A stretch of DNA of 64,000 nt, taken from the NCBI RefSeq assembly GCF_026798195.1, contig NZ_JAPQEZ010000003.1, positions 124,001 through 188,000 on the forward strand, read 5' to 3'. The notes beneath the pieces were generated by a model that searched no databases, had not been told where the DNA came from, and was given only the letters and a program-made list of their open reading frames with translations. A program made the position numbers and the translations under genes. Shown piece by piece: positions 1-64,000 of the stretch; the stretch's first letter is position 1; every line of letters starts with the position of its first letter. Source of the stretch: Lentilactobacillus senioris. GTDB lineage: Bacteria; Bacillota; Bacilli; Lactobacillales; Lactobacillaceae.

Positions 1-740
1 TTTTGATATCCTTTAAGTTGTTGACCCTTTTTAAAGGCTACTTTATCAACTAATCTAGATGTGGAGGCTGGTGAACCAGTCCAACCAATGAGTAATTTTA
101 AGTTATTAGGGGGGGTTAATTGCCGAATTTCTAATGCTGGCCATTTCAAATCAATTAAGTTGGTTAATTTTTCTTCGTAACGAGCACTTTTTAGCCATTC
201 TCGATCAAAAGAACGATAAGCAATCCAACCGCCATAGACACTGGCGGCAATATCTCCTAATGATCCATTTCCTTGAACGTCTAAGTGCGCAATTGCCGCC
301 AATTTAAATAAACGATCCTTAGTCAAGGGTAATTTATAAAATTGACACAGAGCGTTAATGGTGGCTACAGTTACAGCAGCTGAAGAACCCAAACCATATT
401 TTTTACCGTCTGGGCTATCCAGGTCACTATTAACTTTTAGGTGATAGGTTTCCATTTTACAACCCATTGACTGAGCGTATTCTTCGGTTAAACGAATGGC
501 TGAAAGGATGTAGTTGAACGTATTATCACGATTATCTAAAACGATTTCATCACCGCGGCGTTGCCATTGAACGGAGCTGTCTTGATACTGTTTAGAAACG
601 ATACTACCATATCTTTCACTTTTTTCGATAGTTACGGTCACAAATTGATCTAGTGCCACGATTATTGCTGGATTACCAGTTTCAACAACTGCATATTCTC
701 CGGCAATGTATAATTTTCCTGGTGCTTTAGCTGAAATCAA
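1..740 (-). CDS. mvaK2: Phosphomevalonate kinase, C-terminus cut by window edge
   Basis: GHMP-family kinase that phosphorylates mevalonate 5-phosphate in the mevalonate route to isopentenyl diphosphate. Translating the minus strand from 740 gives a protein starting ISAKAPGKLYIAGEYAVV, the family's N-terminal signature. The glycine-rich ATP loop KYGLGSSAAVTVA lies near residues 117-129. The reading frame stays open to base 1, so the C-terminus is outside the window. The start appears to be TTG at 740-738: it follows an AAAGGA ribosome binding site by about 9 bases, and the only nearby ATG (out of frame) hits a stop after three codons. It is last of three mevalonate genes here, 21 bases after mvaD. 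Confidence 0.93.
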   Translation of the reverse strand, partial: MISAKAPGKLYIAGEYAVVETGNPAIIVALDQFVTVTIEKSERYGSIVSKQYQDSSVQWQRRGDEIVLDNRDNTFNYILSAIRLTEEYAQSMGCKMETYHLKVNSDLDSPDGKKYGLGSSAAVTVATINALCQFYKLPLTKDRLFKLAAIAHLDVQGNGSLGDIAASVYGGWIAYRSFDREWLKSARYEEKLTNLIDLKWPALEIRQLTPPNNLKLLIGWTGSPASTSRLVDKVAFKKGQQLKGYQ

Positions 741-761
741 ACAATCATTTCCTTTCACTTT

Positions 762-1748
762 TTAAAGATATTCAACGCCAGAACCAGGAGTTGTGTAGGT
801 AACGTTTTCCGATCCCAATAGTTGATTAAAGTGGCTCATAATTTTATTAGCATTTTCCTTTTGGCAGAGGACCTTAACATTTGGCCCTGCATCAATCGTA
901 GCGTAGCATTCAATACCATTATCCCGTAATTGGCGAATTTCATTTAACATTTCAATGGTTTGACCAGTAAAGTAAATAAAACCTGGATCCGCGCTAAGGG
1001 TTAGGGCATGCATACGTAAAGCGTTAGTTTCACTAACTTTTCCCAAAGTAGTGAAATCATTTCGATCAATGGCCCGTTTAACCACTTCAATGTCATTTTG
1101 AGCTAATTTTACCCACTCAGAATAAAATGGAGAGGTACTAACGGATAATTGCATCCCTTTACGACTAGAAATTTTCTTACGAGCTTTTTGTAAGGTTAAC
1201 GCAATTACTCCAATATCCCAATCATCAGCCGAAGCATACTGTTCAGCGTAAGAAGATGCATCATCTTGTCCCGTATGCCATTGAACAAAACCACCAAAAA
1301 TAGAACGACTAGCAGAACCAGATCCACGTCTTGCTAATCTAGATAATTCGGTAAGATCTAACTTTAAGCCAGCTGTTCGACTAGCCGCAGCTGCTAGAGC
1401 CGCAAATGCAGAAGCCGAAGATGCAAAGCCTGCAGCGGTAGGGACATGGTTAACAGAAATAACTTGAAAATAGTGATCTGGCGCTTGAGTTTTTTGGCGA
1501 ATAATGTCCAAAAATGCAACTACTCGCTGGTAGTCAGTTTCTTGAGCCACTTCATCGTCTATTACAACAACATCAGCAGATAATTGAGAATCAAAAGTAA
1601 CGGTTGTTTCTGTATAAAATTGATCTAAGGTTAACGACAGGCTATCGTTTTGAGGAATGATTAAATCCTCATTTTGTTTACCCCAATACTTCACTAACGC
1701 AATGTTAGTATGGGCTCGAGCGGTAAAGGAATGTTTTTCGTTAGTCAT
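762..1748 (-). CDS. mvaD: Diphosphomevalonate decarboxylase
   Basis: ATP-dependent decarboxylation of mevalonate diphosphate to isopentenyl diphosphate, in the cytosol. At 328 aa it has the usual length. Visible motifs are ALVKYWGK at residues 17-24, the phosphate loop AAGFASSASAF at 105-115, SGSASRSIFGGF around 143-154, and DAGPN with the family's catalytic aspartate at D286. The ATG follows an AGGAT-like site. It begins two bases after the mvaK1 stop, so the two are co-transcribed and probably translationally coupled. Nothing looks degraded. Confidence 0.96.
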   Translation of the reverse strand: MTNEKHSFTARAHTNIALVKYWGKQNEDLIIPQNDSLSLTLDQFYTETTVTFDSQLSADVVVIDDEVAQETDYQRVVAFLDIIRQKTQAPDHYFQVISVNHVPTAAGFASSASAFAALAAAASRTAGLKLDLTELSRLARRGSGSASRSIFGGFVQWHTGQDDASSYAEQYASADDWDIGVIALTLQKARKKISSRKGMQLSVSTSPFYSEWVKLAQNDIEVVKRAIDRNDFTTLGKVSETNALRMHALTLSADPGFIYFTGQTIEMLNEIRQLRDNGIECYATIDAGPNVKVLCQKENANKIMSHFNQLLGSENVTYTTPGSGVEYL

Positions 1749-1750
1749 TT

Positions 1751-2701
1751 TTAATCCTGCTTTTCAAATTGATTTAAAGGTTGAATCCAGGTAGCTGACG
1801 CACCTACTTGAAAGAGGTCATTAGCTACTTTTTGAGCTATTATCAAATTAGGGGCAATAGCAATTAGGCAGCCTCCTAAGCCGCTACCAGTCAATTTAGC
1901 TCCGAATGCTCCTGAATCAAGGGCTTGGATCTGCATTAGGTCTAACTGAGGGGTACTAACATTTAATTGCCGTAACAGATTATGATTTTGATTCATTAAC
2001 GAACCCAGTAATGGTACATCATCAGCAATTAAAGCAGACGGGACTTGATTAACAACAGCTCCCATTTTATCAATAATATCTTGAGTTTTGGGATCGATTA
2101 TTAACTGCTCTTTTACTTGATTGACAGCTACGCTAGTTTTACCTTTAACACCGCTATCGGCTATCACCATCGTGGCCGTTGATAAATTAATAGGTAGCTT
2201 AGTATTTTCTTTATTCTTGACGTACCAAATCGGCCACTTAGCACTAGCAGTAGCCGCATCTAAGCCACTGGGATTGCCATGAGTAACTTGTTCAGCAATA
2301 TTCGCTGCTTTTAATAAATCGGTTCTAGTTAGATGCTTTTCGCTTAAATCAAAAAAAGCTCTAGTAATTGCAACTGCTGTAGCCGCAGAAGAGCCCATTC
2401 CGCGTTCTGCTGGAATATCACTGTCAATTACTAACTGGAATTGATAATCAGTTAAGCCTAGCTGATGTCGTAAAGACTCAGTTAATTGTTTAATTCCGGC
2501 CATTTCGACTGGGACTTGATCCCAATCACCATCATAATACCGGCTGAAAATTTGACTAGTTCCTTGCTGTCTAATTTTTATCTGGGCAGAAACTTTAACT
2601 GCCGGTAATGGTAAAGCGATAGCCGGCTGGCCGTATACTACACTATGTTCACCAAACCAAATAATTTTTGCGGAGCTTGCTCCGAATCCAATTTTTTTCA
2701 C
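1751..2701 (-). CDS. mvaK1: Mevalonate kinase
   Basis: Phosphorylates mevalonate to mevalonate 5-phosphate, the first dedicated kinase of the pathway; first gene of the visible mva operon. At 316 aa it has the GHMP fold: GEHSVVYGQPA at residues 17-27, the ATP loop GMGSSAATAVA at 101-111, HGNPSGLDAA at 141-150 with catalytic D148, and LTGSGLGGC near the C-terminus. The start is a GTG (2701-2699) rather than ATG, with only a weak upstream purine stretch. It diverges from dinG across a 176-bp intergenic region. Confidence 0.95.
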   Translation of the reverse strand: MKKIGFGASSAKIIWFGEHSVVYGQPAIALPLPAVKVSAQIKIRQQGTSQIFSRYYDGDWDQVPVEMAGIKQLTESLRHQLGLTDYQFQLVIDSDIPAERGMGSSAATAVAITRAFFDLSEKHLTRTDLLKAANIAEQVTHGNPSGLDAATASAKWPIWYVKNKENTKLPINLSTATMVIADSGVKGKTSVAVNQVKEQLIIDPKTQDIIDKMGAVVNQVPSALIADDVPLLGSLMNQNHNLLRQLNVSTPQLDLMQIQALDSGAFGAKLTGSGLGGCLIAIAPNLIIAQKVANDLFQVGASATWIQPLNQFEKQD

Positions 2702-2877
2702 AATAATCGCTCACTTTCAAACATTCCAATTTTAACATACCGGCTAATAAAGACCTACAATGGGTAAGTAACTTTAAAGATTTATAAAATAATGCGCTTT
2801 TAACAATATCCACAACAAAACTATTTAATTTCTTGTAAAATAGATAGGTAATAGCTTGCAGATAGAGTGGTGAAAAA

Positions 2878-5709
2878 ATGAATTCTCAAACCGTTTTTGC
2901 AGTTGTAGACCTTGAAACAACTGGAACTGATTTACATGCAGAAAATCGAATTATTCAATTTAGCTGCAGTTTAGTTCAAAATCAACAAATTATTAAAACC
3001 TTCTCTACGGATATTAATCCAGAAAGGCCCATTGGTTACCGGATAACCCAGCTAACTGGCATTAGTGCCGATAGAGTAACTTCAGCACCTACCTTTGATC
3101 AGGTAGCGGCTCAAATATTTCAATTATTGAGTGATACTGTTTTTGTGGCCCATAACGTTAATTTTGACTTCCCGTTTCTTAATATGGAATTACAACGAGC
3201 AGGTTATCCAGAGTTAGATAATCTAGCGATTGATACTGTCACGTTGAGTCAAATTTTACTGCCGACGTTAACTAGTTATCGGCTTCAAGATCTAAGTTCT
3301 TATTTTAATATTCATCATTTACAACCCCATTCAGCGGATAGTGATGCAACAGCTACGGCCAAATTATTAACCGTCTTAATTAACCAATTGCATCAGTTAC
3401 CAACGGTGACTTTAAATCAAATTGTTAGTCTAAATCCGGAATTACCATGGGAAACGATGACCTTATTTAAAGACGAGCTGGATAATCGTGTTGATACTGA
3501 CTCGCGACTAGCAGATCATCTTATTTTACACCATGGTATTGTCTTAAGAAGACGAGAAAAGGTCTTAAAAAGTCAAATTCCAGAAAATGCCAAGTATCCT
3601 AAAACTACGGCTGCTAAAGCCCAATTATTAGTTAATTTAGAAGCTCGACCAGAACAAAATAAAATGATGAACCTAATTTACAATAACTATGCTGCTGCTA
3701 AAGTGCACCAAACATATAATCTAGTTATCGAAGCACCTACTGGAATCGGTAAAAGTCTGGGATATACGTTACCACTTAGTTATCTATCTCGGCCACACAA
3801 GCAAGTCGTCATCAGTACTTCAACCACTTACTTGCAAGAGCAATTAAAAGAACAGGCCTTTCCACTATTAAACGATATCTTACCATTTCCAGTTACTGCA
3901 GCTGTATTAAAAGGCAATCGCCACTATATTGACCTAACCAAATTTACAGACCAGTTAGCGGTTTATGATAACTCTGCTCAGACTAAGTTTGTTAAAAGTC
4001 AAATCTTGGTTTGGTTAACCGAAACACAAACAGGGGATTTAGATGAACTACATCTTAATGCTGAACAAGTTCCGTTTCTTAGTAGTATTGAGCATGACGG
4101 CGTTAAGTGGTTGGATAAACAGAGCGCTTTTTACGGTGACGACTTCTTACGTTATGCTTTAGCACAAGCTAAACGAGCTGATTTTGTAATTGTTAACCAT
4201 GATTATTTGCTAAACAATACGGCTAAATTTGCTGAACTACCTGAAAAACCATATTTAGTGATTGATGAAGCTCAAGATTTTGCTGATCGCGCTGCCAAAA
4301 TTAGTCAAAAACATATTCGTTTATTTGATGGCATTGCCACTTACAACAAGATTATCGCTATGTGGCAAAATAGTCATGACAGTCAAATTAAGGAACTAAT
4401 AGGTTCAGATCTATCAGTTCAATCATTAGTAGTCGATATTTTAAACCGTTTAGACGGGGTCAAACTATCATTAAACCAACTAATTGACCAAATCTTTAAC
4501 AGATTCGTTGCTCACCGACGACTACACAGTAGAGAGGATAGCTTTGAATGGCTAATCCCTAATAACCTGTTACAAAATTTCTTAGGAGAGCAACTAGTTC
4601 TAATCAGCCAATTAACTGAAGCTACCAAAAAGTTACCTAAGTCCGTAGAACGCCTAAAAGGGCGCCTAAATCAGTTACTAAAAACCGCTAATCCAGCCGA
4701 TGCAGTTAAATTAACTAAGTTTATGGATCTTATTGAAGACTTGGTAACTTACTTGACTGATCTAACAGAAGCTTTAAACGTAAATGCCAACGAATTAAAT
4801 GAACGCGTATATTGGATTTCCATTAATGCCGCTAAAGATCCCTTAACTATTCGGTTAAGTTTTGGCATTGCGCCCAATGTTCAATTATTAGCTAATGAAG
4901 TTTATCCACTATTTGAACCAGTCACATTTACCGGAGCAACGTTATTGCCTTCTAAGAAATCACAATATACTTTTGATTCTTTCCAAATTAAGCCAGAAGA
5001 AACTAAGCTTAGAAGAATGAAAAGTGAATATTCTGCGGCTGATAGGGCCAAAATTTTCTTAGTTGACGACTTTACTAATGGTAAAGTAGACAGTCCTGAA
5101 TTTGGAGAATACTTGGCTCACAGTATTATGCAAATTTTTGAAAAATCACAACGGCAAACCCTAGTCCTATTTAATTCATTAGCAATGATTAAAAATGTGT
5201 ATCAAATTATGCATCAAGAAGGCTTCACCGCTAACAATTTAGTATTAGCTCAAGGAGTACACGGAACCGCTACAAGGGTTAGTCGCCGTTTTATTCATAA
5301 TGAACCAGCGTTATTATTAGGAGCGAATACTTTTTGGCAGGGGGTTGATTTCCCCGGCCATTTGTTAGAAAATTTAGTGATTGCTCAATTGCCATTTGAT
5401 TCTCCTGAGGATCCGTATAATCATGCACGTTATAGTATTGCTAAACGCGAGGGCCATAATCCGTTTTACAGTATTACTATTCCAAGAACCACCCTTAAAC
5501 TACGTCAGGGAATTGGAAGATTATTACGTACCGCAAATGACTTTGGTACTATTTACGTACTAGACCCTAGATTATTAACTAGACACTACGGAGAAACTAT
5601 AATTGCTAATCTTAGAACCGACATCCCCATTCAACGGATAGGACTAGTACAAGCAGTTAACCAAATGGAACAGTTTTTTGCAAACCAATCAATTAACCGA
5701 AAGGACTAA
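2878..5709 (+). CDS. dinG: DinG-family 3'-5' exonuclease/ATP-dependent helicase
   Basis: Gram-positive DinG: an N-terminal DEDDh exonuclease fused to a superfamily 2 XPD-like helicase, 943 aa, acting in DNA repair. Exonuclease residues visible are D11 and E13 (VVDLETTG), D97 (HNVNFDF) and H151/D156. The helicase part has Walker A (APTGIGKS, about residues 286-293), the DEAQ box at 463-466, and C-terminal motifs FWQGVDFPG and RQGIGRLLR. No iron-sulfur cysteine cluster is obvious, as is usual for the Firmicutes form. A TAAAAT hexamer at 2836-2841 is a candidate -10. The ypmB-like gene follows after 2 bases. Confidence 0.93.
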   Translation: MNSQTVFAVVDLETTGTDLHAENRIIQFSCSLVQNQQIIKTFSTDINPERPIGYRITQLTGISADRVTSAPTFDQVAAQIFQLLSDTVFVAHNVNFDFPFLNMELQRAGYPELDNLAIDTVTLSQILLPTLTSYRLQDLSSYFNIHHLQPHSADSDATATAKLLTVLINQLHQLPTVTLNQIVSLNPELPWETMTLFKDELDNRVDTDSRLADHLILHHGIVLRRREKVLKSQIPENAKYPKTTAAKAQLLVNLEARPEQNKMMNLIYNNYAAAKVHQTYNLVIEAPTGIGKSLGYTLPLSYLSRPHKQVVISTSTTYLQEQLKEQAFPLLNDILPFPVTAAVLKGNRHYIDLTKFTDQLAVYDNSAQTKFVKSQILVWLTETQTGDLDELHLNAEQVPFLSSIEHDGVKWLDKQSAFYGDDFLRYALAQAKRADFVIVNHDYLLNNTAKFAELPEKPYLVIDEAQDFADRAAKISQKHIRLFDGIATYNKIIAMWQNSHDSQIKELIGSDLSVQSLVVDILNRLDGVKLSLNQLIDQIFNRFVAHRRLHSREDSFEWLIPNNLLQNFLGEQLVLISQLTEATKKLPKSVERLKGRLNQLLKTANPADAVKLTKFMDLIEDLVTYLTDLTEALNVNANELNERVYWISINAAKDPLTIRLSFGIAPNVQLLANEVYPLFEPVTFTGATLLPSKKSQYTFDSFQIKPEETKLRRMKSEYSAADRAKIFLVDDFTNGKVDSPEFGEYLAHSIMQIFEKSQRQTLVLFNSLAMIKNVYQIMHQEGFTANNLVLAQGVHGTATRVSRRFIHNEPALLLGANTFWQGVDFPGHLLENLVIAQLPFDSPEDPYNHARYSIAKREGHNPFYSITIPRTTLKLRQGIGRLLRTANDFGTIYVLDPRLLTRHYGETIIANLRTDIPIQRIGLVQAVNQMEQFFANQSINRKD

Positions 5710-5711
5710 CC

Positions 5712-6218
5712 ATGCAACGTCAACGTCAAACCAGAATTAAACGGGGCAGTAGAGTCCCATTAATAATTACCGGAGTCATCCTAATTATTATCTTTGCATC
5801 CGTAGTAGTTTTAACTACTGCTACTAGACCAATGCGAACTGCCAAAGCTCAAACTGTAGCTATTGCTAAAAAATACGGTAAAGTAACTAAAACCACTAAC
5901 TTTTATTCTTCTAACTTAGGACAAACCTATTATAGTGTTGCTGGTAATACTGATCAGGGAAAGAAAGTCTACGTTATAGTTGCTAAAAAAGGAGGCCATG
6001 TAACGGTTTTAAACCAATCAGCAGGGATCTCTGAAGCTAGTATTACTCAAAAAGTAACTCAGACTAGAAAACCTAGTAAAATTTTAAACGTGAGTTTAAC
6101 TCTAACTAAAGAAAAACCGTATTGGTCCGTTAGTTACTTAAACCAAAAGAAACAACTCTGTTACGCAATCTACCAATTTAAGAATGGTAAATTAAGTAAA
6201 TTAATAACTAACGTATAA
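5712..6218 (+). CDS. YpmB-like membrane-anchored protein (DUF5590)
   Basis: A 168-aa protein with a basic N-terminus (RQRQTRIKRGSR), one membrane segment at about residues 17-38 and an extracytoplasmic remainder rich in Lys, Thr and Val. Position between dinG and dnaD, size and topology match the YpmB family of Bacillales and Lactobacillales, whose biochemical role is not established. The start overlaps the downstream edge of dinG's end by spacing only (2 bases), so the pair is co-transcribed. Followed by a terminator-like hairpin before dnaD. Confidence 0.75.
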   Translation: MQRQRQTRIKRGSRVPLIITGVILIIIFASVVVLTTATRPMRTAKAQTVAIAKKYGKVTKTTNFYSSNLGQTYYSVAGNTDQGKKVYVIVAKKGGHVTVLNQSAGISEASITQKVTQTRKPSKILNVSLTLTKEKPYWSVSYLNQKKQLCYAIYQFKNGKLSKLITNV

Positions 6219-6222
6219 ATAA

Positions 6223-6260
6223 AGCGGGGCTAGATAAGTTATTATTTAGCTCCGTTTTTA
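6223..6260 (+). terminator. Intrinsic terminator after ypmB-like gene
   Basis: CGGGGCTA pairs with TAGCTCCG (one G-U pair) around a 13-14-base loop and is followed by TTTTT. It sits between the ypmB-like stop and dnaD, so it may be partial, with some read-through into dnaD. Confidence 0.6.
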
Positions 6261-6278
6261 GTCAGAAGGGATGATTAA

Positions 6279-6998
6279 ATGGATCAATTAGCTCAACAAT
6301 TAATTAATGCTGGCACTACTAATATTTCTAATGTGGTTCTCCAAAATTTCAGACAATTAGGGATGACCACTGATGAATTAGTATTGTATTTGTTAATTAA
6401 ACAAAACGATTCAACTAAGGTATTAATGCCAAATGCTAAGCAAGTTGCTAATCAAATGGGGTTAACAGAAAAGCAGATCTTTAGTTTGTTTCATCAATTG
6501 ATTGAAAAAAAATTAATGATGATCATTTCTGAAACGGTTGATGGCAAACAGGTGGATGGATACGATTTTGCACCTTTATACGTTAAATTAAACGCGTTAA
6601 TTACTACTCAAGAAACCAAATCAGAACCGGCTACAACCGTTAAAAGTTCTTCAAATAGTTCAGCGGTTAAATTAAATCGCCAAATGTTATTTGGTAGCCT
6701 TGAAAAAGAATTTGGTCGAACTTTATCTCCGATTGAAATGGAAACGGTTAGTCAATGGCTGGATTTAGACCATTATTCTCCTGAAATAATTAACTTGGCC
6801 CTGAAAGAAGCTGTTTTAAACCAGGTTTATAATCTTAAATATATGGACCGAATTCTAATGAACTGGGAAAAAAAGAATCTAAAAACGGCAGCTCAAGTAG
6901 AAAATGCTAAAAATCAAAATTCTCATTCTAGCAAAGAAAATGATTTAAATAATTATAACGGACCAGATATTCCATTGATTAATTTAACAGATCAATAA
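6279..6998 (+). CDS. dnaD: DnaD-family replication initiation protein
   Basis: Primosomal protein that helps load the replicative helicase in low-GC Gram-positives. The 239-aa protein has an N-terminal winged-helix-like part (about residues 20-110), a short linker rich in Ser and Thr, then a DnaB2/DnaD C-terminal domain (about 130-215) with PIEMETVSQWL and the YNLKYMDRILMNW signature. A charged Asn/Ser-rich tail follows. A good AGAAGG site precedes the ATG. It lies upstream of a bidirectional terminator shared with the convergent pbp1A. Confidence 0.9.
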   Translation: MDQLAQQLINAGTTNISNVVLQNFRQLGMTTDELVLYLLIKQNDSTKVLMPNAKQVANQMGLTEKQIFSLFHQLIEKKLMMIISETVDGKQVDGYDFAPLYVKLNALITTQETKSEPATTVKSSSNSSAVKLNRQMLFGSLEKEFGRTLSPIEMETVSQWLDLDHYSPEIINLALKEAVLNQVYNLKYMDRILMNWEKKNLKTAAQVENAKNQNSHSSKENDLNNYNGPDIPLINLTDQ

Positions 6999-7039
6999 AA
7001 AAGATCCTCTCTAAAAAATTTTAGAGAGGATCTTTTTTA
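6997..7039. terminator. Bidirectional intrinsic terminator, dnaD / pbp1A
   Basis: GATCCTCTCTAAAA is matched by TTTTAGAGAGGATC across a very small loop, with A-runs on the left and T-runs on the right, so it can stop transcription from both convergent genes. It reaches to within a base or two of the pbp1A stop codon. Confidence 0.9.
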
Positions 7040-7040
7040 T

Positions 7041-9416
7041 TTAATTATTATCATCGGTAGTGCCGGCATTTTTATCAGTATCAGCATTGGCATTAGAATC
7101 TGTTTGGGTGTTGTCAGCAGAACTATCCGAATTATCTGCCGTAGCGGTTGAATCGGAACTAGCCGTTGCATCGGAGCTAGAATCTGCGGTAGTGTTGTCA
7201 TTATCATCAGTACCGCCACCGTTGCCGTTACCACCTGATCCCGAAGGTTCCTGGGTTTGGTTAGATGAGGTAGAACCACCATAATTATTAGAATTATTAT
7301 TAGTAGTGCCATTAGTAGTGGGTTCGGTAACCTGTGAGTTAGCACTGCTACTAGTAGCGGCAGCTGTAGCATCGGAATAAGCCGCCGCTCCGGCTTGACT
7401 AGAACTGCTATCAGTACTAGTTCCTGGATAGCCAGCAACATAGTATTCAGTATTACCATTCTTTTCGGTTTGAACTACATCTCCTGGTTGTTGCCAATCC
7501 AGGTTATCCTTGTTAGCAGAAGCGGTTGCCATGACTTCTCTATAATATTCTTGAGAAATCTTGCTTTGCTCCTGAGTAATATAATGACCAGCTTTAAACT
7601 GACGATCATACCCTGTCCAAATTGAAAGAGAATAATTTCTAGTATATCCAGTGAACCAAGCATCCATGGAAGCTCCTTCAGGAACTTTATTAAGGTAATC
7701 TGAAGGATATTGAGTAGTCCCCGTTTTACCGGCTTCATACAAGCCACTAATTTTAGCTGCAGTTCCTGATCCGTCACTAGAGTCCATAACCCCTTTAAGC
7801 ATATTAGTAATCATAAAGGCTGTGGCTTCAGACATTGCTCGCTTACCTTTACTCTTATAATTGGTGGTTTTACCGTTTGATTGAACCACTTTTTTAACTA
7901 AATAGGGTTCGTAATACGTTCCACCGTTAGCAAAGGCTGCATAAGCTGCTGCTTCTTGCTTAGAAGAAATATAAAGGCCAATCCCATTTTGTAGTTCTAG
8001 AGGTTTATCAAAATTCATACCTAAGTTTTTTAAGAAGTCTTGAGCTCGATCAACTCCGACATTTTCCAAAGTTCTAATGGCTGGGATATTTCTAGATTCA
8101 ACCAATGCTTTTCGCATGGTAATGGTACCTTCGTATCTATTATCAAAGTCCATTAGAGATTTATCGGTTCCCGGATACGTGTATGGCGTATCTTTAACGG
8201 GTTGATAAGTAGGGTACTTAAGGTACTCAATCGCTGGCCCAAAATCCATTAATGGCTTGGCAGTAGAACCACTGGAACGATCCGTTTGGACGGCCCGGTT
8301 TAGCCCAAAGGAAACTTTATTTTTTCTGTTTCCTTGCATAGCAACCACTTTACCGTTATTAACATTGACCATTGTGGCTCCTAATTGGAACTTTTTACTT
8401 GGGTAGGCAATAGTTAAACTACTATTAGCAGTTTTATACATACTTTTTTGAGCTTTCATATTTAAATTAGTGTAAACTTTTAAACCACTATTAACTTTAT
8501 AGCCCTTCTTTTCCAATTCAGAAATTGCATCTTGCAAGTAAGCATCGATATATTTAGCCGTTTTTAAACTAGTATTAGTCTTAGTATGAGTCTTAGCTAA
8601 TCCCGCTTGAACATTTTGAGCTTCTGCTTGTGAAGCTTGAGCGGAAGTAATCACCTTATTTTTAGCCATCGCTTGTAAGACTTCATTTCGTCGTTGGGTA
8701 GCATAAGTAGGATATTTATAAGGATTATAATTAGTAGGGGATTGTGGCATTCCGGCAATCATAGCTAATTGAGCTAAACTCAATTTTGATAATGGCTTGT
8801 TATAGTAATATTCCGCTGCCGTTTGCATACCATAAACGCCGTTGCCCATGTAAACCTTATTAATGTAAAATTCTAAAATTTGACTCTTAGAATATTTATT
8901 TTCCACTTGAATTGCTAACCAAGCTTCTTGAGCTTTTCGCTTAAGGGTTTGATCACTAGCAGCTGTAGAAAAGACTGACAATTTAACTAATTGCTGGGTT
9001 AAAGTACTACCACCTTGAAGTCCTAGAGAAGAACCAGTAACGTTAGCAGTAGCAGCTCCCAAAATTCTGATAGGATCTACACCGTGGTGTTTATAAAAAC
9101 GTCTATCTTCAATAGAAATAACCGCATTTTTTAAATTCGTAGGGATATTAGCTGATTTAACGTAATCTCTATTTTGAGCTCCCATTCTTGAAATCAATCT
9201 ACCCTTAGAATCGTAAAATTTAGTCGAGTTATCACTCGAAAGAGAATTGTACGTTATTTTAGGAGCACTTTGAGCGTAGTAAACGAATAGTCCCAGTCCG
9301 GAAACACCAGCTAAAACAATTAATCCTAAAATTACTAATAATGCTGTTTTTAGCTTGCTCCGTTTTTTTACCTGAGAATGACGGGGCTTTTTCCCCGAGT
9401 TTGTATTTTGTGGCAT
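7041..9416 (-). CDS. pbp1A: Class A penicillin-binding protein 1A (glycosyltransferase/transpeptidase)
   Basis: Bifunctional peptidoglycan synthase, 791 aa, anchored by one N-terminal membrane segment (about residues 26-48) after a Lys/Arg-rich cytoplasmic tail. The GT51 glycosyltransferase part contains EDRRFYKHHGVD and GGSTLTQQ. The transpeptidase has the SxxK motif STAK with S384/K387 and KTGTT with K564. From about residue 665 the chain becomes a roughly 125-residue tail of Ser, Thr, Asp, Asn, Gly and Ala, a disordered extracellular extension of the kind seen in lactobacilli. Downstream of recU, 19 bases apart, as in most Firmicutes. Confidence 0.95.
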   Translation of the reverse strand: MPQNTNSGKKPRHSQVKKRSKLKTALLVILGLIVLAGVSGLGLFVYYAQSAPKITYNSLSSDNSTKFYDSKGRLISRMGAQNRDYVKSANIPTNLKNAVISIEDRRFYKHHGVDPIRILGAATANVTGSSLGLQGGSTLTQQLVKLSVFSTAASDQTLKRKAQEAWLAIQVENKYSKSQILEFYINKVYMGNGVYGMQTAAEYYYNKPLSKLSLAQLAMIAGMPQSPTNYNPYKYPTYATQRRNEVLQAMAKNKVITSAQASQAEAQNVQAGLAKTHTKTNTSLKTAKYIDAYLQDAISELEKKGYKVNSGLKVYTNLNMKAQKSMYKTANSSLTIAYPSKKFQLGATMVNVNNGKVVAMQGNRKNKVSFGLNRAVQTDRSSGSTAKPLMDFGPAIEYLKYPTYQPVKDTPYTYPGTDKSLMDFDNRYEGTITMRKALVESRNIPAIRTLENVGVDRAQDFLKNLGMNFDKPLELQNGIGLYISSKQEAAAYAAFANGGTYYEPYLVKKVVQSNGKTTNYKSKGKRAMSEATAFMITNMLKGVMDSSDGSGTAAKISGLYEAGKTGTTQYPSDYLNKVPEGASMDAWFTGYTRNYSLSIWTGYDRQFKAGHYITQEQSKISQEYYREVMATASANKDNLDWQQPGDVVQTEKNGNTEYYVAGYPGTSTDSSSSQAGAAAYSDATAAATSSSANSQVTEPTTNGTTNNNSNNYGGSTSSNQTQEPSGSGGNGNGGGTDDNDNTTADSSSDATASSDSTATADNSDSSADNTQTDSNANADTDKNAGTTDDNN

Positions 9417-9435
9417 TTTTTCTCCTTTAAAACAC

Positions 9436-10038
9436 TTAATTAATTATTTGGTCAACTGCTTTCAAATATGGAACGAGGGGATTGATGTGATAATCGACCT
9501 TGTAAGCCTTAGCTTCAATTTCTGTTCGAGGAATTGATTTACGACCACCGCTAAATTGAGCATCCCAAGATCTAATTAAATCCGAAGCCTTTAATACAAA
9601 AATAGTTTTATCAGTTACGAATTTAATAATAGCAAAACAAATACCTTGCTGGTTTAAACATTGACGCATATGCTCAATTTGGTGCTCATGAAAATTTTGC
9701 AGCGGAAATGAAGTTTTATTTTGCGTCTCTTTGGCATCAAAGTCAATATAGTATCCCTGATAAACACCATTGTAATCAGTAGTAGATGCTCTTTGAAAGT
9801 AAGCTTCTTTTATTTTGGCAGCACTTCTTTTAGGATAATCTACCGAAACAATTTGAATGGGAGTTGGTTTTTTGTGGATAACCGCAATTTCGTTAGCTAA
9901 ATAGTACTGATTGCTTTTGTTAATTTCATCTTCAAGCGTCATCCCACGATTACCAAAGGAGTCAACTCTATTAGGTGAATGAGAAGTTTCCCAGCGATCC
10001 AAGGCAAAGGCTTGGCCATTGGGGTAGTTAATAGTCAT
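9436..10038 (-). CDS. recU: Holliday junction resolvase RecU
   Basis: Structure-specific endonuclease that resolves Holliday junctions in recombination and chromosome segregation; the Gram-positive counterpart of RuvC. The 200-aa protein has the family signatures NRGMTLEDEINKSN near residue 30, the acidic catalytic region YIDFDAKETQNKTSFPL around residues 97-113 (aspartate, glutamate and lysine), and the FHEHQIEHM segment. The ATG follows a GGATGG-type site. First gene of the recU-pbp1A operon; a promoter lies upstream. Confidence 0.95.
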   Translation of the reverse strand: MTINYPNGQAFALDRWETSHSPNRVDSFGNRGMTLEDEINKSNQYYLANEIAVIHKKPTPIQIVSVDYPKRSAAKIKEAYFQRASTTDYNGVYQGYYIDFDAKETQNKTSFPLQNFHEHQIEHMRQCLNQQGICFAIIKFVTDKTIFVLKASDLIRSWDAQFSGGRKSIPRTEIEAKAYKVDYHINPLVPYLKAVDQIIN

Positions 10039-10096
10039 TTAAATACCATCCTTTTTAATTTTGTGGGGTGAATACTAAAAAATCGGGAACAATGTT

Positions 10097-10124
10097 ATTA
10101 TAGCAATCAAATGGAATTTAACAA
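10097..10124 (-). promoter_or_regulatory. Promoter for recU-pbp1A
   Basis: On the minus strand TTGTTA (10124-10119), a 16-base spacer and a perfect TATAAT (10102-10097) stand 59 bases before the recU start. It is a good sigma-A match in the recU/ypsA divergent intergenic region. Confidence 0.65.
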
Positions 10125-10142
10125 AATGAAGTAGGTGATTTT

Positions 10143-10715
10143 TTGAGCCGATTATGGATAACCGGATATAGAAATTACGAACTAGGTGTTTTTAACGACT
10201 CAGATCCCAAAGTACCAATTATAATGGTAGCACTCAAAAATGCAATCGAACAATCGATCTTAGATGGAGTTGATTGGATTATATCTGGTGGTCAATTAGG
10301 AACAGAACAGTGGGCGTTAAAAGCAGCTACAGAATTGAAATCACAATATCCCGGGGAGTTTCAAACCGCTATGATGTTACCATTTGCGAAATTTGGCAAT
10401 CAGTGGGGCGAAGCTAATCAACTGACCCTGAGTCAAACTAAAACGGCCGTTGATTTTTCTGCGGTAGTCAGTGATAAACCGTATCATTCTCCAGAACAAT
10501 TAAGAAATTACCAAGAATTCATGTTAACCCACACTGATCAGGCAATCTTGCTATATGATTTAGAAAGTCCCGGTAAAACTAAATACGATTATGAGCGAAT
10601 TGTTAAATTTTCTGAAAATCGTGAATACCCATACCGGTTAATCACATTTGATGATCTTCAAGAAACTGCTGAAGAATATCAAGAGAATCTAAATAATAGT
10701 TTGCAAGATGATTAA
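10143..10715 (+). CDS. ypsA: YpsA-family protein (DUF1273, SLOG superfamily)
   Basis: A 190-aa protein of the YpsA family, a Rossmann-like SLOG fold protein that in Bacillus neighbours gpsB and affects cell division; its ligand is not firmly known. Visible are RLWITGYRNYELGVF at the N-terminus and the glycine-bearing turn ISGGQLGTEQWAL near residues 47-59. The start is TTG, 5-6 bases after AGGTGA; no in-frame ATG with a binding site is available. gpsB follows 56 bases later, matching the conserved ypsA-gpsB order. Confidence 0.88.
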   Translation: MSRLWITGYRNYELGVFNDSDPKVPIIMVALKNAIEQSILDGVDWIISGGQLGTEQWALKAATELKSQYPGEFQTAMMLPFAKFGNQWGEANQLTLSQTKTAVDFSAVVSDKPYHSPEQLRNYQEFMLTHTDQAILLYDLESPGKTKYDYERIVKFSENREYPYRLITFDDLQETAEEYQENLNNSLQDD

Positions 10716-10771
10716 GTTATGATATGATTTATATGATATGTTGCAAATTAACGACGAGGTGTAATGGATAG

Positions 10772-11128
10772 ATGGAAAATATTAACTATACTCCCAACGA
10801 TATCCTTCAAAAAGAGTTCCGCCAAAAAATGCGGGGATATGATCCTAATGATGTTGACAGCTTCTTGGACGATATTATTAAGGACTATGAGAGTTTCAGT
10901 AAGCAAGTTCAAAGTCTTGAAGACGAGAATGAGCGCCTTCGAATTCGTGTTGATGAATTGAATAAGCAAGTCACGGTTGGTGGTCAATCAACTATGACTC
11001 GTAGTAATTCATCTCAACCTATGTCCAGTGCAACTAATATGGATATCCTTAAACGGTTGTCTAATTTGGAACGAAGAGTTTTTGGTTCACAACTTGATGG
11101 TGGAAATAACGATTCCCATCGTCTATAA
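10772..11128 (+). CDS. gpsB: Cell-division regulator GpsB (DivIVA-like)
   Basis: Small coiled-coil adaptor (118 aa) that shuttles penicillin-binding proteins between side wall and septum in low-GC Gram-positives. The N-terminal DivIVA-like lipid and PBP-binding domain shows [31 protein letters not shown] in outline (residues 6-36), followed by a heptad coiled coil (about 38-70), a Ser/Thr-rich linker and a short C-terminal helix ([13 protein letters not shown]) used for oligomerisation. The presence of PBP1A and the kinase PrkC in the same window fits its known network. Confidence 0.95.
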
Positions 11129-11137
11129 TATAATATG

Positions 11138-11526
11138 GTGTAAATTGTGAGTAATCGCGGCCGGCAACAGTCGGCTGAGGAAAGTCCATGCTCGCACAGG
11201 CTGAGATGCCTGTAGTGTTCGTGCTCGGTGAAAAAATAAGCCGGGGAACTCATTTTGAGTTACGGCGGACTTCATGCTAAGGTCTTTGGCTATGCTAACA
11301 AGTCCTTAAGGTGCCACAGTGACGATACAGATTAGGAAACTTTTCTGGTGGAACGCGGTAAACCCCTCGAGCGGGAAACCCAAACTTATGGTAGGGGAGC
11401 TTCACACACGGAAACTGAACCAAGTGTGGGGGGAAGGTGCAAACCTTCGAGATAGATGATTACTACTTAAGCAATTGCCCTGGAATTGTTTAAGCACAAA
11501 ACATGGCTTACAGGAATTTACACTTA
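11138..11526 (+). ncRNA. rnpB: RNase P RNA, class B
   Basis: Catalytic RNA that removes tRNA 5' leaders. Universal signatures are clear: GAGGAAAGTCCATGCTCGCAC at the 5' side (from about 11179), GTGCCACAGTGACG, GGAACGCGGTAAACCCC, GAGCGGGAAACCCAA and the 3' ACAAAACATGGCTTACAG. The ends are set by the closing helix P1, GTGTAAATT (11138) pairing with AATTTACAC (11515-11523). Overlapping TATAAT hexamers just upstream (11124-11134) can serve as -10. Conserved position between gpsB and rlmL. Class B is the Bacillus/Lactobacillus architecture. Confidence 0.97.
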
Positions 11527-11534
11527 ACAGGATG

Positions 11535-11558
11535 GTGGGAGCTTGCTCCCACTTTTTT
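11535..11558 (+). terminator. Intrinsic terminator of rnpB
   Basis: GTGGGAGC pairs with GCTCCCAC around a TT loop and is followed by TTTTTT. It ends the RNase P RNA transcript 42 bases before rlmL. Confidence 0.92.
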
Positions 11559-11600
11559 ATTACCATCAAATAAATTTGACACCCCAAGGGGGACTTAATA

Positions 11601-12746
11601 ATGGAATTTAATTTAATCGCTACTTGTGCGGCCGGCATTGAAGCATTGGTAGGAAAAGAACTACGTGATTTAGGTTATGAAACCCAAGTTGAAAACGGCC
11701 GAGTTCGGTTTACCGGAACTGAAAAAGACATCATTCAAACTAATTTATGGTTACGTACAGCCGATCGAATCAAAATTGTGGTAACTGAATTTCCGGCCAC
11801 TACTTTTGAAGATTTGTTTGAAAATACTAAGGCTATTAAGTGGGAAACAATGTTACCAATGGACGCTGCCTTTCCAGTAGAGGGGCGTTCTCACAATTCA
11901 AAATTACACAGCGTCCCAGATGTTCAACGCATTGTTAAAAAAGCAATTGTTGACGAATTAAGCGAAGCTTATCATCGTCGTGGTCGCTTAGCAGAAACTG
12001 GCGCTACTTATCCGTTAGAAATTGTCATGAATAAAGACCAAGCCATGATTACCTTAGACACTACTGGTCCTAGTTTATTTAAACGAGGTTACCGAGTAGA
12101 AAAAGGGCCCGCACCCTTGAAAGAAAACATGGCCGCTGCTTTGGTAATGCTAACCAACTGGTATCCTGATATGCCATTCTTAGATCCATTTTGTGGTTCA
12201 GGAACAATTGCAATTGAAGCAGCTTTAATCGCTAGAAATATCGCTCCTGGTTTTAACCGGGATTTTGCCTTTGAAGCCTGGGATTTAATTGATGACCAAT
12301 TAACCCAACAATTGCGAGATGAAGCCGATTCCAAGGCAGACTACGACAGTGAATTAAATATTATGGCTAGTGATATTGATGGTTCTATGATCGAAATCGC
12401 TAAAAAGAACGCCTTAGAAGCTGGAGTCTTTGCTGATATTAACTTCAAACAAGTTGCTGTTGCTGACTTTAAGACTGATCTTATTAACGGAGTAGTAGTG
12501 GGTAACCCTCCTTATGGCGAACGAATGGCTGATAAGGACAAGGTTACTCAGTTATACCAACAAATGGGTAAGGTCTTTAAGCCAATGACTAGTTGGTCTA
12601 AGTATTTCTTAACCAGTGATTTAGACTTCGAAACCGCCTATGGCCAAAAAGCCACTAAAAAACGGAAACTTTATAATGGTGCTTTACGTGTTGATTATTA
12701 TCAATACTGGGGCAAAAAAATTCGACCACAGCAAACAAATGCGTGA
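11601..12746 (+). CDS. rlmL: 23S rRNA guanine-N2 methyltransferase, YpsC/RlmL type
   Basis: SAM-dependent methyltransferase with a THUMP RNA-binding domain (about residues 45-155) and a Rossmann methyltransferase domain. The SAM site DPFCGSGTIAIEAAL starts at D195, and the catalytic GNPPYGER starts at G301. At 381 aa it corresponds to the N-terminal half of the E. coli fusion RlmKL, which makes m2G in 23S rRNA; the single-domain form is normal in Firmicutes. An AAGGGGGA site precedes the ATG. It follows rnpB as in related genomes. Confidence 0.92.
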   Translation: MEFNLIATCAAGIEALVGKELRDLGYETQVENGRVRFTGTEKDIIQTNLWLRTADRIKIVVTEFPATTFEDLFENTKAIKWETMLPMDAAFPVEGRSHNSKLHSVPDVQRIVKKAIVDELSEAYHRRGRLAETGATYPLEIVMNKDQAMITLDTTGPSLFKRGYRVEKGPAPLKENMAAALVMLTNWYPDMPFLDPFCGSGTIAIEAALIARNIAPGFNRDFAFEAWDLIDDQLTQQLRDEADSKADYDSELNIMASDIDGSMIEIAKKNALEAGVFADINFKQVAVADFKTDLINGVVVGNPPYGERMADKDKVTQLYQQMGKVFKPMTSWSKYFLTSDLDFETAYGQKATKKRKLYNGALRVDYYQYWGKKIRPQQTNA

Positions 12747-12776
12747 TCGCTTCTAAAATATGCTAAAATATTAGTG

Positions 12777-13163
12777 TTATGATTTCCTTAAAGCTTGCAA
12801 CGCCAGACGATGAGCTCCTTCATTTTGCCGATCAGCAATCCATTGGTTGACAACCACTGCGTATTGATCTTCTAACTGAAGGAGCTGGCTTAACTCTTCA
12901 ACATAGTGTTTGGAATATTCCTTGTTTAAACTATCAATCACTATTCGACTATCGCTATAAAATAAGATGGGTTGATCGGGTAAAGTTAATTCTTGTAAGG
13001 CATTAAACCCAAAATGAGCAGCCAAAAATTCTGCTTGATGGTTATTTGTTGCGTTAACTTTAGTTTTAAATTGCATTTGGGTACCATCTACAACTATTAA
13101 AGCTCCAACAGCAGCTAAACCACTATGGGGATCATAAGCTCCATCAGTATATAATTTAATCAT
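12777..13163 (-). CDS. RNase HI-like protein
   Basis: A 128-aa protein with the RNase H fold: D7 in LYTDGAY, E45 in NHQAEF and D71 in FYSDSR match three of the four metal-binding carboxylates. The fourth position, normally Asp in the N..AD.LA motif, reads NEGAHRLA with H118. This variant is common among short Gram-positive RNase HI-like (YpeP-type) proteins, so I read it as a family feature, not decay. Activity on RNA/DNA hybrids is therefore uncertain. Convergent with rlmL (30 bases apart) and divergent from ebsA. Confidence 0.82.
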   Translation of the reverse strand: MIKLYTDGAYDPHSGLAAVGALIVVDGTQMQFKTKVNATNNHQAEFLAAHFGFNALQELTLPDQPILFYSDSRIVIDSLNKEYSKHYVEELSQLLQLEDQYAVVVNQWIADRQNEGAHRLALQALRKS

Positions 13164-13200
13164 TTTTACCTCGTTGTATTTACCAGATTGGAGGAGGACA

Positions 13201-13587
13201 ATGTCGACTCAAAAACGTAAATTTTTGTACCAACCAGCTCCATTATCCAGCATTATTTGCTGGAGCTGGACTCTCATTATTTTCTTTGTTGGCATTATTA
13301 TATGGCTTGAGATTACACATTTTCAATGGATAACGTTATTCTTCTTAGCATTTTTTTGCTTAGTTAGTTGGGCAGAGATCCGGTTTAGAACCGTTTCAAT
13401 TGACCAAGGAGTAATGTCTATCAGCCGTTTAATTAATCCCAAGTCCTTGGTGGTCAACGTTTCTGAAGTAAAGCGGGTAAGTATGTCTAAACATCAAATT
13501 GGTTTTATCGCTCAGGGTAAGATTTATCATTTGATTATGCCTGCTAATTCGGTCATCGAACTTAATGAGTTAATTACTAACAACTAA
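13201..13587 (+). CDS. ebsA: EbsA-family membrane protein
   Basis: A 128-aa integral membrane protein with two hydrophobic helices at about residues 22-42 and 48-65, then a cytoplasmic or surface beta-rich portion. It resembles the EbsA family of lactobacilli and enterococci, sometimes called pore-forming; function is not proven. I take the ATG at 13201, which follows GGAGGAGG at the ideal distance, rather than an in-frame upstream start at 13174 that has no site. Next to fhs, 25 bases downstream, probably in one transcript. Confidence 0.72.
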   Translation: MSTQKRKFLYQPAPLSSIICWSWTLIIFFVGIIIWLEITHFQWITLFFLAFFCLVSWAEIRFRTVSIDQGVMSISRLINPKSLVVNVSEVKRVSMSKHQIGFIAQGKIYHLIMPANSVIELNELITNN

Positions 13588-13612
13588 CTTTTAACTCGGA
13601 GGTTTTTTAACA

Positions 13613-15274
13613 ATGAAAAGCGATATTGAAATTTCTCAAACCACTAAAATGGACCCTATTTTTGAAATAGCCCAAAAACTAGATATTAATACTGATTCTC
13701 TGGAACAGTATGGAAATTATAAAGCTAAAGTTAGCGTGCCGCTGGCTTCACAAGATGTCAAAAGTAAATTGGTATTAGTAACCTCCATTAATCCTACTAG
13801 TGCCGGAGAAGGTAAAACTACGGTCAGCGTTGGTTTAGGTGACGCATTGTCCCTTCTAGGTCAGCGAACTGCGCTGGCCTTACGGGAACCATCTTTAGGT
13901 CCGGTAATGGGCTTAAAGGGGGGCGCTACAGGTGGCGGTTACTCCCAAGTTGTGCCAATGGAAGATATTAATTTACACTTTACAGGAGATTTTCATGCCA
14001 TTACCGAAGCTCATGATACTTTAGCCGCACTAGTAGACAACCATATCCAACATGGTAATCAATTAAACATTGATCCACGACAAATTGTTTGGAAGCGGGT
14101 ATTAGACGTTAACGATCGTGAGTTACGCCAAACTGTCATTGGACTAGGCGGCAAAACTTCCGGGGTTCCGCGTCAGGATGGTTTTGATATTACGGTTGCT
14201 TCTGAAATCATGGCTATTTTATGTTTAGCTAGCGACTTAGAAGATTTAAAACGCCGGATCAGTAAAATTATTATTGGTTACACATACGATGGTGAGGTCG
14301 TAACCGTTGCTGATTTAAAGGTGCAAGGAGCATTGACTTTACTCTTAAAAGACGCAATCAAGCCCAACTTGGTTCAAACGTTAGAACACACTCCCGCCTT
14401 TATTCATGGCGGTCCTTTTGCAAATATCGCTCATGGTTGCAATAGTATCTTAGCTACCCAAGCTGGTTTAACCACCGCTGACTACACTGTCACCGAAGCC
14501 GGTTTTGGTTCTGATCTAGGTGGCGAAAAATTCATGGATATTGCCGCTCCAGCGATTGGGAAACGACCAGATGTAGTGGTCGTAGTAGCTACTATTCGAG
14601 CTCTTAAACTTAACGGTGGACAAGATGCTAAAGAATTAAAGCATGAAGACTTAGCCGCCCTTAAAGCAGGGGTAGTTAACTTAAAGCGTCATGTCCAAAA
14701 CATGCAACAGTTTGGGCAGCCAGTCGTTGTAGGAATTAACAAATTTGCCACGGATAGTGAAGCAGAAGTGAAGTTCTTACATCAATACGTAGCCGACGAA
14801 CTCCACGTAGCAATTGCTGAAGTTGATTGCTTTAGCGAGGGTGGTAAGGGAGCAGTTGATTTAGCTAATCTCGTTATCGAAAATAGTGAAACGTCTTTCA
14901 CTCCTCAAAACATCTACGATGCTAATGATTCATTAGTAGAAAAATTAACTAAAGTAACTCAAAAAGTTTACGGTGGCAAAAACGTAGAGTTAACTACCGC
15001 TGCTAAAAAGCAATTAAAACAAATTGAAAAACTAGGTTATGCTCACTTACCAGTTTGCATGGCTAAAACTCAATATTCATTTAGCGACGATCCCAAACTA
15101 TTGGGGGCACCATCTGATTTTACTATTACAGTTAGAGAATTACAGATTAAAGCGGGAGCAGGCTTTATCGTGGCCATTACCGGCAATATTTTAACCATGC
15201 CTGGACTACCATCTCACCCTGCAGCATTAGATATGGATATCAGTGCTGATGGAACTATCACAGGACTATTTTAA
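13613..15274 (+). CDS. fhs: Formate-tetrahydrofolate ligase
   Basis: ATP-dependent formation of 10-formyl-tetrahydrofolate from formate and THF, feeding purine synthesis and initiator-tRNA formylation (Fmt is also in this window). At 553 aa it is full length. The phosphate loop TSAGEGKTT is at residues 62-70; [25 protein letters not shown] follows in outline; the C-terminus has the family's conserved [22 protein letters not shown]-like site (CGGAGG) precedes the ATG. Its TAA overlaps the lspA ATG by one base. Confidence 0.97.
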
Positions 15275-15732
15275 TGGCAGCTAAAATCAAGCCCATCCTA
15301 AAATATTGGTTATTGGCGCTTTTATTAGTTGGACTAGATCAATTAGTAAAGTATTTAACCACTGCTAATCTAGCCTTAGGACAGGTCAAATCAGTAATCA
15401 CAAATGTTTTATCCATCACTTATTTACAAAATGATGGGGCTGCTTGGAGTATTTTAATCGGCCAACGCTGGTTATTTATTTTGATCGCTACCGTAGCCAT
15501 TATTTTAATTACGGTGTTAATGCTTCACTTTAATAATCAATGGAAATATTTATTAGGACTGTCATTAGTCTTGGCCGGTACAATTGGTAATTTACTTGAT
15601 CGAATTATTAACGGGTACGTTGTTGATATGTTTCAATTAGATTTTATCAATTTCCCCATTTTTAATTGTGCTGACTTATTTTTAACCATTGGAATTGCAT
15701 GGCTAGCCATTTTAATTATCAGAGAGGATTAA
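15274..15732 (+). CDS. lspA: Lipoprotein signal peptidase (signal peptidase II)
   Basis: Membrane aspartyl protease that cleaves the signal peptide of diacylated prolipoproteins. The 152-aa protein has four hydrophobic helices and both catalytic aspartates: D118 in GYVVDMF and D134 in FNCADLF. The conserved GNLLDR is at residues 105-110. It overlaps the fhs stop by one base (TAATG) and is four bases upstream of rluD, so fhs, lspA and rluD form one translationally coupled unit. Confidence 0.96.
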   Translation: MAAKIKPILKYWLLALLLVGLDQLVKYLTTANLALGQVKSVITNVLSITYLQNDGAAWSILIGQRWLFILIATVAIILITVLMLHFNNQWKYLLGLSLVLAGTIGNLLDRIINGYVVDMFQLDFINFPIFNCADLFLTIGIAWLAILIIRED

Positions 15733-15736
15733 CAAC

Positions 15737-16639
15737 GTGCAAACGTATAAAATCACAACCGAATCAGGAAGAATAGACAAAGTAGCTGCAGAACTAGATC
15801 CAACTTTGTCTCGTTCTGCAGCTAAGGAAATGATTGATGCTGGACTTATCAAAGTTAATGATGTTGTTGTCAAAGCTAAGACTACGGTTCAACCAGGAGA
15901 CCTTGTTTCTGTTGCAGCTAGAGAACCAGAAACCTTGGAAGTAATTCCTGAAGACATCCCCTTAGATATTGTCTACGAAGATGATGACGTTATTGTAGTG
16001 AATAAGCCACAAGGAATGGTAGTTCACCCAGCGCCAGGACATACCAGTCATACCTTAGTAAATGCACTTTTATTTCATAGCCCGCTTTCAACCATTAACG
16101 GCACTTACCGTCCGGGGATCGTTCATCGTATTGACAAAGACACTTCTGGTTTATTGATGGTTGCTAAAAACGACAACGCCCATCAATCATTATCTGCGCA
16201 ACTAAAAGCTAAAACAAACTTAAGAAAGTACATTGCTCTAGTTCACGGTATTATTGAAGAAGACGAGGGTACGATTAATGCACCTTTGGGGCGGTCTCCT
16301 AAAGATCGTAAAAAACAAGCTATCGTTGCTAACGGGCGTGAAGCAGTTACCCATTTCAAAGTTCTAGAACGCTTTGAACACTACACACTAATTGAGTGTC
16401 AACTAGAAACTGGTAGAACTCATCAAATTCGGGTGCACTTAAAGTACATTAATCATCCGATTGCAGGGGACCCCATTTATGGTCCTAAGAAAACCTTAAA
16501 GGGCAATGGCCAGTTCTTGCACGCTGGGGAATTAGGCTTTACCCATCCAGTAACAGGAGAATTTTTAACCTTTGAGGCACCATTACCAGCTGTTTTTAAG
16601 CAGACCTTAGATCAATTACGCTTAAATGATAAAAGCTAA
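15737..16639 (+). CDS. rluD: RluD-type 23S rRNA pseudouridine synthase
   Basis: RluA-family pseudouridine synthase, 300 aa: N-terminal S4 RNA-binding domain (about residues 12-75) and a catalytic domain with HRIDKDTSG holding the catalytic D133. ETGRTHQIRVHL and PIAGDPIYG are further family motifs. The start is GTG after an AGAGAGGA site. The lspA-rluD order is widely conserved in Firmicutes, upstream of pyrR in many lactobacilli. Exact target uridines cannot be told from sequence. Confidence 0.93.
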   Translation: MQTYKITTESGRIDKVAAELDPTLSRSAAKEMIDAGLIKVNDVVVKAKTTVQPGDLVSVAAREPETLEVIPEDIPLDIVYEDDDVIVVNKPQGMVVHPAPGHTSHTLVNALLFHSPLSTINGTYRPGIVHRIDKDTSGLLMVAKNDNAHQSLSAQLKAKTNLRKYIALVHGIIEEDEGTINAPLGRSPKDRKKQAIVANGREAVTHFKVLERFEHYTLIECQLETGRTHQIRVHLKYINHPIAGDPIYGPKKTLKGNGQFLHAGELGFTHPVTGEFLTFEAPLPAVFKQTLDQLRLNDKS

Positions 16640-16640
16640 C

Positions 16641-16669
16641 TTGACAATCGTTTCGTAGTTCCATATTCT
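16641..16669 (+). promoter_or_regulatory. Promoter upstream of pyrR
   Basis: TTGACA (16641-16646), a 17-base spacer and TATTCT (16664-16669), beginning one base after the rluD stop. The -35 is a perfect consensus. It would start a transcript near 16676, just before the hairpin at 16690-16716 and the pyrR gene. Confidence 0.7.
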
Positions 16670-16689
16670 AAATTTAATGACATTGTATT

Positions 16690-17276
<587 letters not shown>

Positions 17277-17291
17277 ATGGTGGGTTAAACT

Positions 17292-18389
17292 ATGCCAACA
17301 AAACGATATTTAATTCTTTCTGATGGAACCAGTTATGCTGGCCAAGCATTTGGCTCATTAGCTACTACTACTGGTGAAATCATCACTAATTCAACAATGA
17401 ATGGGTATCAAGAAATTATTACTAATCAAGTTCACCATAATCAAATTATTGTTTTCACTCAACCTTCAATTGGCAATACCGGCTTAGATCAAAATGCTTA
17501 CGAATCTATTTTGCCAACTGCCAAGGGAGTTGTGGTGCGAGAATACGAAAATTTGGCTACGGATCATTTAAAACGAATTTCTTTGGATCGCTACCTCAAA
17601 CAACATGGTATCCCTGGCATTTACGGTATTGATACTAGACAATTACGCCACCATTTACAGCAAACGGGAACCCTGACTGCTAGTATCGTAGATGTTAATG
17701 ATGAACATGCCTTTGATCAGCTAACTGCTACGGTTTTGACTAATCAACAAGTACCTCAAGTAGCTACGCCTAAACCTTATCCTAACCCAGGAGAAGGTGA
17801 TAACGTAGTAGTCGTTGATTTTGGGTTAAAACACGGTATATTAAGGGAATTAGCCAAACGAAACTGTAACGTAACCGTAGTTCCTTGGAACACTACTAGC
17901 GAACGCATTTTGGATTTAGATCCTGATGGAGTAGTCTTGTCTACCGGTCCTGGATCACCTAACAATTTACCAGATTCGGTTTTAACCATGATTCAAGAGA
18001 TTCAAAGTGCAGTGCCACTGATGGCAATTGGGTTAGGTCACCAACTGTTCGGACGGGCGAATGGAGCTACTGCACTTTCGTTACCGGTGGAACACCATGG
18101 TAGCAATCATCCTATTAAAGAAATCATTACCAATGAAACTTTTTATGCTGATCAAGAGCAGGGGTATGAATTAGACACTACTTCCGTGGATCACTCTCGA
18201 TTATTTATCACCTATATTGATGTTATTAATGGCAGTATTCAGGGTCTTCGTCATCGTGACTATCCAGCTTTTTCAGTGGAATTTTTACCAGATGGCGCTC
18301 CAGGCCCTAAAGATCGAGTAGATTTATTTGATGATTTCATTGAAATGATGGCGGTAAGGAGAAGAAACAATAATGGTGCTACATATTAA
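17292..18389 (+). CDS. CarA-like protein lacking the glutaminase catalytic triad
   Basis: Homologous over its whole 365 aa to the small (glutaminase) subunit of carbamoyl-phosphate synthase, with the N-terminal subunit-interaction domain well kept (GYQEIITN, GIYGIDTRQLRHHLQQTGTL, DFGLKHGILREL). The class I amidotransferase site is erased: the nucleophile Cys of the family's GICLGHQ reads AIGLGHQ with G247, and the His and Glu of the family's YHPEA read FLPDG with L332 and D334. The GHRGSNHP substrate motif reads EHHGSNHP, and NHGY reads EQGY. The frame is open with a normal ATG and GGTGGG site. It cannot hydrolyse glutamine by the known mechanism. Overlaps the next gene by 17 bases. Confidence 0.88.
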   Translation: MPTKRYLILSDGTSYAGQAFGSLATTTGEIITNSTMNGYQEIITNQVHHNQIIVFTQPSIGNTGLDQNAYESILPTAKGVVVREYENLATDHLKRISLDRYLKQHGIPGIYGIDTRQLRHHLQQTGTLTASIVDVNDEHAFDQLTATVLTNQQVPQVATPKPYPNPGEGDNVVVVDFGLKHGILRELAKRNCNVTVVPWNTTSERILDLDPDGVVLSTGPGSPNNLPDSVLTMIQEIQSAVPLMAIGLGHQLFGRANGATALSLPVEHHGSNHPIKEIITNETFYADQEQGYELDTTSVDHSRLFITYIDVINGSIQGLRHRDYPAFSVEFLPDGAPGPKDRVDLFDDFIEMMAVRRRNNNGATY

Positions 18390-20880
18390 TAAAGTTTTAT
18401 TAGTCGGTAGTGGCGCAACTAGTATTGGAAACGAAAATGAATTAGACGCAGCCGCATTTGAAAAGTTAATGGCTTTTAAAAAAATGGGCACCAAAGTATT
18501 GTACCTAGACGATAACCCATTTTCAGTAGTCAGTGACGAAATTCAACCAGCTGATGTTTTCATGCAGCAAATTAATTTGGAAAACATTGTTAATTTGATT
18601 ATTCGCCAACAACCGGATGCGCTTTTGTTTAGCGTGTCCGGATTAAAGGGCCAAACTATTGCTAATCAGTTAATTGATTCTGGTGTGTTAGAAGAACACC
18701 ATGTTACCTTACTGGGAATTTCACCAGCAGGACTGCAAACGGTAAACAATAATGATGTTCTTCGCCAAACACTAACTCAAATTAATGAGCGGGTAATTGC
18801 CTCTAAAACCGTTGAATCAGATGAGGAAGCCATAAAATTTGTGCGTGAAATTGGGTTTCCGGTAATTGTTAAACCTATCTCGCACATTCATGATACCAGC
18901 AGAATTATTTGTTTCAATACAGATGATTTAGAAGCAGCATTAGAATACAGTTTTGACCGCGCTTATATTACCCAATGTTCTATCGAGCAAAGCATCGTGG
19001 GTTATAAAGAAATTGAAATGGTGGGAATTAGAGACTCTAGTGGAAATAAAATTTTAATATCTGGGCTCGAAGATATGGATCCAGTAGGAATTCATTCTGG
19101 GGATTCCATTATTTTTGCACCTACTCAAACCTTAATTAATGAAGAATATCAACGATTACGAACTGCTACATTCAAAATTATGGACACTTTGGGTATTACA
19201 GGCAGTTGTCACGTTCAATTTGCCCAGAGTAGAACCAATGAAGAATTTTACGTAACCAAGGTGAGCCCGTTCTTTACCAGAAATACTAGTTTGGCGGCTA
19301 AGGCAAGTGGCTATCCAGTCGCTTATATTTCCACTTTTCTAGAAGCCGGTTTTACATTGGCTGAAGTTAAACTGCCCGCTAAGTACAGTCAAATTAAACC
19401 ATTGATGGAACCTACGTTAGACCATATCTTGGTTAAAATTCCTCTTTGGCCGTTTGAAGATATTCCGGATGCAGATCAACATCTAAACACCATAATGAAA
19501 TCAGTAGGCTCAACCATTGGGGTTGGCAGAACCGTTGAAGAGGCTATTATTAAAGCTATGCATAGCTCTCAATTTTCTCCACGAGACATTTTACCCAGTG
19601 TGCGCTCTATTGATGATGATGAAGTTATTAGCCAATTAATTCACCCACTAGCTAGTCGAATATTAATCTTAATTGAAGCCTTGCGACGGGGATTTTCCAT
19701 TGATGATTTGGCAGAATTGACCCAAATAGATCAATTTTACTTTTACAAGCTCAATCAACTTTTAAAAGCTCAAAAATTTGTGCAAGATAATCCATTAACT
19801 GCCGAAGCCGTTTTAACTGGTCACCAGTATGGATTCGGTGATGGTATGTTAGCTGAACTATGGAGAGTGGACATTTCAGCGATAGAACAACTAAATGAAG
19901 CTAATGATTATCACGTTACCTATAAAGAAATTGAACCTAGTGCAGGAGAATTTCTAGAAAATACTAACATTTTTTATAGCAGCTACGAGCTAGAAAATGA
20001 AAGTCAGCCATTTGATAAGAAAACGGCACTAGTAATTGGACGCGGAGGTAATCAATTAGGACCTAATACCGGTGCTGATTATTATACTTCGCAAACCTTA
20101 ATTCAATTGCATAAATCTGGTTATAAAACTATTATCATGAATAATAACCCCAATGCGGTATCACTTAGTCCGCAACTTAGTGATAAACAATATATTGAGC
20201 CTATTCAACTGGGTAATATCTTGAATATTATCAAATTAGAACAACCCGAGGTAATTATTCTGCCAGGTAATCGACACTACCTAGCCAAGCAACTTAAAAA
20301 ACGTAAAGGATTAAAGATCATTGTTTTACCACCTGATCAAGATATTGCTCAAGTAGTGCGTCCTAAAGTTACTACAGCAGTCGATTTCTTTATTGATGGT
20401 ACTCAAATTATTCCCATTGCTTCTATTTCTTACGGTGTAGCTAGTCACAAAGAAACACATGAATATAATACTAACTACCAACTGCCTATGAAGAACTTCG
20501 CTAAGGATCAAGAGACTTTAACGAATATTGGTAAAGAAAAATTAGCTACTGATGATTGGCAGGGGCTAGTTCAAGTTCTTTTTGAACAACAGGATTCTGG
20601 GGAGTATGAATTTGCTGGAATTCGACCAATCAGAATTACCGAAACTGCCTTTTTAACTAAGGCAACCGGCATTAACTGGGTACGAGTATTAGTGAAAAAA
20701 TACTTAACTGGAGTAGATTCAGAAAGATTAAAACAAGATCTTCAGTTAAGATCAAAGCCTAATCGCTATGCTACCATGACTGGTCATTTTCCATTTAGTC
20801 AGTTAGGAGCTAGACGTCATGCAGGATCAAGTACTCAAGAAATTGGGGCAACTATTGAATTTAAGTCAGTAGAGTACTAA
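18373..20880 (+). CDS. Truncated, degenerate CarB-like protein
   Basis: Related to the large synthetase subunit of carbamoyl-phosphate synthase, but 835 aa instead of about 1060-1070. The first ATP-grasp unit keeps FDPVGIH-like DPVGIHSGDSIIFAPTQT, yet the glycine loop reads ISHIHDTS (about 169-176) and the metal ligands of the family's EVNPR become K296 and S298 (KVSPF). A second unit begins at about 550 (ALVIGRGGNQLGPNTG), lacks the ATP-grasp B domain, and its EVNPR equivalent reads GIRPI (G749, R751). The C-terminal allosteric domain is missing. The frame is open and the ATG lies inside the CarA-like gene, 17 bases before its end. Catalysis is very unlikely; a structural or sensory role is speculation. 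Confidence 0.85.
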   Translation: MVLHINKVLLVGSGATSIGNENELDAAAFEKLMAFKKMGTKVLYLDDNPFSVVSDEIQPADVFMQQINLENIVNLIIRQQPDALLFSVSGLKGQTIANQLIDSGVLEEHHVTLLGISPAGLQTVNNNDVLRQTLTQINERVIASKTVESDEEAIKFVREIGFPVIVKPISHIHDTSRIICFNTDDLEAALEYSFDRAYITQCSIEQSIVGYKEIEMVGIRDSSGNKILISGLEDMDPVGIHSGDSIIFAPTQTLINEEYQRLRTATFKIMDTLGITGSCHVQFAQSRTNEEFYVTKVSPFFTRNTSLAAKASGYPVAYISTFLEAGFTLAEVKLPAKYSQIKPLMEPTLDHILVKIPLWPFEDIPDADQHLNTIMKSVGSTIGVGRTVEEAIIKAMHSSQFSPRDILPSVRSIDDDEVISQLIHPLASRILILIEALRRGFSIDDLAELTQIDQFYFYKLNQLLKAQKFVQDNPLTAEAVLTGHQYGFGDGMLAELWRVDISAIEQLNEANDYHVTYKEIEPSAGEFLENTNIFYSSYELENESQPFDKKTALVIGRGGNQLGPNTGADYYTSQTLIQLHKSGYKTIIMNNNPNAVSLSPQLSDKQYIEPIQLGNILNIIKLEQPEVIILPGNRHYLAKQLKKRKGLKIIVLPPDQDIAQVVRPKVTTAVDFFIDGTQIIPIASISYGVASHKETHEYNTNYQLPMKNFAKDQETLTNIGKEKLATDDWQGLVQVLFEQQDSGEYEFAGIRPIRITETAFLTKATGINWVRVLVKKYLTGVDSERLKQDLQLRSKPNRYATMTGHFPFSQLGARRHAGSSTQEIGATIEFKSVEY

Positions 20881-20888
20881 TTTAACTA

Positions 20889-20930
20889 AAAAAGCAATAA
20901 CTAACAGTTAAACTGTTAGTTATTGCTTTT
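20889..20930. terminator. Bidirectional intrinsic terminator, carB-like / rqcH
   Basis: AAAAGCAATAACTAACAG is followed by a TTAA loop and its full complement ending TTGCTTTTT, an 18-bp stem. It serves both the carB-like gene and the convergent rqcH. Confidence 0.93.
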
Positions 20931-20938
20931 TAATTTGA

Positions 20939-22645
20939 TTATTCATGCAGTTGTTGAACTAATTGCGGGTCTGGATCCACCAATACATTAGTCTGGCCTT
21001 CATAAATTACAAAGCCCGGTTTAGTTCCATTTGGTTTCTTAATAGCTCTCACTTTAACATAATCTACCGGTACTTTAGTACTGCTTCTAGCCTTAGAAAA
21101 ATAAGCGGCTAAACTAGCAGCTTCAAGTAAAGTTTGCTCTGATGGCTCAAAATCACGGATAATTACGTGAGAACCAGGGAGGTCCTTAACGTGTAACCAA
21201 GTATCTCGTTTATCGGCAAAATGAAGGGTTAGTTGTTCATTTTGCAGGTTGTTTTTACCCACTAAAATCTCAGTTCCATCACTTGCAATAAATTTTTCTG
21301 GTTTATTTACTTTATGGCGTTTCTTCTTACTTTTTTGATGTTGCTCATGGTTTCTGAGATAGCCTTGCTGTTCTAATTCATACCGAATTTCTTGTAAATC
21401 TTCCGGATTGGCTAATTCAATTTGAGCCTGGATATTTTCAAAATAATTAATTTCAGCCTTAGTTTCCTTGATTTGTTCCGTCAAATAAGAAATGGCATTT
21501 TTTAGTTTTTGGTAGCGTTTAAAGTATTTTTGAGCATTTTCAGACGGAGAAATTTGGTTAGACAGAGCAATTTTAATTGGTTTGTTTTCGGCATAAAAGT
21601 TGGGCAATTCAATTTCAGTCATTCCTCTTTGAACCTGACTAAGGTAGGTGGTTAAGATTTCACCTTTAATCCGGTATTGGTCCGCCTGGTCAGTTTCAGT
21701 TAATTCTTTTTGTAGTTTTTTCAACTTAGTTCGATTCTTTTTCAGTTGGTTTTTAACTACGTGAATTAAAACACTGCCTTTCTCCCGGACCCGATCTCGC
21801 TGAACTTGATCATGATAGAATTGGTCCAGCAATTCACTTAAAGACGAATATTCAACATTTGAAAGAGTATTTGGATACGGAAAAGCAGTATAATTATATT
21901 TGTTAGTAGCAATTTCGCTAATAGTAGGGGTTGGATGATTAAATCGTTGGAAAAATGCTGTGAAATTATCAACCAGTTCACTGGGTTCGTGAAGGTAACT
22001 TGCTAATGCCAAAGATGTGTCCTTACCAAGTCCTTGAATTTTTTGCCGCAATTGATCAGCTAAAACATCAGCATTAGGATAATCACGAACAATATTTTCA
22101 ATTTCTTTAAAATTATTAACATTAAATGGATCTAATACATCTTGCTTGGGGGGATTAACATAGGTTGCTCCCGGTAATAGCGTTCTATATCTGTTAACAT
22201 CACTGTTAACTCTTTTGATAGCATCGATAATTTTATTGGTGGCTTGATCAATTAAAATGATATTACTGTGTCTGGCCATAATTTCAATAATTAAGCGTAA
22301 TTCTATTTGGTCTCCAATTTCATTTCGAGAACTAAAATCAAAATGTAAAACTCGGTCATTACCCGGTTGAGTAATTTGTTTTAAAATTGCGCCGTTTAAA
22401 TACTTTCGAATTAGCATCGTAAAGTTGCTAGGAACATCCGGATTAACTGAAGGAATTTTCGTAATTTGGACCCGCGCATAAGTCGGGTTAGCAGATAACA
22501 GTAACTGGTGGCTTTTACCGTGGGCTCTGATTGTTAAAATCAATTCATTGGGGTATGGTTGATTAATCTTACTAATTCGACCCGTTGTAAGTTCACAGTC
22601 TAATTCGTTTCTAACTGCATGTAGAAAGGATCCGTCAAATGACAT
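20939..22645 (-). CDS. rqcH: RqcH/FbpA, NFACT-family ribosome quality control protein
   Basis: Bacterial Rqc2 homologue (also annotated fibronectin-binding protein FbpA) that binds stalled 50S subunits and recruits tRNA-Ala to add C-terminal alanine tails. The 568-aa protein has the NFACT-N domain (about 1-170) with helix-hairpin-helix GLGKDTSLALASYL near residues 201-214, a long coiled coil (about 280-420), and the C-terminal NFACT-R domain with GKNNLQNEQLT and LPGSHVIIRD. An N-terminal MSFDGSFLHAV is typical. Single gene; divergent from the marR gene. Confidence 0.93.
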   Translation of the reverse strand: MSFDGSFLHAVRNELDCELTTGRISKINQPYPNELILTIRAHGKSHQLLLSANPTYARVQITKIPSVNPDVPSNFTMLIRKYLNGAILKQITQPGNDRVLHFDFSSRNEIGDQIELRLIIEIMARHSNIILIDQATNKIIDAIKRVNSDVNRYRTLLPGATYVNPPKQDVLDPFNVNNFKEIENIVRDYPNADVLADQLRQKIQGLGKDTSLALASYLHEPSELVDNFTAFFQRFNHPTPTISEIATNKYNYTAFPYPNTLSNVEYSSLSELLDQFYHDQVQRDRVREKGSVLIHVVKNQLKKNRTKLKKLQKELTETDQADQYRIKGEILTTYLSQVQRGMTEIELPNFYAENKPIKIALSNQISPSENAQKYFKRYQKLKNAISYLTEQIKETKAEINYFENIQAQIELANPEDLQEIRYELEQQGYLRNHEQHQKSKKKRHKVNKPEKFIASDGTEILVGKNNLQNEQLTLHFADKRDTWLHVKDLPGSHVIIRDFEPSEQTLLEAASLAAYFSKARSSTKVPVDYVKVRAIKKPNGTKPGFVIYEGQTNVLVDPDPQLVQQLHE

Positions 22646-22740
22646 AATAATTCAGCTCGCTTTCTTTTAATTAATTATTTAGTTAACGGTGTTATAGTAT
22701 ACAGCACTTCTACCAGAAAAGCTAAGAGCTGCCCATTTAT

Positions 22741-22769
22741 TTGCCCAGTGCAAATAATTATTGTATACT
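22741..22769 (+). promoter_or_regulatory. Promoter and possible MarR operator
   Basis: TTGCCC (22741-22746), 17 bases, TATACT (22764-22769), 23 bases before the marR ATG. The spacer contains CAAATAATTATTG (22751-22763), which is the palindrome CAATAATTATTG with one inserted A. A palindrome between -35 and -10 is a common place for a MarR autorepressor site; this is inference. Confidence 0.6.
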
Positions 22770-22792
22770 GTTTTTTCGGAGGTATTCTTTCA

Positions 22793-23212
22793 ATGAAAGA
22801 CACATTAGTTGTATTAAGAAGCGCTGAGAAGAAATATCAAAGAATTTTGTTGAAACTAACCAAATCAGTAGAGTTAACTATTTCTGAATGGCAGTTGTTA
22901 ATTAAGGTAATAGCGGGAATTCAAACTCAAGATCAGTTGGCGGAAGCCAGTTCGTTAGATATTTCGACTCTGTCTAGACAATTAAAGAGTTTAGTAGCCA
23001 AGGATATGATCTCCAAAACTGCAATTGGTAAAGATAAGCGGCAATTAGTCTATCAAGTGACTGAAAAAGGTTCAACGGCAAATCAAAAAGTTGAACAATT
23101 ATACCAGCAACTAACTGTCGATATTTTTAACCATTGGACCGATGAAGAACAGCAATTATTAAAAATCTTATTAAATCGTTTAGAACAAAGCATTAATCGG
23201 ATTAAAATTTAG
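22793..23212 (+). CDS. MarR-family transcriptional regulator
   Basis: A 139-aa winged-helix regulator. The DNA-binding region is QDQLAEASSLDISTLSRQLKSLV in outline (about residues 47-69) followed by the wing IGKDKRQLVYQVTEKG. I start at the ATG at 22793, which has GGAGG upstream, rather than an in-frame start 45 bases earlier that lies over the promoter. degV/fakB follows 16 bases later, so the two are probably co-transcribed. In streptococci and relatives a MarR protein (FabT) governs fatty-acid genes, so regulation of lipid genes is possible but unproven here. Confidence 0.85.
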   Translation: MKDTLVVLRSAEKKYQRILLKLTKSVELTISEWQLLIKVIAGIQTQDQLAEASSLDISTLSRQLKSLVAKDMISKTAIGKDKRQLVYQVTEKGSTANQKVEQLYQQLTVDIFNHWTDEEQQLLKILLNRLEQSINRIKI

Positions 23213-23228
23213 TAGGTAGGTGACTTAA

Positions 23229-24104
23229 ATGAAAATCGCAGTTGTTACTGATAGTACTGCGTATTTAACCAAGCAAGAAGCAGAGCAGTATAATATCAAA
23301 GTCGTGCCCATTCCGGTAATCATTGATGGTAGAAGTTACGATGAAGGAATTGATTTAACTACAGAAGAGTTTTACGATAAGCTTCGCAACTCTAAATCAT
23401 TCCCTAGTACTTCTCAGCCCCCAATGGGCGAAATGATTGAATTATATAATTCATTAGCAGATGAGGGGTATGACGCAGTTCTTAGTATCCATTTAGCAAG
23501 CACCATTTCTGGTTTCTACAATTCTTTAGAACAAATCGCTCCTACCATCGAACGAATTAAGGTAATTCCTTATGATTCTCAAATCACCGTAAAATTAATG
23601 GGATATTTAGCAATTCAAGCAAGCAAAATGGCTGCTAAAGATTATGCGGTGGATCAAATTATTGCTTACTTAGATGATTTGCGGTCTACCATTGATGAAT
23701 TATTCATCGTTGATGACTTACAAAACCTAGTTCGTGGTGGTCGATTATCCAATGCTTCAGCTTTTATTGGTGGAATCTTAAAAATCAAACCATTGTTGAC
23801 GTTTGATGATGATAGTCATGAGATCGTGGCATTTGAAAAAATAAGATCCCGTAAAAAAGCATTAGCAAGGGTAGAAGAATTATTTATTAAAGCCAATCAA
23901 GAAGCATCTTATCCGCTTAGAGCATTAGTGTTAAACGCTAATGATCCGGCAGCTGGAGATGCTTGGGCTAAACGAATTCAGCAATTATATCCATCAATGA
24001 CGGTAGAACAGAGTTACTTTGGACCAGTCATTGGTACTCATTTAGGAGAGAAAGCCTTAGCATTAGGCTGGCTCCGTGATTTTGATAAAACAGATCAATT
24101 TTAA
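23229..24104 (+). CDS. DegV-family fatty-acid-binding protein (FakB type)
   Basis: DegV/EDD-fold protein, 291 aa. Family members bind a fatty acid and present it to the kinase FakA for phosphorylation. Features visible: AVVTDSTAYLT at residues 4-14, FPSTSQPPMGE at 58-68, the SIHLASTISGFYNS stretch near 97-110 (lipid carboxyl/phosphate contact), and NLVRGGRLSNASAFIGGILKIKP. FakA (YloV) is encoded at 53105-54793 and PlsX/PlsY are also here, so a full host-lipid incorporation route is in view. AGGTAGGTGA precedes the ATG. Confidence 0.92.
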   Translation: MKIAVVTDSTAYLTKQEAEQYNIKVVPIPVIIDGRSYDEGIDLTTEEFYDKLRNSKSFPSTSQPPMGEMIELYNSLADEGYDAVLSIHLASTISGFYNSLEQIAPTIERIKVIPYDSQITVKLMGYLAIQASKMAAKDYAVDQIIAYLDDLRSTIDELFIVDDLQNLVRGGRLSNASAFIGGILKIKPLLTFDDDSHEIVAFEKIRSRKKALARVEELFIKANQEASYPLRALVLNANDPAAGDAWAKRIQQLYPSMTVEQSYFGPVIGTHLGEKALALGWLRDFDKTDQF

Positions 24105-24117
24105 TTAGCTATTATTT

Positions 24118-24158
24118 AGCAATTAATTACTTTTTATTAGTAATTAATTGCTTTTTTT
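24118..24158 (+). terminator. Intrinsic terminator after degV
   Basis: AGCAATTAATTACT is matched by AGTAATTAATTGCT across a 7-base loop and followed by seven T's. It ends the marR-degV transcript. Confidence 0.92.
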
Positions 24159-24194
24159 GTAGGATATGCTATGCTTTAATAGTTACAAAATAAA

Positions 24195-24290
24195 TGGGGT
24201 AGGATTCAATGCGTTAAGGACCAGCGGAACGGAATGTGAACGTTGGTAGAAGAACTTTAGGTTCGCGTCATTGTTTTCGCATTCACCAAT
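24195..24290 (+). ncRNA. THF (tetrahydrofolate) riboswitch, class I
   Basis: The leader matches the THF riboswitch pattern: GGTAGGATTCAATGCGTTAAG at the 5' side, then P3 ACCAGCG (24220-24226) pairing with CGTTGGT around the loop GAACGGAATGTGAA, which resembles the family's GAAUGGGAUGU loop, a small GAAC/GTTC hairpin, and CATTG (24269-24273) closing P2 with CAATG (24208-24212). It precedes a folate transporter gene, the known context. Assignment is by eye against remembered consensus; a covariance-model search would settle it. Confidence 0.85.
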
Positions 24291-24321
24291 CACTTAACTT
24301 AATATAGGTCTAGTATGGTGA

Positions 24322-24336
24322 GCTCCTTCGAGGAGA
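24322..24336 (+). promoter_or_regulatory. Shine-Dalgarno-sequestering hairpin of folT
   Basis: CTCC (24323-24326) faces GGAG (24332-24335) across a TTCGA loop, and that GGAG is the ribosome binding site 10 bases before the folT ATG. This is a plausible translational expression platform for the THF riboswitch just upstream. A T-run follows but the stem is short for a terminator. Confidence 0.65.
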
Positions 24337-24345
24337 TGTTTTTTT

Positions 24346-24888
24346 ATGATGAAGTCAATTACAGACTCATTTACGTTTAAAAAACTACGGACATTGGATA
24401 TCGTGGTTTTAGGATTGTTACTGGCAGCTGGTTTAGTGTTAAATCAACTAACGTTTGGTACTCAATTCATTCAGTTAGGATTTGGTTTTGTAGTTACGGC
24501 ACTAATTAGTGCCTGGTACGGCCCGTGGTGGTCAGCGTCGGTAGCGGCCATTGCTGATATCGTGGGAACCATCTTAACTGGGGGCGTTTACTTTCCCGGT
24601 TTCACCGTTTCTGCCATCCTAGGCGCCGTTATTTACGGAATCTTTTTTTACCAACGAAAGGCAACTTGGGCTAATGTGATTATATCCCAACTCATTATTG
24701 CCGTAGTGGTCAATACGCTTTTAAACACATTGTGGCTAACTTTAATGTATAAAACTCCGTTTTGGGCTTTGGTATCTACTAGAATAGTTAAGGAAGTAAT
24801 AATCACTCCCATCCAAATTATTATTTTATATTTAGTTTTAAACTCTCATTTAATAAAAAAACTAAAAAGCAGATTAAACGCTAAATAG
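24346..24888 (+). CDS. folT: Folate ECF transporter S component FolT
   Basis: Substrate-binding membrane subunit of an energy-coupling-factor transporter; it captures folate and docks with the shared EcfA-EcfA'-EcfT module, which is not in this window. At 180 aa it has five to six hydrophobic helices and the FolT-like segment GPWWSASVAAIADIVG plus YFPGFTVSAILGAVIYG (about residues 83-99). The THF riboswitch directly upstream supports folate over other vitamins. The ATG at 24346 is used; a second ATG follows directly. Confidence 0.9.
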   Translation: MMKSITDSFTFKKLRTLDIVVLGLLLAAGLVLNQLTFGTQFIQLGFGFVVTALISAWYGPWWSASVAAIADIVGTILTGGVYFPGFTVSAILGAVIYGIFFYQRKATWANVIISQLIIAVVVNTLLNTLWLTLMYKTPFWALVSTRIVKEVIITPIQIIILYLVLNSHLIKKLKSRLNAK

Positions 24889-24895
24889 ATTGTAA

Positions 24896-24923
24896 AGACA
24901 GGGCTATGGCACTGTCTTTTTTT
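24896..24923 (+). terminator. Intrinsic terminator after folT
   Basis: AGACAG pairs with CTGTCT over a 10-base loop, then seven T's. Confidence 0.85.
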
Positions 24924-24939
24924 GTTGCAAGGCGTTTTG

Positions 24940-24966
24940 CTTATCAATTTTTTAAACTTTGATAAG
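24940..24966 (+). repeat. Inverted repeat before membrane-protein pseudogene
   Basis: CTTATCAA and TTGATAAG form an 8-bp inverted repeat with an 11-base AT-rich spacer, upstream of the pseudogene start. It could be an operator or a chance structure. Confidence 0.35.
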
Positions 24967-25006
24967 ATATAAATTAAGAATAATTATTAGCAATGGGACA
25001 GGGGAA

Positions 25007-26677
25007 ATGAAAAGTAGAATGGGGGCTTCTCCAAACTTAAGAAATATTTTTATTATTTTAGCAGTGGGGTTAATCATCATCTCACCCCAAATTTTTCAAC
25101 GTAGTAACTTAATGCTATATACGGATTCAGTTTTTCATCTTAGTAGATTTTATGATACTTACATGCAAATCAAGGAACATAATTTTCAACCATTCATTAT
25201 GATGTACGGCTTTAATAGTACCGGTCGTTACATAAACGTCCTTTATGGACCGTTATTGGCATATTTAAACGGATTGTTACTATTCATTTTGGGATCGTAC
25301 TATAAGCTCCAAATAGTAACCAATTTTTTGGTAGTAACTGCAGCAGGTTTAAATTGTCTTTATATGCTAAAAGTAGGGCAGGTAAAACCCAAATTACGGT
25401 TATATGGTGCTATTTTTTATATGACTTCGTATGCCGTTTTTGCTTAGGTTTTAAACTCAGAATTTATGGGGGTAGGAGCTGCTTTTATCCCCTTAGTAAT
25501 TGCCGTTGGAATTAGAATGGCAACACAACCAAAGCAACCGGTTAAAATCAGTGAAATGATAATTGCAGTCACCATTTTAATTCAGGTTCATGTTTTATCG
25601 TCAGTGCTTTCTATTGTTGTTTTTTTGATGATTACGTTTAGTTACTCACTATTTCAATCTACTACAAATAAGAAACAGCTAATTACTAAAACCGGAATTG
25701 CAGCAGGGATAACGATTATTTTAACTATTAATATTTGGTTACCATATATTGTTTTAAGTACTCAAAACAAGTTGTTGAATCCATTTCCATACGCAGATCC
25801 ACAGATGCATACCTTAAATTGGTCTGGAGCTACAGTATTACTAGTTTCTTTAATCTGTATTTTAAGTTGCGCAGTCTTATTTGTTAGCGTTAAAAACGTT
25901 AATACTAAGGCAATTAAATTTTTAGGCTGGCTCGGTATTGTTACTTTAGTGCTAGCATCTGGAATTTTTCCGTGGAATTTGTTATTTAAAACGTTTAAAT
26001 TTTTGTATATTCTTCAATTTCCATTTAGGTTGGCACCAATAGCATTTTTACTATTAATTTATGCTGGGTTCATGACCTTACAAGAAATTAATTTAAATGA
26101 AATGGGCCGAAAGTTTATCATGCTTGCACTTAGAATCCTGATATGTCTGACCATTTTGCAAGGAATATCGGTTTTTACTACCATGCTGGCTAAATGGAAC
26201 AATGCTAGCATCGGCTATCAAGGTCTGATGGTTAACAAAGACCGTAATGTACCGTTTAAATTGCAAAAATCGTTTGCTAGTAAAGATTTAAGCAAGCCAT
26301 GGCAGCAAATCGCTAAGCCGGTGACTGATTATCTGCCAGCCACCAAACAAATGATTGCTTTAGCCAATCCAGCAGCCACTACGGATACTAAGTTAAATAA
26401 CGTTCGTAAGCTAGCCAAATTATATACCAAAGTATACTTAAACAATAAGTTTACTAAGCAAGTTAAACACGGTCACATTGTAATAACTTGGCACCAAAAC
26501 CAAGCTGAACCAATAACATTGCCAATTGCGCATTATAAAGGCACACGTTTTATTTTAAACGGTCATAAATTAGTTGCTAAGTAAATTAAAACTGGTTTGG
26601 CTGGTGCCTCAGTAATTAATAGCCAAGCTGGCGATAACGAAGTTAAAATTATTTACCATTTTGGGTTAAACAACTAA
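25007..26677 (+). pseudogene. Large multi-pass membrane protein, broken by two in-frame stops
   Basis: One frame runs from ATG 25007 (after GGGACAGGGGA) to TAA 26675-26677 and would encode about 556 residues. It is interrupted by TAG at 25445-25447 and TAA at 26582-26584; the reading frame is otherwise unshifted and coding-like on both sides, including a C-terminal piece (IKTGLAGASVINSQAGD) after the second stop. The protein has roughly ten hydrophobic helices and an N-terminal FHLSRFYDTYMQ segment like large lactobacillar membrane proteins related to YfhO or PTPS-associated families, thought to act in surface polysaccharide or teichoic-acid glycosylation. The first stop fits TGG to TAG. It may be a real null or a strain-specific change. 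Confidence 0.8.
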
Positions 26678-26704
26678 CCATTTAAATTTTAAGAGTTAAT
26701 TTGA

Positions 26705-26780
26705 GGGGGATAGATTTATATATATTTTACTTTACATAATATATATTATCCGAAGTAGATATATATAAATTGATTCCCCC
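26705..26780. repeat. Long imperfect AT-rich inverted repeat
   Basis: GGGGGA at 26705-26710 faces TCCCCC at 26775-26780; after a small internal loop the arms continue as ATTTATATATAT against ATATATATAAAT. It is followed by GTTAACCCCCC rather than a T-run, so it is not a standard terminator. It lies between the pseudogene and gntP. Confidence 0.6.
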
Positions 26781-26830
26781 GTTAACCCCCCTGAAGAAAA
26801 TATTTTTCAGTTTGGTAACAAAAATCAATT

Positions 26831-26846
26831 TAGCAAACGCTTTCTT
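26831..26846 (+). promoter_or_regulatory. Candidate cre (CcpA) site of gntP
   Basis: TAGCAAACGCTTTCTT matches the catabolite-responsive element consensus WTGNAARCGYWWWCAW at 14 of 16 positions, with the central AACG intact. It lies about 80 bases before the likely gntP transcription start and nine bases before another TATAAT. Confidence 0.55.
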
Positions 26847-26877
26847 ATATCATTTATAATAATTTTTTTCAATCTGA

Positions 26878-26906
26878 TTGAATTTCGTCACCAAAAAGTC
26901 TAAAAT
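26878..26906 (+). promoter_or_regulatory. Promoter of gntP
   Basis: TTGAAT (26878-26883), 17-base spacer, TAAAAT (26901-26906). Transcription would begin near 26913, immediately upstream of the palindrome at 26921. Confidence 0.6.
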
Positions 26907-26920
26907 ACCCGTGTTGCTAT

Positions 26921-26941
26921 TTTTTAAGTCGTACTTAAAAA
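26921..26941 (+). promoter_or_regulatory. Palindromic operator candidate in gntP leader
   Basis: TTTTTAAGT and ACTTAAAAA are perfect 9-base inverted arms around CGT. Position just after the expected transcription start suggests a repressor site for gluconate or sugar control; no regulator gene is adjacent. Confidence 0.5.
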
Positions 26942-26988
26942 TAATGCAGACTATTAGAAATTATTTAGAGAGAAATGAGAGTGAACTT

Positions 26989-28344
26989 ATGCCTTTTGTT
27001 GTATTGATTTTAGGTATTTTGCTGTTGTTGTTCTTAATCATTAAGTTCAAGCTGAATACCTTCGTTTCCCTTGTTGTAACTGCCATTGTAGTTGGTCTTG
27101 GATTAGGAATGAATCCAGCCCATATTGCAGATTCCATTAAAACTGGGATTGGTGGTTCCCTTGGTGAACTAGCCATTATCTTTGGCTTTGGTGCCATGGT
27201 TGGCCGTTTGGTTTCAGATGCCGGTGGTTCCTATCGAATCGCCAAAACTCTAATTGATAAATTTGGTAAAAAACGACTTCAATTAGCGATCGTTTTAGCT
27301 TCATTTATCATCGGAATGTCACTATTCTTCGAAGTTGGCTTGGTATTATTAACTCCAATCGTTTTTGCGGTTGCCTTGGAAGCAGATGTACCATTCGTAT
27401 ACCTTGGAATTCCAATGGCTACAGCACTATCAGCCACTCAAGGATTTTTGCCTCCACAACCAGCTCCAACCGCGGTAGCAACTGCTTTGGGTGCTAACAT
27501 TGGTCAAATGCTTTTGTACGGAATTATCGTAGCCATTCCATGTGTGATCATTGCTGGTCCACTGTACACTAAGTTAGCTCAAAAATGGGTTCCAGAAGCC
27601 TTTGTAGTAAAGAAGAGCTTACCAGCTTTTGGGGAAATCAAGGAATTTGATTTAAAAGATACTCCTAGTTTTGGTTTATCCGTTTTAACCTCATTATTCC
27701 CTGTTATCTTCATGGCAATTTCTACTATCTACACTATGATCTTCATGGGTGGTAAAACCCCTGCTAACCCACATGGCTTAGACGCTATCGTGGTAATGCT
27801 TGGTAACCCAATGATTGCCATGGTAATTGCTTTGCTATTTGCCATTTGGTCAATGGGCTTTCATCGTAATAAGAGCATGAGCGAAATTACCGTTACCATT
27901 ACTGAAGCCATCAAATCCATTGCTATGCTCTTGATGATTATCGGTGGTGGTGCCGCCTTCAAACAAATTTTAATTGATGGTGGTGTTGGTAAAGCTGTTC
28001 AAGACCTTATGATGCACACTAACCTTTCACCTATTATCTTAGGCTGGTTAATCGCCGTTATTTTACGGGCTTCATTAGGTTCAGCTACGGTTGCTGGTAT
28101 GACCGCTGCTGGATTGGTTACTCCATTAATGAACAGTTTAGGCGCAGATCCAATCATGATGGCTTTAGCTATCGGTGCCGGATCACTTGCGTTATCTCAC
28201 GTTAATGATGCTGGTTTCTGGATGTTCCAAGAATACTTCGATATTTCAGTTAAGCAAACTATGCAAATCTGGACCGTCCTAGAAACAATTATTTCTGTTG
28301 TTGGTTTATTGATGGTCTTATTACTAAACACTATCTTGCATTAA
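26989..28344 (+). CDS. gntP: GntP-family gluconate:H+ symporter
   Basis: Integral membrane permease of the gluconate/H+ symporter family, 451 aa with about 12 hydrophobic helices. Family motifs include IFGFGAMVGRLVSDAGGSYRIA in outline (about residues 63-84), the FLPPQPAPTAVA loop near 152-165, and ALSHVNDAGFW near the C-terminus. I start at ATG 26989 (MPFVVLILGILL), behind GAGAGTGA, giving the usual length; a longer in-frame TTG start adds a non-conserved 37 residues. No gluconate kinase is next to it. Substrate could be another sugar acid. Confidence 0.9.
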   Translation: MPFVVLILGILLLLFLIIKFKLNTFVSLVVTAIVVGLGLGMNPAHIADSIKTGIGGSLGELAIIFGFGAMVGRLVSDAGGSYRIAKTLIDKFGKKRLQLAIVLASFIIGMSLFFEVGLVLLTPIVFAVALEADVPFVYLGIPMATALSATQGFLPPQPAPTAVATALGANIGQMLLYGIIVAIPCVIIAGPLYTKLAQKWVPEAFVVKKSLPAFGEIKEFDLKDTPSFGLSVLTSLFPVIFMAISTIYTMIFMGGKTPANPHGLDAIVVMLGNPMIAMVIALLFAIWSMGFHRNKSMSEITVTITEAIKSIAMLLMIIGGGAAFKQILIDGGVGKAVQDLMMHTNLSPIILGWLIAVILRASLGSATVAGMTAAGLVTPLMNSLGADPIMMALAIGAGSLALSHVNDAGFWMFQEYFDISVKQTMQIWTVLETIISVVGLLMVLLLNTILH

Positions 28345-28356
28345 TTTAATGCCAAT

Positions 28357-28391
28357 AAAAAACCCCTTAACTTAAGTGTTAAGGGGTTTTT
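28357..28391. terminator. Bidirectional intrinsic terminator, gntP / ppaC
   Basis: AAAAACCCCTTAA faces TTAAGGGGTTTTT over a short loop, flanked by A and T runs; serves the convergent gntP and ppaC. Confidence 0.92.
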
Positions 28392-28400
28392 ATTAGCTTT

Positions 28401-29327
28401 TTAGTTTAAAGCGTCAGTTAATTGTGGTACTACTTGTTTTTTACGAGAAACAACGCCTGGTAAGTCCATAACGTTATCAGTTAGCTTAGCAGCAAAAGCC
28501 TTTTCAACTGCAGCGGTTGGTTCACCAACTACAATCATTTTAGAATTACTGTTTAAGATATCAGTAACCAATACTAAAAACAAATCATAGCCTTCGCTTT
28601 GAGCTTCATTATTCATAGCCGTCATGATGCTTGATTGACGTTTTAAGACATCTTCAAAGTCAACTACGTTGATTTGGTCAATTCGCACGTTTTTGCCGTT
28701 AATATCGAAAGATTTGGCATCAGCATCGATTAATTCTTGATCACTCTTAGCATCAACGTTAGTACCAGCTTTAAGCATTTCAATACCGTATGATTTGTAA
28801 TCTACATCAGCAATTTGAGCTAAAGCACGTAGAGCTTCTTTATCTTTATCAGTAGTAGTTGGTGACTTCAAAAGTAAAGTATCTGAAATAATAGCAGACA
28901 TCATCAAACCAGCCAATTTAACTGGAATTTTAACGTCTTTTTCAGCAAACATATTAGTTAAAATGGTGCTGGTACAACCAACTGGTTCTGCTCGGTATTC
29001 TAATGGTTGATCAGTATTAAAGTTAGCAATTCGGTGATGGTCAACTACGTGAGTTACTTGAACTGCTTCAATATCTGATACACTTTGTTGGAATTCATTA
29101 TGGTCTACCAACATAACAGAATCAACTTCTGGTTTTACAGCGGTAACGACCCGTGGTGTTGGTTCGTCAAAGTGATTTAACACGTAAACAGTTTCAGCGT
29201 TAGGTTCTCCCAAAGCAACTGCTTCGGTGTCGTAGCCTAATTGATTTTGTAGGTACGAATATGCCTTGGCAGCAACAATCGCATCTGTATCAGGATTTTG
29301 GTGACCAAAAACAAGTTCTTTACTCAT
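28401..29327 (-). CDS. ppaC: Manganese-dependent inorganic pyrophosphatase
   Basis: Family II pyrophosphatase (DHH/DHHA2), 308 aa. It hydrolyses pyrophosphate and drives biosynthetic reactions forward. Metal-binding residues are visible: H9, D13 and D15 in [10 protein letters not shown]75 in LVDHNEF and D96-H97-H98 in VVDHHRI. The C-terminal DHHA2 domain ends with [13 protein letters not shown]. Its AGGAGAG site overlaps the end of the lysR gene 14 bases upstream, so the two share a transcript. Confidence 0.96.
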
Positions 29328-29341
29328 AATATGAATCTCTC

Positions 29342-30325
29342 CTATTTTGTTTTATCTTTTGTAGCTATTTTTTCGAGCCTACTTAAATAATCCTCGTCTT
29401 CGAGGTATTTGTCAAAGGCATCTAAGAAAAATTTAATTCGTGGGATTTCATTTTTGTTTTTCCGGAATACAAAGCTGAGATCAAACTGAACTTTAGGTTC
29501 TAAAGTAGTCATCCAGGTATTTTGTTGTTCCAAAAAGTCAGAATTAATTCCCTTTAAAAATGATACTGGTAAAGCTGTATCTGTATTAGCGTGAATGGCG
29601 AAATTTAATAATTGTTCTGGCAACGTAAAGCGACCAGCGATTTTAGGAAAATCTACCATTTGATTCTTAAAAGCTTCATGTAAAGTAACGTTCAAAAAGT
29701 AGTTTTGTGGATAAATAACCCATGGAGAATCAGTTACGTCCTTAAAGCGAATGTATTTACGATCCTTAAGTTCAGGTTGGTGATGAACATACAAAAGTTC
29801 GTCAGACAAAATCTTTTTAGAACTGTACGGTTGCCAGTTTTTAATTGATGAATCTGGCAAGTACATAATGGCTAAATCAATCTTATTATTTTCCAAATTT
29901 TCCCAAATTTCTTTTCTAGTTAACATGTGAAAAGTAATGGTTAGATCTGGATACTTTTTGTATAGCTCAATCGTAAACGCTTGTAAAACACGTGTTTCAA
30001 TTGAGGCTAAGATGCCTAAGTTAATTTCACCCGTGGTTTCACTGGATGACTGTTGAATTTCATCGGTAGCTTCATTCAATAGTTCATAAATATCATGGGT
30101 AGTTCTTAACATGGTGTGGCCTGCTTCAGTTAAACGCAATTTTTTGCCAACTGAATAAAATAGCGGTGCCCCCACAGTCCGTTCTAATTTTTTAATTTGT
30201 TGTGTTAACGCAGGTTGAGTAATCCCCAAGATTTGAGCTGCTTGAGTGTAATTCATGGTATCCGATAGTTGCAGAAAATAACTTAACGTTTTAGAAGAAA
30301 AAATATTTTCTTGAGTTGTTTTCAT
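29342..30325 (-). CDS. LysR-family transcriptional regulator
   Basis: A 327-aa LysR-type regulator: N-terminal winged helix with [28 protein letters not shown] in outline (about residues 16-43), then a periplasmic-binding-like effector domain from about residue 88. The effector is not identifiable. I use the ATG at 30325, nine bases after GGAGG, rather than a TTG two codons upstream. A consensus promoter precedes it. ppaC follows 14 bases after the stop, a possible target. Confidence 0.9.
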
Positions 30326-30372
30326 TGACAAGTGCCTCCCCCAGTTGGAGCATAATTTATTTTGCTGACCAT

Positions 30373-30401
30373 AATATAATCTTTATCTGAACAGCTGGCA
30401 A
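30373..30401 (-). promoter_or_regulatory. Promoter of lysR-ppaC
   Basis: Minus strand TTGCCA (30401-30396), 17 bases, TATATT (30378-30373), 48 bases before the lysR ATG. Confidence 0.7.
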
Positions 30402-30419
30402 ACTATTAATCCTATTAAA

Positions 30420-32870
30420 TTAATTTAGTATCAATTCTAATAACTTAGGTTGAATAGAAATTGGTTGTCCTTCAGAATCCACATCGATAACAAATGAACC
30501 GTTGGAATAACGCCCACCATCACTAAATTCGTTAGGTAATAGGTCATGTTCTTTACTGTGATCAGTATAAACTACTAACGGTGCATCGGCCTGGTTTATC
30601 ACTGTAAATCCAACTACTCGATGAGGATCATTCTTGAGTTCACGTAAAATTAATACCCCTTTACGAGCTCTTGAAGTAGGTGTGACCTCGCTTACCTTCA
30701 TCTTCTTAAACGCGCCTCGCTGAGTAATTAGAGCGATTGATTGATCATCGTTAACAATTTGAACGTTAGTTACCCAATCATTACCAAGATTCATTGATTT
30801 AACCCCAGTAGTTCTAGCTCCGTTCACCGGAATTTCAGCTAAGTTAAAGCGTAATGCGTAGCCTAGATGAGAAATCAGCATCACAGACATATTCTCATCA
30901 GGTTGAGCCAAATACATCACGTTAATTACTTTAGCAGCTGGTGATTTGAGTTTTTCATAAACAAATGCATGCTTCTTGTAAGTACGACCAGGAGTGAGAC
31001 TTTCAAACGCTACTCGTTTAATATAGCCATCGTCAGTGGCAATTAAAAATTCTCCAGGTTCCTTCAAACTCTTAAAGGAGTAAGCGGCAATTACCATTTC
31101 ATCAGATTCTAAGCCAACAGTTTGAGAAAGATGCTCACCAGTGTCTTTCCAACGGACATCACTAATTTCAAAAACTGGTCGGTAAATCAGGTTCCCTTTA
31201 TTAGTAAACATCAGCAAATGATCGCGAGTGTTAACCTTGGCCAAAAAGACTGGATTATCAAAGTCTTGTAATCCGTTTTCCTCACCATTAGATGCTGTGT
31301 ATGAGCGAATACTACTACGTTTAAGGTAACCTTGTTGACTTACTAAAACAATTACATCTTCATCCGGAACCGTTACCGTTTTACTAATCTTTAGATCAGC
31401 TACTTCAGCTTGGATTTCAGACATTCTAGGGTGCCGGAATTGTTTACTAATTTGTTTAAGCTCTTTAGCTAAAATTCGGTTTAACTCAGTTTCATCACTA
31501 AGAATTAATTGATCGGCTTCAATGCGAGCAGCCAAATCGGCAGCTTCTTTTTCTAGTTGGGTTACATCAGTATTAGTTAATCGATAAAGTTGTAACGCTA
31601 CAATAGCATCAGCTTGAATAGTGGAAAATTCATACGCCTTTACCAAATTATCGCGAGCATCTTTACGATTCTTACTAGCCCGAATCGTTTTGATTACCTG
31701 ATCTAAAATGGACAAGGCTTTAATCAGACCTTGGACAATATGTTGTCTATCTTGAGCCTTCTTTAAATCATAGATCGTCCGTTTTTTGATTACTTCTTGT
31801 TGGAATTCCAAGTAAGCAGTTAACATGGTCTTCAATGATACCCGTTCGGGCCGCATATGATTAATTGCCACCATGTTAAAAGTATATGAAACTTGCAGAT
31901 CAGTATTTTTAAATAGGTAGTTCAAAATTCCATTAGAATCAACATCACGCTTTAGTTCCACCACAATCGTTAACCCATCACGATCACTTTCGTCACGCAC
32001 TTCAGCAATTCCATCAATTTTTTTATTAATCCGAATTTCATCAATTCTTTTGACTAATTGAGCCTTGTTAACTTCATATGGAATTTCAGTAATTACAATT
32101 TGACTTTTATTTCCCCGAATGGGTTTAATTTCAGTCTTCGAACGCACTACAATCCGGCCATGTCCCGTTTCGTAGGCTTGCTTAATACCGTCTAGACCTT
32201 GAACAATTCCCCCAGTGGGAAAATCTGGACCGGCTACAAATTCCATTAATTTATCAGTAGAAGCATCTGGATGTTTTTGTAAGTATAAGATTGCATCGAT
32301 GACCTCACCTAAATTATGAGGGGGAATATCGGTTGCGTAACCTGCTGAAATCCCGGTAGAACCATTAACTAATAAATTAGGAAATCTAGCTGGTAATACA
32401 GTAGGTTCGTATTCGGTATCATCAAAGTTCAAAACCCAATCTACAGTTTCTTGGTCAATATCTCTAAGCATTTCACCAGAGATTTTACTTAACCGAGCTT
32501 CAGTATATCGCATAGCAGCAGGCGGATCGCCATCCATAGAACCATTATTACCATGCATTTCAATTAATGGTTCTCGAACCTTCCAGTCTTGACTCATTCG
32601 AACCAACGCTTCATAAATCGAACTGTCGCCATGGGGATGAAAGTTACCCATAACGTTTCCGACTGATTTAGCGGATTTTCTAAAACCTTTATCATAAGTA
32701 TTGCCGTCTTTGTTCATGGCGTATAAAATCCGGCGTTGGACCGGTTTTAATCCGTCTCGAATATCTGGCAAAGCCCGTTCTTGGATAATTGACTTGGAAT
32801 AACGAGCAAATCGATCTCCCATTACGTCTTCTAAAGTTAAATTTTCAATTTTACTCAATTTACTATTCAC
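30420..32870 (-). CDS. parC: DNA topoisomerase IV subunit A
   Basis: Breakage-rejoining subunit of topoisomerase IV, decatenating chromosomes. The 816-aa protein has the catalytic tyrosine Y122 in AMRYTEARL, the quinolone-determining region HPHGDSSIYEAL with S83 and E87, i.e. wild-type-like at the usual resistance positions, a coiled-coil and tower region, and C-terminal beta-propeller repeats (e.g. LITQRGAFKKMKVSEV). It follows parE by two bases. Assigned ParC rather than GyrA from pairing with this parE and the shorter C-terminus. Confidence 0.94.
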   Translation of the reverse strand: MNSKLSKIENLTLEDVMGDRFARYSKSIIQERALPDIRDGLKPVQRRILYAMNKDGNTYDKGFRKSAKSVGNVMGNFHPHGDSSIYEALVRMSQDWKVREPLIEMHGNNGSMDGDPPAAMRYTEARLSKISGEMLRDIDQETVDWVLNFDDTEYEPTVLPARFPNLLVNGSTGISAGYATDIPPHNLGEVIDAILYLQKHPDASTDKLMEFVAGPDFPTGGIVQGLDGIKQAYETGHGRIVVRSKTEIKPIRGNKSQIVITEIPYEVNKAQLVKRIDEIRINKKIDGIAEVRDESDRDGLTIVVELKRDVDSNGILNYLFKNTDLQVSYTFNMVAINHMRPERVSLKTMLTAYLEFQQEVIKKRTIYDLKKAQDRQHIVQGLIKALSILDQVIKTIRASKNRKDARDNLVKAYEFSTIQADAIVALQLYRLTNTDVTQLEKEAADLAARIEADQLILSDETELNRILAKELKQISKQFRHPRMSEIQAEVADLKISKTVTVPDEDVIVLVSQQGYLKRSSIRSYTASNGEENGLQDFDNPVFLAKVNTRDHLLMFTNKGNLIYRPVFEISDVRWKDTGEHLSQTVGLESDEMVIAAYSFKSLKEPGEFLIATDDGYIKRVAFESLTPGRTYKKHAFVYEKLKSPAAKVINVMYLAQPDENMSVMLISHLGYALRFNLAEIPVNGARTTGVKSMNLGNDWVTNVQIVNDDQSIALITQRGAFKKMKVSEVTPTSRARKGVLILRELKNDPHRVVGFTVINQADAPLVVYTDHSKEHDLLPNEFSDGGRYSNGSFVIDVDSEGQPISIQPKLLELILN

Positions 32871-32872
32871 CT

Positions 32873-34831
32873 CTATTCATCAGCTGCATTATCCAAAATG
32901 CTGCCTTCTTCTTCCATCGTAAATTTAACGTTGGCTTCAATCCAGGCCCTTCTTGGATCTACTTTATCACCCATTAAGGTAGTAACTCTTCGTTCAGCTA
33001 AAGCAGCATCATCAATTCGCACCCGGATTAAGGTCCTGGTTTCTGGATCCATAGTAGTTTCCCATAATTGGTCTGCGTTCATTTCTCCCAAACCTTTGAA
33101 GCGTTGCAAGGAAGCAGTTTTACCAAAATCTTTTTCAATTTGAGCTAATTGATCGTTAGTCCAAGCGTATTCGATCTTAGTTTTTGCCCCGGTACCTTGT
33201 TGCATTTTATATAGCGGTGGCAACGCAATATAAACTCGACCAGCATCGATCATCGGCCGCATGTACTTGTAGAAAAATGTTAACAGCAGGATTTGAATAT
33301 GAGCTCCATCATCGTCGGCATCGGTCATGATAATGATCTTGTCGTAATTGGAATTATCGATGTTAAATTCAGACCCAACACCAGCCCCGATGGTGTAAAT
33401 CATCGTGTTAATTTCTTCATTTTTCATAATTTCTGGCAATTTAGCCCGTTCGGTGTTTAAGACCTTGCCTCGTAATGGTAAGATCGCTTGATGTTTGCGA
33501 TCTCGTCCTTGCTTAGCAGATCCACCGGCGGAATCCCCTTCGACTAGGAAGAGTTCGTTTTGACTATAATCTTTTGACTGGGCTGGCGTTAATTTACCTG
33601 ATAATAACCGCTCTTGTTTCTTTGCCCGCTTGCCATTACGACTTTCGTCACGAGCCTTTCGTGCGGCTTGGCGGGCTTGCCGAGCTCTTAAAGCTTTGTG
33701 CACCAACGTTTGGGCAAATTCCCCGTTTTCCATTAAGAAATAGCCCAGCTGTTCACTCACAACGCTATCAACGATGCTTCTGGCTTCTGGAGTTCCCAAT
33801 TTTTCTTTAGTTTGCCCTTCAAATTGGAGTAGTTCTTCTGGTACCCGCAAAGAGATCACTACAGAGAGGCCTTCTCGCACGTCGCTACCGTCTAAATTTT
33901 TATCCTTTTCTTTAAGTAAGCTGATCTTACGAGCATATTCATTAAAGGCTTTGGTCCAAGCGGATTTTAATCCCGCTTCATGAGTTCCACCGTCACGCGT
34001 TCTAACGTTGTTAACAAATGACAACATATTTTCAGTATAGCCATCATTATATTGGGCAGCGACTTCAACTTCGACACCATCTTTGGTACCGTCAAAATAC
34101 ATAATATCGCCTAAAACGTTTTTATCTTCATTTAAGTAACCAACGAACTCTTTGATCCCGGATTCATAATGAAAAACTTCTTCTTGTTCTTGTCCTGGAC
34201 GTTCATCAGTTAACGTAATTTTAGTGCCTTTCAAAAGAAAGGCCGATTCTCTTAATCGTTCCGCCAAAGTACCAAAATTATAAACTACCGTGGTGAAGAT
34301 ACTCGAATCTGGTTTAAAAGTTACCATAGTGCCACTTGGTAACCCCGTCTTCCCTAATTTACGTAATGTACCTTTCGGATGACCACCATTTTCAAAATCT
34401 TCTTCGTACTTCACTCCGTCACGAACAATTGTTACGGTTAGACTAGATGATAGAGCGTTAACCACACTAGCACCGACTCCGTGAAGACCACCTGAGGTTT
34501 TATAACCACCTTGGCCAAATTTACCACCAGCATGCAGCATCGTTAAGATAACTTCTGGTGTAGGTTTTCCAGAAGCGTGCATACCTACTGGCATTCCCCG
34601 ACCATGATCTTTAACCGTAATACTATTATCCGCGTGAATAATCACGTTAATTTCTTTTCCGTAGCCCGCTAATATTTCATCAACGGCGTTATCGACGATT
34701 TCATAAACCAAATGATGAAGGCCTCGTACTCCGGTAGAACCAATATACATACCGGGCCGTTTTCTAACGGCATCGAGCCCTTCTAAAATTTGGATGGAAG
34801 AATCGTCATATGTTTGTTTTGCTTTTGCCAT
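32873..34831 (-). CDS. parE: DNA topoisomerase IV subunit B
   Basis: ATPase subunit of topoisomerase IV, 652 aa from the ATG at 34831. GHKL ATP site: EIVDNAVDEILAG, DHGRGMPVG and GLHGVGASVVNALS. The TOPRIM domain has LVEGDSAGGSAKQGRD and TDADDDGAHI. The start MAKAKQTYDD is chosen because AAGGAG sits 11 bases upstream; a longer frame begins over that site. First gene of parE-parC and divergent from plsY, a common Firmicute arrangement. Confidence 0.95.
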   Translation of the reverse strand: MAKAKQTYDDSSIQILEGLDAVRKRPGMYIGSTGVRGLHHLVYEIVDNAVDEILAGYGKEINVIIHADNSITVKDHGRGMPVGMHASGKPTPEVILTMLHAGGKFGQGGYKTSGGLHGVGASVVNALSSSLTVTIVRDGVKYEEDFENGGHPKGTLRKLGKTGLPSGTMVTFKPDSSIFTTVVYNFGTLAERLRESAFLLKGTKITLTDERPGQEQEEVFHYESGIKEFVGYLNEDKNVLGDIMYFDGTKDGVEVEVAAQYNDGYTENMLSFVNNVRTRDGGTHEAGLKSAWTKAFNEYARKISLLKEKDKNLDGSDVREGLSVVISLRVPEELLQFEGQTKEKLGTPEARSIVDSVVSEQLGYFLMENGEFAQTLVHKALRARQARQAARKARDESRNGKRAKKQERLLSGKLTPAQSKDYSQNELFLVEGDSAGGSAKQGRDRKHQAILPLRGKVLNTERAKLPEIMKNEEINTMIYTIGAGVGSEFNIDNSNYDKIIIMTDADDDGAHIQILLLTFFYKYMRPMIDAGRVYIALPPLYKMQQGTGAKTKIEYAWTNDQLAQIEKDFGKTASLQRFKGLGEMNADQLWETTMDPETRTLIRVRIDDAALAERRVTTLMGDKVDPRRAWIEANVKFTMEEEGSILDNAADE

Positions 34832-34908
34832 TCGTATGCAGACTCCTTCTTTTAATAACAATCTATTTTATGATAACCTAATTTTTTTACTTTGAAAATG
34901 AAATTTTA

Positions 34909-34937
34909 TTGGAGTCCCTAGTTAAACATGCTAAAAT
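34909..34937 (+). promoter_or_regulatory. Promoter of plsY
   Basis: TTGGAG (34909-34914), 17 bases, TAAAAT (34932-34937), in the parE-plsY divergent region. Confidence 0.65.
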
Positions 34938-34986
34938 TAAAGACATTGTACAGAACTGTTTGAATTAAGGAATGGTGGAACTAGAC

Positions 34987-35622
34987 ATGGACTCTAATAT
35001 AGGGCAAGTCGTAGTCATGCTCATCCTAGCTTACCTGCTAGGATCAATCCCCAGTGGTGTTTGGGTGGGGAAACTTTTTTTCCATAAAGACATTCGGCAA
35101 TTTGGTTCCGGTAACATTGGTACTACCAATACTTATCGGGTATTAGGACCAGTGGCCGGTACCTTAGTAATGATTTTAGACATTGCTAAAGGATCAATTG
35201 CAACTATGTTGCCAGTGTTCTTTCATAGCTATACAATTTCTCCCTTAATTTTTGGGGTGGCAGCAATTTTAGGCCATACCTTTTCCATTTTTGATCATTT
35301 TAAAGGTGGTAAGGCCGTAGCTACTAGTGCCGGTATGCTTTTAGCGTATCGCCCAGAGTTATTTTTAATCGCCGCTGGTATCTGGGTCAGTTTGATCTTT
35401 ATCACTAGTATGGTTAGTTTAGCTAGTATGATTGCCTTTAGTATTATTACAATCATTACTTTTGCACTTCAAGAACAACTATTAGCCATTTTGGCTTTAG
35501 CATTAACGGTTTTTATTTTTTATCGTCATAGAACTAACATTAAACGTATTCTGGCTGGAACTGAAAACCTAGTTCCGTTTGGTTTATATTATTGGTGGCG
35601 TAATCGTAGTAAGCAAAAATAA
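34987..35622 (+). CDS. plsY: Acyl-phosphate:glycerol-3-phosphate acyltransferase
   Basis: Membrane enzyme that transfers an acyl group from acyl-phosphate to glycerol-3-phosphate, first step of phosphatidic acid synthesis. The 211-aa protein has the three family signatures: GSIPSGVWVGKL, GSGNIGTTNTYRVLGP and GHTFSIFDHFKGGKAVATS, with five hydrophobic segments. I take ATG 34987 (after GGTGGA) over 34972, which lies directly on its own purine stretch. It uses acyl-phosphate made by PlsX or FakA, both encoded in this window. Confidence 0.95.
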   Translation: MDSNIGQVVVMLILAYLLGSIPSGVWVGKLFFHKDIRQFGSGNIGTTNTYRVLGPVAGTLVMILDIAKGSIATMLPVFFHSYTISPLIFGVAAILGHTFSIFDHFKGGKAVATSAGMLLAYRPELFLIAAGIWVSLIFITSMVSLASMIAFSIITIITFALQEQLLAILALALTVFIFYRHRTNIKRILAGTENLVPFGLYYWWRNRSKQK

Positions 35623-35654
35623 GATGATCCCTAACGGGGTCATCTTATTTTTTA
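35620..35654. terminator. Bidirectional intrinsic terminator, plsY / galM
   Basis: AAGATGATCCC and GGGGTCATCTT with a short loop and a T-run; lies between the convergent stops of plsY and galM. Confidence 0.88.
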
Positions 35655-36527
35655 GAAAAAAGTCATTGAATATTGAGCTACAAATTGTTGTTTAGTAGCT
35701 AGATGATTCATAGCTAATTTGTGTTCTAACACACCGTCGGCATCTACTGGATCAGCAATTCCCCACCACGGTTCTAAACAGACGAATGGCGCCTCTTTAG
35801 GATAGGGAGACCAAATACCTAGGTAAGGCGCATTAGCTACTGTAAGGGCTACTCCGTGGTCATTTTGAGCAGTCTCTAGCATTACCGTCGTCTCTTTGCC
35901 TTCCAGTTCTAAAATTAACGCATCATTTTCAAACAACTGATGATTTAATGCTAATGGCTGGAGAAGATTTAATTCCTGAGCATTTTGTGGATCACTTAAC
36001 GGCGCTTGCAATGGAATTTGTTGGTAGTTAGTAGCTGGTGCTACTCGTAACACATAATCAGTAAAGCTAGCTTCATTAGCCACCAAGGGGATGTTAAACC
36101 CTGGATGAGCACCAATCGAAAATGGCATTTCCACGTCATTTTGATTAACTACCTCGTAACCCACTTTTAAACTATGTTGGTCTAATGTGTAGGTAACTCT
36201 CAGACTGAATTCAAACGGAAATTTGGCCCTAGTAGTTTCATTAGCAGTAAATTCTAATATCACCATATTACTAGTTTGTTCAATTACAGAGAACTGATTA
36301 TCCCGCGCAAATCCGTGTTGTGACATGGAATAAGTTTGGCCATTATATTGATATTGATCATCTTTTAGCCGACCGACAATAGGGAATAACACGGGAGCAT
36401 GGCGCCCCCAAAAAGATTTATCCGCTTGCCACATAAATTCAATGCCATCTGAATTAACCACACTAGTTAATTCCGCACCCAGTTCATTGATTTGAACCGT
36501 TAAATCGTTGTTAGCTAACTCAATCAT
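35652..36527 (-). CDS. Aldose 1-epimerase-family protein (GalM/LacX-like)
   Basis: Sugar mutarotase fold, 291 aa. The segment WGRHAPVLFPIVGRLKDD, the SQHGFARD motif with its His, and SIGAHPGFNIPL place it in the LacX-type branch of aldose 1-epimerases. Substrate is unclear. ATG 36527 follows AGGAGG; the longer frame overlaps hslU. It follows hslU by 10 bases, a neighbourhood seen in several lactobacilli, so probably cotranscribed with xerC-hslVU. Confidence 0.85.
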   Translation of the reverse strand: MIELANNDLTVQINELGAELTSVVNSDGIEFMWQADKSFWGRHAPVLFPIVGRLKDDQYQYNGQTYSMSQHGFARDNQFSVIEQTSNMVILEFTANETTRAKFPFEFSLRVTYTLDQHSLKVGYEVVNQNDVEMPFSIGAHPGFNIPLVANEASFTDYVLRVAPATNYQQIPLQAPLSDPQNAQELNLLQPLALNHQLFENDALILELEGKETTVMLETAQNDHGVALTVANAPYLGIWSPYPKEAPFVCLEPWWGIADPVDADGVLEHKLAMNHLATKQQFVAQYSMTFF

Positions 36528-36537
36528 GCTACTCCTC

Positions 36538-37947
36538 CTAGAGAATGTAACGAGAAAGATCTTTGTTTTGGGCCAACTGGCCAACTTTATCGTCAACGTA
36601 TTTTTCAGTAATGGTAATTTCGCCCATTTGCATATCAGGACCTTCGTATAAGATGTCTTCCAATAGCTTTTCTAAAATGGTGTGCAACCGGCGAGCACCA
36701 ATATTATCAGTATTATGATTAACATCGGTAGCAATCTCAGCGATTTTATTAATGGCTTCAATTGTAAATGTAACCTTGATGTTATCCGTTCCGATTAAAG
36801 CAATATATTGTTTAACCAATGCGTTGTTAGGCTCGGTCAAAATTCTAACAAAGTCTTCCTTAGTTAAATCGTTTAATTCCACTCGAATGGGAAAACGACC
36901 TTGCAATTCAGGAATCAGATCACTAGGCTTGCTCTCAGCAAACGCTCCCGAAGCAATAAACAAGATGTGGTCGGTGTTGACAGTTCCATACTTAGTATTG
37001 ATTTGAGAACCCTCCACGATTGGCAAAATATCACGTTGAACCCCTTCACGCGAAACTTCACCTCGAGATTGAGAAGAACCACCGGTAATTTTATCAATTT
37101 CATCGATAAAAATAATTCCGGCGTTTTGAGCATTTTCAATTGCATCATGGTATAAGTCGGCACTATTAACTAAAGTTTCAGCTGCTTGCCGAGTTAAAAT
37201 TTCACGCGCTTCAGCAACACTAACTGTTCTGGTGATCATTTTTTTAGGCATAATGCCAGCTAATGAATCATTGAGATCAATTCCCATTTGATTAAGCATG
37301 TTGTTATTGCCAACGTTAGATTGACTAGGATCTGGCACTTCGATTTCGACCATTTCGTTTTCCAGTAAACCAGCTCTTAACTTATCAGAAGTAGAAAGGC
37401 GTTTTTCGCGAATATCATCAGTTAATTCTTCTTGTTGCGCTGCATTCAGATCAGGCGTTTCTCCCTTTTGCATTGCAGAAAACATGTTCATGATATTTTG
37501 CATATCATTTTGATTGTTTTCCTTTTTCTTAGCGGGTACCAATAGCTTCAAGAGTTCATTATTAGCCTGCTTAACGGCATCAGCATTAACACGCTTGTAG
37601 GCCGCTTGTTTTTCTAATTGAACGGCATTTTCAACTAAATCCCGAACCATAGACTCAACATCACCACCAACGTAACCTACTTCAGTAAATTTAGTGGCTT
37701 CTACTTTGACAAATGGCGCGTTAACGATTTTAGCTAACCGTCTAGCAATTTCCGTTTTCCCTACCCCGGTAGGTCCAATCATTAATAGGTTTTTAGGAGA
37801 AATTTCTTCTTGCATTTGAGGACTTAATTGCATTCGGCGGTATCGATTCCGTAAAGCCACCGCTACCGCTTTTTTAGCATCATTTTGACCGACAATGTAT
37901 TGGTCTAAAACATCAACGATTTGTTTAGGGGTTTGTACATTTTCCAA
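36538..37947 (-). CDS. hslU: HslU (ClpY) protease ATPase subunit
   Basis: AAA+ unfoldase of the HslUV protease, 469 aa: Walker A GPTGVGKT at residues 58-65, an inserted I domain (about 110-240), Walker B IIFIDEID, sensor GRFPIRVEL and the C-terminal RYIL tail that docks in HslV. The start is TTG at 37947-37945, eight bases after AGGAGG; no in-frame ATG fits. Downstream of hslV by 12 bases. Confidence 0.96.
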   Translation of the reverse strand: MENVQTPKQIVDVLDQYIVGQNDAKKAVAVALRNRYRRMQLSPQMQEEISPKNLLMIGPTGVGKTEIARRLAKIVNAPFVKVEATKFTEVGYVGGDVESMVRDLVENAVQLEKQAAYKRVNADAVKQANNELLKLLVPAKKKENNQNDMQNIMNMFSAMQKGETPDLNAAQQEELTDDIREKRLSTSDKLRAGLLENEMVEIEVPDPSQSNVGNNNMLNQMGIDLNDSLAGIMPKKMITRTVSVAEAREILTRQAAETLVNSADLYHDAIENAQNAGIIFIDEIDKITGGSSQSRGEVSREGVQRDILPIVEGSQINTKYGTVNTDHILFIASGAFAESKPSDLIPELQGRFPIRVELNDLTKEDFVRILTEPNNALVKQYIALIGTDNIKVTFTIEAINKIAEIATDVNHNTDNIGARRLHTILEKLLEDILYEGPDMQMGEITITEKYVDDKVGQLAQNKDLSRYIL

Positions 37948-37959
37948 CTCTACTACCTC

Positions 37960-38502
37960 CTATAATTCTTCTGAAATTACGTTTTGATTGGTAAAGATAT
38001 CGATACTACCAGCAATATGGATAGCTGCTTCAGCGATTTCTCTAGCGGACATATCAGTAGCGTGGTGCTTCATAGCTGTAGCCGCAGCTAAAGCAAAATT
38101 ACCACCAGAACCAATTGCCAAAATATCATCATCTGGTTCAATCACTTCACCAGAACCAGATACTAACAATAGATCCTTATCATTCATAACGATTAAGAGG
38201 GCTTCCAATTTTTGAAGAGCTTGATCTGAACGCCATTCTTGAGCCAATTCCACGGCAGCTCGCTTTAAATCGCCGTCGTATTGGTTTAATTTCTTTTCAA
38301 ACCGTTCCTCTAAGTTAAAAGCATCGGCAACGCTGCCGGCAAAACCGACTACCACTCTATCATTATAAATTTTACGAACTTTATGAGCCGTTCCTTTCAT
38401 GATAACTTTTTCACCCATCGTAACTTGACCATCTCCGGCCATAGCTAAGTGACCGCCATGACGAACGGCACAGATAGTGGTTGCTTCAAATTTAATTGGC
38501 AT
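37960..38502 (-). CDS. hslV: HslV (ClpQ) proteolytic subunit
   Basis: N-terminal-nucleophile peptidase of HslUV, 180 aa. The region [12 protein letters not shown] carries the catalytic Thr (T8 or T9, exposed after processing) and [11 protein letters not shown] the conserved GDGQVT. As in Bacillus ClpQ the encoded protein has a short leader before the active residue, so the mature N-terminus needs direct determination. Between xerC and hslU. Confidence 0.95.
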
Positions 38503-38516
38503 GGATAATTCTCCCT

Positions 38517-39443
38517 TTATTTTTTAGTTTGAGTGCGGGGAAAAAACGAATTATAATCCCGCAGTAGGTGTTCTTTAGTAATATGAGTGTATAGTTGCGT
38601 AGAAGATAAGCTACTATGGCCTAACAGCTCTTGAACGGTCCGTAGATCCGCCCCGTTATTTAATAAGTCCGTAGCATACGTATGCCGTAACATATGGGGA
38701 TGAATGGAAGTAGTTAGGGAACTACGTTTGACGATTTGATCTAACACGTATTCAATTCCGCGAGCCGTTAATGCCGTCCCGCGATGATTAATAAATACCG
38801 CTTGATGGTGCTGATCATTTTTAGTCATAACCGGCCGTCGGCTATCAGCATAGTAATTTTGCAGTGCTTCTTGAGCATACCTACCAAAGGGAACGTAACG
38901 TTGTTTGTTTCCCTTCCCTTGAATCAACATTACTTTTTGCTGTAAATCGACTGTTTGGGTGGTTAACCCCGCACATTCACTTACCCGAATTCCGGTCCCA
39001 TATAAAACTTCTAGCAGTGCTTGATCACGTAACCTCATTTGTGGATCTTTATTTAATTCCGCAGCCTGAAACAACTCCTGAAGTTCATTTTGGTAAAAGA
39101 ACCTTGGTAATTGATTATTATGCTTCTTTAACTGAACAAACTCAAACGGATTAATACTGATTTCTTCATTTTTTTCCAAAAAATTATAAAATGACCGCAT
39201 TGCGGATACTTTTTGTGAAATAGAGTTCCATGCATAATCCTTGTCATATAGATCACTCATGTAGGCCTCTACCGCTAATTGATCTACTTGAGTGAATTTA
39301 TATTCAGCGTCTTCAGAAATCACTAAAAACTGTTGAAATTCCTTCAATGCTTCCTGATAAGCCCTGATAGTATCAGCAGAATACTGTCGTTCACTTTTTA
39401 AATACTTTAAAAACCAATTTACTTGTTCTTCGTTTTTACTCAT
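38517..39443 (-). CDS. xerC: Tyrosine recombinase XerC (CodV)
   Basis: Site-specific recombinase that resolves chromosome dimers with a partner Xer protein. 308 aa: N-terminal SAM-like core-binding domain (about 1-90) and catalytic domain with GTGIRVSE (Arg), [10 protein letters not shown] (Lys), [10 protein letters not shown] (His, Arg) and [13 protein letters not shown] (His, Tyr nucleophile). First gene of xerC-hslV-hslU, equivalent to codV-clpQ-clpY of Bacillus; codY is not at the end of this operon. Confidence 0.94.
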
Positions 39444-39472
39444 ACTTCTTCACCTAATTATTGGTAGATACG

Positions 39473-39508
39473 AAAAAAGGCTGACACCAAGCCAAGCTTG
39501 ATTCAACC
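39473..39508 (-). terminator. Intrinsic terminator after rplS
   Basis: On the minus strand GGTTGA..TCAGCC encloses CAAGC/GCTTG, followed by TTTTTT. It ends the rimM-trmD-rplS transcripts before xerC. Confidence 0.85.
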
Positions 39509-39523
39509 TTTAATTTCTTAGAA

Positions 39524-39883
39524 TTAACGTCCACGACGTGATTCTTTAATACGAGCAGCCTTACCTTGAAGAGCACGCAAGTAGTAAAGTTTAGCACGAC
39601 GAACACGACCATAACGAACAACTTCAATATGGTCAATACGTGGTGAGTTTACTGGGAAGATTCGTTCAACACCAACACCATTACTTACTTTACGAACAGT
39701 GTAAGTAGCTTGGATTCCGGCACCTTTACGCTTGATGACAACCCCTTCGAACAATTGGATCCGTTCGCGAGTACCTTCAACAACCTTTACATAAACCTTA
39801 ACAGTATCACCGGCCCGGAATTCAGGAATATCATTTCTGATTTGGGCTTGGTTAATCTGATCAATCAATTTGTTTTGACGCAT
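39524..39883 (-). CDS. rplS: 50S ribosomal protein L19
   Basis: Ribosomal protein L19, 119 aa, at the 30S-50S interface. [29 protein letters not shown] in outline and the C-terminal RRAKLYYLR are diagnostic. ATG 39883 follows AAGGAAG; an in-frame upstream ATG at 39907 lacks a site. It has its own promoter and a structured leader, so it can be expressed apart from trmD. Confidence 0.98.
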
Positions 39884-39955
39884 AGTATTTCTTCCTTTCA
39901 CTAACATTCATTATCGACTGGACAGCGGAATGTTGTTTTCGGCCTAAGCCAACTT
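39884..39955 (-). promoter_or_regulatory. Structured leader of rplS (L19 leader candidate)
   Basis: The 5' leader between the rplS promoter and start contains AACATTC and GAATGTT arms around CGCTGTCCAGTCGATAAT, and a GGCTTAGGCC palindrome upstream. L19 leaders are known before rplS in Firmicutes and are proposed to give autoregulation. I cannot confirm family membership by eye. Confidence 0.5.
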
Positions 39956-39957
39956 AA

Positions 39958-39987
39958 ATTTTAACACAATTTTTCAATTACTGTAAA
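39958..39987 (-). promoter_or_regulatory. Promoter of rplS
   Basis: Minus strand TTTACA (39987-39982), 18-base spacer, TAAAAT (39963-39958), right after the trmD stop. Confidence 0.6.
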
Positions 39988-39988
39988 G

Positions 39989-40750
39989 TTATTTTTCTTG
40001 ACGCTGTTCTTCTTCCTCACGCACTTCTCTTAAGAGCCGTTTTTGCAGATTAGTTAATCTAGAATGGTCAATCAAGTCTGGACGGCGTAAATAAGTTCGA
40101 CGTAGGGATTCTTTTTGATTCCATTCGGCAATTTTTTTATGGTCTCCGCTAATTAAAACGTCAGGCACCCGCATACCACGAAAATCAGCGGGGCGAGTGT
40201 ATTGGGGACCTTCTAATAACCCAGTAGAAAACGAATCGTCAACACTAGATTCACCATTGCCCAAAGTTCCTGGTAACAGTCTAGAAACTGCATCAATCAT
40301 AACCATTGCTGGAAGTTCGCCCCCTGTTAAAATGAAATCACCAATGGAATATTCATCAGTAACAATTGAACGAATCCGTTCATCATAGCCCTCATAATGG
40401 CCACAAATAAACGTTAGATGCTCTTCTGTAGCCAATTCTTCAGCTACTTGTTGATTAAAGGTCTTACCAGCCGGATCAACTAAAATGACTCTTCCCTTAG
40501 CGATTCCTTGGGCTTGATTTTTAACAGCTAAGTCTTCATAGGCATCGATAATGGGTTGCGCTTGTAAAAGCATACCAACACCACCCCCAAACGGATAATC
40601 ATCTACATGACGATGTTTGTCGGTGGTGTACTGGCGAAAATCCGTTACTTCGATATCTAAGATTTGATTTTCAACGGCTTTACCAATAATGGATTCCTGC
40701 ATTGGGCCGGTAAACATATCCGGAAACAGACTTAAAACATCGATTTTCAC
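39989..40750 (-). CDS. trmD: tRNA (guanine37-N1)-methyltransferase
   Basis: Knotted SPOUT methyltransferase making m1G37 in tRNA, needed against frameshifting. The 253-aa protein has [20 protein letters not shown], the SAM trefoil knot [11 protein letters not shown] and [11 protein letters not shown], and the catalytic-side SSVDDSF. The start is GTG at 40750, whose G is shared with the rimM stop (TAGTG), giving tight translational coupling. Confidence 0.97.
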
Positions 40751-41268
40751 TAGTCTAAGCCCTCCATTAATTCTACAGTCACTAAATGATTAGCCAGATC
40801 TACTTTTTTGATCACCTGATCAATTTTAGGGAGTAATAAATCACTTTGTCCAGGTCGATTAACTACCCAAACGTCATTTGCACCGGGAGCTAAAATTTCT
40901 TTAATGGCTCCCAACTCTTCACCATCCACCGTAACAACGTCTAAACCAATAATATCGTGGTAGTAGTATTCTCCTTCCTCCAGATCATCATTTGCTAACG
41001 CCGTTTCGTCAACGAACAAATCAGATGGCTTTAAGAATTCTACATCATTAATATTAGGATGATCCACAAAGTGAAGAATAATAAAGTTTTTATGCTTGCG
41101 AACTCCGTCGATAGTTAGTGAATGCATGGAGTTGTCTTTAGCTAATTTAGCGTAGACGGTATTGCCTTTTTTAAACCGTTCTGCTTCAAAATCCGTAATT
41201 GAAACTACCCGAACTTCTCCACGAATGCCTTGAGTATTAACAATTTTGCCAATTTTGTAGTATTCCAT
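40750..41268 (-). CDS. rimM: Ribosome maturation factor RimM
   Basis: Assists 30S head assembly by binding S19. The 172-aa protein has the N-terminal [19 protein letters not shown] and a PRC-barrel with [12 protein letters not shown] and [11 protein letters not shown] 41268, after GGAGGACAAA, is preferred to a TTG inside the ribosome binding site. Overlaps trmD by one base. Confidence 0.95.
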
Positions 41269-41296
41269 TTTGTCCTCCAAATTAAAAAGAGATAAG

Positions 41297-41336
41297 AAAA
41301 AAGGTTCTAAATAAAACCACCGTTTTATCTAAAACC
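41297..41336 (-). terminator. Strong hairpin terminator between khpA and rimM
   Basis: On the minus strand GGTTTTAGATAAAAC pairs along all 15 positions (two G-U) with GTTTTATTTAGAACC across GGTG, followed by six T's. It begins at the base after the khpA stop codon and precedes rimM, so rpsP-khpA transcripts are at least partly stopped before rimM-trmD. Confidence 0.85.
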
Positions 41337-41585
41337 CTATCCCTTATCTTCATCAATAACTAAACGCACTAATTTGCCGCCATTAGTTGGTATGCTGTAC
41401 AAAATAGTCCGGATAGTTTGGATCACATGGCCTTGTTGCCCGATAATTCTACCAATATCATTTTCATTTAACTGAAGATGATATTCGTTAAATCGGTCGG
41501 TTGTTTTAGCAACAACTGCGATTTCTTCAGGGAACTCAACAAGTGGCGTAATAATTGTTTTAATTAAGTTATCAATGCCTACCAT
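41337..41585 (-). CDS. khpA: KhpA, KH-domain RNA-binding protein
   Basis: Small KH protein (82 aa) that acts with KhpB/EloR in RNA binding and control of cell elongation and division in Gram-positives. The GxxG loop lies in GRIIGQQGHVIQTIRTI (about residues 46-62); LVEFPEEIAVV is typical of the N-terminal part. Located between rpsP and rimM, its conserved place. Confidence 0.93.
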   Translation of the reverse strand: MVGIDNLIKTIITPLVEFPEEIAVVAKTTDRFNEYHLQLNENDIGRIIGQQGHVIQTIRTILYSIPTNGGKLVRLVIDEDKG

Positions 41586-41601
41586 GATATCACTTCACTT
41601 T

Positions 41602-41877
41602 TTACTTTTTAGCGTACTTAGCTTCGTGATACTTTTGCATAATGCCTGCATCTGAAAGTAAGTTACGAACTGTATCAGATGGTTGAGCACCATTGTTTAA
41701 CCAGTTAAGGATTTCTTCTTCCTTAAGAGTAACTTGTGCTGGTTCTGTTAGTGGGTTGTAAGTTCCAACGTTTTCGATGAAACGACCGTCACGAGGACTT
41801 CTTGAGTCAGCTACGACAACACGGTAAAATGGACGCTTCTTTGAACCCATCCGCTTAAGACGAATTTTAACTGCCAT
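41602..41877 (-). CDS. rpsP: 30S ribosomal protein S16
   Basis: Ribosomal protein S16, 91 aa: [31 protein letters not shown] in outline is the family signature at the N-terminus. An AGGAGG site precedes the ATG. First gene of rpsP-khpA with its own consensus promoter in the gap after ffh. Confidence 0.98.
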
Positions 41878-41912
41878 GTGTAAAACACCTCCTGTAATTT
41901 CTTAACGTTAAT

Positions 41913-41941
41913 AATATACCAGTAATTTAGATGGTTGTAAA
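41913..41941 (-). promoter_or_regulatory. Promoter of rpsP
   Basis: Minus strand TTTACA (41941-41936), 17 bases, TATATT (41918-41913), 36 bases before the rpsP start. Confidence 0.75.
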
Positions 41942-41973
41942 GGTTTTTTTCTTTACACCGTTAAAAGCTGATT

Positions 41974-43413
41974 TTATCGTTTTTTGCGCTTGTTTTTAGC
42001 CCGTTTCTTTTGGTTTTTCTTCATTTTGCGACCAATTTGCTTCATAGCTAACTTAGATAAGGCTCCGCCACCCATACCAGTAGCCTTCATCATGTTTTCC
42101 ATTTCGCTCATGTTTCCGTTAGACATCTTATTCATCATTGTTTTCATTTGGTTAAATTGCTTAATCATGCGATTAACCTCTTGAATTGGTCGGCCTGAGC
42201 CACGAGAGATTCGTCGCCGCCGAGATGGGTTAATTACATCCGGTTCCGTTCTTTCTTGTTCGGTCATGGAGTAGATAATGGCCTTAATATGTTCCATATC
42301 CTTAGGATCCATATTAACGTTAGCTAGAGCTGGATTATTAGCCATTCCAGGGATCATCTTCATTAATTCATCCAGAGGTCCCATTTTTTGAATCTGAGCC
42401 AGTTGATCTAAAAAGTCGTTAAAATCAAAAGAATTTTCTTTAATTTTAGCAGATAATTCTGCGGCTTGCTTTTCATCGTATTCTTGTTGGGTTTTTTCAA
42501 TCAACGACAACATATCGCCCATACCCAAAATTCGAGAAGCCATTCGGTCAGGGTAGAAAATATCTAAATCAGACATTTTTTCGCCTTGTCCGACGAACTT
42601 AATTGGCTTGTCAGTAACGGCTCTAATGGAAAGAGCAGCCCCACCACGGGTATCGCCATCTAATTTGGTTAAGACTACCCCAGTGATGCCTAAAGCGTCG
42701 TTAAACCCTTCAGCAGTAGCCACAGCATTTTGACCGGTCATAGCATCTACAACTAACAAAATTTCATCAGGGTTAATTTCAGATTTGATGTTTTTTAATT
42801 CATCCATCAAATCAGTATCAATTTGCAACCGGCCGGCGGTATCAATAATGACATAATCATTATGATCTGCTTGTGCCTTAGCCAAACCTTGTTTAGCAAT
42901 TTCTACTGGATCAGTATCAGTACCCATTTGAAAGACGGGAACGTCGATTTGCTTACCAACCGTTTCTAATTGTTCAATTGCCGCTGGACGGTAAACGTCA
43001 TCTGCTACTAGCAATGGTCTAGCATTTTCTTCTTTTTTCAGTTTAAGGGCAATCTTACCTGCAGTGGTAGTTTTACCAGCCCCTTGAAGCCCAACCATCA
43101 TAATTACAGTTGGAATTTTAGGAGACTTATTCAGCGGAACTGCTGATTCTCCCATCATTTGCGTTAATTCTTCATTAACAATTTTAACAATTTGTTGAGA
43201 AGGATTTAAGCCTTCTAACACCTTAGCGCCTTTTGCTCGTTCTTCAACGGTTTTAACAAATTTTCGAACCACAGTAAAGTTAACGTCGGCTTCTAGTAAC
43301 GCCAAACGAATTTCACGCATTGTAGCTCTTAAATCAGATTCGGAAACTTTTCCTTTACCGCGCAAGTTGCGCATTGCATTTTGTAATCGTTCTGTTAAGC
43401 CTTCAAAGGCCAT
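41974..43413 (-). CDS. ffh: Signal recognition particle protein Ffh
   Basis: GTPase of the bacterial SRP that binds signal sequences and SRP RNA. 479 aa: N domain (about 1-90), G domain with GLQGAGKTTT, DTAGRLQ and TKLDG, then a methionine-rich M domain with SRRRRISRGSGRP and MKTMMNKMSNGNM. The lysine-rich C-terminal tail is usual. Works with FtsY, encoded two genes upstream, and with YlxM. Confidence 0.97.
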   Translation of the reverse strand: MAFEGLTERLQNAMRNLRGKGKVSESDLRATMREIRLALLEADVNFTVVRKFVKTVEERAKGAKVLEGLNPSQQIVKIVNEELTQMMGESAVPLNKSPKIPTVIMMVGLQGAGKTTTAGKIALKLKKEENARPLLVADDVYRPAAIEQLETVGKQIDVPVFQMGTDTDPVEIAKQGLAKAQADHNDYVIIDTAGRLQIDTDLMDELKNIKSEINPDEILLVVDAMTGQNAVATAEGFNDALGITGVVLTKLDGDTRGGAALSIRAVTDKPIKFVGQGEKMSDLDIFYPDRMASRILGMGDMLSLIEKTQQEYDEKQAAELSAKIKENSFDFNDFLDQLAQIQKMGPLDELMKMIPGMANNPALANVNMDPKDMEHIKAIIYSMTEQERTEPDVINPSRRRRISRGSGRPIQEVNRMIKQFNQMKTMMNKMSNGNMSEMENMMKATGMGGGALSKLAMKQIGRKMKKNQKKRAKNKRKKR

Positions 43414-43428
43414 ATCCAGTCACCACTT

Positions 43429-43770
43429 TCACTCTTCTTCAGTTATTTCTAAACTATCAATGAGTTCACTTAATTGTGAATCATCGGGATAGTGTTCTTG
43501 CGCATATTGTTTAATTTGATCTAATTTTTGGTTGCGTTGTTTAAAACTTTGATATAATCTCAGCTTAGTTTCGTACTGCTGTAAGATTTTTTCAGATCGT
43601 CTGATGTTGTCATACACAGCTTGCCGACTAATATCAAATTCGGCAGCAATTTCACCTAGGGAATAATCATCTACGTAATAACGTTCTAAATAGTTAACCT
43701 GTTTAGTAGTTAGTAGCGGTGAATAAAACTCAAATAAAGAATTAATGTAGTTATTTTTTTCTAGTTCCAT
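43429..43770 (-). CDS. ylxM: YlxM-family SRP accessory protein
   Basis: Helix-turn-helix protein of 113 aa; streptococcal YlxM binds SRP RNA and helps Ffh and FtsY. The segment [23 protein letters not shown] (about residues 37-59) is the recognisable motif. It lies between ftsY and ffh, 15 bases from ffh, as in related genomes. An AGGAGG site precedes the ATG. Confidence 0.92.
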
Positions 43771-43830
43771 CTGGTTCCTCCTTGGGTTATCACCGCCATT
43801 AAGCCTATCTATTTTTACTCAATTAGTCAA

Positions 43831-45315
43831 TTACGAAATTAATCCCTTAAATAAGCCATAGACAAATTCATTAGCATCAAAGACCTGTAAGTCCGTCACT
43901 TTTTCGCCCAATCCTACGTATTTAACTGGCAAATGAAGTTCGTTGCGAATAGCAAACACAATTCCACCTTTAGCCGTTCCGTCTAACTTAGTTAATACAA
44001 TTCCGGAAACATCAGTGGTATCTTTGAACATCTTAGCCTGGTTTAACGCATTTTGCCCAGTGGTACCATCAAGCACCAATAAGGTTTCATGAGGAGCATC
44101 CGGAATTTCACGAGTGATGACTTTTTTCATTTTAGCTAACTCATTCATCAAATTAACTTTATTTTGTAATCGGCCAGCAGTATCCACCATCAAAATATCA
44201 TAATTTTCTGCTTTAGCCTTCTTTACGGCATCATAGACTACCGCTGCAGGATCGCCTTGCTCTTTGCCCTTAACGATATCTACACCGTCACGTTCGGCCC
44301 AAACGTTTAATTGAGCAATGGCCCCGGCTCTAAATGTATCTGCAGCAGCCAAAAGAACTTTTCGGCCTTGGTCCTTATACATCTGCGCCATTTTACCAAT
44401 GGTAGTAGTTTTACCTACTCCATTAACCCCTACAAAGAGAATTACTGTAGGTCCTTGATCAGCAAAATTAATTTCAATGCTTTCATTATCACCAGCAGCA
44501 TCGTAAATATCGATCATTTTTTTGATTACAACGTTTTGAACTTCTTTGGTCTTTTTAACGTTTTTGAGCTTAACTTCATCACGAAGTTCATCTGTAATCT
44601 GCATAGCAGTTTCAAAACCGACATCAGACTCAATTAACATATCTTCTAGATTAGTAAAGAAAGATTCATCAACACTTCTGAAATTAGCAAATAAAGCATT
44701 CAATTTTTGTCCAAAGGTAGATCGAGAACGGGCCAATCCCCGTTCGTAAATATCATCATCATTTTTAACTGCTGGTGTCTCTGATGCTGTTGATTCTTCA
44801 ACTGATTTAGGAGCTTCAGGTTCTTTAGTTTTATCTCCTACAGTTTCTGAACCTTCAGCCTCCACTGCCTCGGAATCTTCAACAGGTAATTGGACTTCTG
44901 CCTCTGAAGCAACGTTAGTGATGGCTTGTGAACCGTCATCTTCTTTTACTTCCGAAACGGTCTCTTCTGCTTGATTGCTCGTTTGAGAATCAACAGTTAA
45001 CGATTTGGGAACTAGTTTTGCTTCAGAGTTTGCTTCAGTTGATTCGACAACTGTTTGAGATGTAGGTTCTTGTGAATTTACGTCTTCAGCAGCTTTTTCG
45101 CTGGCAACTTCTGACTTTTTAGTCTCAGAAGTCGATTCAGCCTCAGTGGCTTGGCTTGTATCCTCTGAAGTAACTTTAGAAGCTTCACTTGTAGATGTAG
45201 ATTCACTACTTAAAACTTCACTATCATCAACATTATCCACCTCAACTTCAGGTTTTTCAGCTGGTTTTTCCTGTTCTTTTTTATTACGTCGCTTAAAAAT
45301 ATCAAATAATCCCAT
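43831..45315 (-). CDS. ftsY: SRP receptor FtsY with long acidic N-terminus
   Basis: Membrane-associated GTPase that receives SRP-ribosome complexes. 494 aa; the NG domain occupies about residues 195-494 with GVNGVGKTTTIGK, DTAGRLQ and TKLDGTAKGG. The first about 185 residues are rich in Glu, Ser, Thr and Val after a basic [15 protein letters not shown], a low-complexity A domain used for membrane contact and variable between species. The ATG overlaps the smc stop by one base. Confidence 0.96.
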   Translation of the reverse strand: MGLFDIFKRRNKKEQEKPAEKPEVEVDNVDDSEVLSSESTSTSEASKVTSEDTSQATEAESTSETKKSEVASEKAAEDVNSQEPTSQTVVESTEANSEAKLVPKSLTVDSQTSNQAEETVSEVKEDDGSQAITNVASEAEVQLPVEDSEAVEAEGSETVGDKTKEPEAPKSVEESTASETPAVKNDDDIYERGLARSRSTFGQKLNALFANFRSVDESFFTNLEDMLIESDVGFETAMQITDELRDEVKLKNVKKTKEVQNVVIKKMIDIYDAAGDNESIEINFADQGPTVILFVGVNGVGKTTTIGKMAQMYKDQGRKVLLAAADTFRAGAIAQLNVWAERDGVDIVKGKEQGDPAAVVYDAVKKAKAENYDILMVDTAGRLQNKVNLMNELAKMKKVITREIPDAPHETLLVLDGTTGQNALNQAKMFKDTTDVSGIVLTKLDGTAKGGIVFAIRNELHLPVKYVGLGEKVTDLQVFDANEFVYGLFKGLIS

Positions 45316-48300
45316 TATGTTCTCACCTCATTATTTGTTTGTAACGCTACGGAAACTACTTTTGAGACTCCGGAGTCTTGCATAGTCACCCCGTATAGTT
45401 GATCTCCATACACCATGGTTTCTTTTCTGTGAGTGACCACAATAAACTGGGTTTGAGTCGCAAACTCTTTTACATATCTAGCAAAGCGGTCCACATTAAC
45501 TGGATCAAGGGCTGCTTCTGCCTCATCCAAAATAACAAATGGAACCGGTTTAATCTCCAAAATAGCAAATAATAACGCAATAGCGGTTAACGTCCGTTCA
45601 CCACCAGACAATAATGACAGTGCTCGATATTTTTTGCCAGGAGGCATTGCCATTATTTCAATTCCAGTAGTTAAGGGATGCTTGGAATCAGTTAATTCCA
45701 ACTTGGCCTTGCCACCACCAAACAATCGTTGAAATACTTGTTGAAATGATTCATCCAGTTGCTTGAAAGTGGTTAAAAAGCGTTGAGAAGATTCTTGATC
45801 CATCATAGAAATCGTATCCCTTAACTCTTCAATAGAATCAATTAGATCAGCTTTTTGATTAGTTAAAAACTCATTGCGTTCAAAAACTTGTTGGTACTCG
45901 TCAATCGCATTGACGTTAACGGGACCTAGTTCCTCAACTCCTTTTTCTAGTAATTTAATTTGACTATCAACATCGGTATTCGCCTGTTGATTACTAGCCG
46001 ATTTTATTTCAGACAACTGGTAGTCAAATTGATCCACTAAAATTTGCTGGACATGGTTTAGTGCTTCTTGGGTCTTAATATGTTCAGTCAATTTTAATTC
46101 CAAATCAGCTTGTAACTTAGTTAATTGAACTTTTATTTGACTTAGTCCGTTAGTATCGGCATCTACCTGATTGTTTAACCGGTTCAATTCATCTTCTAGT
46201 TGTTGTTTTAACCCTTTAGTGGACTGCTTTTTAGTCTCTAATTGTTGCAGCTGAGTATTAATCCGTTCCTCTTTAGTAGTTGCTAATTTAGCTGCTAACT
46301 GCTTGATTTGTTGAAGCAAATTATGAGTATTTGAATGTAACTCGTCTAATTGCTGCTTAGTCTCCTGCTTACCGTTTGTTAAATACTCTGACTGAACTTG
46401 TAATTGACTCAGCTGTTGCTGATTGCTAGTTAATTGTGTAGTCAAATCTTCTTTTTGGTTGGCAACTTGTTCGTTTTGACGTTCCTGATCGGTAATTTTC
46501 TGTTGAATAACCGTAATTTGTGCTGCCAGTTGTTCTGGAGACTGTTTTTTAGTTTTTATGGATTGCATTACTTTAGTCAACTCTGATTGCTCATTATGAT
46601 TTTGAGCCGTCAAATGAGCAGATTGTTTTACAATTTGTTTATTATCAGCTAACTGAGTGATAATTTGTTGTTGTTTCTGGGTTAGTTGCAATCTAATTTG
46701 TTGATCCGTTTCAACTAGTTGTTTAGTAGTTTCCAGTTGTTGCTGGACTTGCTTTACAGTAGTTTCTACTTGTTGTAACTGTTCGTTTTTTTGAACAACG
46801 GTTTGCTTTAATCGCGCAGTTTCGCTTTTAGCAGTTAATAATTGTGCTTGAGGGCGCGAATTTTTGCCACCGGTAATGGATCCTCCGGGATTAACTACCT
46901 GACCATCTAAGCTAACTACTTTAAACCGTTGACCACTTGCCTTACTAATTTCAATTGCAGCCGCTAGATTCTCACTAACTAAAGTATTTGCCAGCAAATA
47001 AGATTTAATTGCCAAAAATGACTCCGGAAATTCAACTAGTTCTTCGGCACTGCCTAAAAAACCGTTAATTGAGCGAACAGCTGTATTAATTTTTTTCCGA
47101 CTGATAGCTTGAATTGCTGTCATCGGTAAAAATGTTACCCGTCCACGTTTGCCTTCACTTAACCACTTCACCGCCATTTGGGCAGTTGAATTAGTATCTA
47201 CAATCACATTTTGCAACCGTCCCCCTAAAGCTGTTTCGATAGCTAAGACATACTGAGAACTGGTTTGAATATAATCAGCTACCGGTCCATAAATTCCAGC
47301 AAATTGATCCTTATGCTGCATTAAATTAGTGACTCCCTGGTAAAACGGTTGGTACTCATTTTGTTGGTGATATTCCAATTGACTTTTAAGTTGTTCTAAC
47401 TGTTTAAGTTGCGCCAACCAATTAGCCTGTAACCGGTTATATTGGCTAGTTAATTGTTCTTGTTGCTTAAGTTGAGCAGTTTGTTTTTGTTCGTTGTCAA
47501 GTAGTTCTTGCTTTAAGCCGGTCAAGCGGTTTGACAATTGCTGCTGTTGTTGATTTAAATCGGTTTGTTTTTCGATTAAGTCTACTTCATTATTTTTTAG
47601 TTCAATCAGCCGTTGCTCATTTTGCTTTAAAGTTAGCTGATGATTATTAACTTGTTCCGTAATTTTAGACTGTTGTTTAATCAGCTCCACATATTGAACC
47701 TGTAACTGAGCTAATTCTCGAGTTCCATCTTGCTTCAATTGAGCTAGTTGAGCCGTTAATTGATTCACTTCCTGCTGATAATTAGCTTGTTGACGTTGGT
47801 TATCTACTAACTGTTGGTCAAGACTAGCCTCTTTATTCTTTAATTCCTGGATCTGTTGTTTATTAGCTGCGAGTCGTTTTTCTAAATCGATTTTAGTTTG
47901 TTCATGAAAAGCTCGTTCCTGTTGTGTTAACTTAACCGAGGCTTTGAGTTCACTTTCCAGTTGGACTAATCGCTGCAGTTGCTCCACTTGATCAGTAATC
48001 AAATTTTGTTGGTTAGTTAAAGCTAATTTAGTAGCAGTTAAATGCTGTTGGCAATTCGTTAAACTAGTTTCAGCCGTTTTTTTAATCTCTTGTAGATTTT
48101 GAATTTCATTAGCTAATTTTTCGGTCTTAACAGTTAAACGTCGCCAGTTACTCAATTCTTTTTGCTTTTTTAGTTGATTTAATTTAGTTTTTTGCGCCAA
48201 ATAATCAACCGCAATATCCTTTTGCTTAGCTAATTCTGGCAACCGATTAGTTAGTTCATAGATAATATCATTAACCCGGTTTAAATTGTCTTCTACCTTA

Positions 48301-48845
48301 ACGATCTTAGCTTCAGCAGTCTTTTTTTGTTGCTTATACTGAAAAATTCCGGCTACCGTTTCAACTATCGAACGTCTAGATTCTGCCGTGCTGTTAAACA
48401 CTTCTTCGACATTGCCTTGTGAAATTATTGAAAAACCGTCAGCGCCCACTCCCGAATCCATAAATAAACTAGTAATATCTTTTAACCGGCATTCCTGCCC
48501 ATTAATTCCATACCAACTCTCCCCATTACGAAAAAGCTTTCTAGTGACCTCTATCTCTGTATAAGGAGAATCCAAGTAGTGATCGGAATTATCAAACAAC
48601 AAGCTCACCTGAGCTAAATTCATAGCAGCCTTTTGTTGAGCACCGGAAAAAATAACATCGCCCATTTTTTGCCCCCGCAACGTCTTAGCAGACTGTTCGC
48701 CTAAGACCCAACGGATTGCTTCGGTGATATTGCTTTTGCCGCTACCATTAGGACCCACTATGATGGTAGTTCCTGGTCTTAATTCAATTTTAGTTTTTTC
48801 GGCAAACGATTTAAATCCCGAAAGTTTAATGGTCTTTAGTTGCAC
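45315..48845 (-). CDS. smc: Chromosome segregation protein SMC
   Basis: Condensin ATPase that organises and segregates the chromosome with ScpA and ScpB. 1176 aa: Walker [10 protein letters not shown] at residues 32-40, two Gln-rich coiled-coil arms (about 170-500 and 650-1000), hinge between them (about 505-640), ABC signature LSGGERTL and Walker [12 protein letters not shown]. The start is GTG at 48845. rnc is upstream and ftsY downstream, the standard rnc-smc-ftsY order. Confidence 0.97.
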
Positions 48846-48870
48846 TTTAATTCCTACTCATTTCAATAAA

Positions 48871-49563
48871 TTAATCGCTGTAGTGAGTTAACGCCTGTTG
48901 AGCCGCCTTTTGTTCGGCATTCTTTTTAGAACTGCCAATCCCGACACCCAACTCCTGGTTATCCACTACTACGCTAACTTTAAACTGTCTATCATTTTCT
49001 GGGCCAAATTCTTCTAATAACTCATAATCGATTGTAACCGGACCATCGTGCTGAGCTAGTTCTTGTAATTCCGTTTTGTGGTCAAAGAAATCAGCGAAGA
49101 CTCCCTGATCTAATTTAGGGAAAATTACAATATGACAAAAGCGTTCAACTGCTTTTTTACCTTGATCTAGATATAAAGCGCCTACGAAAGACTCAAAAAT
49201 ATCACAAAGAAGTGAATCTCGCTGACGGGCATGAGCCTTTTCTTCACCCTTACCCAAACGAATATATTGATCAAAATGACATTCTCGAGCAAAGCTACTA
49301 AAACTTTGTTCATTAACCATCGCTGCCCGTAAACGAGTTAGTCGCCCTTGTGGAAGTTTAGGATATCTTAAAAAGATGTACTCAGAAACCACTAATTGTA
49401 AAACGGCATCACCTAAAAATTCAATCCGTTCATAAAATTTAAGATGTTGTTCTTTATGCTCATTAACATATGAAGCCTGAGTAAAAGCTTCGTCTAGTAA
49501 ATCCGGATTGCTAAAGTGAATATCAAAATCTTTAGCTAGCATTGCATTTAAATCGGCAATCAT
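48871..49563 (-). CDS. rnc: Ribonuclease III
   Basis: Double-strand-specific endoribonuclease for rRNA and mRNA processing. 230 aa: catalytic domain with [15 protein letters not shown] (about 45-59) and the second acidic site [13 protein letters not shown], and a C-terminal dsRNA-binding domain (about 155-228) ending [13 protein letters not shown]. 25 bases before smc. Preceded by the acpP terminator, so expressed apart from recG-plsX-acpP to some extent. Confidence 0.97.
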
Positions 49564-49591
49564 TAAATTTCTCCCTTTTTTAATTCATACG

Positions 49592-49630
49592 AAAAAAATT
49601 GAAATCCATTCCTGCTGGAATAATTTCAAT
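49592..49630 (-). terminator. Intrinsic terminator after acpP
   Basis: Minus strand ATTGAAATTATTCC is matched by GGAATGGATTTCAAT with one mismatch around AGCA, then TTTTTTT. Confidence 0.85.
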
Positions 49631-49641
49631 CTTTTCAAGTT

Positions 49642-49887
49642 TTATTTACTTTGTTGCGCCAAAATATAATTAACGGCCTCGTCAATTGTATTAAGCTTTT
49701 CGGCATCTTCATCCGAAATTTCTGCGTTAAAAGTATCTTCTAATTCCAAAACAAATTCTACGAAATCAATTGAATCAGCATCTAAATCAGTTTTAAAATT
49801 AAGATTTCCTGTAATAGTACCACGTTCTACATCAAACTGATCAGAGATAATATCAGCAATCTTATTAAAGATTTCTTTTTTTTCCAT
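49642..49887 (-). CDS. acpP: Acyl carrier protein
   Basis: Carries acyl chains on phosphopantetheine for fatty-acid and phospholipid synthesis. The 81-aa acidic protein has the modification site DLDADSIDFVEF with S39. Downstream of plsX; PlsX converts acyl-ACP to acyl-phosphate. Ends at a strong terminator. Confidence 0.95.
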   Translation of the reverse strand: MEKKEIFNKIADIISDQFDVERGTITGNLNFKTDLDADSIDFVEFVLELEDTFNAEISDEDAEKLNTIDEAVNYILAQQSK

Positions 49888-49956
49888 GTTTTCACACCTA
49901 ACTTAATACGTTTGTTTTTTATCTGTGTTCAATATACTAATTATACCAAAAGCTAG

Positions 49957-50991
49957 CTACTTTTTGGTGGTCATTTTACTTTCTTCTAACCGCTCTTTAT
50001 TTTCAGTTACGTAATCTTTTAATTGTTCGACCAATTTAGAATCCAAAATTACTTTAATTTGAGCCATCGTGTTGCTAACCGTTTCAGCTTTGCTACTACC
50101 ATGTGTTTTCACTACTGGTGCATTTAAGCCCAATAAAACAGCGCCGCCGTGCTTGGAGTAATCCATCTGGTTAGCCATACCTTTTAAGCCATCCTTGAGC
50201 ATTAAAGCCCCCAACTTGGTCTTTAGTCCGCCGTCTACCACCGCAGATTTCAACAATTTCATCATCGCTAAAGCAGTTCCTTCAATGCCTTTTAGCACCG
50301 CATTACCAGTAAAGCCATCTGTAACTACCACATCGGCTACTCCGTTAAGGAGATCCCGTGATTCCACGTTACCGATAAAATTAAGATCGGCATTTTCAGC
50401 TAGTAAGTCATGAACTTTGCGGTGATTCATATCACCTTTATCCGCCTCGGTACCGTTATTAAGTAATCCTACACGCGGATTGTTAATATGCATTACATTT
50501 TCAGCGTAAAATTTACCCATCAATGCGTATTGATACATATTTGCTGGCTTAGTATCAGCGTTGGCTCCCACATCTAACATTACAAACTGCCCGTTGTCTG
50601 TATTGATTACAGGTAAAGTTGTAGTTAAACCGGGTCTATCAATTCCTTTAATCCGACCAATTACAAACAGTCCAGCTGCTAAAACTGCACCGGTGTTTCC
50701 AGCAGAAAAGAAAGCATCAGCCTCTTGATCCTTAACCGCCTGAGCTGCCATAACCAAGCTAGAATTTTTCTTTTGGCGAACGGCTTTTACTGGTTCATCT
50801 TCCATAGCGATAACTTCATCAGCTTGAACTACAGAAATATTTTGTTTATTTTTCAATAATTGATTAATTCGATCAGTTTGTCCGTATAAAATAAATTCAA
50901 CACTCGAATCGTTATCACGAGCTAACTCTACCCCTTTAACAATTTCATCAGGGGCGAAGTCCCCGCCCATTGCGTCAACCGCAATTTTCAT
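49957..50991 (-). CDS. plsX: Phosphate acyltransferase PlsX
   Basis: Peripheral membrane enzyme making acyl-phosphate from acyl-ACP for PlsY. 344 aa starting [12 protein letters not shown], with [24 protein letters not shown] and [10 protein letters not shown] as family motifs. Eleven bases after recG and upstream of acpP. Together with PlsY (34987) and FakA (53105) it forms the phosphatidate entry pathway. Confidence 0.97.
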
Positions 50992-51001
50992 TTTGATTGC
51001 C

Positions 51002-53032
51002 TCACATATTATTTAAATTTGGTTTAATCATTTTTAAATACATAGCTAATTCTACATTCTCTGGTTTGGTTTGCCAATTTTTTTCACTAGTTATTTTCCT
51101 AGCAGCTTGAGCAGCGACAGTTAAAATATTTAAGTCTCCGACTGGATCGGCTAATTTAAATTCTGGTGCCCCAGACTGCTTTAAACCGACTAAATCTCCT
51201 TGTCCTCGCAATTCTAAATCTTTTTGAGATAGATAAAAACCATCAGTACTTTCAACTACCGCCGTCATTCTCTGCTTACCAATTTCAGTTTTAGGATCCG
51301 CAATTAAAATACAATACGACTGTTGTTCTCCTCGTCCTACTCGGCCCCTTAATTGATGCAACTGTGCCAACCCAAAATGATCAGCATCTAAAATAACCAT
51401 CGTGGTTGCATTCTTAACATCTACGCCGACTTCAATCACCGTAGTAGCTACCAAAAGTTGAAATTTGCCACTAGCAAAGACTTGCATTACCGAATCTTTT
51501 TCGGCATTATCCATGCGACCATGAAGAAGACCCACCGAATAATGTTCGCCAAAAATCACTCGAAAACGCTCAAAAATAGCCGTAGCATTTTGCATATCTA
51601 CTGCATCCGATTCTTCGATTAATGGTGCTACCACGTATACTTGATGACCTTCATTTAGTTGCTTACCAATAAAATTCAAGGCTTGTTTAGTCTTGCTAGT
51701 GGGTAGCCAAGTAGTTCTGATGGGCCGTCGGTTAGCTGGTAATTCATCAATAATAGAAACGTCCATATCACCATACGTAGTAATTGCTAGTGTCCGTGGA
51801 ATAGGCGTTGCCGTCATAGACAATACATTGGTTGCCTGTCCTTTGTTTTTCAATTGAGTCCGTTGATTCACCCCAAAGCGATGTTGTTCATCAATTACCG
51901 CTAACCCTAAGTCATGGTATTTAATATCACTTTGAAATAATGCGTGAGTACCAACCACTAAATTAACTTCCCCGTTAGCAATTCGAGGTAATAATAACTT
52001 ACGAGCGGCCGGTTTGGTAGACCCGGTTAACAGACTAACCGAAACGGAACTGCCCGCAAATAAATCAGCTAGTTTATTAGCATGCTGTTCCGCCAAAATT
52101 TCAGTAGGCGCCATAATTACGGCCTGCTTACCAGCAGAACAAGCAAATAGCATGGCTGCCGCAGCCACAATGGTTTTACCACTACCCACGTCTCCTTGTA
52201 ATAAGCGATTCATTTCCTGAGGAGCTTTTAAATCATTAATGATTTCATTAATGACTCGTCGTTGCGCCTGTGTTAATTCATAGGGTAGATTACCAATAAA
52301 CGCTTCTAACTGGTTGATATCACCATTTAATACTGCAGCTGCATTATTCTGACGCTGTGCTTGGCGTAATTGTTGAATTTGCATTTCATACAACAAGAAC
52401 TCAGTGAACTTAGCCGTTCGAATGGCTCTTTGGGCTTGTTTAGGATCAGTAGGAAAATGCATTTCTCGAATCATATCAACAAAACGTTCTAATTTTAGCC
52501 CCTGTCGTAAATTTTCAGGAATAATTTCTGGAATTATGGATTGATACTCATCAAAAGCAAGTTTAACTAACGTCCGAATAGTACTTTGCTTAACTTCTTT
52601 GGTTGCAGGATAAATAGAATCAAATTGATTATCAGTAGAATTAATAATCTTAATTCCAGTAATTGATCTTCTGGTTTGGTCAAAAACACCGTGAACCATA
52701 ATCTCTTGTTGAGCACTTAACTGTTTTTTTAACCAGGGTTGATTAAAAAAAGTTACCGTGTAAGGTTCCTCATTTACCAGTAATTGAAAATTAAGCCTAA
52801 CTCGTTTGCGACCAAATCGAATTAATGTAGGTTCACCTAATACCGTCCCCTTTACAGTAACTTTTTGGCCATCTGTTGCGGTAACTAGATCAGTTAGGGA
52901 CAAATCATCGTAGCGCCTAGGAAAATAGGTTAATAAATCAATAATTGTTTCAATTCCTAATTTATTTAAAGCCACCGCTTTTTTAGGTCCCACGCCTTTT
53001 AGTTCGGTTACCTTATCTGATAATTGTTTCAT
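51002..53032 (-). CDS. recG: ATP-dependent DNA helicase RecG
   Basis: Branch-migration helicase acting on stalled forks and R-loops. 676 aa: N-terminal wedge/OB domain (about 1-230), helicase domain with Walker [25 protein letters not shown] and the TRG motif [12 protein letters not shown] 53032, after AAGGA, gives [18 protein letters not shown], the family N-terminus; a longer frame exists but has no site. Confidence 0.96.
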
Positions 53033-53054
53033 GGTGATTTTCCTTCTAATAGCA

Positions 53055-53089
53055 TAAGGGACCGGTAACAATAACGTTTCCGGCCCTTT
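53055..53089 (-). other. Hairpin between fakA and recG
   Basis: AAGGG-CCGG arms with single-base bulges enclose an AT-rich loop; no T-run follows. It may be a processing or stability element, not a terminator. Confidence 0.4.
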
Positions 53090-53104
53090 AGGGAATCAAT
53101 AATT

Positions 53105-54793
53105 TTATTCTACTGAGATTAAGAATGGATAAACTGGTTGATCACCTTCGTGAACTTCCACTTCTAATTCATCGTCTAACTCAAGAATACCATCGGCAAC
53201 TTCTTGAGCAACGGTTTCATTCGTGTCCGCTCCCCAGATAACGGTAATAGCTTCACTATCTTCATCCAGCATGTCCTTTACCATTTCGGTAGCAGTTTGG
53301 ACTAATTCATCGCCAACCACCTTAATGTCGCCATCTACGATTCCCATTAATTGGCCTTGCTTAATTTCTAAACCATTTAGGCTGGTATCTCTAATGGCGG
53401 TGGTTACTTGACCTGATTTAACAGTGTCTAGGTTAGCTTCCATCATTTGTTGGTTGTCTTCAAGGCTAGCTTCTGGATTATATCCTAATAAAGCGGTAAT
53501 TCCTTGAGAAACGGTTTTACTGTGTACAATTTTTGCAGGAACATCGGCAACTTCAGCTGCTTGCTCTGCGGCTAAGAAAATATTTTTGTTATTTGGCAAA
53601 ACGATAACATTCTTAGCATTAGATGCATTAATCATATTAACAATATCTTCAGTACTAGGATTCATAGTTTGACCCCCACTTAGGACCTCACTAACTCCCA
53701 TACTTTCAAATAACTTAGTTAATCCAGCTCCACTAGCAATTGAAATTACTGCGGTTTCTTTAGGCTGCTGATTAGCAACTTGCGCACTTTGTTCTGCATC
53801 TTCGTCTTGTTCGATAATAGTTTCTTGTTGTAAACGCATGTTATCTACTTTAACTTTGGCCAAATCACCAAATTCTTGGCCCCAAGCAATAACTTTGCCA
53901 GGATGTTCGGTATGCACATGAACTTTAACAATTTCTTCGTCGTTAACAACTAGTAAGGAATCACCTAACCCAGCTAGATAATCATAAAAGGTTTGATAAT
54001 CAAAATCTTGGTCTACTTGCTTACCTTTACCGATTCTAACCATGATTTCAGTACAATAGCCGTAAACAATGTCGTCTGGATCTAGTTTACTTTGCACGCT
54101 TTGGTGATGAGTTGCATCAATCATTTCAGTCATTTCAGCGTCATTTGGTTGATGAGGATCTTCACTTTCAACTGATCGACCATTTAAAATATCGTCAAAA
54201 GCTTCTAAAACGAAAGTTAGCCCTTGCCCACCGGAATCAACAACTCCAACTTGCTTCAAAACTGGAAGTAAATCAGGTGTCTTGGCTAAGGCAGATTTAG
54301 CATTTGTATAAATTGCATCCATCACAGCCGTAATATCGTCGGTAGTAGCCGCAGTCTCTTTCCCTGCTTGAGCAGCCAATCTCACAACTGTTAAAATAGT
54401 TCCTTCAGTGGGCTTCATAACGGATTTATAGGCTGTTTCGGTAGCTGAAACAAAGGCATCTGCTAAATCTTGAGCTCCTAATGTTTCTTTTCCATTAGTT
54501 GATTTAGAAAAGCCCCGGAAAATTTGAGATAAAATAACCCCAGAATTACCACGAGCCCCCATTAATAAGCCTTTAGCTAAAGCATTAGCTAAAGCACCAA
54601 CGTTATTACTTACTTCTTGATTGACGTACTTTTCACCACTAGCTAGTGATAAAGACATGTTAGTTCCTGTATCTCCATCAGGCACCGGAAACACATTCAA
54701 TGAATTAATAAATTCCGCATTTTTAGTTAGTTTGCTAGCTGCGGCTTGCACCATCGCAGTAAACTCGGTATTGGAAATTTTGGTCACTTTCAA
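53105..54793 (-). CDS. fakA: Fatty acid kinase FakA (YloV, DAK2 domain)
   Basis: ATP-dependent kinase that phosphorylates fatty acids bound by DegV/FakB proteins, giving acyl-phosphate. 562 aa: N-terminal DAK2 nucleotide domain with FPVPDGDTGTNMSLS (about residues 35-49), GARGNSGVILSQIFRGFS and a C-terminal FakB-interacting part. The start is TTG at 54793-54791, nine bases after AAGGAGG. Follows asp23, as in Bacillus yloU-yloV. FakB candidate is at 23229. Confidence 0.92.
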   Translation of the reverse strand: MKVTKISNTEFTAMVQAAASKLTKNAEFINSLNVFPVPDGDTGTNMSLSLASGEKYVNQEVSNNVGALANALAKGLLMGARGNSGVILSQIFRGFSKSTNGKETLGAQDLADAFVSATETAYKSVMKPTEGTILTVVRLAAQAGKETAATTDDITAVMDAIYTNAKSALAKTPDLLPVLKQVGVVDSGGQGLTFVLEAFDDILNGRSVESEDPHQPNDAEMTEMIDATHHQSVQSKLDPDDIVYGYCTEIMVRIGKGKQVDQDFDYQTFYDYLAGLGDSLLVVNDEEIVKVHVHTEHPGKVIAWGQEFGDLAKVKVDNMRLQQETIIEQDEDAEQSAQVANQQPKETAVISIASGAGLTKLFESMGVSEVLSGGQTMNPSTEDIVNMINASNAKNVIVLPNNKNIFLAAEQAAEVADVPAKIVHSKTVSQGITALLGYNPEASLEDNQQMMEANLDTVKSGQVTTAIRDTSLNGLEIKQGQLMGIVDGDIKVVGDELVQTATEMVKDMLDEDSEAITVIWGADTNETVAQEVADGILELDDELEVEVHEGDQPVYPFLISVE

Positions 54794-54824
54794 AAACTTA
54801 ATCCTCCTTGGTCAATATTAAATA

Positions 54825-55187
54825 TTAGTCTGCGAGTACTTGAACTCCTTGAACAATCACATTGACCGAATTTGCAGTAACCCCAAGCATACTTTCGAGG
54901 TTGTACTTAACTTTTGATTGAACGTTTTTTGAGACTTCAGAAATTTTAGTTCCGTAACTAACGATAATATAAACATCAATAGAAATGCCATTATCATTTT
55001 GGGTAACTACTACCCCACGTGAATAATTTTCACGCTTTAAAATATCATTAACGTTATCACGTAATTGGTTTCTACTTGCCATTCCAACAACGCCATAATT
55101 ATCAGTAGCAGCTCCGCCGACTACCGTTGAAATAACGTCATTATCAATATCAACCGTTCCAAATTGGGTTTTGATTTTTACGGCCAT
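54825..55187 (-). CDS. Asp23/Gls24-family envelope stress protein (YloU)
   Basis: A 120-aa Asp23 family protein, AVKIKTQFGTVDIDNDVI then GVVGMASRN and NDNGISIDVYIIVSYG. Family members are alkaline-shock or cell-envelope stress proteins; this YloU-type copy pairs with fakA. ATG 55187 follows GGAGG; a longer in-frame start overlaps that site. Divergent from rpmB. Confidence 0.9.
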   Translation of the reverse strand: MAVKIKTQFGTVDIDNDVISTVVGGAATDNYGVVGMASRNQLRDNVNDILKRENYSRGVVVTQNDNGISIDVYIIVSYGTKISEVSKNVQSKVKYNLESMLGVTANSVNVIVQGVQVLAD

Positions 55188-55315
55188 AAGACATAGCCTC
55201 CTTGAAATTAACAATTTTATAAATTACATCAATTTATAATACCACAAGTAATGTTAAAACTAAACTTAAAGCCGATTATGAATGCTGTCAAGTATAATTA
55301 CTTGAAAGAAAACTA

Positions 55316-55344
55316 TTGCAATGGCGCCTAACATATGATAAATT
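55316..55344 (+). promoter_or_regulatory. Promoter of rpmB
   Basis: TTGCAA (55316-55321), 17 bases, TAAATT (55339-55344). A perfect TATAAT stands further upstream at 55293-55298 without a clear -35. Confidence 0.5.
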
Positions 55345-55406
55345 AATCAAGTGGAATAAAGCAACGCTTTAAATATATACCGATAAAGAAAGGGGATTTG
55401 TTACCC

Positions 55407-55592
55407 ATGGCTAAAGATTTTATCAATGGCAAACGGACTCATTTTGGTAACAAACGTTCACACGCCTTGAACTCAAGTCGTCGTAGCTGGAAGCCAAACT
55501 TGCAAAAAGTACGCATCCTTGTGGACGGTAAGCCTAAAAAAGTTTGGGTTTCTGCTCGAACTCTTAAATCTGGAAAAGTTACCCGGGTTTAG
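55407..55592 (+). CDS. rpmB: 50S ribosomal protein L28
   Basis: Ribosomal protein L28, 61 aa: [21 protein letters not shown] in outline, [13 protein letters not shown] at the end. ATG 55407 follows AAAGGGGA. Two in-frame codons upstream begin with another start but without a site. It is a lone plus-strand gene divergent from asp23. No CxxC zinc motif is present. Confidence 0.97.
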
Positions 55593-55603
55593 TTAAACTT
55601 TTA

Positions 55604-55629
55604 GATCAACTCTGTTGTTGGTCTTTTTA
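55604..55629 (+). terminator. First terminator after rpmB
   Basis: GATCAAC pairs with GTTGGTC (one G-U) and is followed by TTTTT. Confidence 0.7.
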
Positions 55630-55641
55630 TTTGAATTAATT

Positions 55642-55684
55642 AAAAACTCCTCACAACTACAAATGGTTGTGAGGAGTTTTTTTA
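55642..55684. terminator. Bidirectional terminator, rpmB / thiN
   Basis: AAACTCCTCACAAC and GTTGTGAGGAGTTT with an 8-base loop, A-run left and T-run right, between the convergent rpmB and thiN. Confidence 0.92.
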
Positions 55685-56338
55685 TTGCCAATCTTTACTT
55701 TGAATTACACAAACTAAACCACTATCAAAACTAAAATGGCCAGTTTCACCTACAAATTCATTGCTAGCAAATGAAATCGGCCGATTAGCCGTGAAATTAG
55801 TTAGCCGGTACTTTTCATCATTTAGGGTCAAATTAGTAACTGGTGTTAGCGGTACGAAGGCTAAATACTTTTTATCCACTTCCTTAGTAATCTGATAATT
55901 ACCAGGCAAGTAAAAACTAATTGTATTTTGGCGATCAATCATTCTAATTTTCGTAGCATTTTTCCGAAATCTAGGTTCTAACACCAACCACAAATTAGCT
56001 AGAAAATGGTCGATACGGCCACCTGTAGCTCCGTAAATATCAATTTGATCCGCTTGAAACTCATTTAAAGCAACTAATAACCCTAATTGCGTATCGGTAT
56101 CGTCTTTTTCAGGAATCGATTGCCGAATATCAGTGACATGCTCTTTAACCACTGCTAATTCTTCAGTAGACATAGAGTCAAAATCACCAATCGCTACCAA
56201 CGGGTCAATTCCTAATTTTATTAAACGGAGATTACCTCGATCTATTCCGATCCAGTCACCTTGAATTCTATTATCCAAAAGACTTTGTGGCCATAATTCT
56301 TGCGGTCCACCGACTAATAAATTTAGTTTAGTTGTCAT
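55682..56338 (-). CDS. thiN: Thiamine pyrophosphokinase
   Basis: Converts thiamine to thiamine diphosphate with ATP. 218 aa: LLVGGPQELWP at the N-terminus, GIDRGNLRLIKLGIDPLVAIGDFDS in outline (about 31-55), EKDDTDTQLGL and GATGGRIDHFLANL. ATG 56338 is two bases after the rpe stop; the upstream frame extension would overlap rpe by 60 bases and is not conserved-looking. Last gene of the rsgA-rpe-thiN run. Confidence 0.93.
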   Translation of the reverse strand: MTTKLNLLVGGPQELWPQSLLDNRIQGDWIGIDRGNLRLIKLGIDPLVAIGDFDSMSTEELAVVKEHVTDIRQSIPEKDDTDTQLGLLVALNEFQADQIDIYGATGGRIDHFLANLWLVLEPRFRKNATKIRMIDRQNTISFYLPGNYQITKEVDKKYLAFVPLTPVTNLTLNDEKYRLTNFTANRPISFASNEFVGETGHFSFDSGLVCVIQSKDWQ

Positions 56339-56339
56339 T

Positions 56340-56993
56340 TTACTTAGTAGCTTCCTTAATTGCGTTAACCTTACTTGCTGGATCAGCATCATCAAATACA
56401 TATGAACCAGCTACGGCTACGGTTGCTCCTGCTTGATATGCAGCCACAACGGTTTCGTTATTTACCCCACCATCAATTTCAATATCAAAATCAAGGCCTT
56501 GATCCTTCTTGATTTGATCTAATTCTGCAATTTTTTTGATGGTTTCTGGTAGGAATTTTTGGCCCCCAAAACCAGGGTTAACGGTCATGACTAATACTTG
56601 ATCTACCATGTAAAGAACGGGTTTAATCATTTCTACAGGAGTACCCGGATTAATTACTACTTCGGCCTTAGCCCCGGCATTTTTAATCATTTGAAGTGCC
56701 CGGTGAATATGTGGAGTAGCTTCAACATGAACCCCAACTAAATCAGCACCAGCATTCACAAAGTCTTCTACATAACGTTCTGGGTTTTGAACCATCAAAT
56801 GAACGTCTAAAATCATGTTGGTAATTGGTCGAATAGCTTTAACCCAACCAGCCCCGTAAGAGATAGAAGGTACAAATTGACCGTCCATAACGTCAATATG
56901 CAAGTATTCAGCCCCTGCATTATCGACTACTTCGATATCTTTTTGTAAATTAACATAATCTGCACTTAAAATTGATGGCGCTACTTTGATCAT
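56340..56993 (-). CDS. rpe: Ribulose-phosphate 3-epimerase
   Basis: Interconverts ribulose 5-phosphate and xylulose 5-phosphate, needed in the phosphoketolase/pentose phosphate route. 217 aa TIM barrel: VAPSILSADY, HIDVMDGQFVPSIS, VHLMVQNPERY, TVNPGFGGQKF and EIDGGVN with metal-binding His and Asp present. ATG 56993 follows GAGGAA; longer frame is disfavoured. rsgA lies 11 bases upstream. Confidence 0.97.
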   Translation of the reverse strand: MIKVAPSILSADYVNLQKDIEVVDNAGAEYLHIDVMDGQFVPSISYGAGWVKAIRPITNMILDVHLMVQNPERYVEDFVNAGADLVGVHVEATPHIHRALQMIKNAGAKAEVVINPGTPVEMIKPVLYMVDQVLVMTVNPGFGGQKFLPETIKKIAELDQIKKDQGLDFDIEIDGGVNNETVVAAYQAGATVAVAGSYVFDDADPASKVNAIKEATK

Positions 56994-57004
56994 AATTAAA
57001 TTCC

Positions 57005-57898
57005 TCACTTTTTATTATAAATTGGTTTACGATTTTTAATATCCGTATATAGTTGCAAGTAGTTTTCATAACGACTGTGCATTATGATCCCTTCTTCAAC
57101 CTCTTTTTTCACTTCACAATCCGGTTCATTAACGTGCACACAGCCCCGAAAGCGACAATATTTAGAAGCGCGTTTAAATTCAGGAAAATACTGAGCTAAC
57201 TCATTAGCCTGAAGCTCAAACGGATCATACGATGAAAACCCGGGAGTATCCGCAATTAGTCCATCACCGATTTTTAGTAAACTAACCTTTCTAGTAGTAT
57301 GTTTACCTCGATTCAAGGCCTGTGAAATTTCACCAGTCGCTAATTTTAACTCCGGAGCAATGTGGTTTAAAAGGGTTGATTTACCGGCCCCGGTTTGCCC
57401 CATAATTACCGTTTCATTGCCATCTAAGGTCTGCTGAACTTCAGTTAAAGAAGCTTCATCAAACGATGTTTCCGGTAAAATCACCTGATAATCTACTTTA
57501 CGGTAGCCTTCAGCTAATTGTTGAAAGTATGCCAACTGATTAGCGGGCAATAAATCTGTCTTGGTGAAATAAATTACCGGTTTAATTCTGCTAATCTCTA
57601 GAGCAATTAATTGCCGATCCAATAAATTACTAGAAAAACTAGGCTGAACTACAGCAGTAGCCACAATAGCTTGATCAATATTAGCTATTGGTGGTCTGGT
57701 CAATTCATTTTTACGTGGCAGGATTTTCAAGATATAGCCCTGATCATTGTCATCTAATTGAAATTCTACTTCGTCGCCAACTAGCGGGGTCACCTTTTTA
57801 TTTCTAAAGTTACCCCGCGCCCTAGTACGATAAAGTTCACCGTCAGAAATGACATCATAAAACCCACTTAATGATTGTTGAATCTTTCCCTGTTTCAA
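57005..57898 (-). CDS. rsgA: Ribosome small-subunit GTPase RsgA (YloQ)
   Basis: Circularly permuted GTPase that checks late 30S maturation. 297 aa: OB-fold, then GTPase motifs in the permuted order G4 (TKTDLL), G1 (GQTGAGKS), G3 (DTPGFSS), and a zinc site YCRFRGCVHVNEPDCEVK. Start is TTG at 57898, after GGAGGTGA, giving MKQGKIQQ; an upstream frame runs over the ribosome binding site. Located after prkC, as in Bacillus prpC-prkC-rsgA-rpe-thiN. Confidence 0.95.
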   Translation of the reverse strand: MKQGKIQQSLSGFYDVISDGELYRTRARGNFRNKKVTPLVGDEVEFQLDDNDQGYILKILPRKNELTRPPIANIDQAIVATAVVQPSFSSNLLDRQLIALEISRIKPVIYFTKTDLLPANQLAYFQQLAEGYRKVDYQVILPETSFDEASLTEVQQTLDGNETVIMGQTGAGKSTLLNHIAPELKLATGEISQALNRGKHTTRKVSLLKIGDGLIADTPGFSSYDPFELQANELAQYFPEFKRASKYCRFRGCVHVNEPDCEVKKEVEEGIIMHSRYENYLQLYTDIKNRKPIYNKK

Positions 57899-57911
57899 TA
57901 ATTCACCTCCC

Positions 57912-57954
57912 AAAAAAATGCTTCTCCACTATTATAAGCGAAAAAGCATTTCTT
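57912..57954 (-). terminator. Terminator between prkC and rsgA
   Basis: Minus strand AAATGCTT and AAGCATTT enclose about 20 bases, then TTTTTTT. The loop is large and contains TATAAT, so termination may be partial. Confidence 0.65.
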
Positions 57955-57972
57955 TAGGTAATAAATCTTTAA

Positions 57973-60114
57973 TTAATTGGAATTAGAGGTAACATTATTA
58001 TCTCGCAAAATAACTTTACCGTCTCGAACTACTTTATATTTTCCCACTTCATTATCTGCTAATTTAAATGGCAAAATGACGTTGGTATCTTTGGTAATTA
58101 CCATCTGTTTGTAAACACTAGCAAATGAATGGTCATGGTCTTTCAAGTAAATTAACACAATATTTTCTGCAGGATTGGTCTTCGAATTATTATCGGATTG
58201 ATCATTTTCGCTAACACTAGAACTACTATCCATACTACTTTGCACATCATCAATGCTATCAGTGCTAGATGAAGACGCAGCTAAGTTGGTGTTAGATTCA
58301 TTATGACTGTACGCTGTATTCGTCATTTTATTTTGATCGGTAGTAGTTGAACTATCAGCAAACGGAATTTTAATTCGAATATTAAAGCTAGAAATAGCCG
58401 CTTGGGTTTTTTGTTTTCCACGAGATAAATAAACCATTATGCTACTACCCTGCTGAACGGTTTGGCCAGCTCCGGGGCTTTGCTTGACGACCTTACCCTT
58501 AGCTTGGATATTAGAATAAACATAATCAAATACCGGATTAATGCCATTATCATTCATATAATTAATAACTTGTTCCTTAGTCATGCCGGTGAGATCGTCT
58601 AGTGTAACCTGTTTAATGCCGGTAGACACTATAAAAGTTAATACTTTATTGTTAGGATCAAAGCTTTGTCCCGGTTTAAAATCTTGCTGCAAAATTTTAC
58701 CAGACTTAAAAGTTGCCGATGAAGTGTTTCTTCGCTTAACTGTAAAGCCTCGGTTTCTTAGTTGAGCCGCCACCGTTTTATAATTTTGTCCAACATAATT
58801 CTCTAATTTAATTAATTTAGGACCAGAGCTCACTATTAAATTAACTTTAGCTTTTTTCTTAACAGACCGGCCAGCCTGGGGATTAGTTTTAATTACGTTG
58901 TTTTTTTCGACCTCATCACTAGCCTCGTAATTAACCTTACCAACAGCTAAATCACTTTGAGTTAACCGCTTAATGGCCGTTTGGCGAGTTAAATTGGTCA
59001 GATTAGGAACACTAGTTTTACTACCTAAACGAGCTAATAAAATTAGCGTCATTCCCAATAACGCTATTATGGTGGTCACTACCACCCACAACCATTTATG
59101 CTTCTTTTTTCCTTTGTTCTTTTTATTAGTTTTTGGTTGGTTAACCGATTTGTCAGCAACCTGTGAATTTGATGTTTCATTGGCTTTCGTAGCTGCTTCA
59201 ACTAATTCTGGACGCATAGGAGCAAATGGCATCACTTTGGTCTTCCCGTCGTCATCCAATTCTGGAATGAATTTAGGTTCATTAGCCCTGGATTGATCTA
59301 ACGATGTCCGTAAATCATCAGCCATTTGGGCCACGGTGTCATATCTGTGCTGAGGATCTTTAGTGGTAGCCTTTAAAACCACATTTTCTAAAGCCTGAGG
59401 AATTCGGGGGTCAAAATCTCGCACTGCTGGGATTGGCGTTTGAGAATGTTTAATGGCAATCGAAACGGCGGTCTCTCCGTTAAATGGTACTTTGCCGGTT
59501 AACATTTCATACAAAATAATTCCCAAAGAATAAATATCTGATTGCTGATTAGCTACCTGCCCTTTAATTTGTTCTGGCGAAAGATAGTGAATGGAACCCA
59601 CGATTGACCTAGTCTGAGTCATCGTATTTTCTGATTCCGCCTTCGAAATACCAAAATCAGTAATTTTAGCGTAACCGTTTTTATCAATTAATACGTTTTG
59701 GGGTTTTAAGTCTCGATGAATAATATTATGCCGATGAGCTTCATGAACTGCCGAAAGAATCTGCTCCATGATATCAATTACTTGGGCATACGGAATTGGG
59801 AAATGATTTTTAATGTAGTACTTCAAATCTTCTCCATCAATGTACTCCATAGCAATATATTGCATACCATCCATCTCATCAACGTCATAAATTCCCACAA
59901 TATGTGGATTATCTAACGCCGTGGCAGCCATGGCCTCATGTCGAAATCGTTCTTGGGCCTTTTTATCATCCCTAAAGTCTAGGCGTAATACTTTAACCGC
60001 TACTAACCGATCCAAAATCAAATCTTTCGCTAAGTAAACGTCCGCCATTCCACCTTCACCTAAGCGATCAATAATTTGATAACGGCCATTTAAAACGAAA
60101 CCTTTACGCATCAT
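57973..60114 (-). CDS. prkC: Serine/threonine protein kinase PrkC with PASTA repeats
   Basis: Membrane Hanks-type kinase that senses cell-wall fragments and controls division and wall synthesis. 713 aa: kinase domain about 10-275 with GEGGMADVYLA, the catalytic HRDLKPQNVL, DFGISKA and GSIHYLSPEQ; a transmembrane helix near 345-367 after a Lys-rich stretch; three PASTA repeats (about 370-575); a Ser/Asn/Asp-rich linker and a short terminal domain. Start could be 60114 or 60111 (consecutive ATGs after GGGGTGA). Overlaps prpC by about 10 bases. Confidence 0.95.
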   Translation of the reverse strand: MMRKGFVLNGRYQIIDRLGEGGMADVYLAKDLILDRLVAVKVLRLDFRDDKKAQERFRHEAMAATALDNPHIVGIYDVDEMDGMQYIAMEYIDGEDLKYYIKNHFPIPYAQVIDIMEQILSAVHEAHRHNIIHRDLKPQNVLIDKNGYAKITDFGISKAESENTMTQTRSIVGSIHYLSPEQIKGQVANQQSDIYSLGIILYEMLTGKVPFNGETAVSIAIKHSQTPIPAVRDFDPRIPQALENVVLKATTKDPQHRYDTVAQMADDLRTSLDQSRANEPKFIPELDDDGKTKVMPFAPMRPELVEAATKANETSNSQVADKSVNQPKTNKKNKGKKKHKWLWVVVTTIIALLGMTLILLARLGSKTSVPNLTNLTRQTAIKRLTQSDLAVGKVNYEASDEVEKNNVIKTNPQAGRSVKKKAKVNLIVSSGPKLIKLENYVGQNYKTVAAQLRNRGFTVKRRNTSSATFKSGKILQQDFKPGQSFDPNNKVLTFIVSTGIKQVTLDDLTGMTKEQVINYMNDNGINPVFDYVYSNIQAKGKVVKQSPGAGQTVQQGSSIMVYLSRGKQKTQAAISSFNIRIKIPFADSSTTTDQNKMTNTAYSHNESNTNLAASSSSTDSIDDVQSSMDSSSSVSENDQSDNNSKTNPAENIVLIYLKDHDHSFASVYKQMVITKDTNVILPFKLADNEVGKYKVVRDGKVILRDNNVTSNSN

Positions 60115-60853
60115 CAATCACCCCGGTATCGTCTAGGATTAAAAGCACTGTAATATTGTCGGCTCCTCCATTCTGATTAGCTTCTTGAATTAGGAGTTCG
60201 CATTTTTCCTTTAAAGTAGTTTGACTATTTAAAATAGTTTTGATTTTATCAGGAGTAACCATATTAGTTAGCCCATCTGTACATAACAACAATTGATCTC
60301 CTGAAGTAGTTTGGTATCGATGGTAATCTGCCTTGGCTTCCGTATTAATACCTAGGCTTTTGGTAATAATGTTTTTATATGGGTTATGTTCTGCTTCAGC
60401 CGGAGTTAAATCACCGTTTTTAACTAACTCGTTAACGTATGAATGATCCTCAGTCAGCTGAGCTAACTCATTAGCATGCAATACGTATCCCCGACTGTCT
60501 CCAATATTAGCAATTACCACCTGTTCATCAGAAATTAACGCCGCCACTAAAGTAGTTCCCATACCTTCTAAATCTGGATCTTCAGCAGCATAATCCAAAA
60601 TTTTTTGATTGGCAATTACTAACTCTGAGCTCAACCATGTCTTTGCTGCAGACAAGTCGGTCGCCGTACTCATTTTAAATTGAGTTCCCAAATAAGTGAC
60701 TGTCATTTTAGAAGCTACTTCACCGGCGCGATTACCACCAATGCCATCCGCTATAATTGCCAAACTAATATCCTGAGAATTTTTAAACGCTCCGACCGCG
60801 TCTTCATTTTTCTCTCGGACCATCCCTTTGGAAGATTGATACGCAATTTGCAT
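60104..60853 (-). CDS. prpC: PP2C-type protein phosphatase PrpC (Stp)
   Basis: Serine/threonine phosphatase that reverses PrkC phosphorylation. 249 aa: YQSSKGMVREKNEDAVGAF at the N-terminus, metal-binding IADGIGGNRAGE, GTTLVAALI, NIGDSRGYV, LLCTDGLTNMV and NGGADNITVLL, all intact. The stop overlaps the prkC start. It is 15 bases downstream of rsmB. Confidence 0.96.
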   Translation of the reverse strand: MQIAYQSSKGMVREKNEDAVGAFKNSQDISLAIIADGIGGNRAGEVASKMTVTYLGTQFKMSTATDLSAAKTWLSSELVIANQKILDYAAEDPDLEGMGTTLVAALISDEQVVIANIGDSRGYVLHANELAQLTEDHSYVNELVKNGDLTPAEAEHNPYKNIITKSLGINTEAKADYHRYQTTSGDQLLLCTDGLTNMVTPDKIKTILNSQTTLKEKCELLIQEANQNGGADNITVLLILDDTGVIDDA

Positions 60854-60868
60854 ACTAAATTCACTCCA

Positions 60869-62215
60869 TCACTGTTTGATTAACGTACAAACGTAAAAAC
60901 CATCTGACAAATAGTCATCTGGATAAATTCGTAGATCTGGTTGATTTCGATCTGCTTTTAAATCTAAATCCGTATGGGTATATTGTACTTCAAATTCGGG
61001 ATGGTTCATAACAAATTGGTCAATCACGTTTTTATTTTCCTGGTTAACAATAGTACAAGTACTATAAGTTAATTGGCCACCTACTTTTAACTTAGGGGCT
61101 ACTGCATTTAAAATGGCCAGTTGAGTTTGACTTAATTTTTCAATATCTCCTGGTGTTTTTTGATATCTAATCTCTGGTTTTCTCCGCATTAACCCAAACC
61201 CGGAACAAGGAGCGTCTACTAGAATTTCATCAAACAGTTCATCTTTAAATACATCACCGACGTTTCTGGCATCTAACGCTTGAGCTACTATTTGCTCATT
61301 AACGTGCAGTCGCTTAGCATTTTGATTAATTTGCTTCATTTTGTTTTTGTGAATATCTAAAGCAACTACTTGTCCCTTTTCAGCTGCACTTAATCTTGTA
61401 GCGATTTGGGTAGTCTTGCCACCAGGAGCCGCACACGCATCCAAAATCAAGTCACTAGCTTCAATTGGCATTGATTCTGCTGGTAACATTGCACTTTCAT
61501 CTTGAACCGTTAACTTACCATCAATAAAGAAATCAGATTGAGTAATTGGGATTTCACTATGTTCAATGACAATTCCCTCACTAGCCACTTCACTAGCCTT
61601 AGCGTCATAACCGGCCTCATTTAGCCCGTTGAGTAATTCATCCCGACTAATTACGGCTAAATTAGCTCTAACCGATTGCTTAGGTGGCTGGTTTAATGAC
61701 ATTAAAATAGAGGTGGCTTTGTCTTTTCCTAATTGATCAATTAGAAGTTCCACAATCCATTGCGGCACACTACTAGTAACAGCTAGCCGTTCAACCAAAT
61801 CTTCAATTTGATTGGGGTCAGCTAACTTTTTACGATCCATAGCATGTAATACTCCAGTTACCATTCGTCTAATCCCATCGTGTCCCATCTTTTTAGCTAC
61901 TTTAATAGTTTCATCAAAAATAGCACGTTTAGGAATACGATCTAAATACTCCATTTGATACATTGCCGTATATAGTAGTTGAACTACCCACTCATCGACT
62001 TGAGCTGGATTTTTTAAAAATGGAGCTAGTTGGTACTCAAACGTCATTTGGTGCTGTAACACTCCGTAAACGATAGATGTATACAGTCTTCTATCGGCTG
62101 AACTTAATTCAGCTTGCTTTAAGTCTGTATCTACCTGTAAATTGGAGTAAGCTCCCTGCTTAGTCCGCGTTAAAGTTGAAACGGCTAATTGTCGGGGATT
62201 TGTTATTTTATTCAT
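60869..62215 (-). CDS. rsmB: 16S rRNA (cytosine967-C5)-methyltransferase
   Basis: SAM-dependent m5C methyltransferase (also called Sun or Fmu). 448 aa: N-terminal NusB-like domain (about 1-140) and methyltransferase domain with DACAAPGGKTTQIA, DAPCSGFGLMRRKPEIRY (catalytic/assistant Cys) and TYSTCTI (second catalytic Cys). Its ATG lies inside the fmt end (8-base overlap, ATGAATAA). Confidence 0.96.
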   Translation of the reverse strand: MNKITNPRQLAVSTLTRTKQGAYSNLQVDTDLKQAELSSADRRLYTSIVYGVLQHQMTFEYQLAPFLKNPAQVDEWVVQLLYTAMYQMEYLDRIPKRAIFDETIKVAKKMGHDGIRRMVTGVLHAMDRKKLADPNQIEDLVERLAVTSSVPQWIVELLIDQLGKDKATSILMSLNQPPKQSVRANLAVISRDELLNGLNEAGYDAKASEVASEGIVIEHSEIPITQSDFFIDGKLTVQDESAMLPAESMPIEASDLILDACAAPGGKTTQIATRLSAAEKGQVVALDIHKNKMKQINQNAKRLHVNEQIVAQALDARNVGDVFKDELFDEILVDAPCSGFGLMRRKPEIRYQKTPGDIEKLSQTQLAILNAVAPKLKVGGQLTYSTCTIVNQENKNVIDQFVMNHPEFEVQYTHTDLDLKADRNQPDLRIYPDDYLSDGFYVCTLIKQ

Positions 62216-63158
62216 TAAAAATCACCTGTTGTTCCTCTTTTAAATTTTGACCGCTACCATTTAGATAAGCGGTGATATCTTGTTTAGGCTTACCCGCTGG
62301 TTGGATAACTTCTAATTGAAGTACAGAGTGTTCCCCCGCTGCCACCCACAATTGATGCTTAGTTTTCTTAACAATTTGACCGGGCTGTAAGTCCGTAGTT
62401 TCTGTTAAGGGAGTAGTTTGCCAAATCTTGGTCCGTTGACCATTAAAGTTAACGTAAGCTCCTGGAGCAGGTCTCAGCCCCCTTACCTTGGCATCTACCA
62501 AGCGTGCTGGCTGAGTAAAGTCCAATTTTTCTTGATCTGGCTGAATGTTAGGAGAAAAGACTACTTGATCTTCTTCTTGGGGGATGGAAACAACACTACC
62601 ATCAATCACCTTAGGCAAGGTAGTCAATAGTAAGTCTCGACCAATAATGCTAAGCTTATCAAACATCGTTGCCACGTCGTCATCTGGTCCAATCGCAATA
62701 GCCTGCTGTGCTAAGATATCGCCAGCATCCATTTTCTTTTCCATGTACATAATGGTAATACCCGTTTCAGTATCCCCATTCATAATAGCGTACTGTACAG
62801 GTGCTCCACCGCGGTACTTAGGTAATAATGAACCATGCACGTTTACCGCCGCAATCTTGGCTGCTGCTAGTAGCTTGCTAGGTAAAAATTGGCCAAAGGC
62901 AGCCGTCACAATTAGATCTGGTTGCATAGCGATTAATTGCTCTAATTCTTCACTACCACTTAACTTTTCTGGTTGCAAGACTGGTAAGTTCAATTCAGTA
63001 GCTAACTGCTTTACTGGTGAAGGGGTAATTTTATGTTTACGGCCCACTGGTCGATCAGGTTGCGTTACCACGGCTAAAATATCATAGTGGTTATCCACTA
63101 ATCCTTGAAGAACTGGGACGGAAAATTTAGGGGTTCCCATAAAAATTACAGAGGTCAT
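62208..63158 (-). CDS. fmt: Methionyl-tRNA formyltransferase
   Basis: Formylates initiator Met-tRNA using 10-formyl-THF. 316 aa: SVIFMGTPKFSVPVL at the start, AAFGQFLPSKL, the catalytic NVHGSLLPKYRGGAPVQ with Asn and His and GITIMYMEKKMDAGDIL; a C-terminal OB-like domain. ATG 63158, after AAGGA, is chosen over an in-frame upstream start. Downstream of priA by 23 bases. Confidence 0.97.
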   Translation of the reverse strand: MTSVIFMGTPKFSVPVLQGLVDNHYDILAVVTQPDRPVGRKHKITPSPVKQLATELNLPVLQPEKLSGSEELEQLIAMQPDLIVTAAFGQFLPSKLLAAAKIAAVNVHGSLLPKYRGGAPVQYAIMNGDTETGITIMYMEKKMDAGDILAQQAIAIGPDDDVATMFDKLSIIGRDLLLTTLPKVIDGSVVSIPQEEDQVVFSPNIQPDQEKLDFTQPARLVDAKVRGLRPAPGAYVNFNGQRTKIWQTTPLTETTDLQPGQIVKKTKHQLWVAAGEHSVLQLEVIQPAGKPKQDITAYLNGSGQNLKEEQQVIFNE

Positions 63159-63181
63159 TTTAATTCCTTCTTTCAAATTAA

Positions 63182-64000
63182 TTACATAAAGTCCATTGGT
63201 TCATTATCAATACCAATTTGGATTCCTGATTTGGCCCTTTGTTGAGCTTGATTTAATAATTCAGTTAAAGTTGTAGATAATGTCGGTTCTTGACGGTATT
63301 TAATGATTATTTGGTAATAATAGCGTCTATTAATCCGTTTTATTACCTTCGGAGTGGGTCCTAAAATCACCGCATTAGGCGCCAAACGCTGTTGTAGTTG
63401 ATTTAATACGGCAAACGACTGTGCTATCACTTGCTTTTCGTTTTCAGCACTAATAGTGATCTTAACGGTAAAATAATATGGCGGGTACTTTCCTGCATGT
63501 CGGACTTTCATTTCCGTACGGTAAAACTCTTCGTAATTTTGTGTTTGAGCCAATAAAATAGCGTAATGATCAGGATTAAAGGTCTGAATGATCACCTGAC
63601 CAGCTTTGTCGGCTCGACCCGCTCGACCCGCTACCTGAGTAAGTAATTCAAAGGTTCGTTCACTAGAGCGAAAGTCTGGAAATTCCAAACCCGTATCCGC
63701 ATTTAATACCCCTACTAGGGTGACATTCGGAAAGTCCAGTCCCTTAGCAATCATTTGGGTACCCACTAAAATATCAGCTTGTTGTTCACTAAACTGTTTA
63801 ATAATCCGTTCGTGAGCCCCCTTTTTTCTAGTGGTGTCCACATCCATTCGTAAAACTCGCGCAGTCGGAAACAACCGGTTGACCGTTTCTTCTAGTTTCT
63901 GACTACCCATTCCTAATTGACGCAACTTAGTACTACCACATTGATCACATTTATGGGGCATTGGTCTGGTAAACCCACAATAATGACATTGTAGCTGCCC
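63182..64000 (-). CDS. priA: Primosomal protein PriA, C-terminal part (cut by window edge)
   Basis: Replication-restart helicase. About 272 C-terminal residues are in the window; the frame stays open to base 64000, so the N-terminal DNA-binding and Walker A regions lie outside. Visible are zinc-binding cysteine pairs (CHYC, CDQC), the helicase motif VGTQMIAKGLDFPNVTLVGV, QVAGRAGRADKAGQV and the C-terminal domain ending GIQIGIDNEPMDFM. Upstream of fmt-rsmB-prpC-prkC-rsgA-rpe-thiN, a conserved Gram-positive run. Confidence 0.95.
   Translation of the reverse strand, partial: GQLQCHYCGFTRPMPHKCDQCGSTKLRQLGMGSQKLEETVNRLFPTARVLRMDVDTTRKKGAHERIIKQFSEQQADILVGTQMIAKGLDFPNVTLVGVLNADTGLEFPDFRSSERTFELLTQVAGRAGRADKAGQVIIQTFNPDHYAILLAQTQNYEEFYRTEMKVRHAGKYPPYYFTVKITISAENEKQVIAQSFAVLNQLQQRLAPNAVILGPTPKVIKRINRRYYYQIIIKYRQEPTLSTTLTELLNQAQQRAKSGIQIGIDNEPMDFM

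Follow-up and report, generated by a model that had tools for sequence, protein, structure and literature searches.

A pair of genes that read, by name and domain content, as the small and large subunits of carbamoyl-phosphate synthetase (CPS) follows pyrR in the window, the whole 64,000-nucleotide stretch of Lentilactobacillus senioris DNA analysed here. The original prediction held that the large subunit lacks both ATP sites and the C-terminal allosteric domain, and that the two proteins are retained as a non-catalytic complex. The question is whether these genes, hereafter carA' and carB', still encode an enzyme, are decaying, or have been kept for another job. The features on which the answer depends are collected in Table 1.

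Table 1. Features of the pyrR-carA'-carB' region, in window positions
Feature	Position	Strand	Description or basis
Sigma-70-like promoter, TTGACA-17-TATTCT	16641..16669	+	Consensus scan, 10/12 matches
pyrR	16746..17276	+	176 aa; NCBIfam NF003548, 266.6 bits (cut-off 218)
carA'	17292..18389	+	Pseudo-small subunit, 365 aa; Pfam CPSase_sm_chain and GATase
carA' Gly247, at the place of E. coli CarA catalytic Cys269	18030..18032	+	Alignment
carA' Leu332, at the place of catalytic His353	18285..18287	+	Alignments
carB'	18373..20880	+	Pseudo-large subunit, 835 aa; overlaps carA' by 17 bases
Former glycine-rich ATP loop (ISHIHDTS) and Arg177	18877..18903	+	Arg177 in place of Gly179
Former metal ligands of ATP site 1, K296 (E299) and S298 (N301)	19258..19266	+	Alignment to E. 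coli CarB
Oligomerisation domain, CarB' residues 421-497	19633..19863	+	Pfam CPSase_L_D3
Terminator-like hairpin 3' of carB', 20 pairs	20889..20931	+	Scan

Catalytic sites and domains of the two subunits

The carB' frame is uninterrupted, and an AAGGAG motif lies ahead of its ATG. At the base composition of the ORF itself, 835 open codons would occur by chance with P ~3e-27, in agreement with the earlier argument that a random pseudogene should have gained stops; the predicted frame and its overlap with carA' were both found as described.

Both subunits were compared with E. coli CPS, using residue roles and domain boundaries that we take to be those of that enzyme. In CarA', Ser47 is replaced by Val in addition to the Cys and His replacements of Table 1, and the Cys-His-Glu triad reads Gly, Leu, Asp. 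An Asp at the triad Glu place occurs in canonical lactobacillar CarA too. The loss of the glutaminase site had not been part of the original prediction, and CarA' passes its NCBIfam small-subunit models. Catalytic Cys, His and Ser47 were replaced in all 42 loci of the residue table, with Gly at the Cys place in each (42/42). This table comprises 41 loci plus the window and was taken from 44 loci found, leaving out L035, in which a contig end truncates CarB', as well as L042 and L043, which are fused CarA-CarB from Bdellovibrionales. Across 30 representatives from two sequence groups the Cys-to-Gly change was present in every one, compared with Cys in 14/14 canonical rows.

In the first ATP site of CarB', R129 and R303 of E. 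coli CarB are replaced by N127 and F300, and alignment bore out the two metal ligand losses and the altered glycine loop that had been claimed. ATP-grasp domain 1 keeps its fold, together with E215, G241, H243 and Q285; to judge from the alignment, what it has lost is the residue set needed for ATP and metal. The claim that both ATP sites are gone stands in this respect for the first site, as regards key ATP and metal residues, and does not extend to the domain fold and the several residues that remain. In the second site R715, G721 and G722 are deleted, Q829, E841 and N843 have become Leu, Gly and Arg, and the counterpart of E841-R845 reads GIRPI, as predicted from EVNPR. The predicted deletion in the second ATP-grasp domain corresponds to E. 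coli positions ~646-749, where most canonical-invariant positions are gaps in CarB'. The structural alignment stops at E. coli 925/926, and therefore the C-terminal MGS allosteric domain, which is also absent from the Pfam domain list of CarB', is gone as had been proposed. Against TIGR01369 the protein scores 532.7 bits (cut-off 1027), below the NCBIfam equivalog score.

Catalytic residues were lost across the pseudo-CPS representatives (representatives rather than every genome), and, on the strength of alignments and models, CarA'B' would be unable to hydrolyse glutamine or to make carbamoyl phosphate. The reading of a retained non-catalytic pair is supported, with catalytic residues replaced in CarA' as well as in CarB'.

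Conservation, occurrence and selection

Identity of pseudo and canonical forms was compared within the same species in 15 group-1 genomes carrying both. Within CarA the pseudo/canonical ratio was 0.99 (N-domain) and 0.90 (GATase domain). Within CarB it was 0.87 in the oligomerisation domain and 0.30-0.53 elsewhere, ATP-grasp domain 1 standing at 0.53. The oligomerisation domain is the best-preserved part of CarB' relative to canonical CPS. An AF2 model of CarB' (pTM 0.81) matched E. coli CPS with a TM of 0.86 (1a9x_A) and a Z of 33.8 over 798 residues (1c30_A), and in this model CarB' still folds as CPS. The CarA' model was poor (pTM 0.55). Going by sequence and models, CarA' and CarB' would form a complex.

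The first ATP-grasp pocket might have been remodelled for a changed chemistry, and its replacements are indeed fixed in the group-1 representatives, with E299 as Lys/Arg in 22/22, G179 as Arg in 21/22 and N283 as His in 19/22, while E215 (21/22), G241 (22/22) and H243 (20/22) are kept. However, neither the metal ligands and glycine loop nor the second site survive, the glutaminase has lost its Cys and His, group 2 lacks the pocket residues that are fixed in group 1, and by the ratio given above ATP-grasp domain 1 is far less conserved than in canonical CPS. We consider an enzyme with new chemistry unlikely.

By profile score CarB' is present in about 227/397 Lactobacillaceae genomes, with at least one dead-pair case in 29/40 sampled genera, and the architecture is accordingly shared by other lactobacilli rather than confined to this strain. 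The figure of 227 is what remains of 303 listed matches once 76 whose best E-value exceeds 1e-215 are removed, one of these being G295 (8.5e-215, fragmented). In one set canonical CarB reached about 1e-204 and CarB' 1e-217 or lower; in two others canonical CarB reached 1e-210. Open CarB' frames span 662-906 aa among the matches listed. In an order-wide search of 295 genomes, short frames occurred only in family f1 among the matches listed, those of other families being at least 1058 aa.

CarB' was the sole CPS large subunit found in 43/301 genomes, the host included, counted as those with a best TIGR01369 E-value between 1e-62 and 1e-170 in a survey that scored two candidates per genome. Every candidate was scored in 10 of the 43 in one run, in four in another (G104 and G177 being in both) and in the host genome, where no other CPS-like large subunit was found. 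PyrB was absent from 28 of the 43, as read partly from the match list of the 301-genome search, and present in 15, one of which, G165, is 87% complete. Beyond the 43, G017, G027, G052, G083, G110, G200, G242 and G299 each have one full-length low-scoring match, with catalytic residues checked in five of them, and no PyrB match was found in any of these eight genomes.

These counts bear on two further readings. CarA'B' could be a regulatory partner of an active CPS in the same cell, for example in mixed oligomers built by way of the oligomerisation domain, which is conserved. Many species, the 15 matched genomes above among them, do carry both forms, and the conserved parts are CarA' and that domain. 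Against this, canonical CPS was not found in the 43 genomes just described, and we regard such a partnership as quite improbable. Alternatively, the pair could still make carbamoyl phosphate, at least where PyrB occurs without canonical CPS; a catalytic role stays conceivable in those 15 genomes because PyrB is present and canonical CPS was not found. The second ATP site is, however, deleted or replaced, the glutaminase Cys is missing from all 30 representatives, and enzymes of the ADI pathway could provide carbamoyl phosphate, which makes residual synthesis very hard to credit. The host genome has an ADI-like cluster (gene names putative).

Among 18 close pairs, CarB' gave dN/dS values of 0.011-0.038 in the eight with dS below 2 and of 0.008-0.038 across all 11 computable ones, and CarA' gave 0.005-0.037 (14/18 computable). 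CarA'B' is under purifying selection. Decay of a pseudogene pair in which stops have yet to accumulate, as the loss of catalytic residues and entire domains and the fast divergence of the CarB' catalytic domains might suggest, was rejected as scarcely believable on wide occurrence with open frames, dN/dS of 0.005-0.038 rather than near 1, CarA' conservation close to that of canonical CarA and the improbably long open frame. Retention across genera, as originally proposed, was upheld, and since selection preserves the dead pair, a new role other than catalysis is probable.

The pyrR locus and its history

The pyrR gene ahead of carA' encodes the only close PyrR found in the host genome, the one other match being weak (28% identity). 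A sigma-70-like promoter right after the rluD stop could drive a pyrR-carA'-carB' unit, although the evidence for it is weak because such sites in the window (14) do not exceed the shuffle mean (15.5). Terminator-like hairpins likewise numbered three against a shuffle mean of 3.1, the stem after carB' being the longest. No PyrR-type attenuator was found ahead of the operon by Rfam at the gathering threshold, at which the window matched RNase P and a THF riboswitch and nothing else; a relaxed search of 16400-17000 gave two matches, both far under gathering scores. The leader hairpin of the window is common to L007 and partly to L001, the other compared leaders having different hairpins or none.

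pyrR lies directly upstream of carA'-carB' in 42 loci and adjoins the pair in 19/20 loci of another set. It does not adjoin the dead pair in the fetched loci of genus g6 or in G042, and full-length dead pairs occur without a PyrR match in G242 and G299 (both 99% complete) and in G017 (87%). PyrR is not obligatory for the dead pair. In the window the three genes appear to make one unit, which looks like a pyr operon remnant at the rluD locus.

Between rluD and rqcH, one genome has a complete pyr operon with intact CPS and five other genera have full-length dead CPS, and this one locus shows a series from the full operon to the dead remnant. In the tree, intact CarA of genus g13 falls among the dead pairs; an earlier tree with fewer dead sequences had placed these in two groups, and a single clade of all dead pairs was not rejected (AU p 0.48). 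CarA' and CarB' most likely descend from the carAB of a pyr operon between rluD and rqcH, which would have lost its other biosynthetic genes.

A possible role, and comparison with known systems

Taken together, we favour, with moderate confidence, the reading that CarA'B' is a CPS-derived pseudoenzyme, probably acting as a regulator or scaffold in pyrimidine control and usually together with the PyrR encoded upstream. The two proteins would probably still come together in a heterodimer or oligomer of the CPS type, in which either a metabolite or a protein may be bound by the pseudo-glutaminase and the dead, re-tuned site, and this assembly could modulate pyrimidine control, usually with PyrR. 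In L. plantarum the partner might be PyrR2, the carbon-responsive regulator. More tentatively, the operon may have shrunk to PyrR plus a dead CPS serving as a metabolite-sensing scaffold that sets PyrR activity, including the inorganic-carbon signal input of PyrR2, and that persists as a pyrimidine sensor after loss of pyrimidine synthesis. Candidate ligands for such a scaffold are bicarbonate, glutamine or a phosphorylated pyrimidine precursor. Arg303 of E. coli CarB is presumably the counterpart of the bicarbonate-binding Arg in biotin carboxylase, and a bicarbonate-sensing role is weakened because this residue is Tyr/Phe in 18/22 group-1 representatives.

If the regulatory reading holds, a two-subunit pseudoenzyme would occur in 29/40 sampled genera of an industrially important family while its names and domains still read as CPS. 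Taken at face value, these names would mislead metabolic models, in which strains lacking canonical CPS and PyrB would seem to make carbamoyl phosphate. The split constraint, with CarA' and the oligomerisation domain kept and the catalytic domains relaxed, would be a clear case of function outliving catalysis. Moreover, if CarA'B' works with PyrR2, lactobacillar inorganic-carbon sensing for pyrimidine and arginine synthesis becomes directly testable.

One of the close parallels is the L. plantarum pyrR2 system. In a Lactiplantibacillus-like genome (gene names putative), a second PyrR is followed by carA'-carB' at what is probably the lp_1782 locus. This genome also carries a pyrR1 pyr operon and, divergent from carAB, a set of arg genes, in what we take to be the L. 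plantarum layout (argCJBDF and carAB). PyrR2 reportedly controls pyr genes in response to inorganic carbon (PMC3582564). PMC7911632 gives pyrR2 as lp_1782 and lists it as decreased 2.1-fold in one strain, with no change in the second; its CPS figure names no third pair. A CPS large chain of unspecified kind appears in an L. reuteri proteome (PMC11445297). A part for carA'B' in the PyrR2 carbon response is not described in the portions of the literature surveyed. A literature search, mainly of titles and abstract beginnings, found no description of an inactive, degenerate or pseudo-CPS pair, nor pyrAa2/pyrAB2 as gene names; the original PyrR2 report may mention the neighbouring genes.

Like E. 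coli CarA-CarB (1a9x, 1c30), the pair has adjacent subunit genes, the Pfam domains of the parts that remain, and a CarB' fold over 785-800 aligned residues; unlike it, CarA' lacks Cys269, His353 and Ser47, and CarB' has its ATP site 1 residues replaced and is missing the MGS domain along with a portion of ATP-grasp 2. Human mitochondrial CPS1 (5dou) was the top structural neighbour of CarB' (Z 34.9). Its glutaminase-like domain is likewise without the catalytic Cys. CPS1 produces carbamoyl phosphate from ammonia and retains the two ATP sites, both of which are lost in CarB'. The pseudo-dihydroorotase of fungal CAD-like proteins and HisZ are regulatory or scaffold pseudoenzymes and, like CarA'B', catalytically dead paralogues kept by selection. 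CarA'B' differs from them in being dead in both subunits of the complex and in persisting, in 28/301 genomes, where both PyrB and canonical CPS are missing.

Catalytic residues and distribution

In the window, pyrR, carA' and carB' lie between an rluD-like and an rqcH-like gene (see table), and an AAGGAG motif precedes the carB' ATG. A promoter-like site directly behind rluD and a long terminator-like hairpin behind carB' belong to classes that do not exceed their shuffle counts in the window. The host is a close relative of Lentilactobacillus senioris, the window CarB' being 94% identical to that of locus L007. Farther along, a THF riboswitch (24193-24290, +, 64.3 bits) stands immediately 5' of a gene at 24346 for a 180-aa membrane protein, probably a folate transporter component.

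Genes of the carA'-carB' locus and its flanks (window positions)
Gene	Position	Strand	Remarks
rluD-like gene	15737-16639		upstream flank of pyrR-carA'-carB'; putative name
pyrR	within 16746-20880	+	176 aa; first of three genes
carA'	within 16746-20880, after pyrR	+	365 aa
carB'	ends 20880	+	835 aa; overlaps carA' by 17 bases
rqcH-like gene	20939-22645	-	downstream flank; putative name

CarA' matches the Pfam domains CPSase_sm_chain and GATase. In the window protein (E. coli numbering), Cys269 is replaced by Gly, His353 by Leu and Ser47 by Val; canonical lactobacillar CarA also has Asp at the Glu355 place, which is no mark of lost catalysis. R129, the glycine loop, E299, N301 and R303 are missing from ATP site 1 of CarB', gaps occupy most canonical-invariant positions around 646-749, E841-R845 reads GIRPI in the window, and the C-terminal allosteric (MGS) domain is missing. 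The CarB' search found 44 loci, three of which were dropped; the other 41 and the window all carry Gly at the CarA cysteine place (42/42). In a wider sampling the same Gly was present in all 30 dead representatives, and Cys in all 14 canonical rows. The view that CarA' and CarB' are non-catalytic is strongly supported.

The CarB' profile matched 303 of 397 family genomes better than 1e-200. Canonical CarB reaches about 1e-210 on it and CarB' 1e-217 or better; the CarB' matches listed have open frames of 662-906 aa. A hand count by that threshold places CarB' in about 227 of the 397 genomes and 21 of the 40 genera sampled. In genera g4, g9 and g35 the protein is more diverged and about 790-806 aa long, and g11, g14, g17, g27 and g37 each have one or more genomes in which it is full-length but dead, so that all forms together have at least one case in 29/40 genera. 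In the order-wide sample, short forms were confined to Lactobacillaceae among the matches listed. Outside the family, CarB matches in G400, G456 (g44), G521 (g49), G598 and G629 (g67) score unusually low (1e-139 to 1e-162) and may be other diverged CPS forms. Two Bdellovibrionales metagenome assemblies carry CarA and CarB fused in a single 1478-aa frame (L042:3825-8261, L043:3798-8234), resembling eukaryotic fused CPS.

Selection and the distribution of constraint

The carA'-carB' pair is preserved. With silent sites close to saturation in several pairs, dN/dS (NG86) was 0.008-0.038 for CarB' (computable in 11 of 18 close pairs; 0.011-0.038 in the eight with dS < 2) and 0.005-0.037 for CarA' (14 of 18), values comparable to those of rluD in these pairs (0.009-0.094). 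An AF2 model of CarB' (17 alignment rows; pLDDT 77.6, pTM 0.81) aligns with E. coli CPS along the entire CarB' length; a weaker model of CarA' (pTM 0.55) has CPS small subunits as its top structural matches.

Dead representatives fall into two sequence groups (22 of the 30 in group 1). For 15 group-1 genomes with both forms, the pseudo/canonical ratio of mean pairwise identity, over domain boundaries chosen by hand in E. coli numbering, was 0.99 (0.92-1.05) in the CarA N-domain, with 0.90 (0.85-0.94) in GATase and 0.87 (0.81-0.93) in the CarB oligomerisation domain; pre-ATP-grasp 1 and ATP-grasp 1 gave 0.41 and 0.53, and pre-ATP-grasp 2 and the ATP-grasp 2 remnant 0.51 and 0.30. This pattern, high in CarA and the oligomerisation domain and low elsewhere, points to constraint on assembly and CarA' surfaces rather than on catalysis. 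Within the group-1 dead site, replacements are fixed as K/R at 299 (22/22), R at 179 (21/22) and H at 283 (19/22), against a mean of 11.5/22 across 93 substituted invariant positions, which is in keeping with a re-used pocket. Pocket places 174-176, 178 and 180 vary freely and group 2 lacks the fixed residues, which argues against one common ligand.

Probable origin from a pyr operon

Between rluD and rqcH, genome G012 (g13) carries an apparently complete pyr operon with intact CPS residues, in the order pyrR, pyrP, pyrB, pyrC, carA, carB, pyrK, pyrD, pyrF, pyrE (names putative except car and pyrB, here and in the next six genomes). The same interval holds pyrR-pyrP-carA-carB with full-length but dead subunits in G010 (g11) and G052 (g14), pyrP-carA-carB in G027, only carA-carB in G299, G242 and G017, and pyrR-carA'-carB' with truncated CarB' in window-type loci; in g6 loci and G042, carA'-carB' has no adjacent pyrR. 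By this gene order the window locus resembles a pyr-operon remnant, and descent of the dead pair from a pyr operon is well supported. In the CarA tree, window-type sequences form one clade (100/100), and intact CarA of g13 and g11 lies close to dead lineages. The AU test does not reject grouping all dead CarA together in one clade (p 0.48); catalysis may have been lost once or several times.

Pyrimidine synthesis, PyrR and a possible role

No CPS large-subunit match other than CarB' was found in the host genome, nor any match to the PyrB model, and the two OTCase_N matches are putatively ornithine and putrescine carbamoyltransferase-like rather than PyrB-like. Only the pseudo-form, with no canonical CPS found, occurred in 43 of 301 genomes, 15 with PyrB and 28 without; in these 28 the dead pair is thus not kept for supplying PyrB. 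The 15 genomes with PyrB but no canonical CPS found are G028, G035, G043, G047, G069, G094, G102, G104, G165, G177, G197, G213, G220, G231 and G289.

Three PyrR-site-like RNAs in the host, all under the Rfam gathering score, are located upstream of a gene resembling uracil permease, another resembling nucleoside deoxyribosyltransferase, and a PhnD-type transporter operon. The one in L195 (G000:C1:104000-113500), at C1:111746-111872 (-), scores 41.8 bits against a gathering score of 54; the PhnD-type ABC-transporter operon behind it ends in a nucleotidase-like gene (names putative), an arrangement hinting at pyrimidine-controlled nucleotide uptake.

pyrR lies upstream of carA' in the 42 loci compared (with pyrR truncated by a contig end in L022), as it does in 19 of the 20 genus representatives fetched. 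In the Lactiplantibacillus-like genome G332, carAB and arg genes are divergent, and both a pyrR1 pyr operon and rluD-pyrR-carA'-carB' are present (names putative), the second PyrR being 65% identical to the first; this corresponds to the L. plantarum layout. Its second canonical CarB, beside arg genes (L191:5109-8171, -), is only 1020 aa, with active-site residues kept and Asp at E841. In L. plantarum, lp_2704 is named as pyrR1 and lp_1782 as pyrR2 (PMC7911632), and PyrR2 is cited as an inorganic-carbon-dependent regulator of the pyr operon (PMC3582564). The L. plantarum gene preceding carA'B' should, by elimination, be pyrR2. No PyrR match was found in 12 of 301 genomes, among them G242, G299 and G017, each of which keeps the dead pair, which argues against an obligatory PyrR link.

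Together, CarA' and CarB' probably make up a CPS-like complex devoid of synthetase activity, in which the remodelled site and pseudo-glutaminase would bind a metabolite or partner; the assembly might then tune pyrimidine control, in most species via the PyrR encoded upstream. Such a regulatory role is plausible, its chances evenly balanced, and PyrR as its target is a more tentative proposal, rather doubtful at present. No description of the dead pair was found in the literature searched; the original PyrR2 paper lay outside its scope and may mention it. CarA'B' and CPS are alike in fold, but the catalytic criteria tested set CarA'B' apart, and it is therefore not counted among functional CPS enzymes; the concept of a pseudoenzyme fits it.
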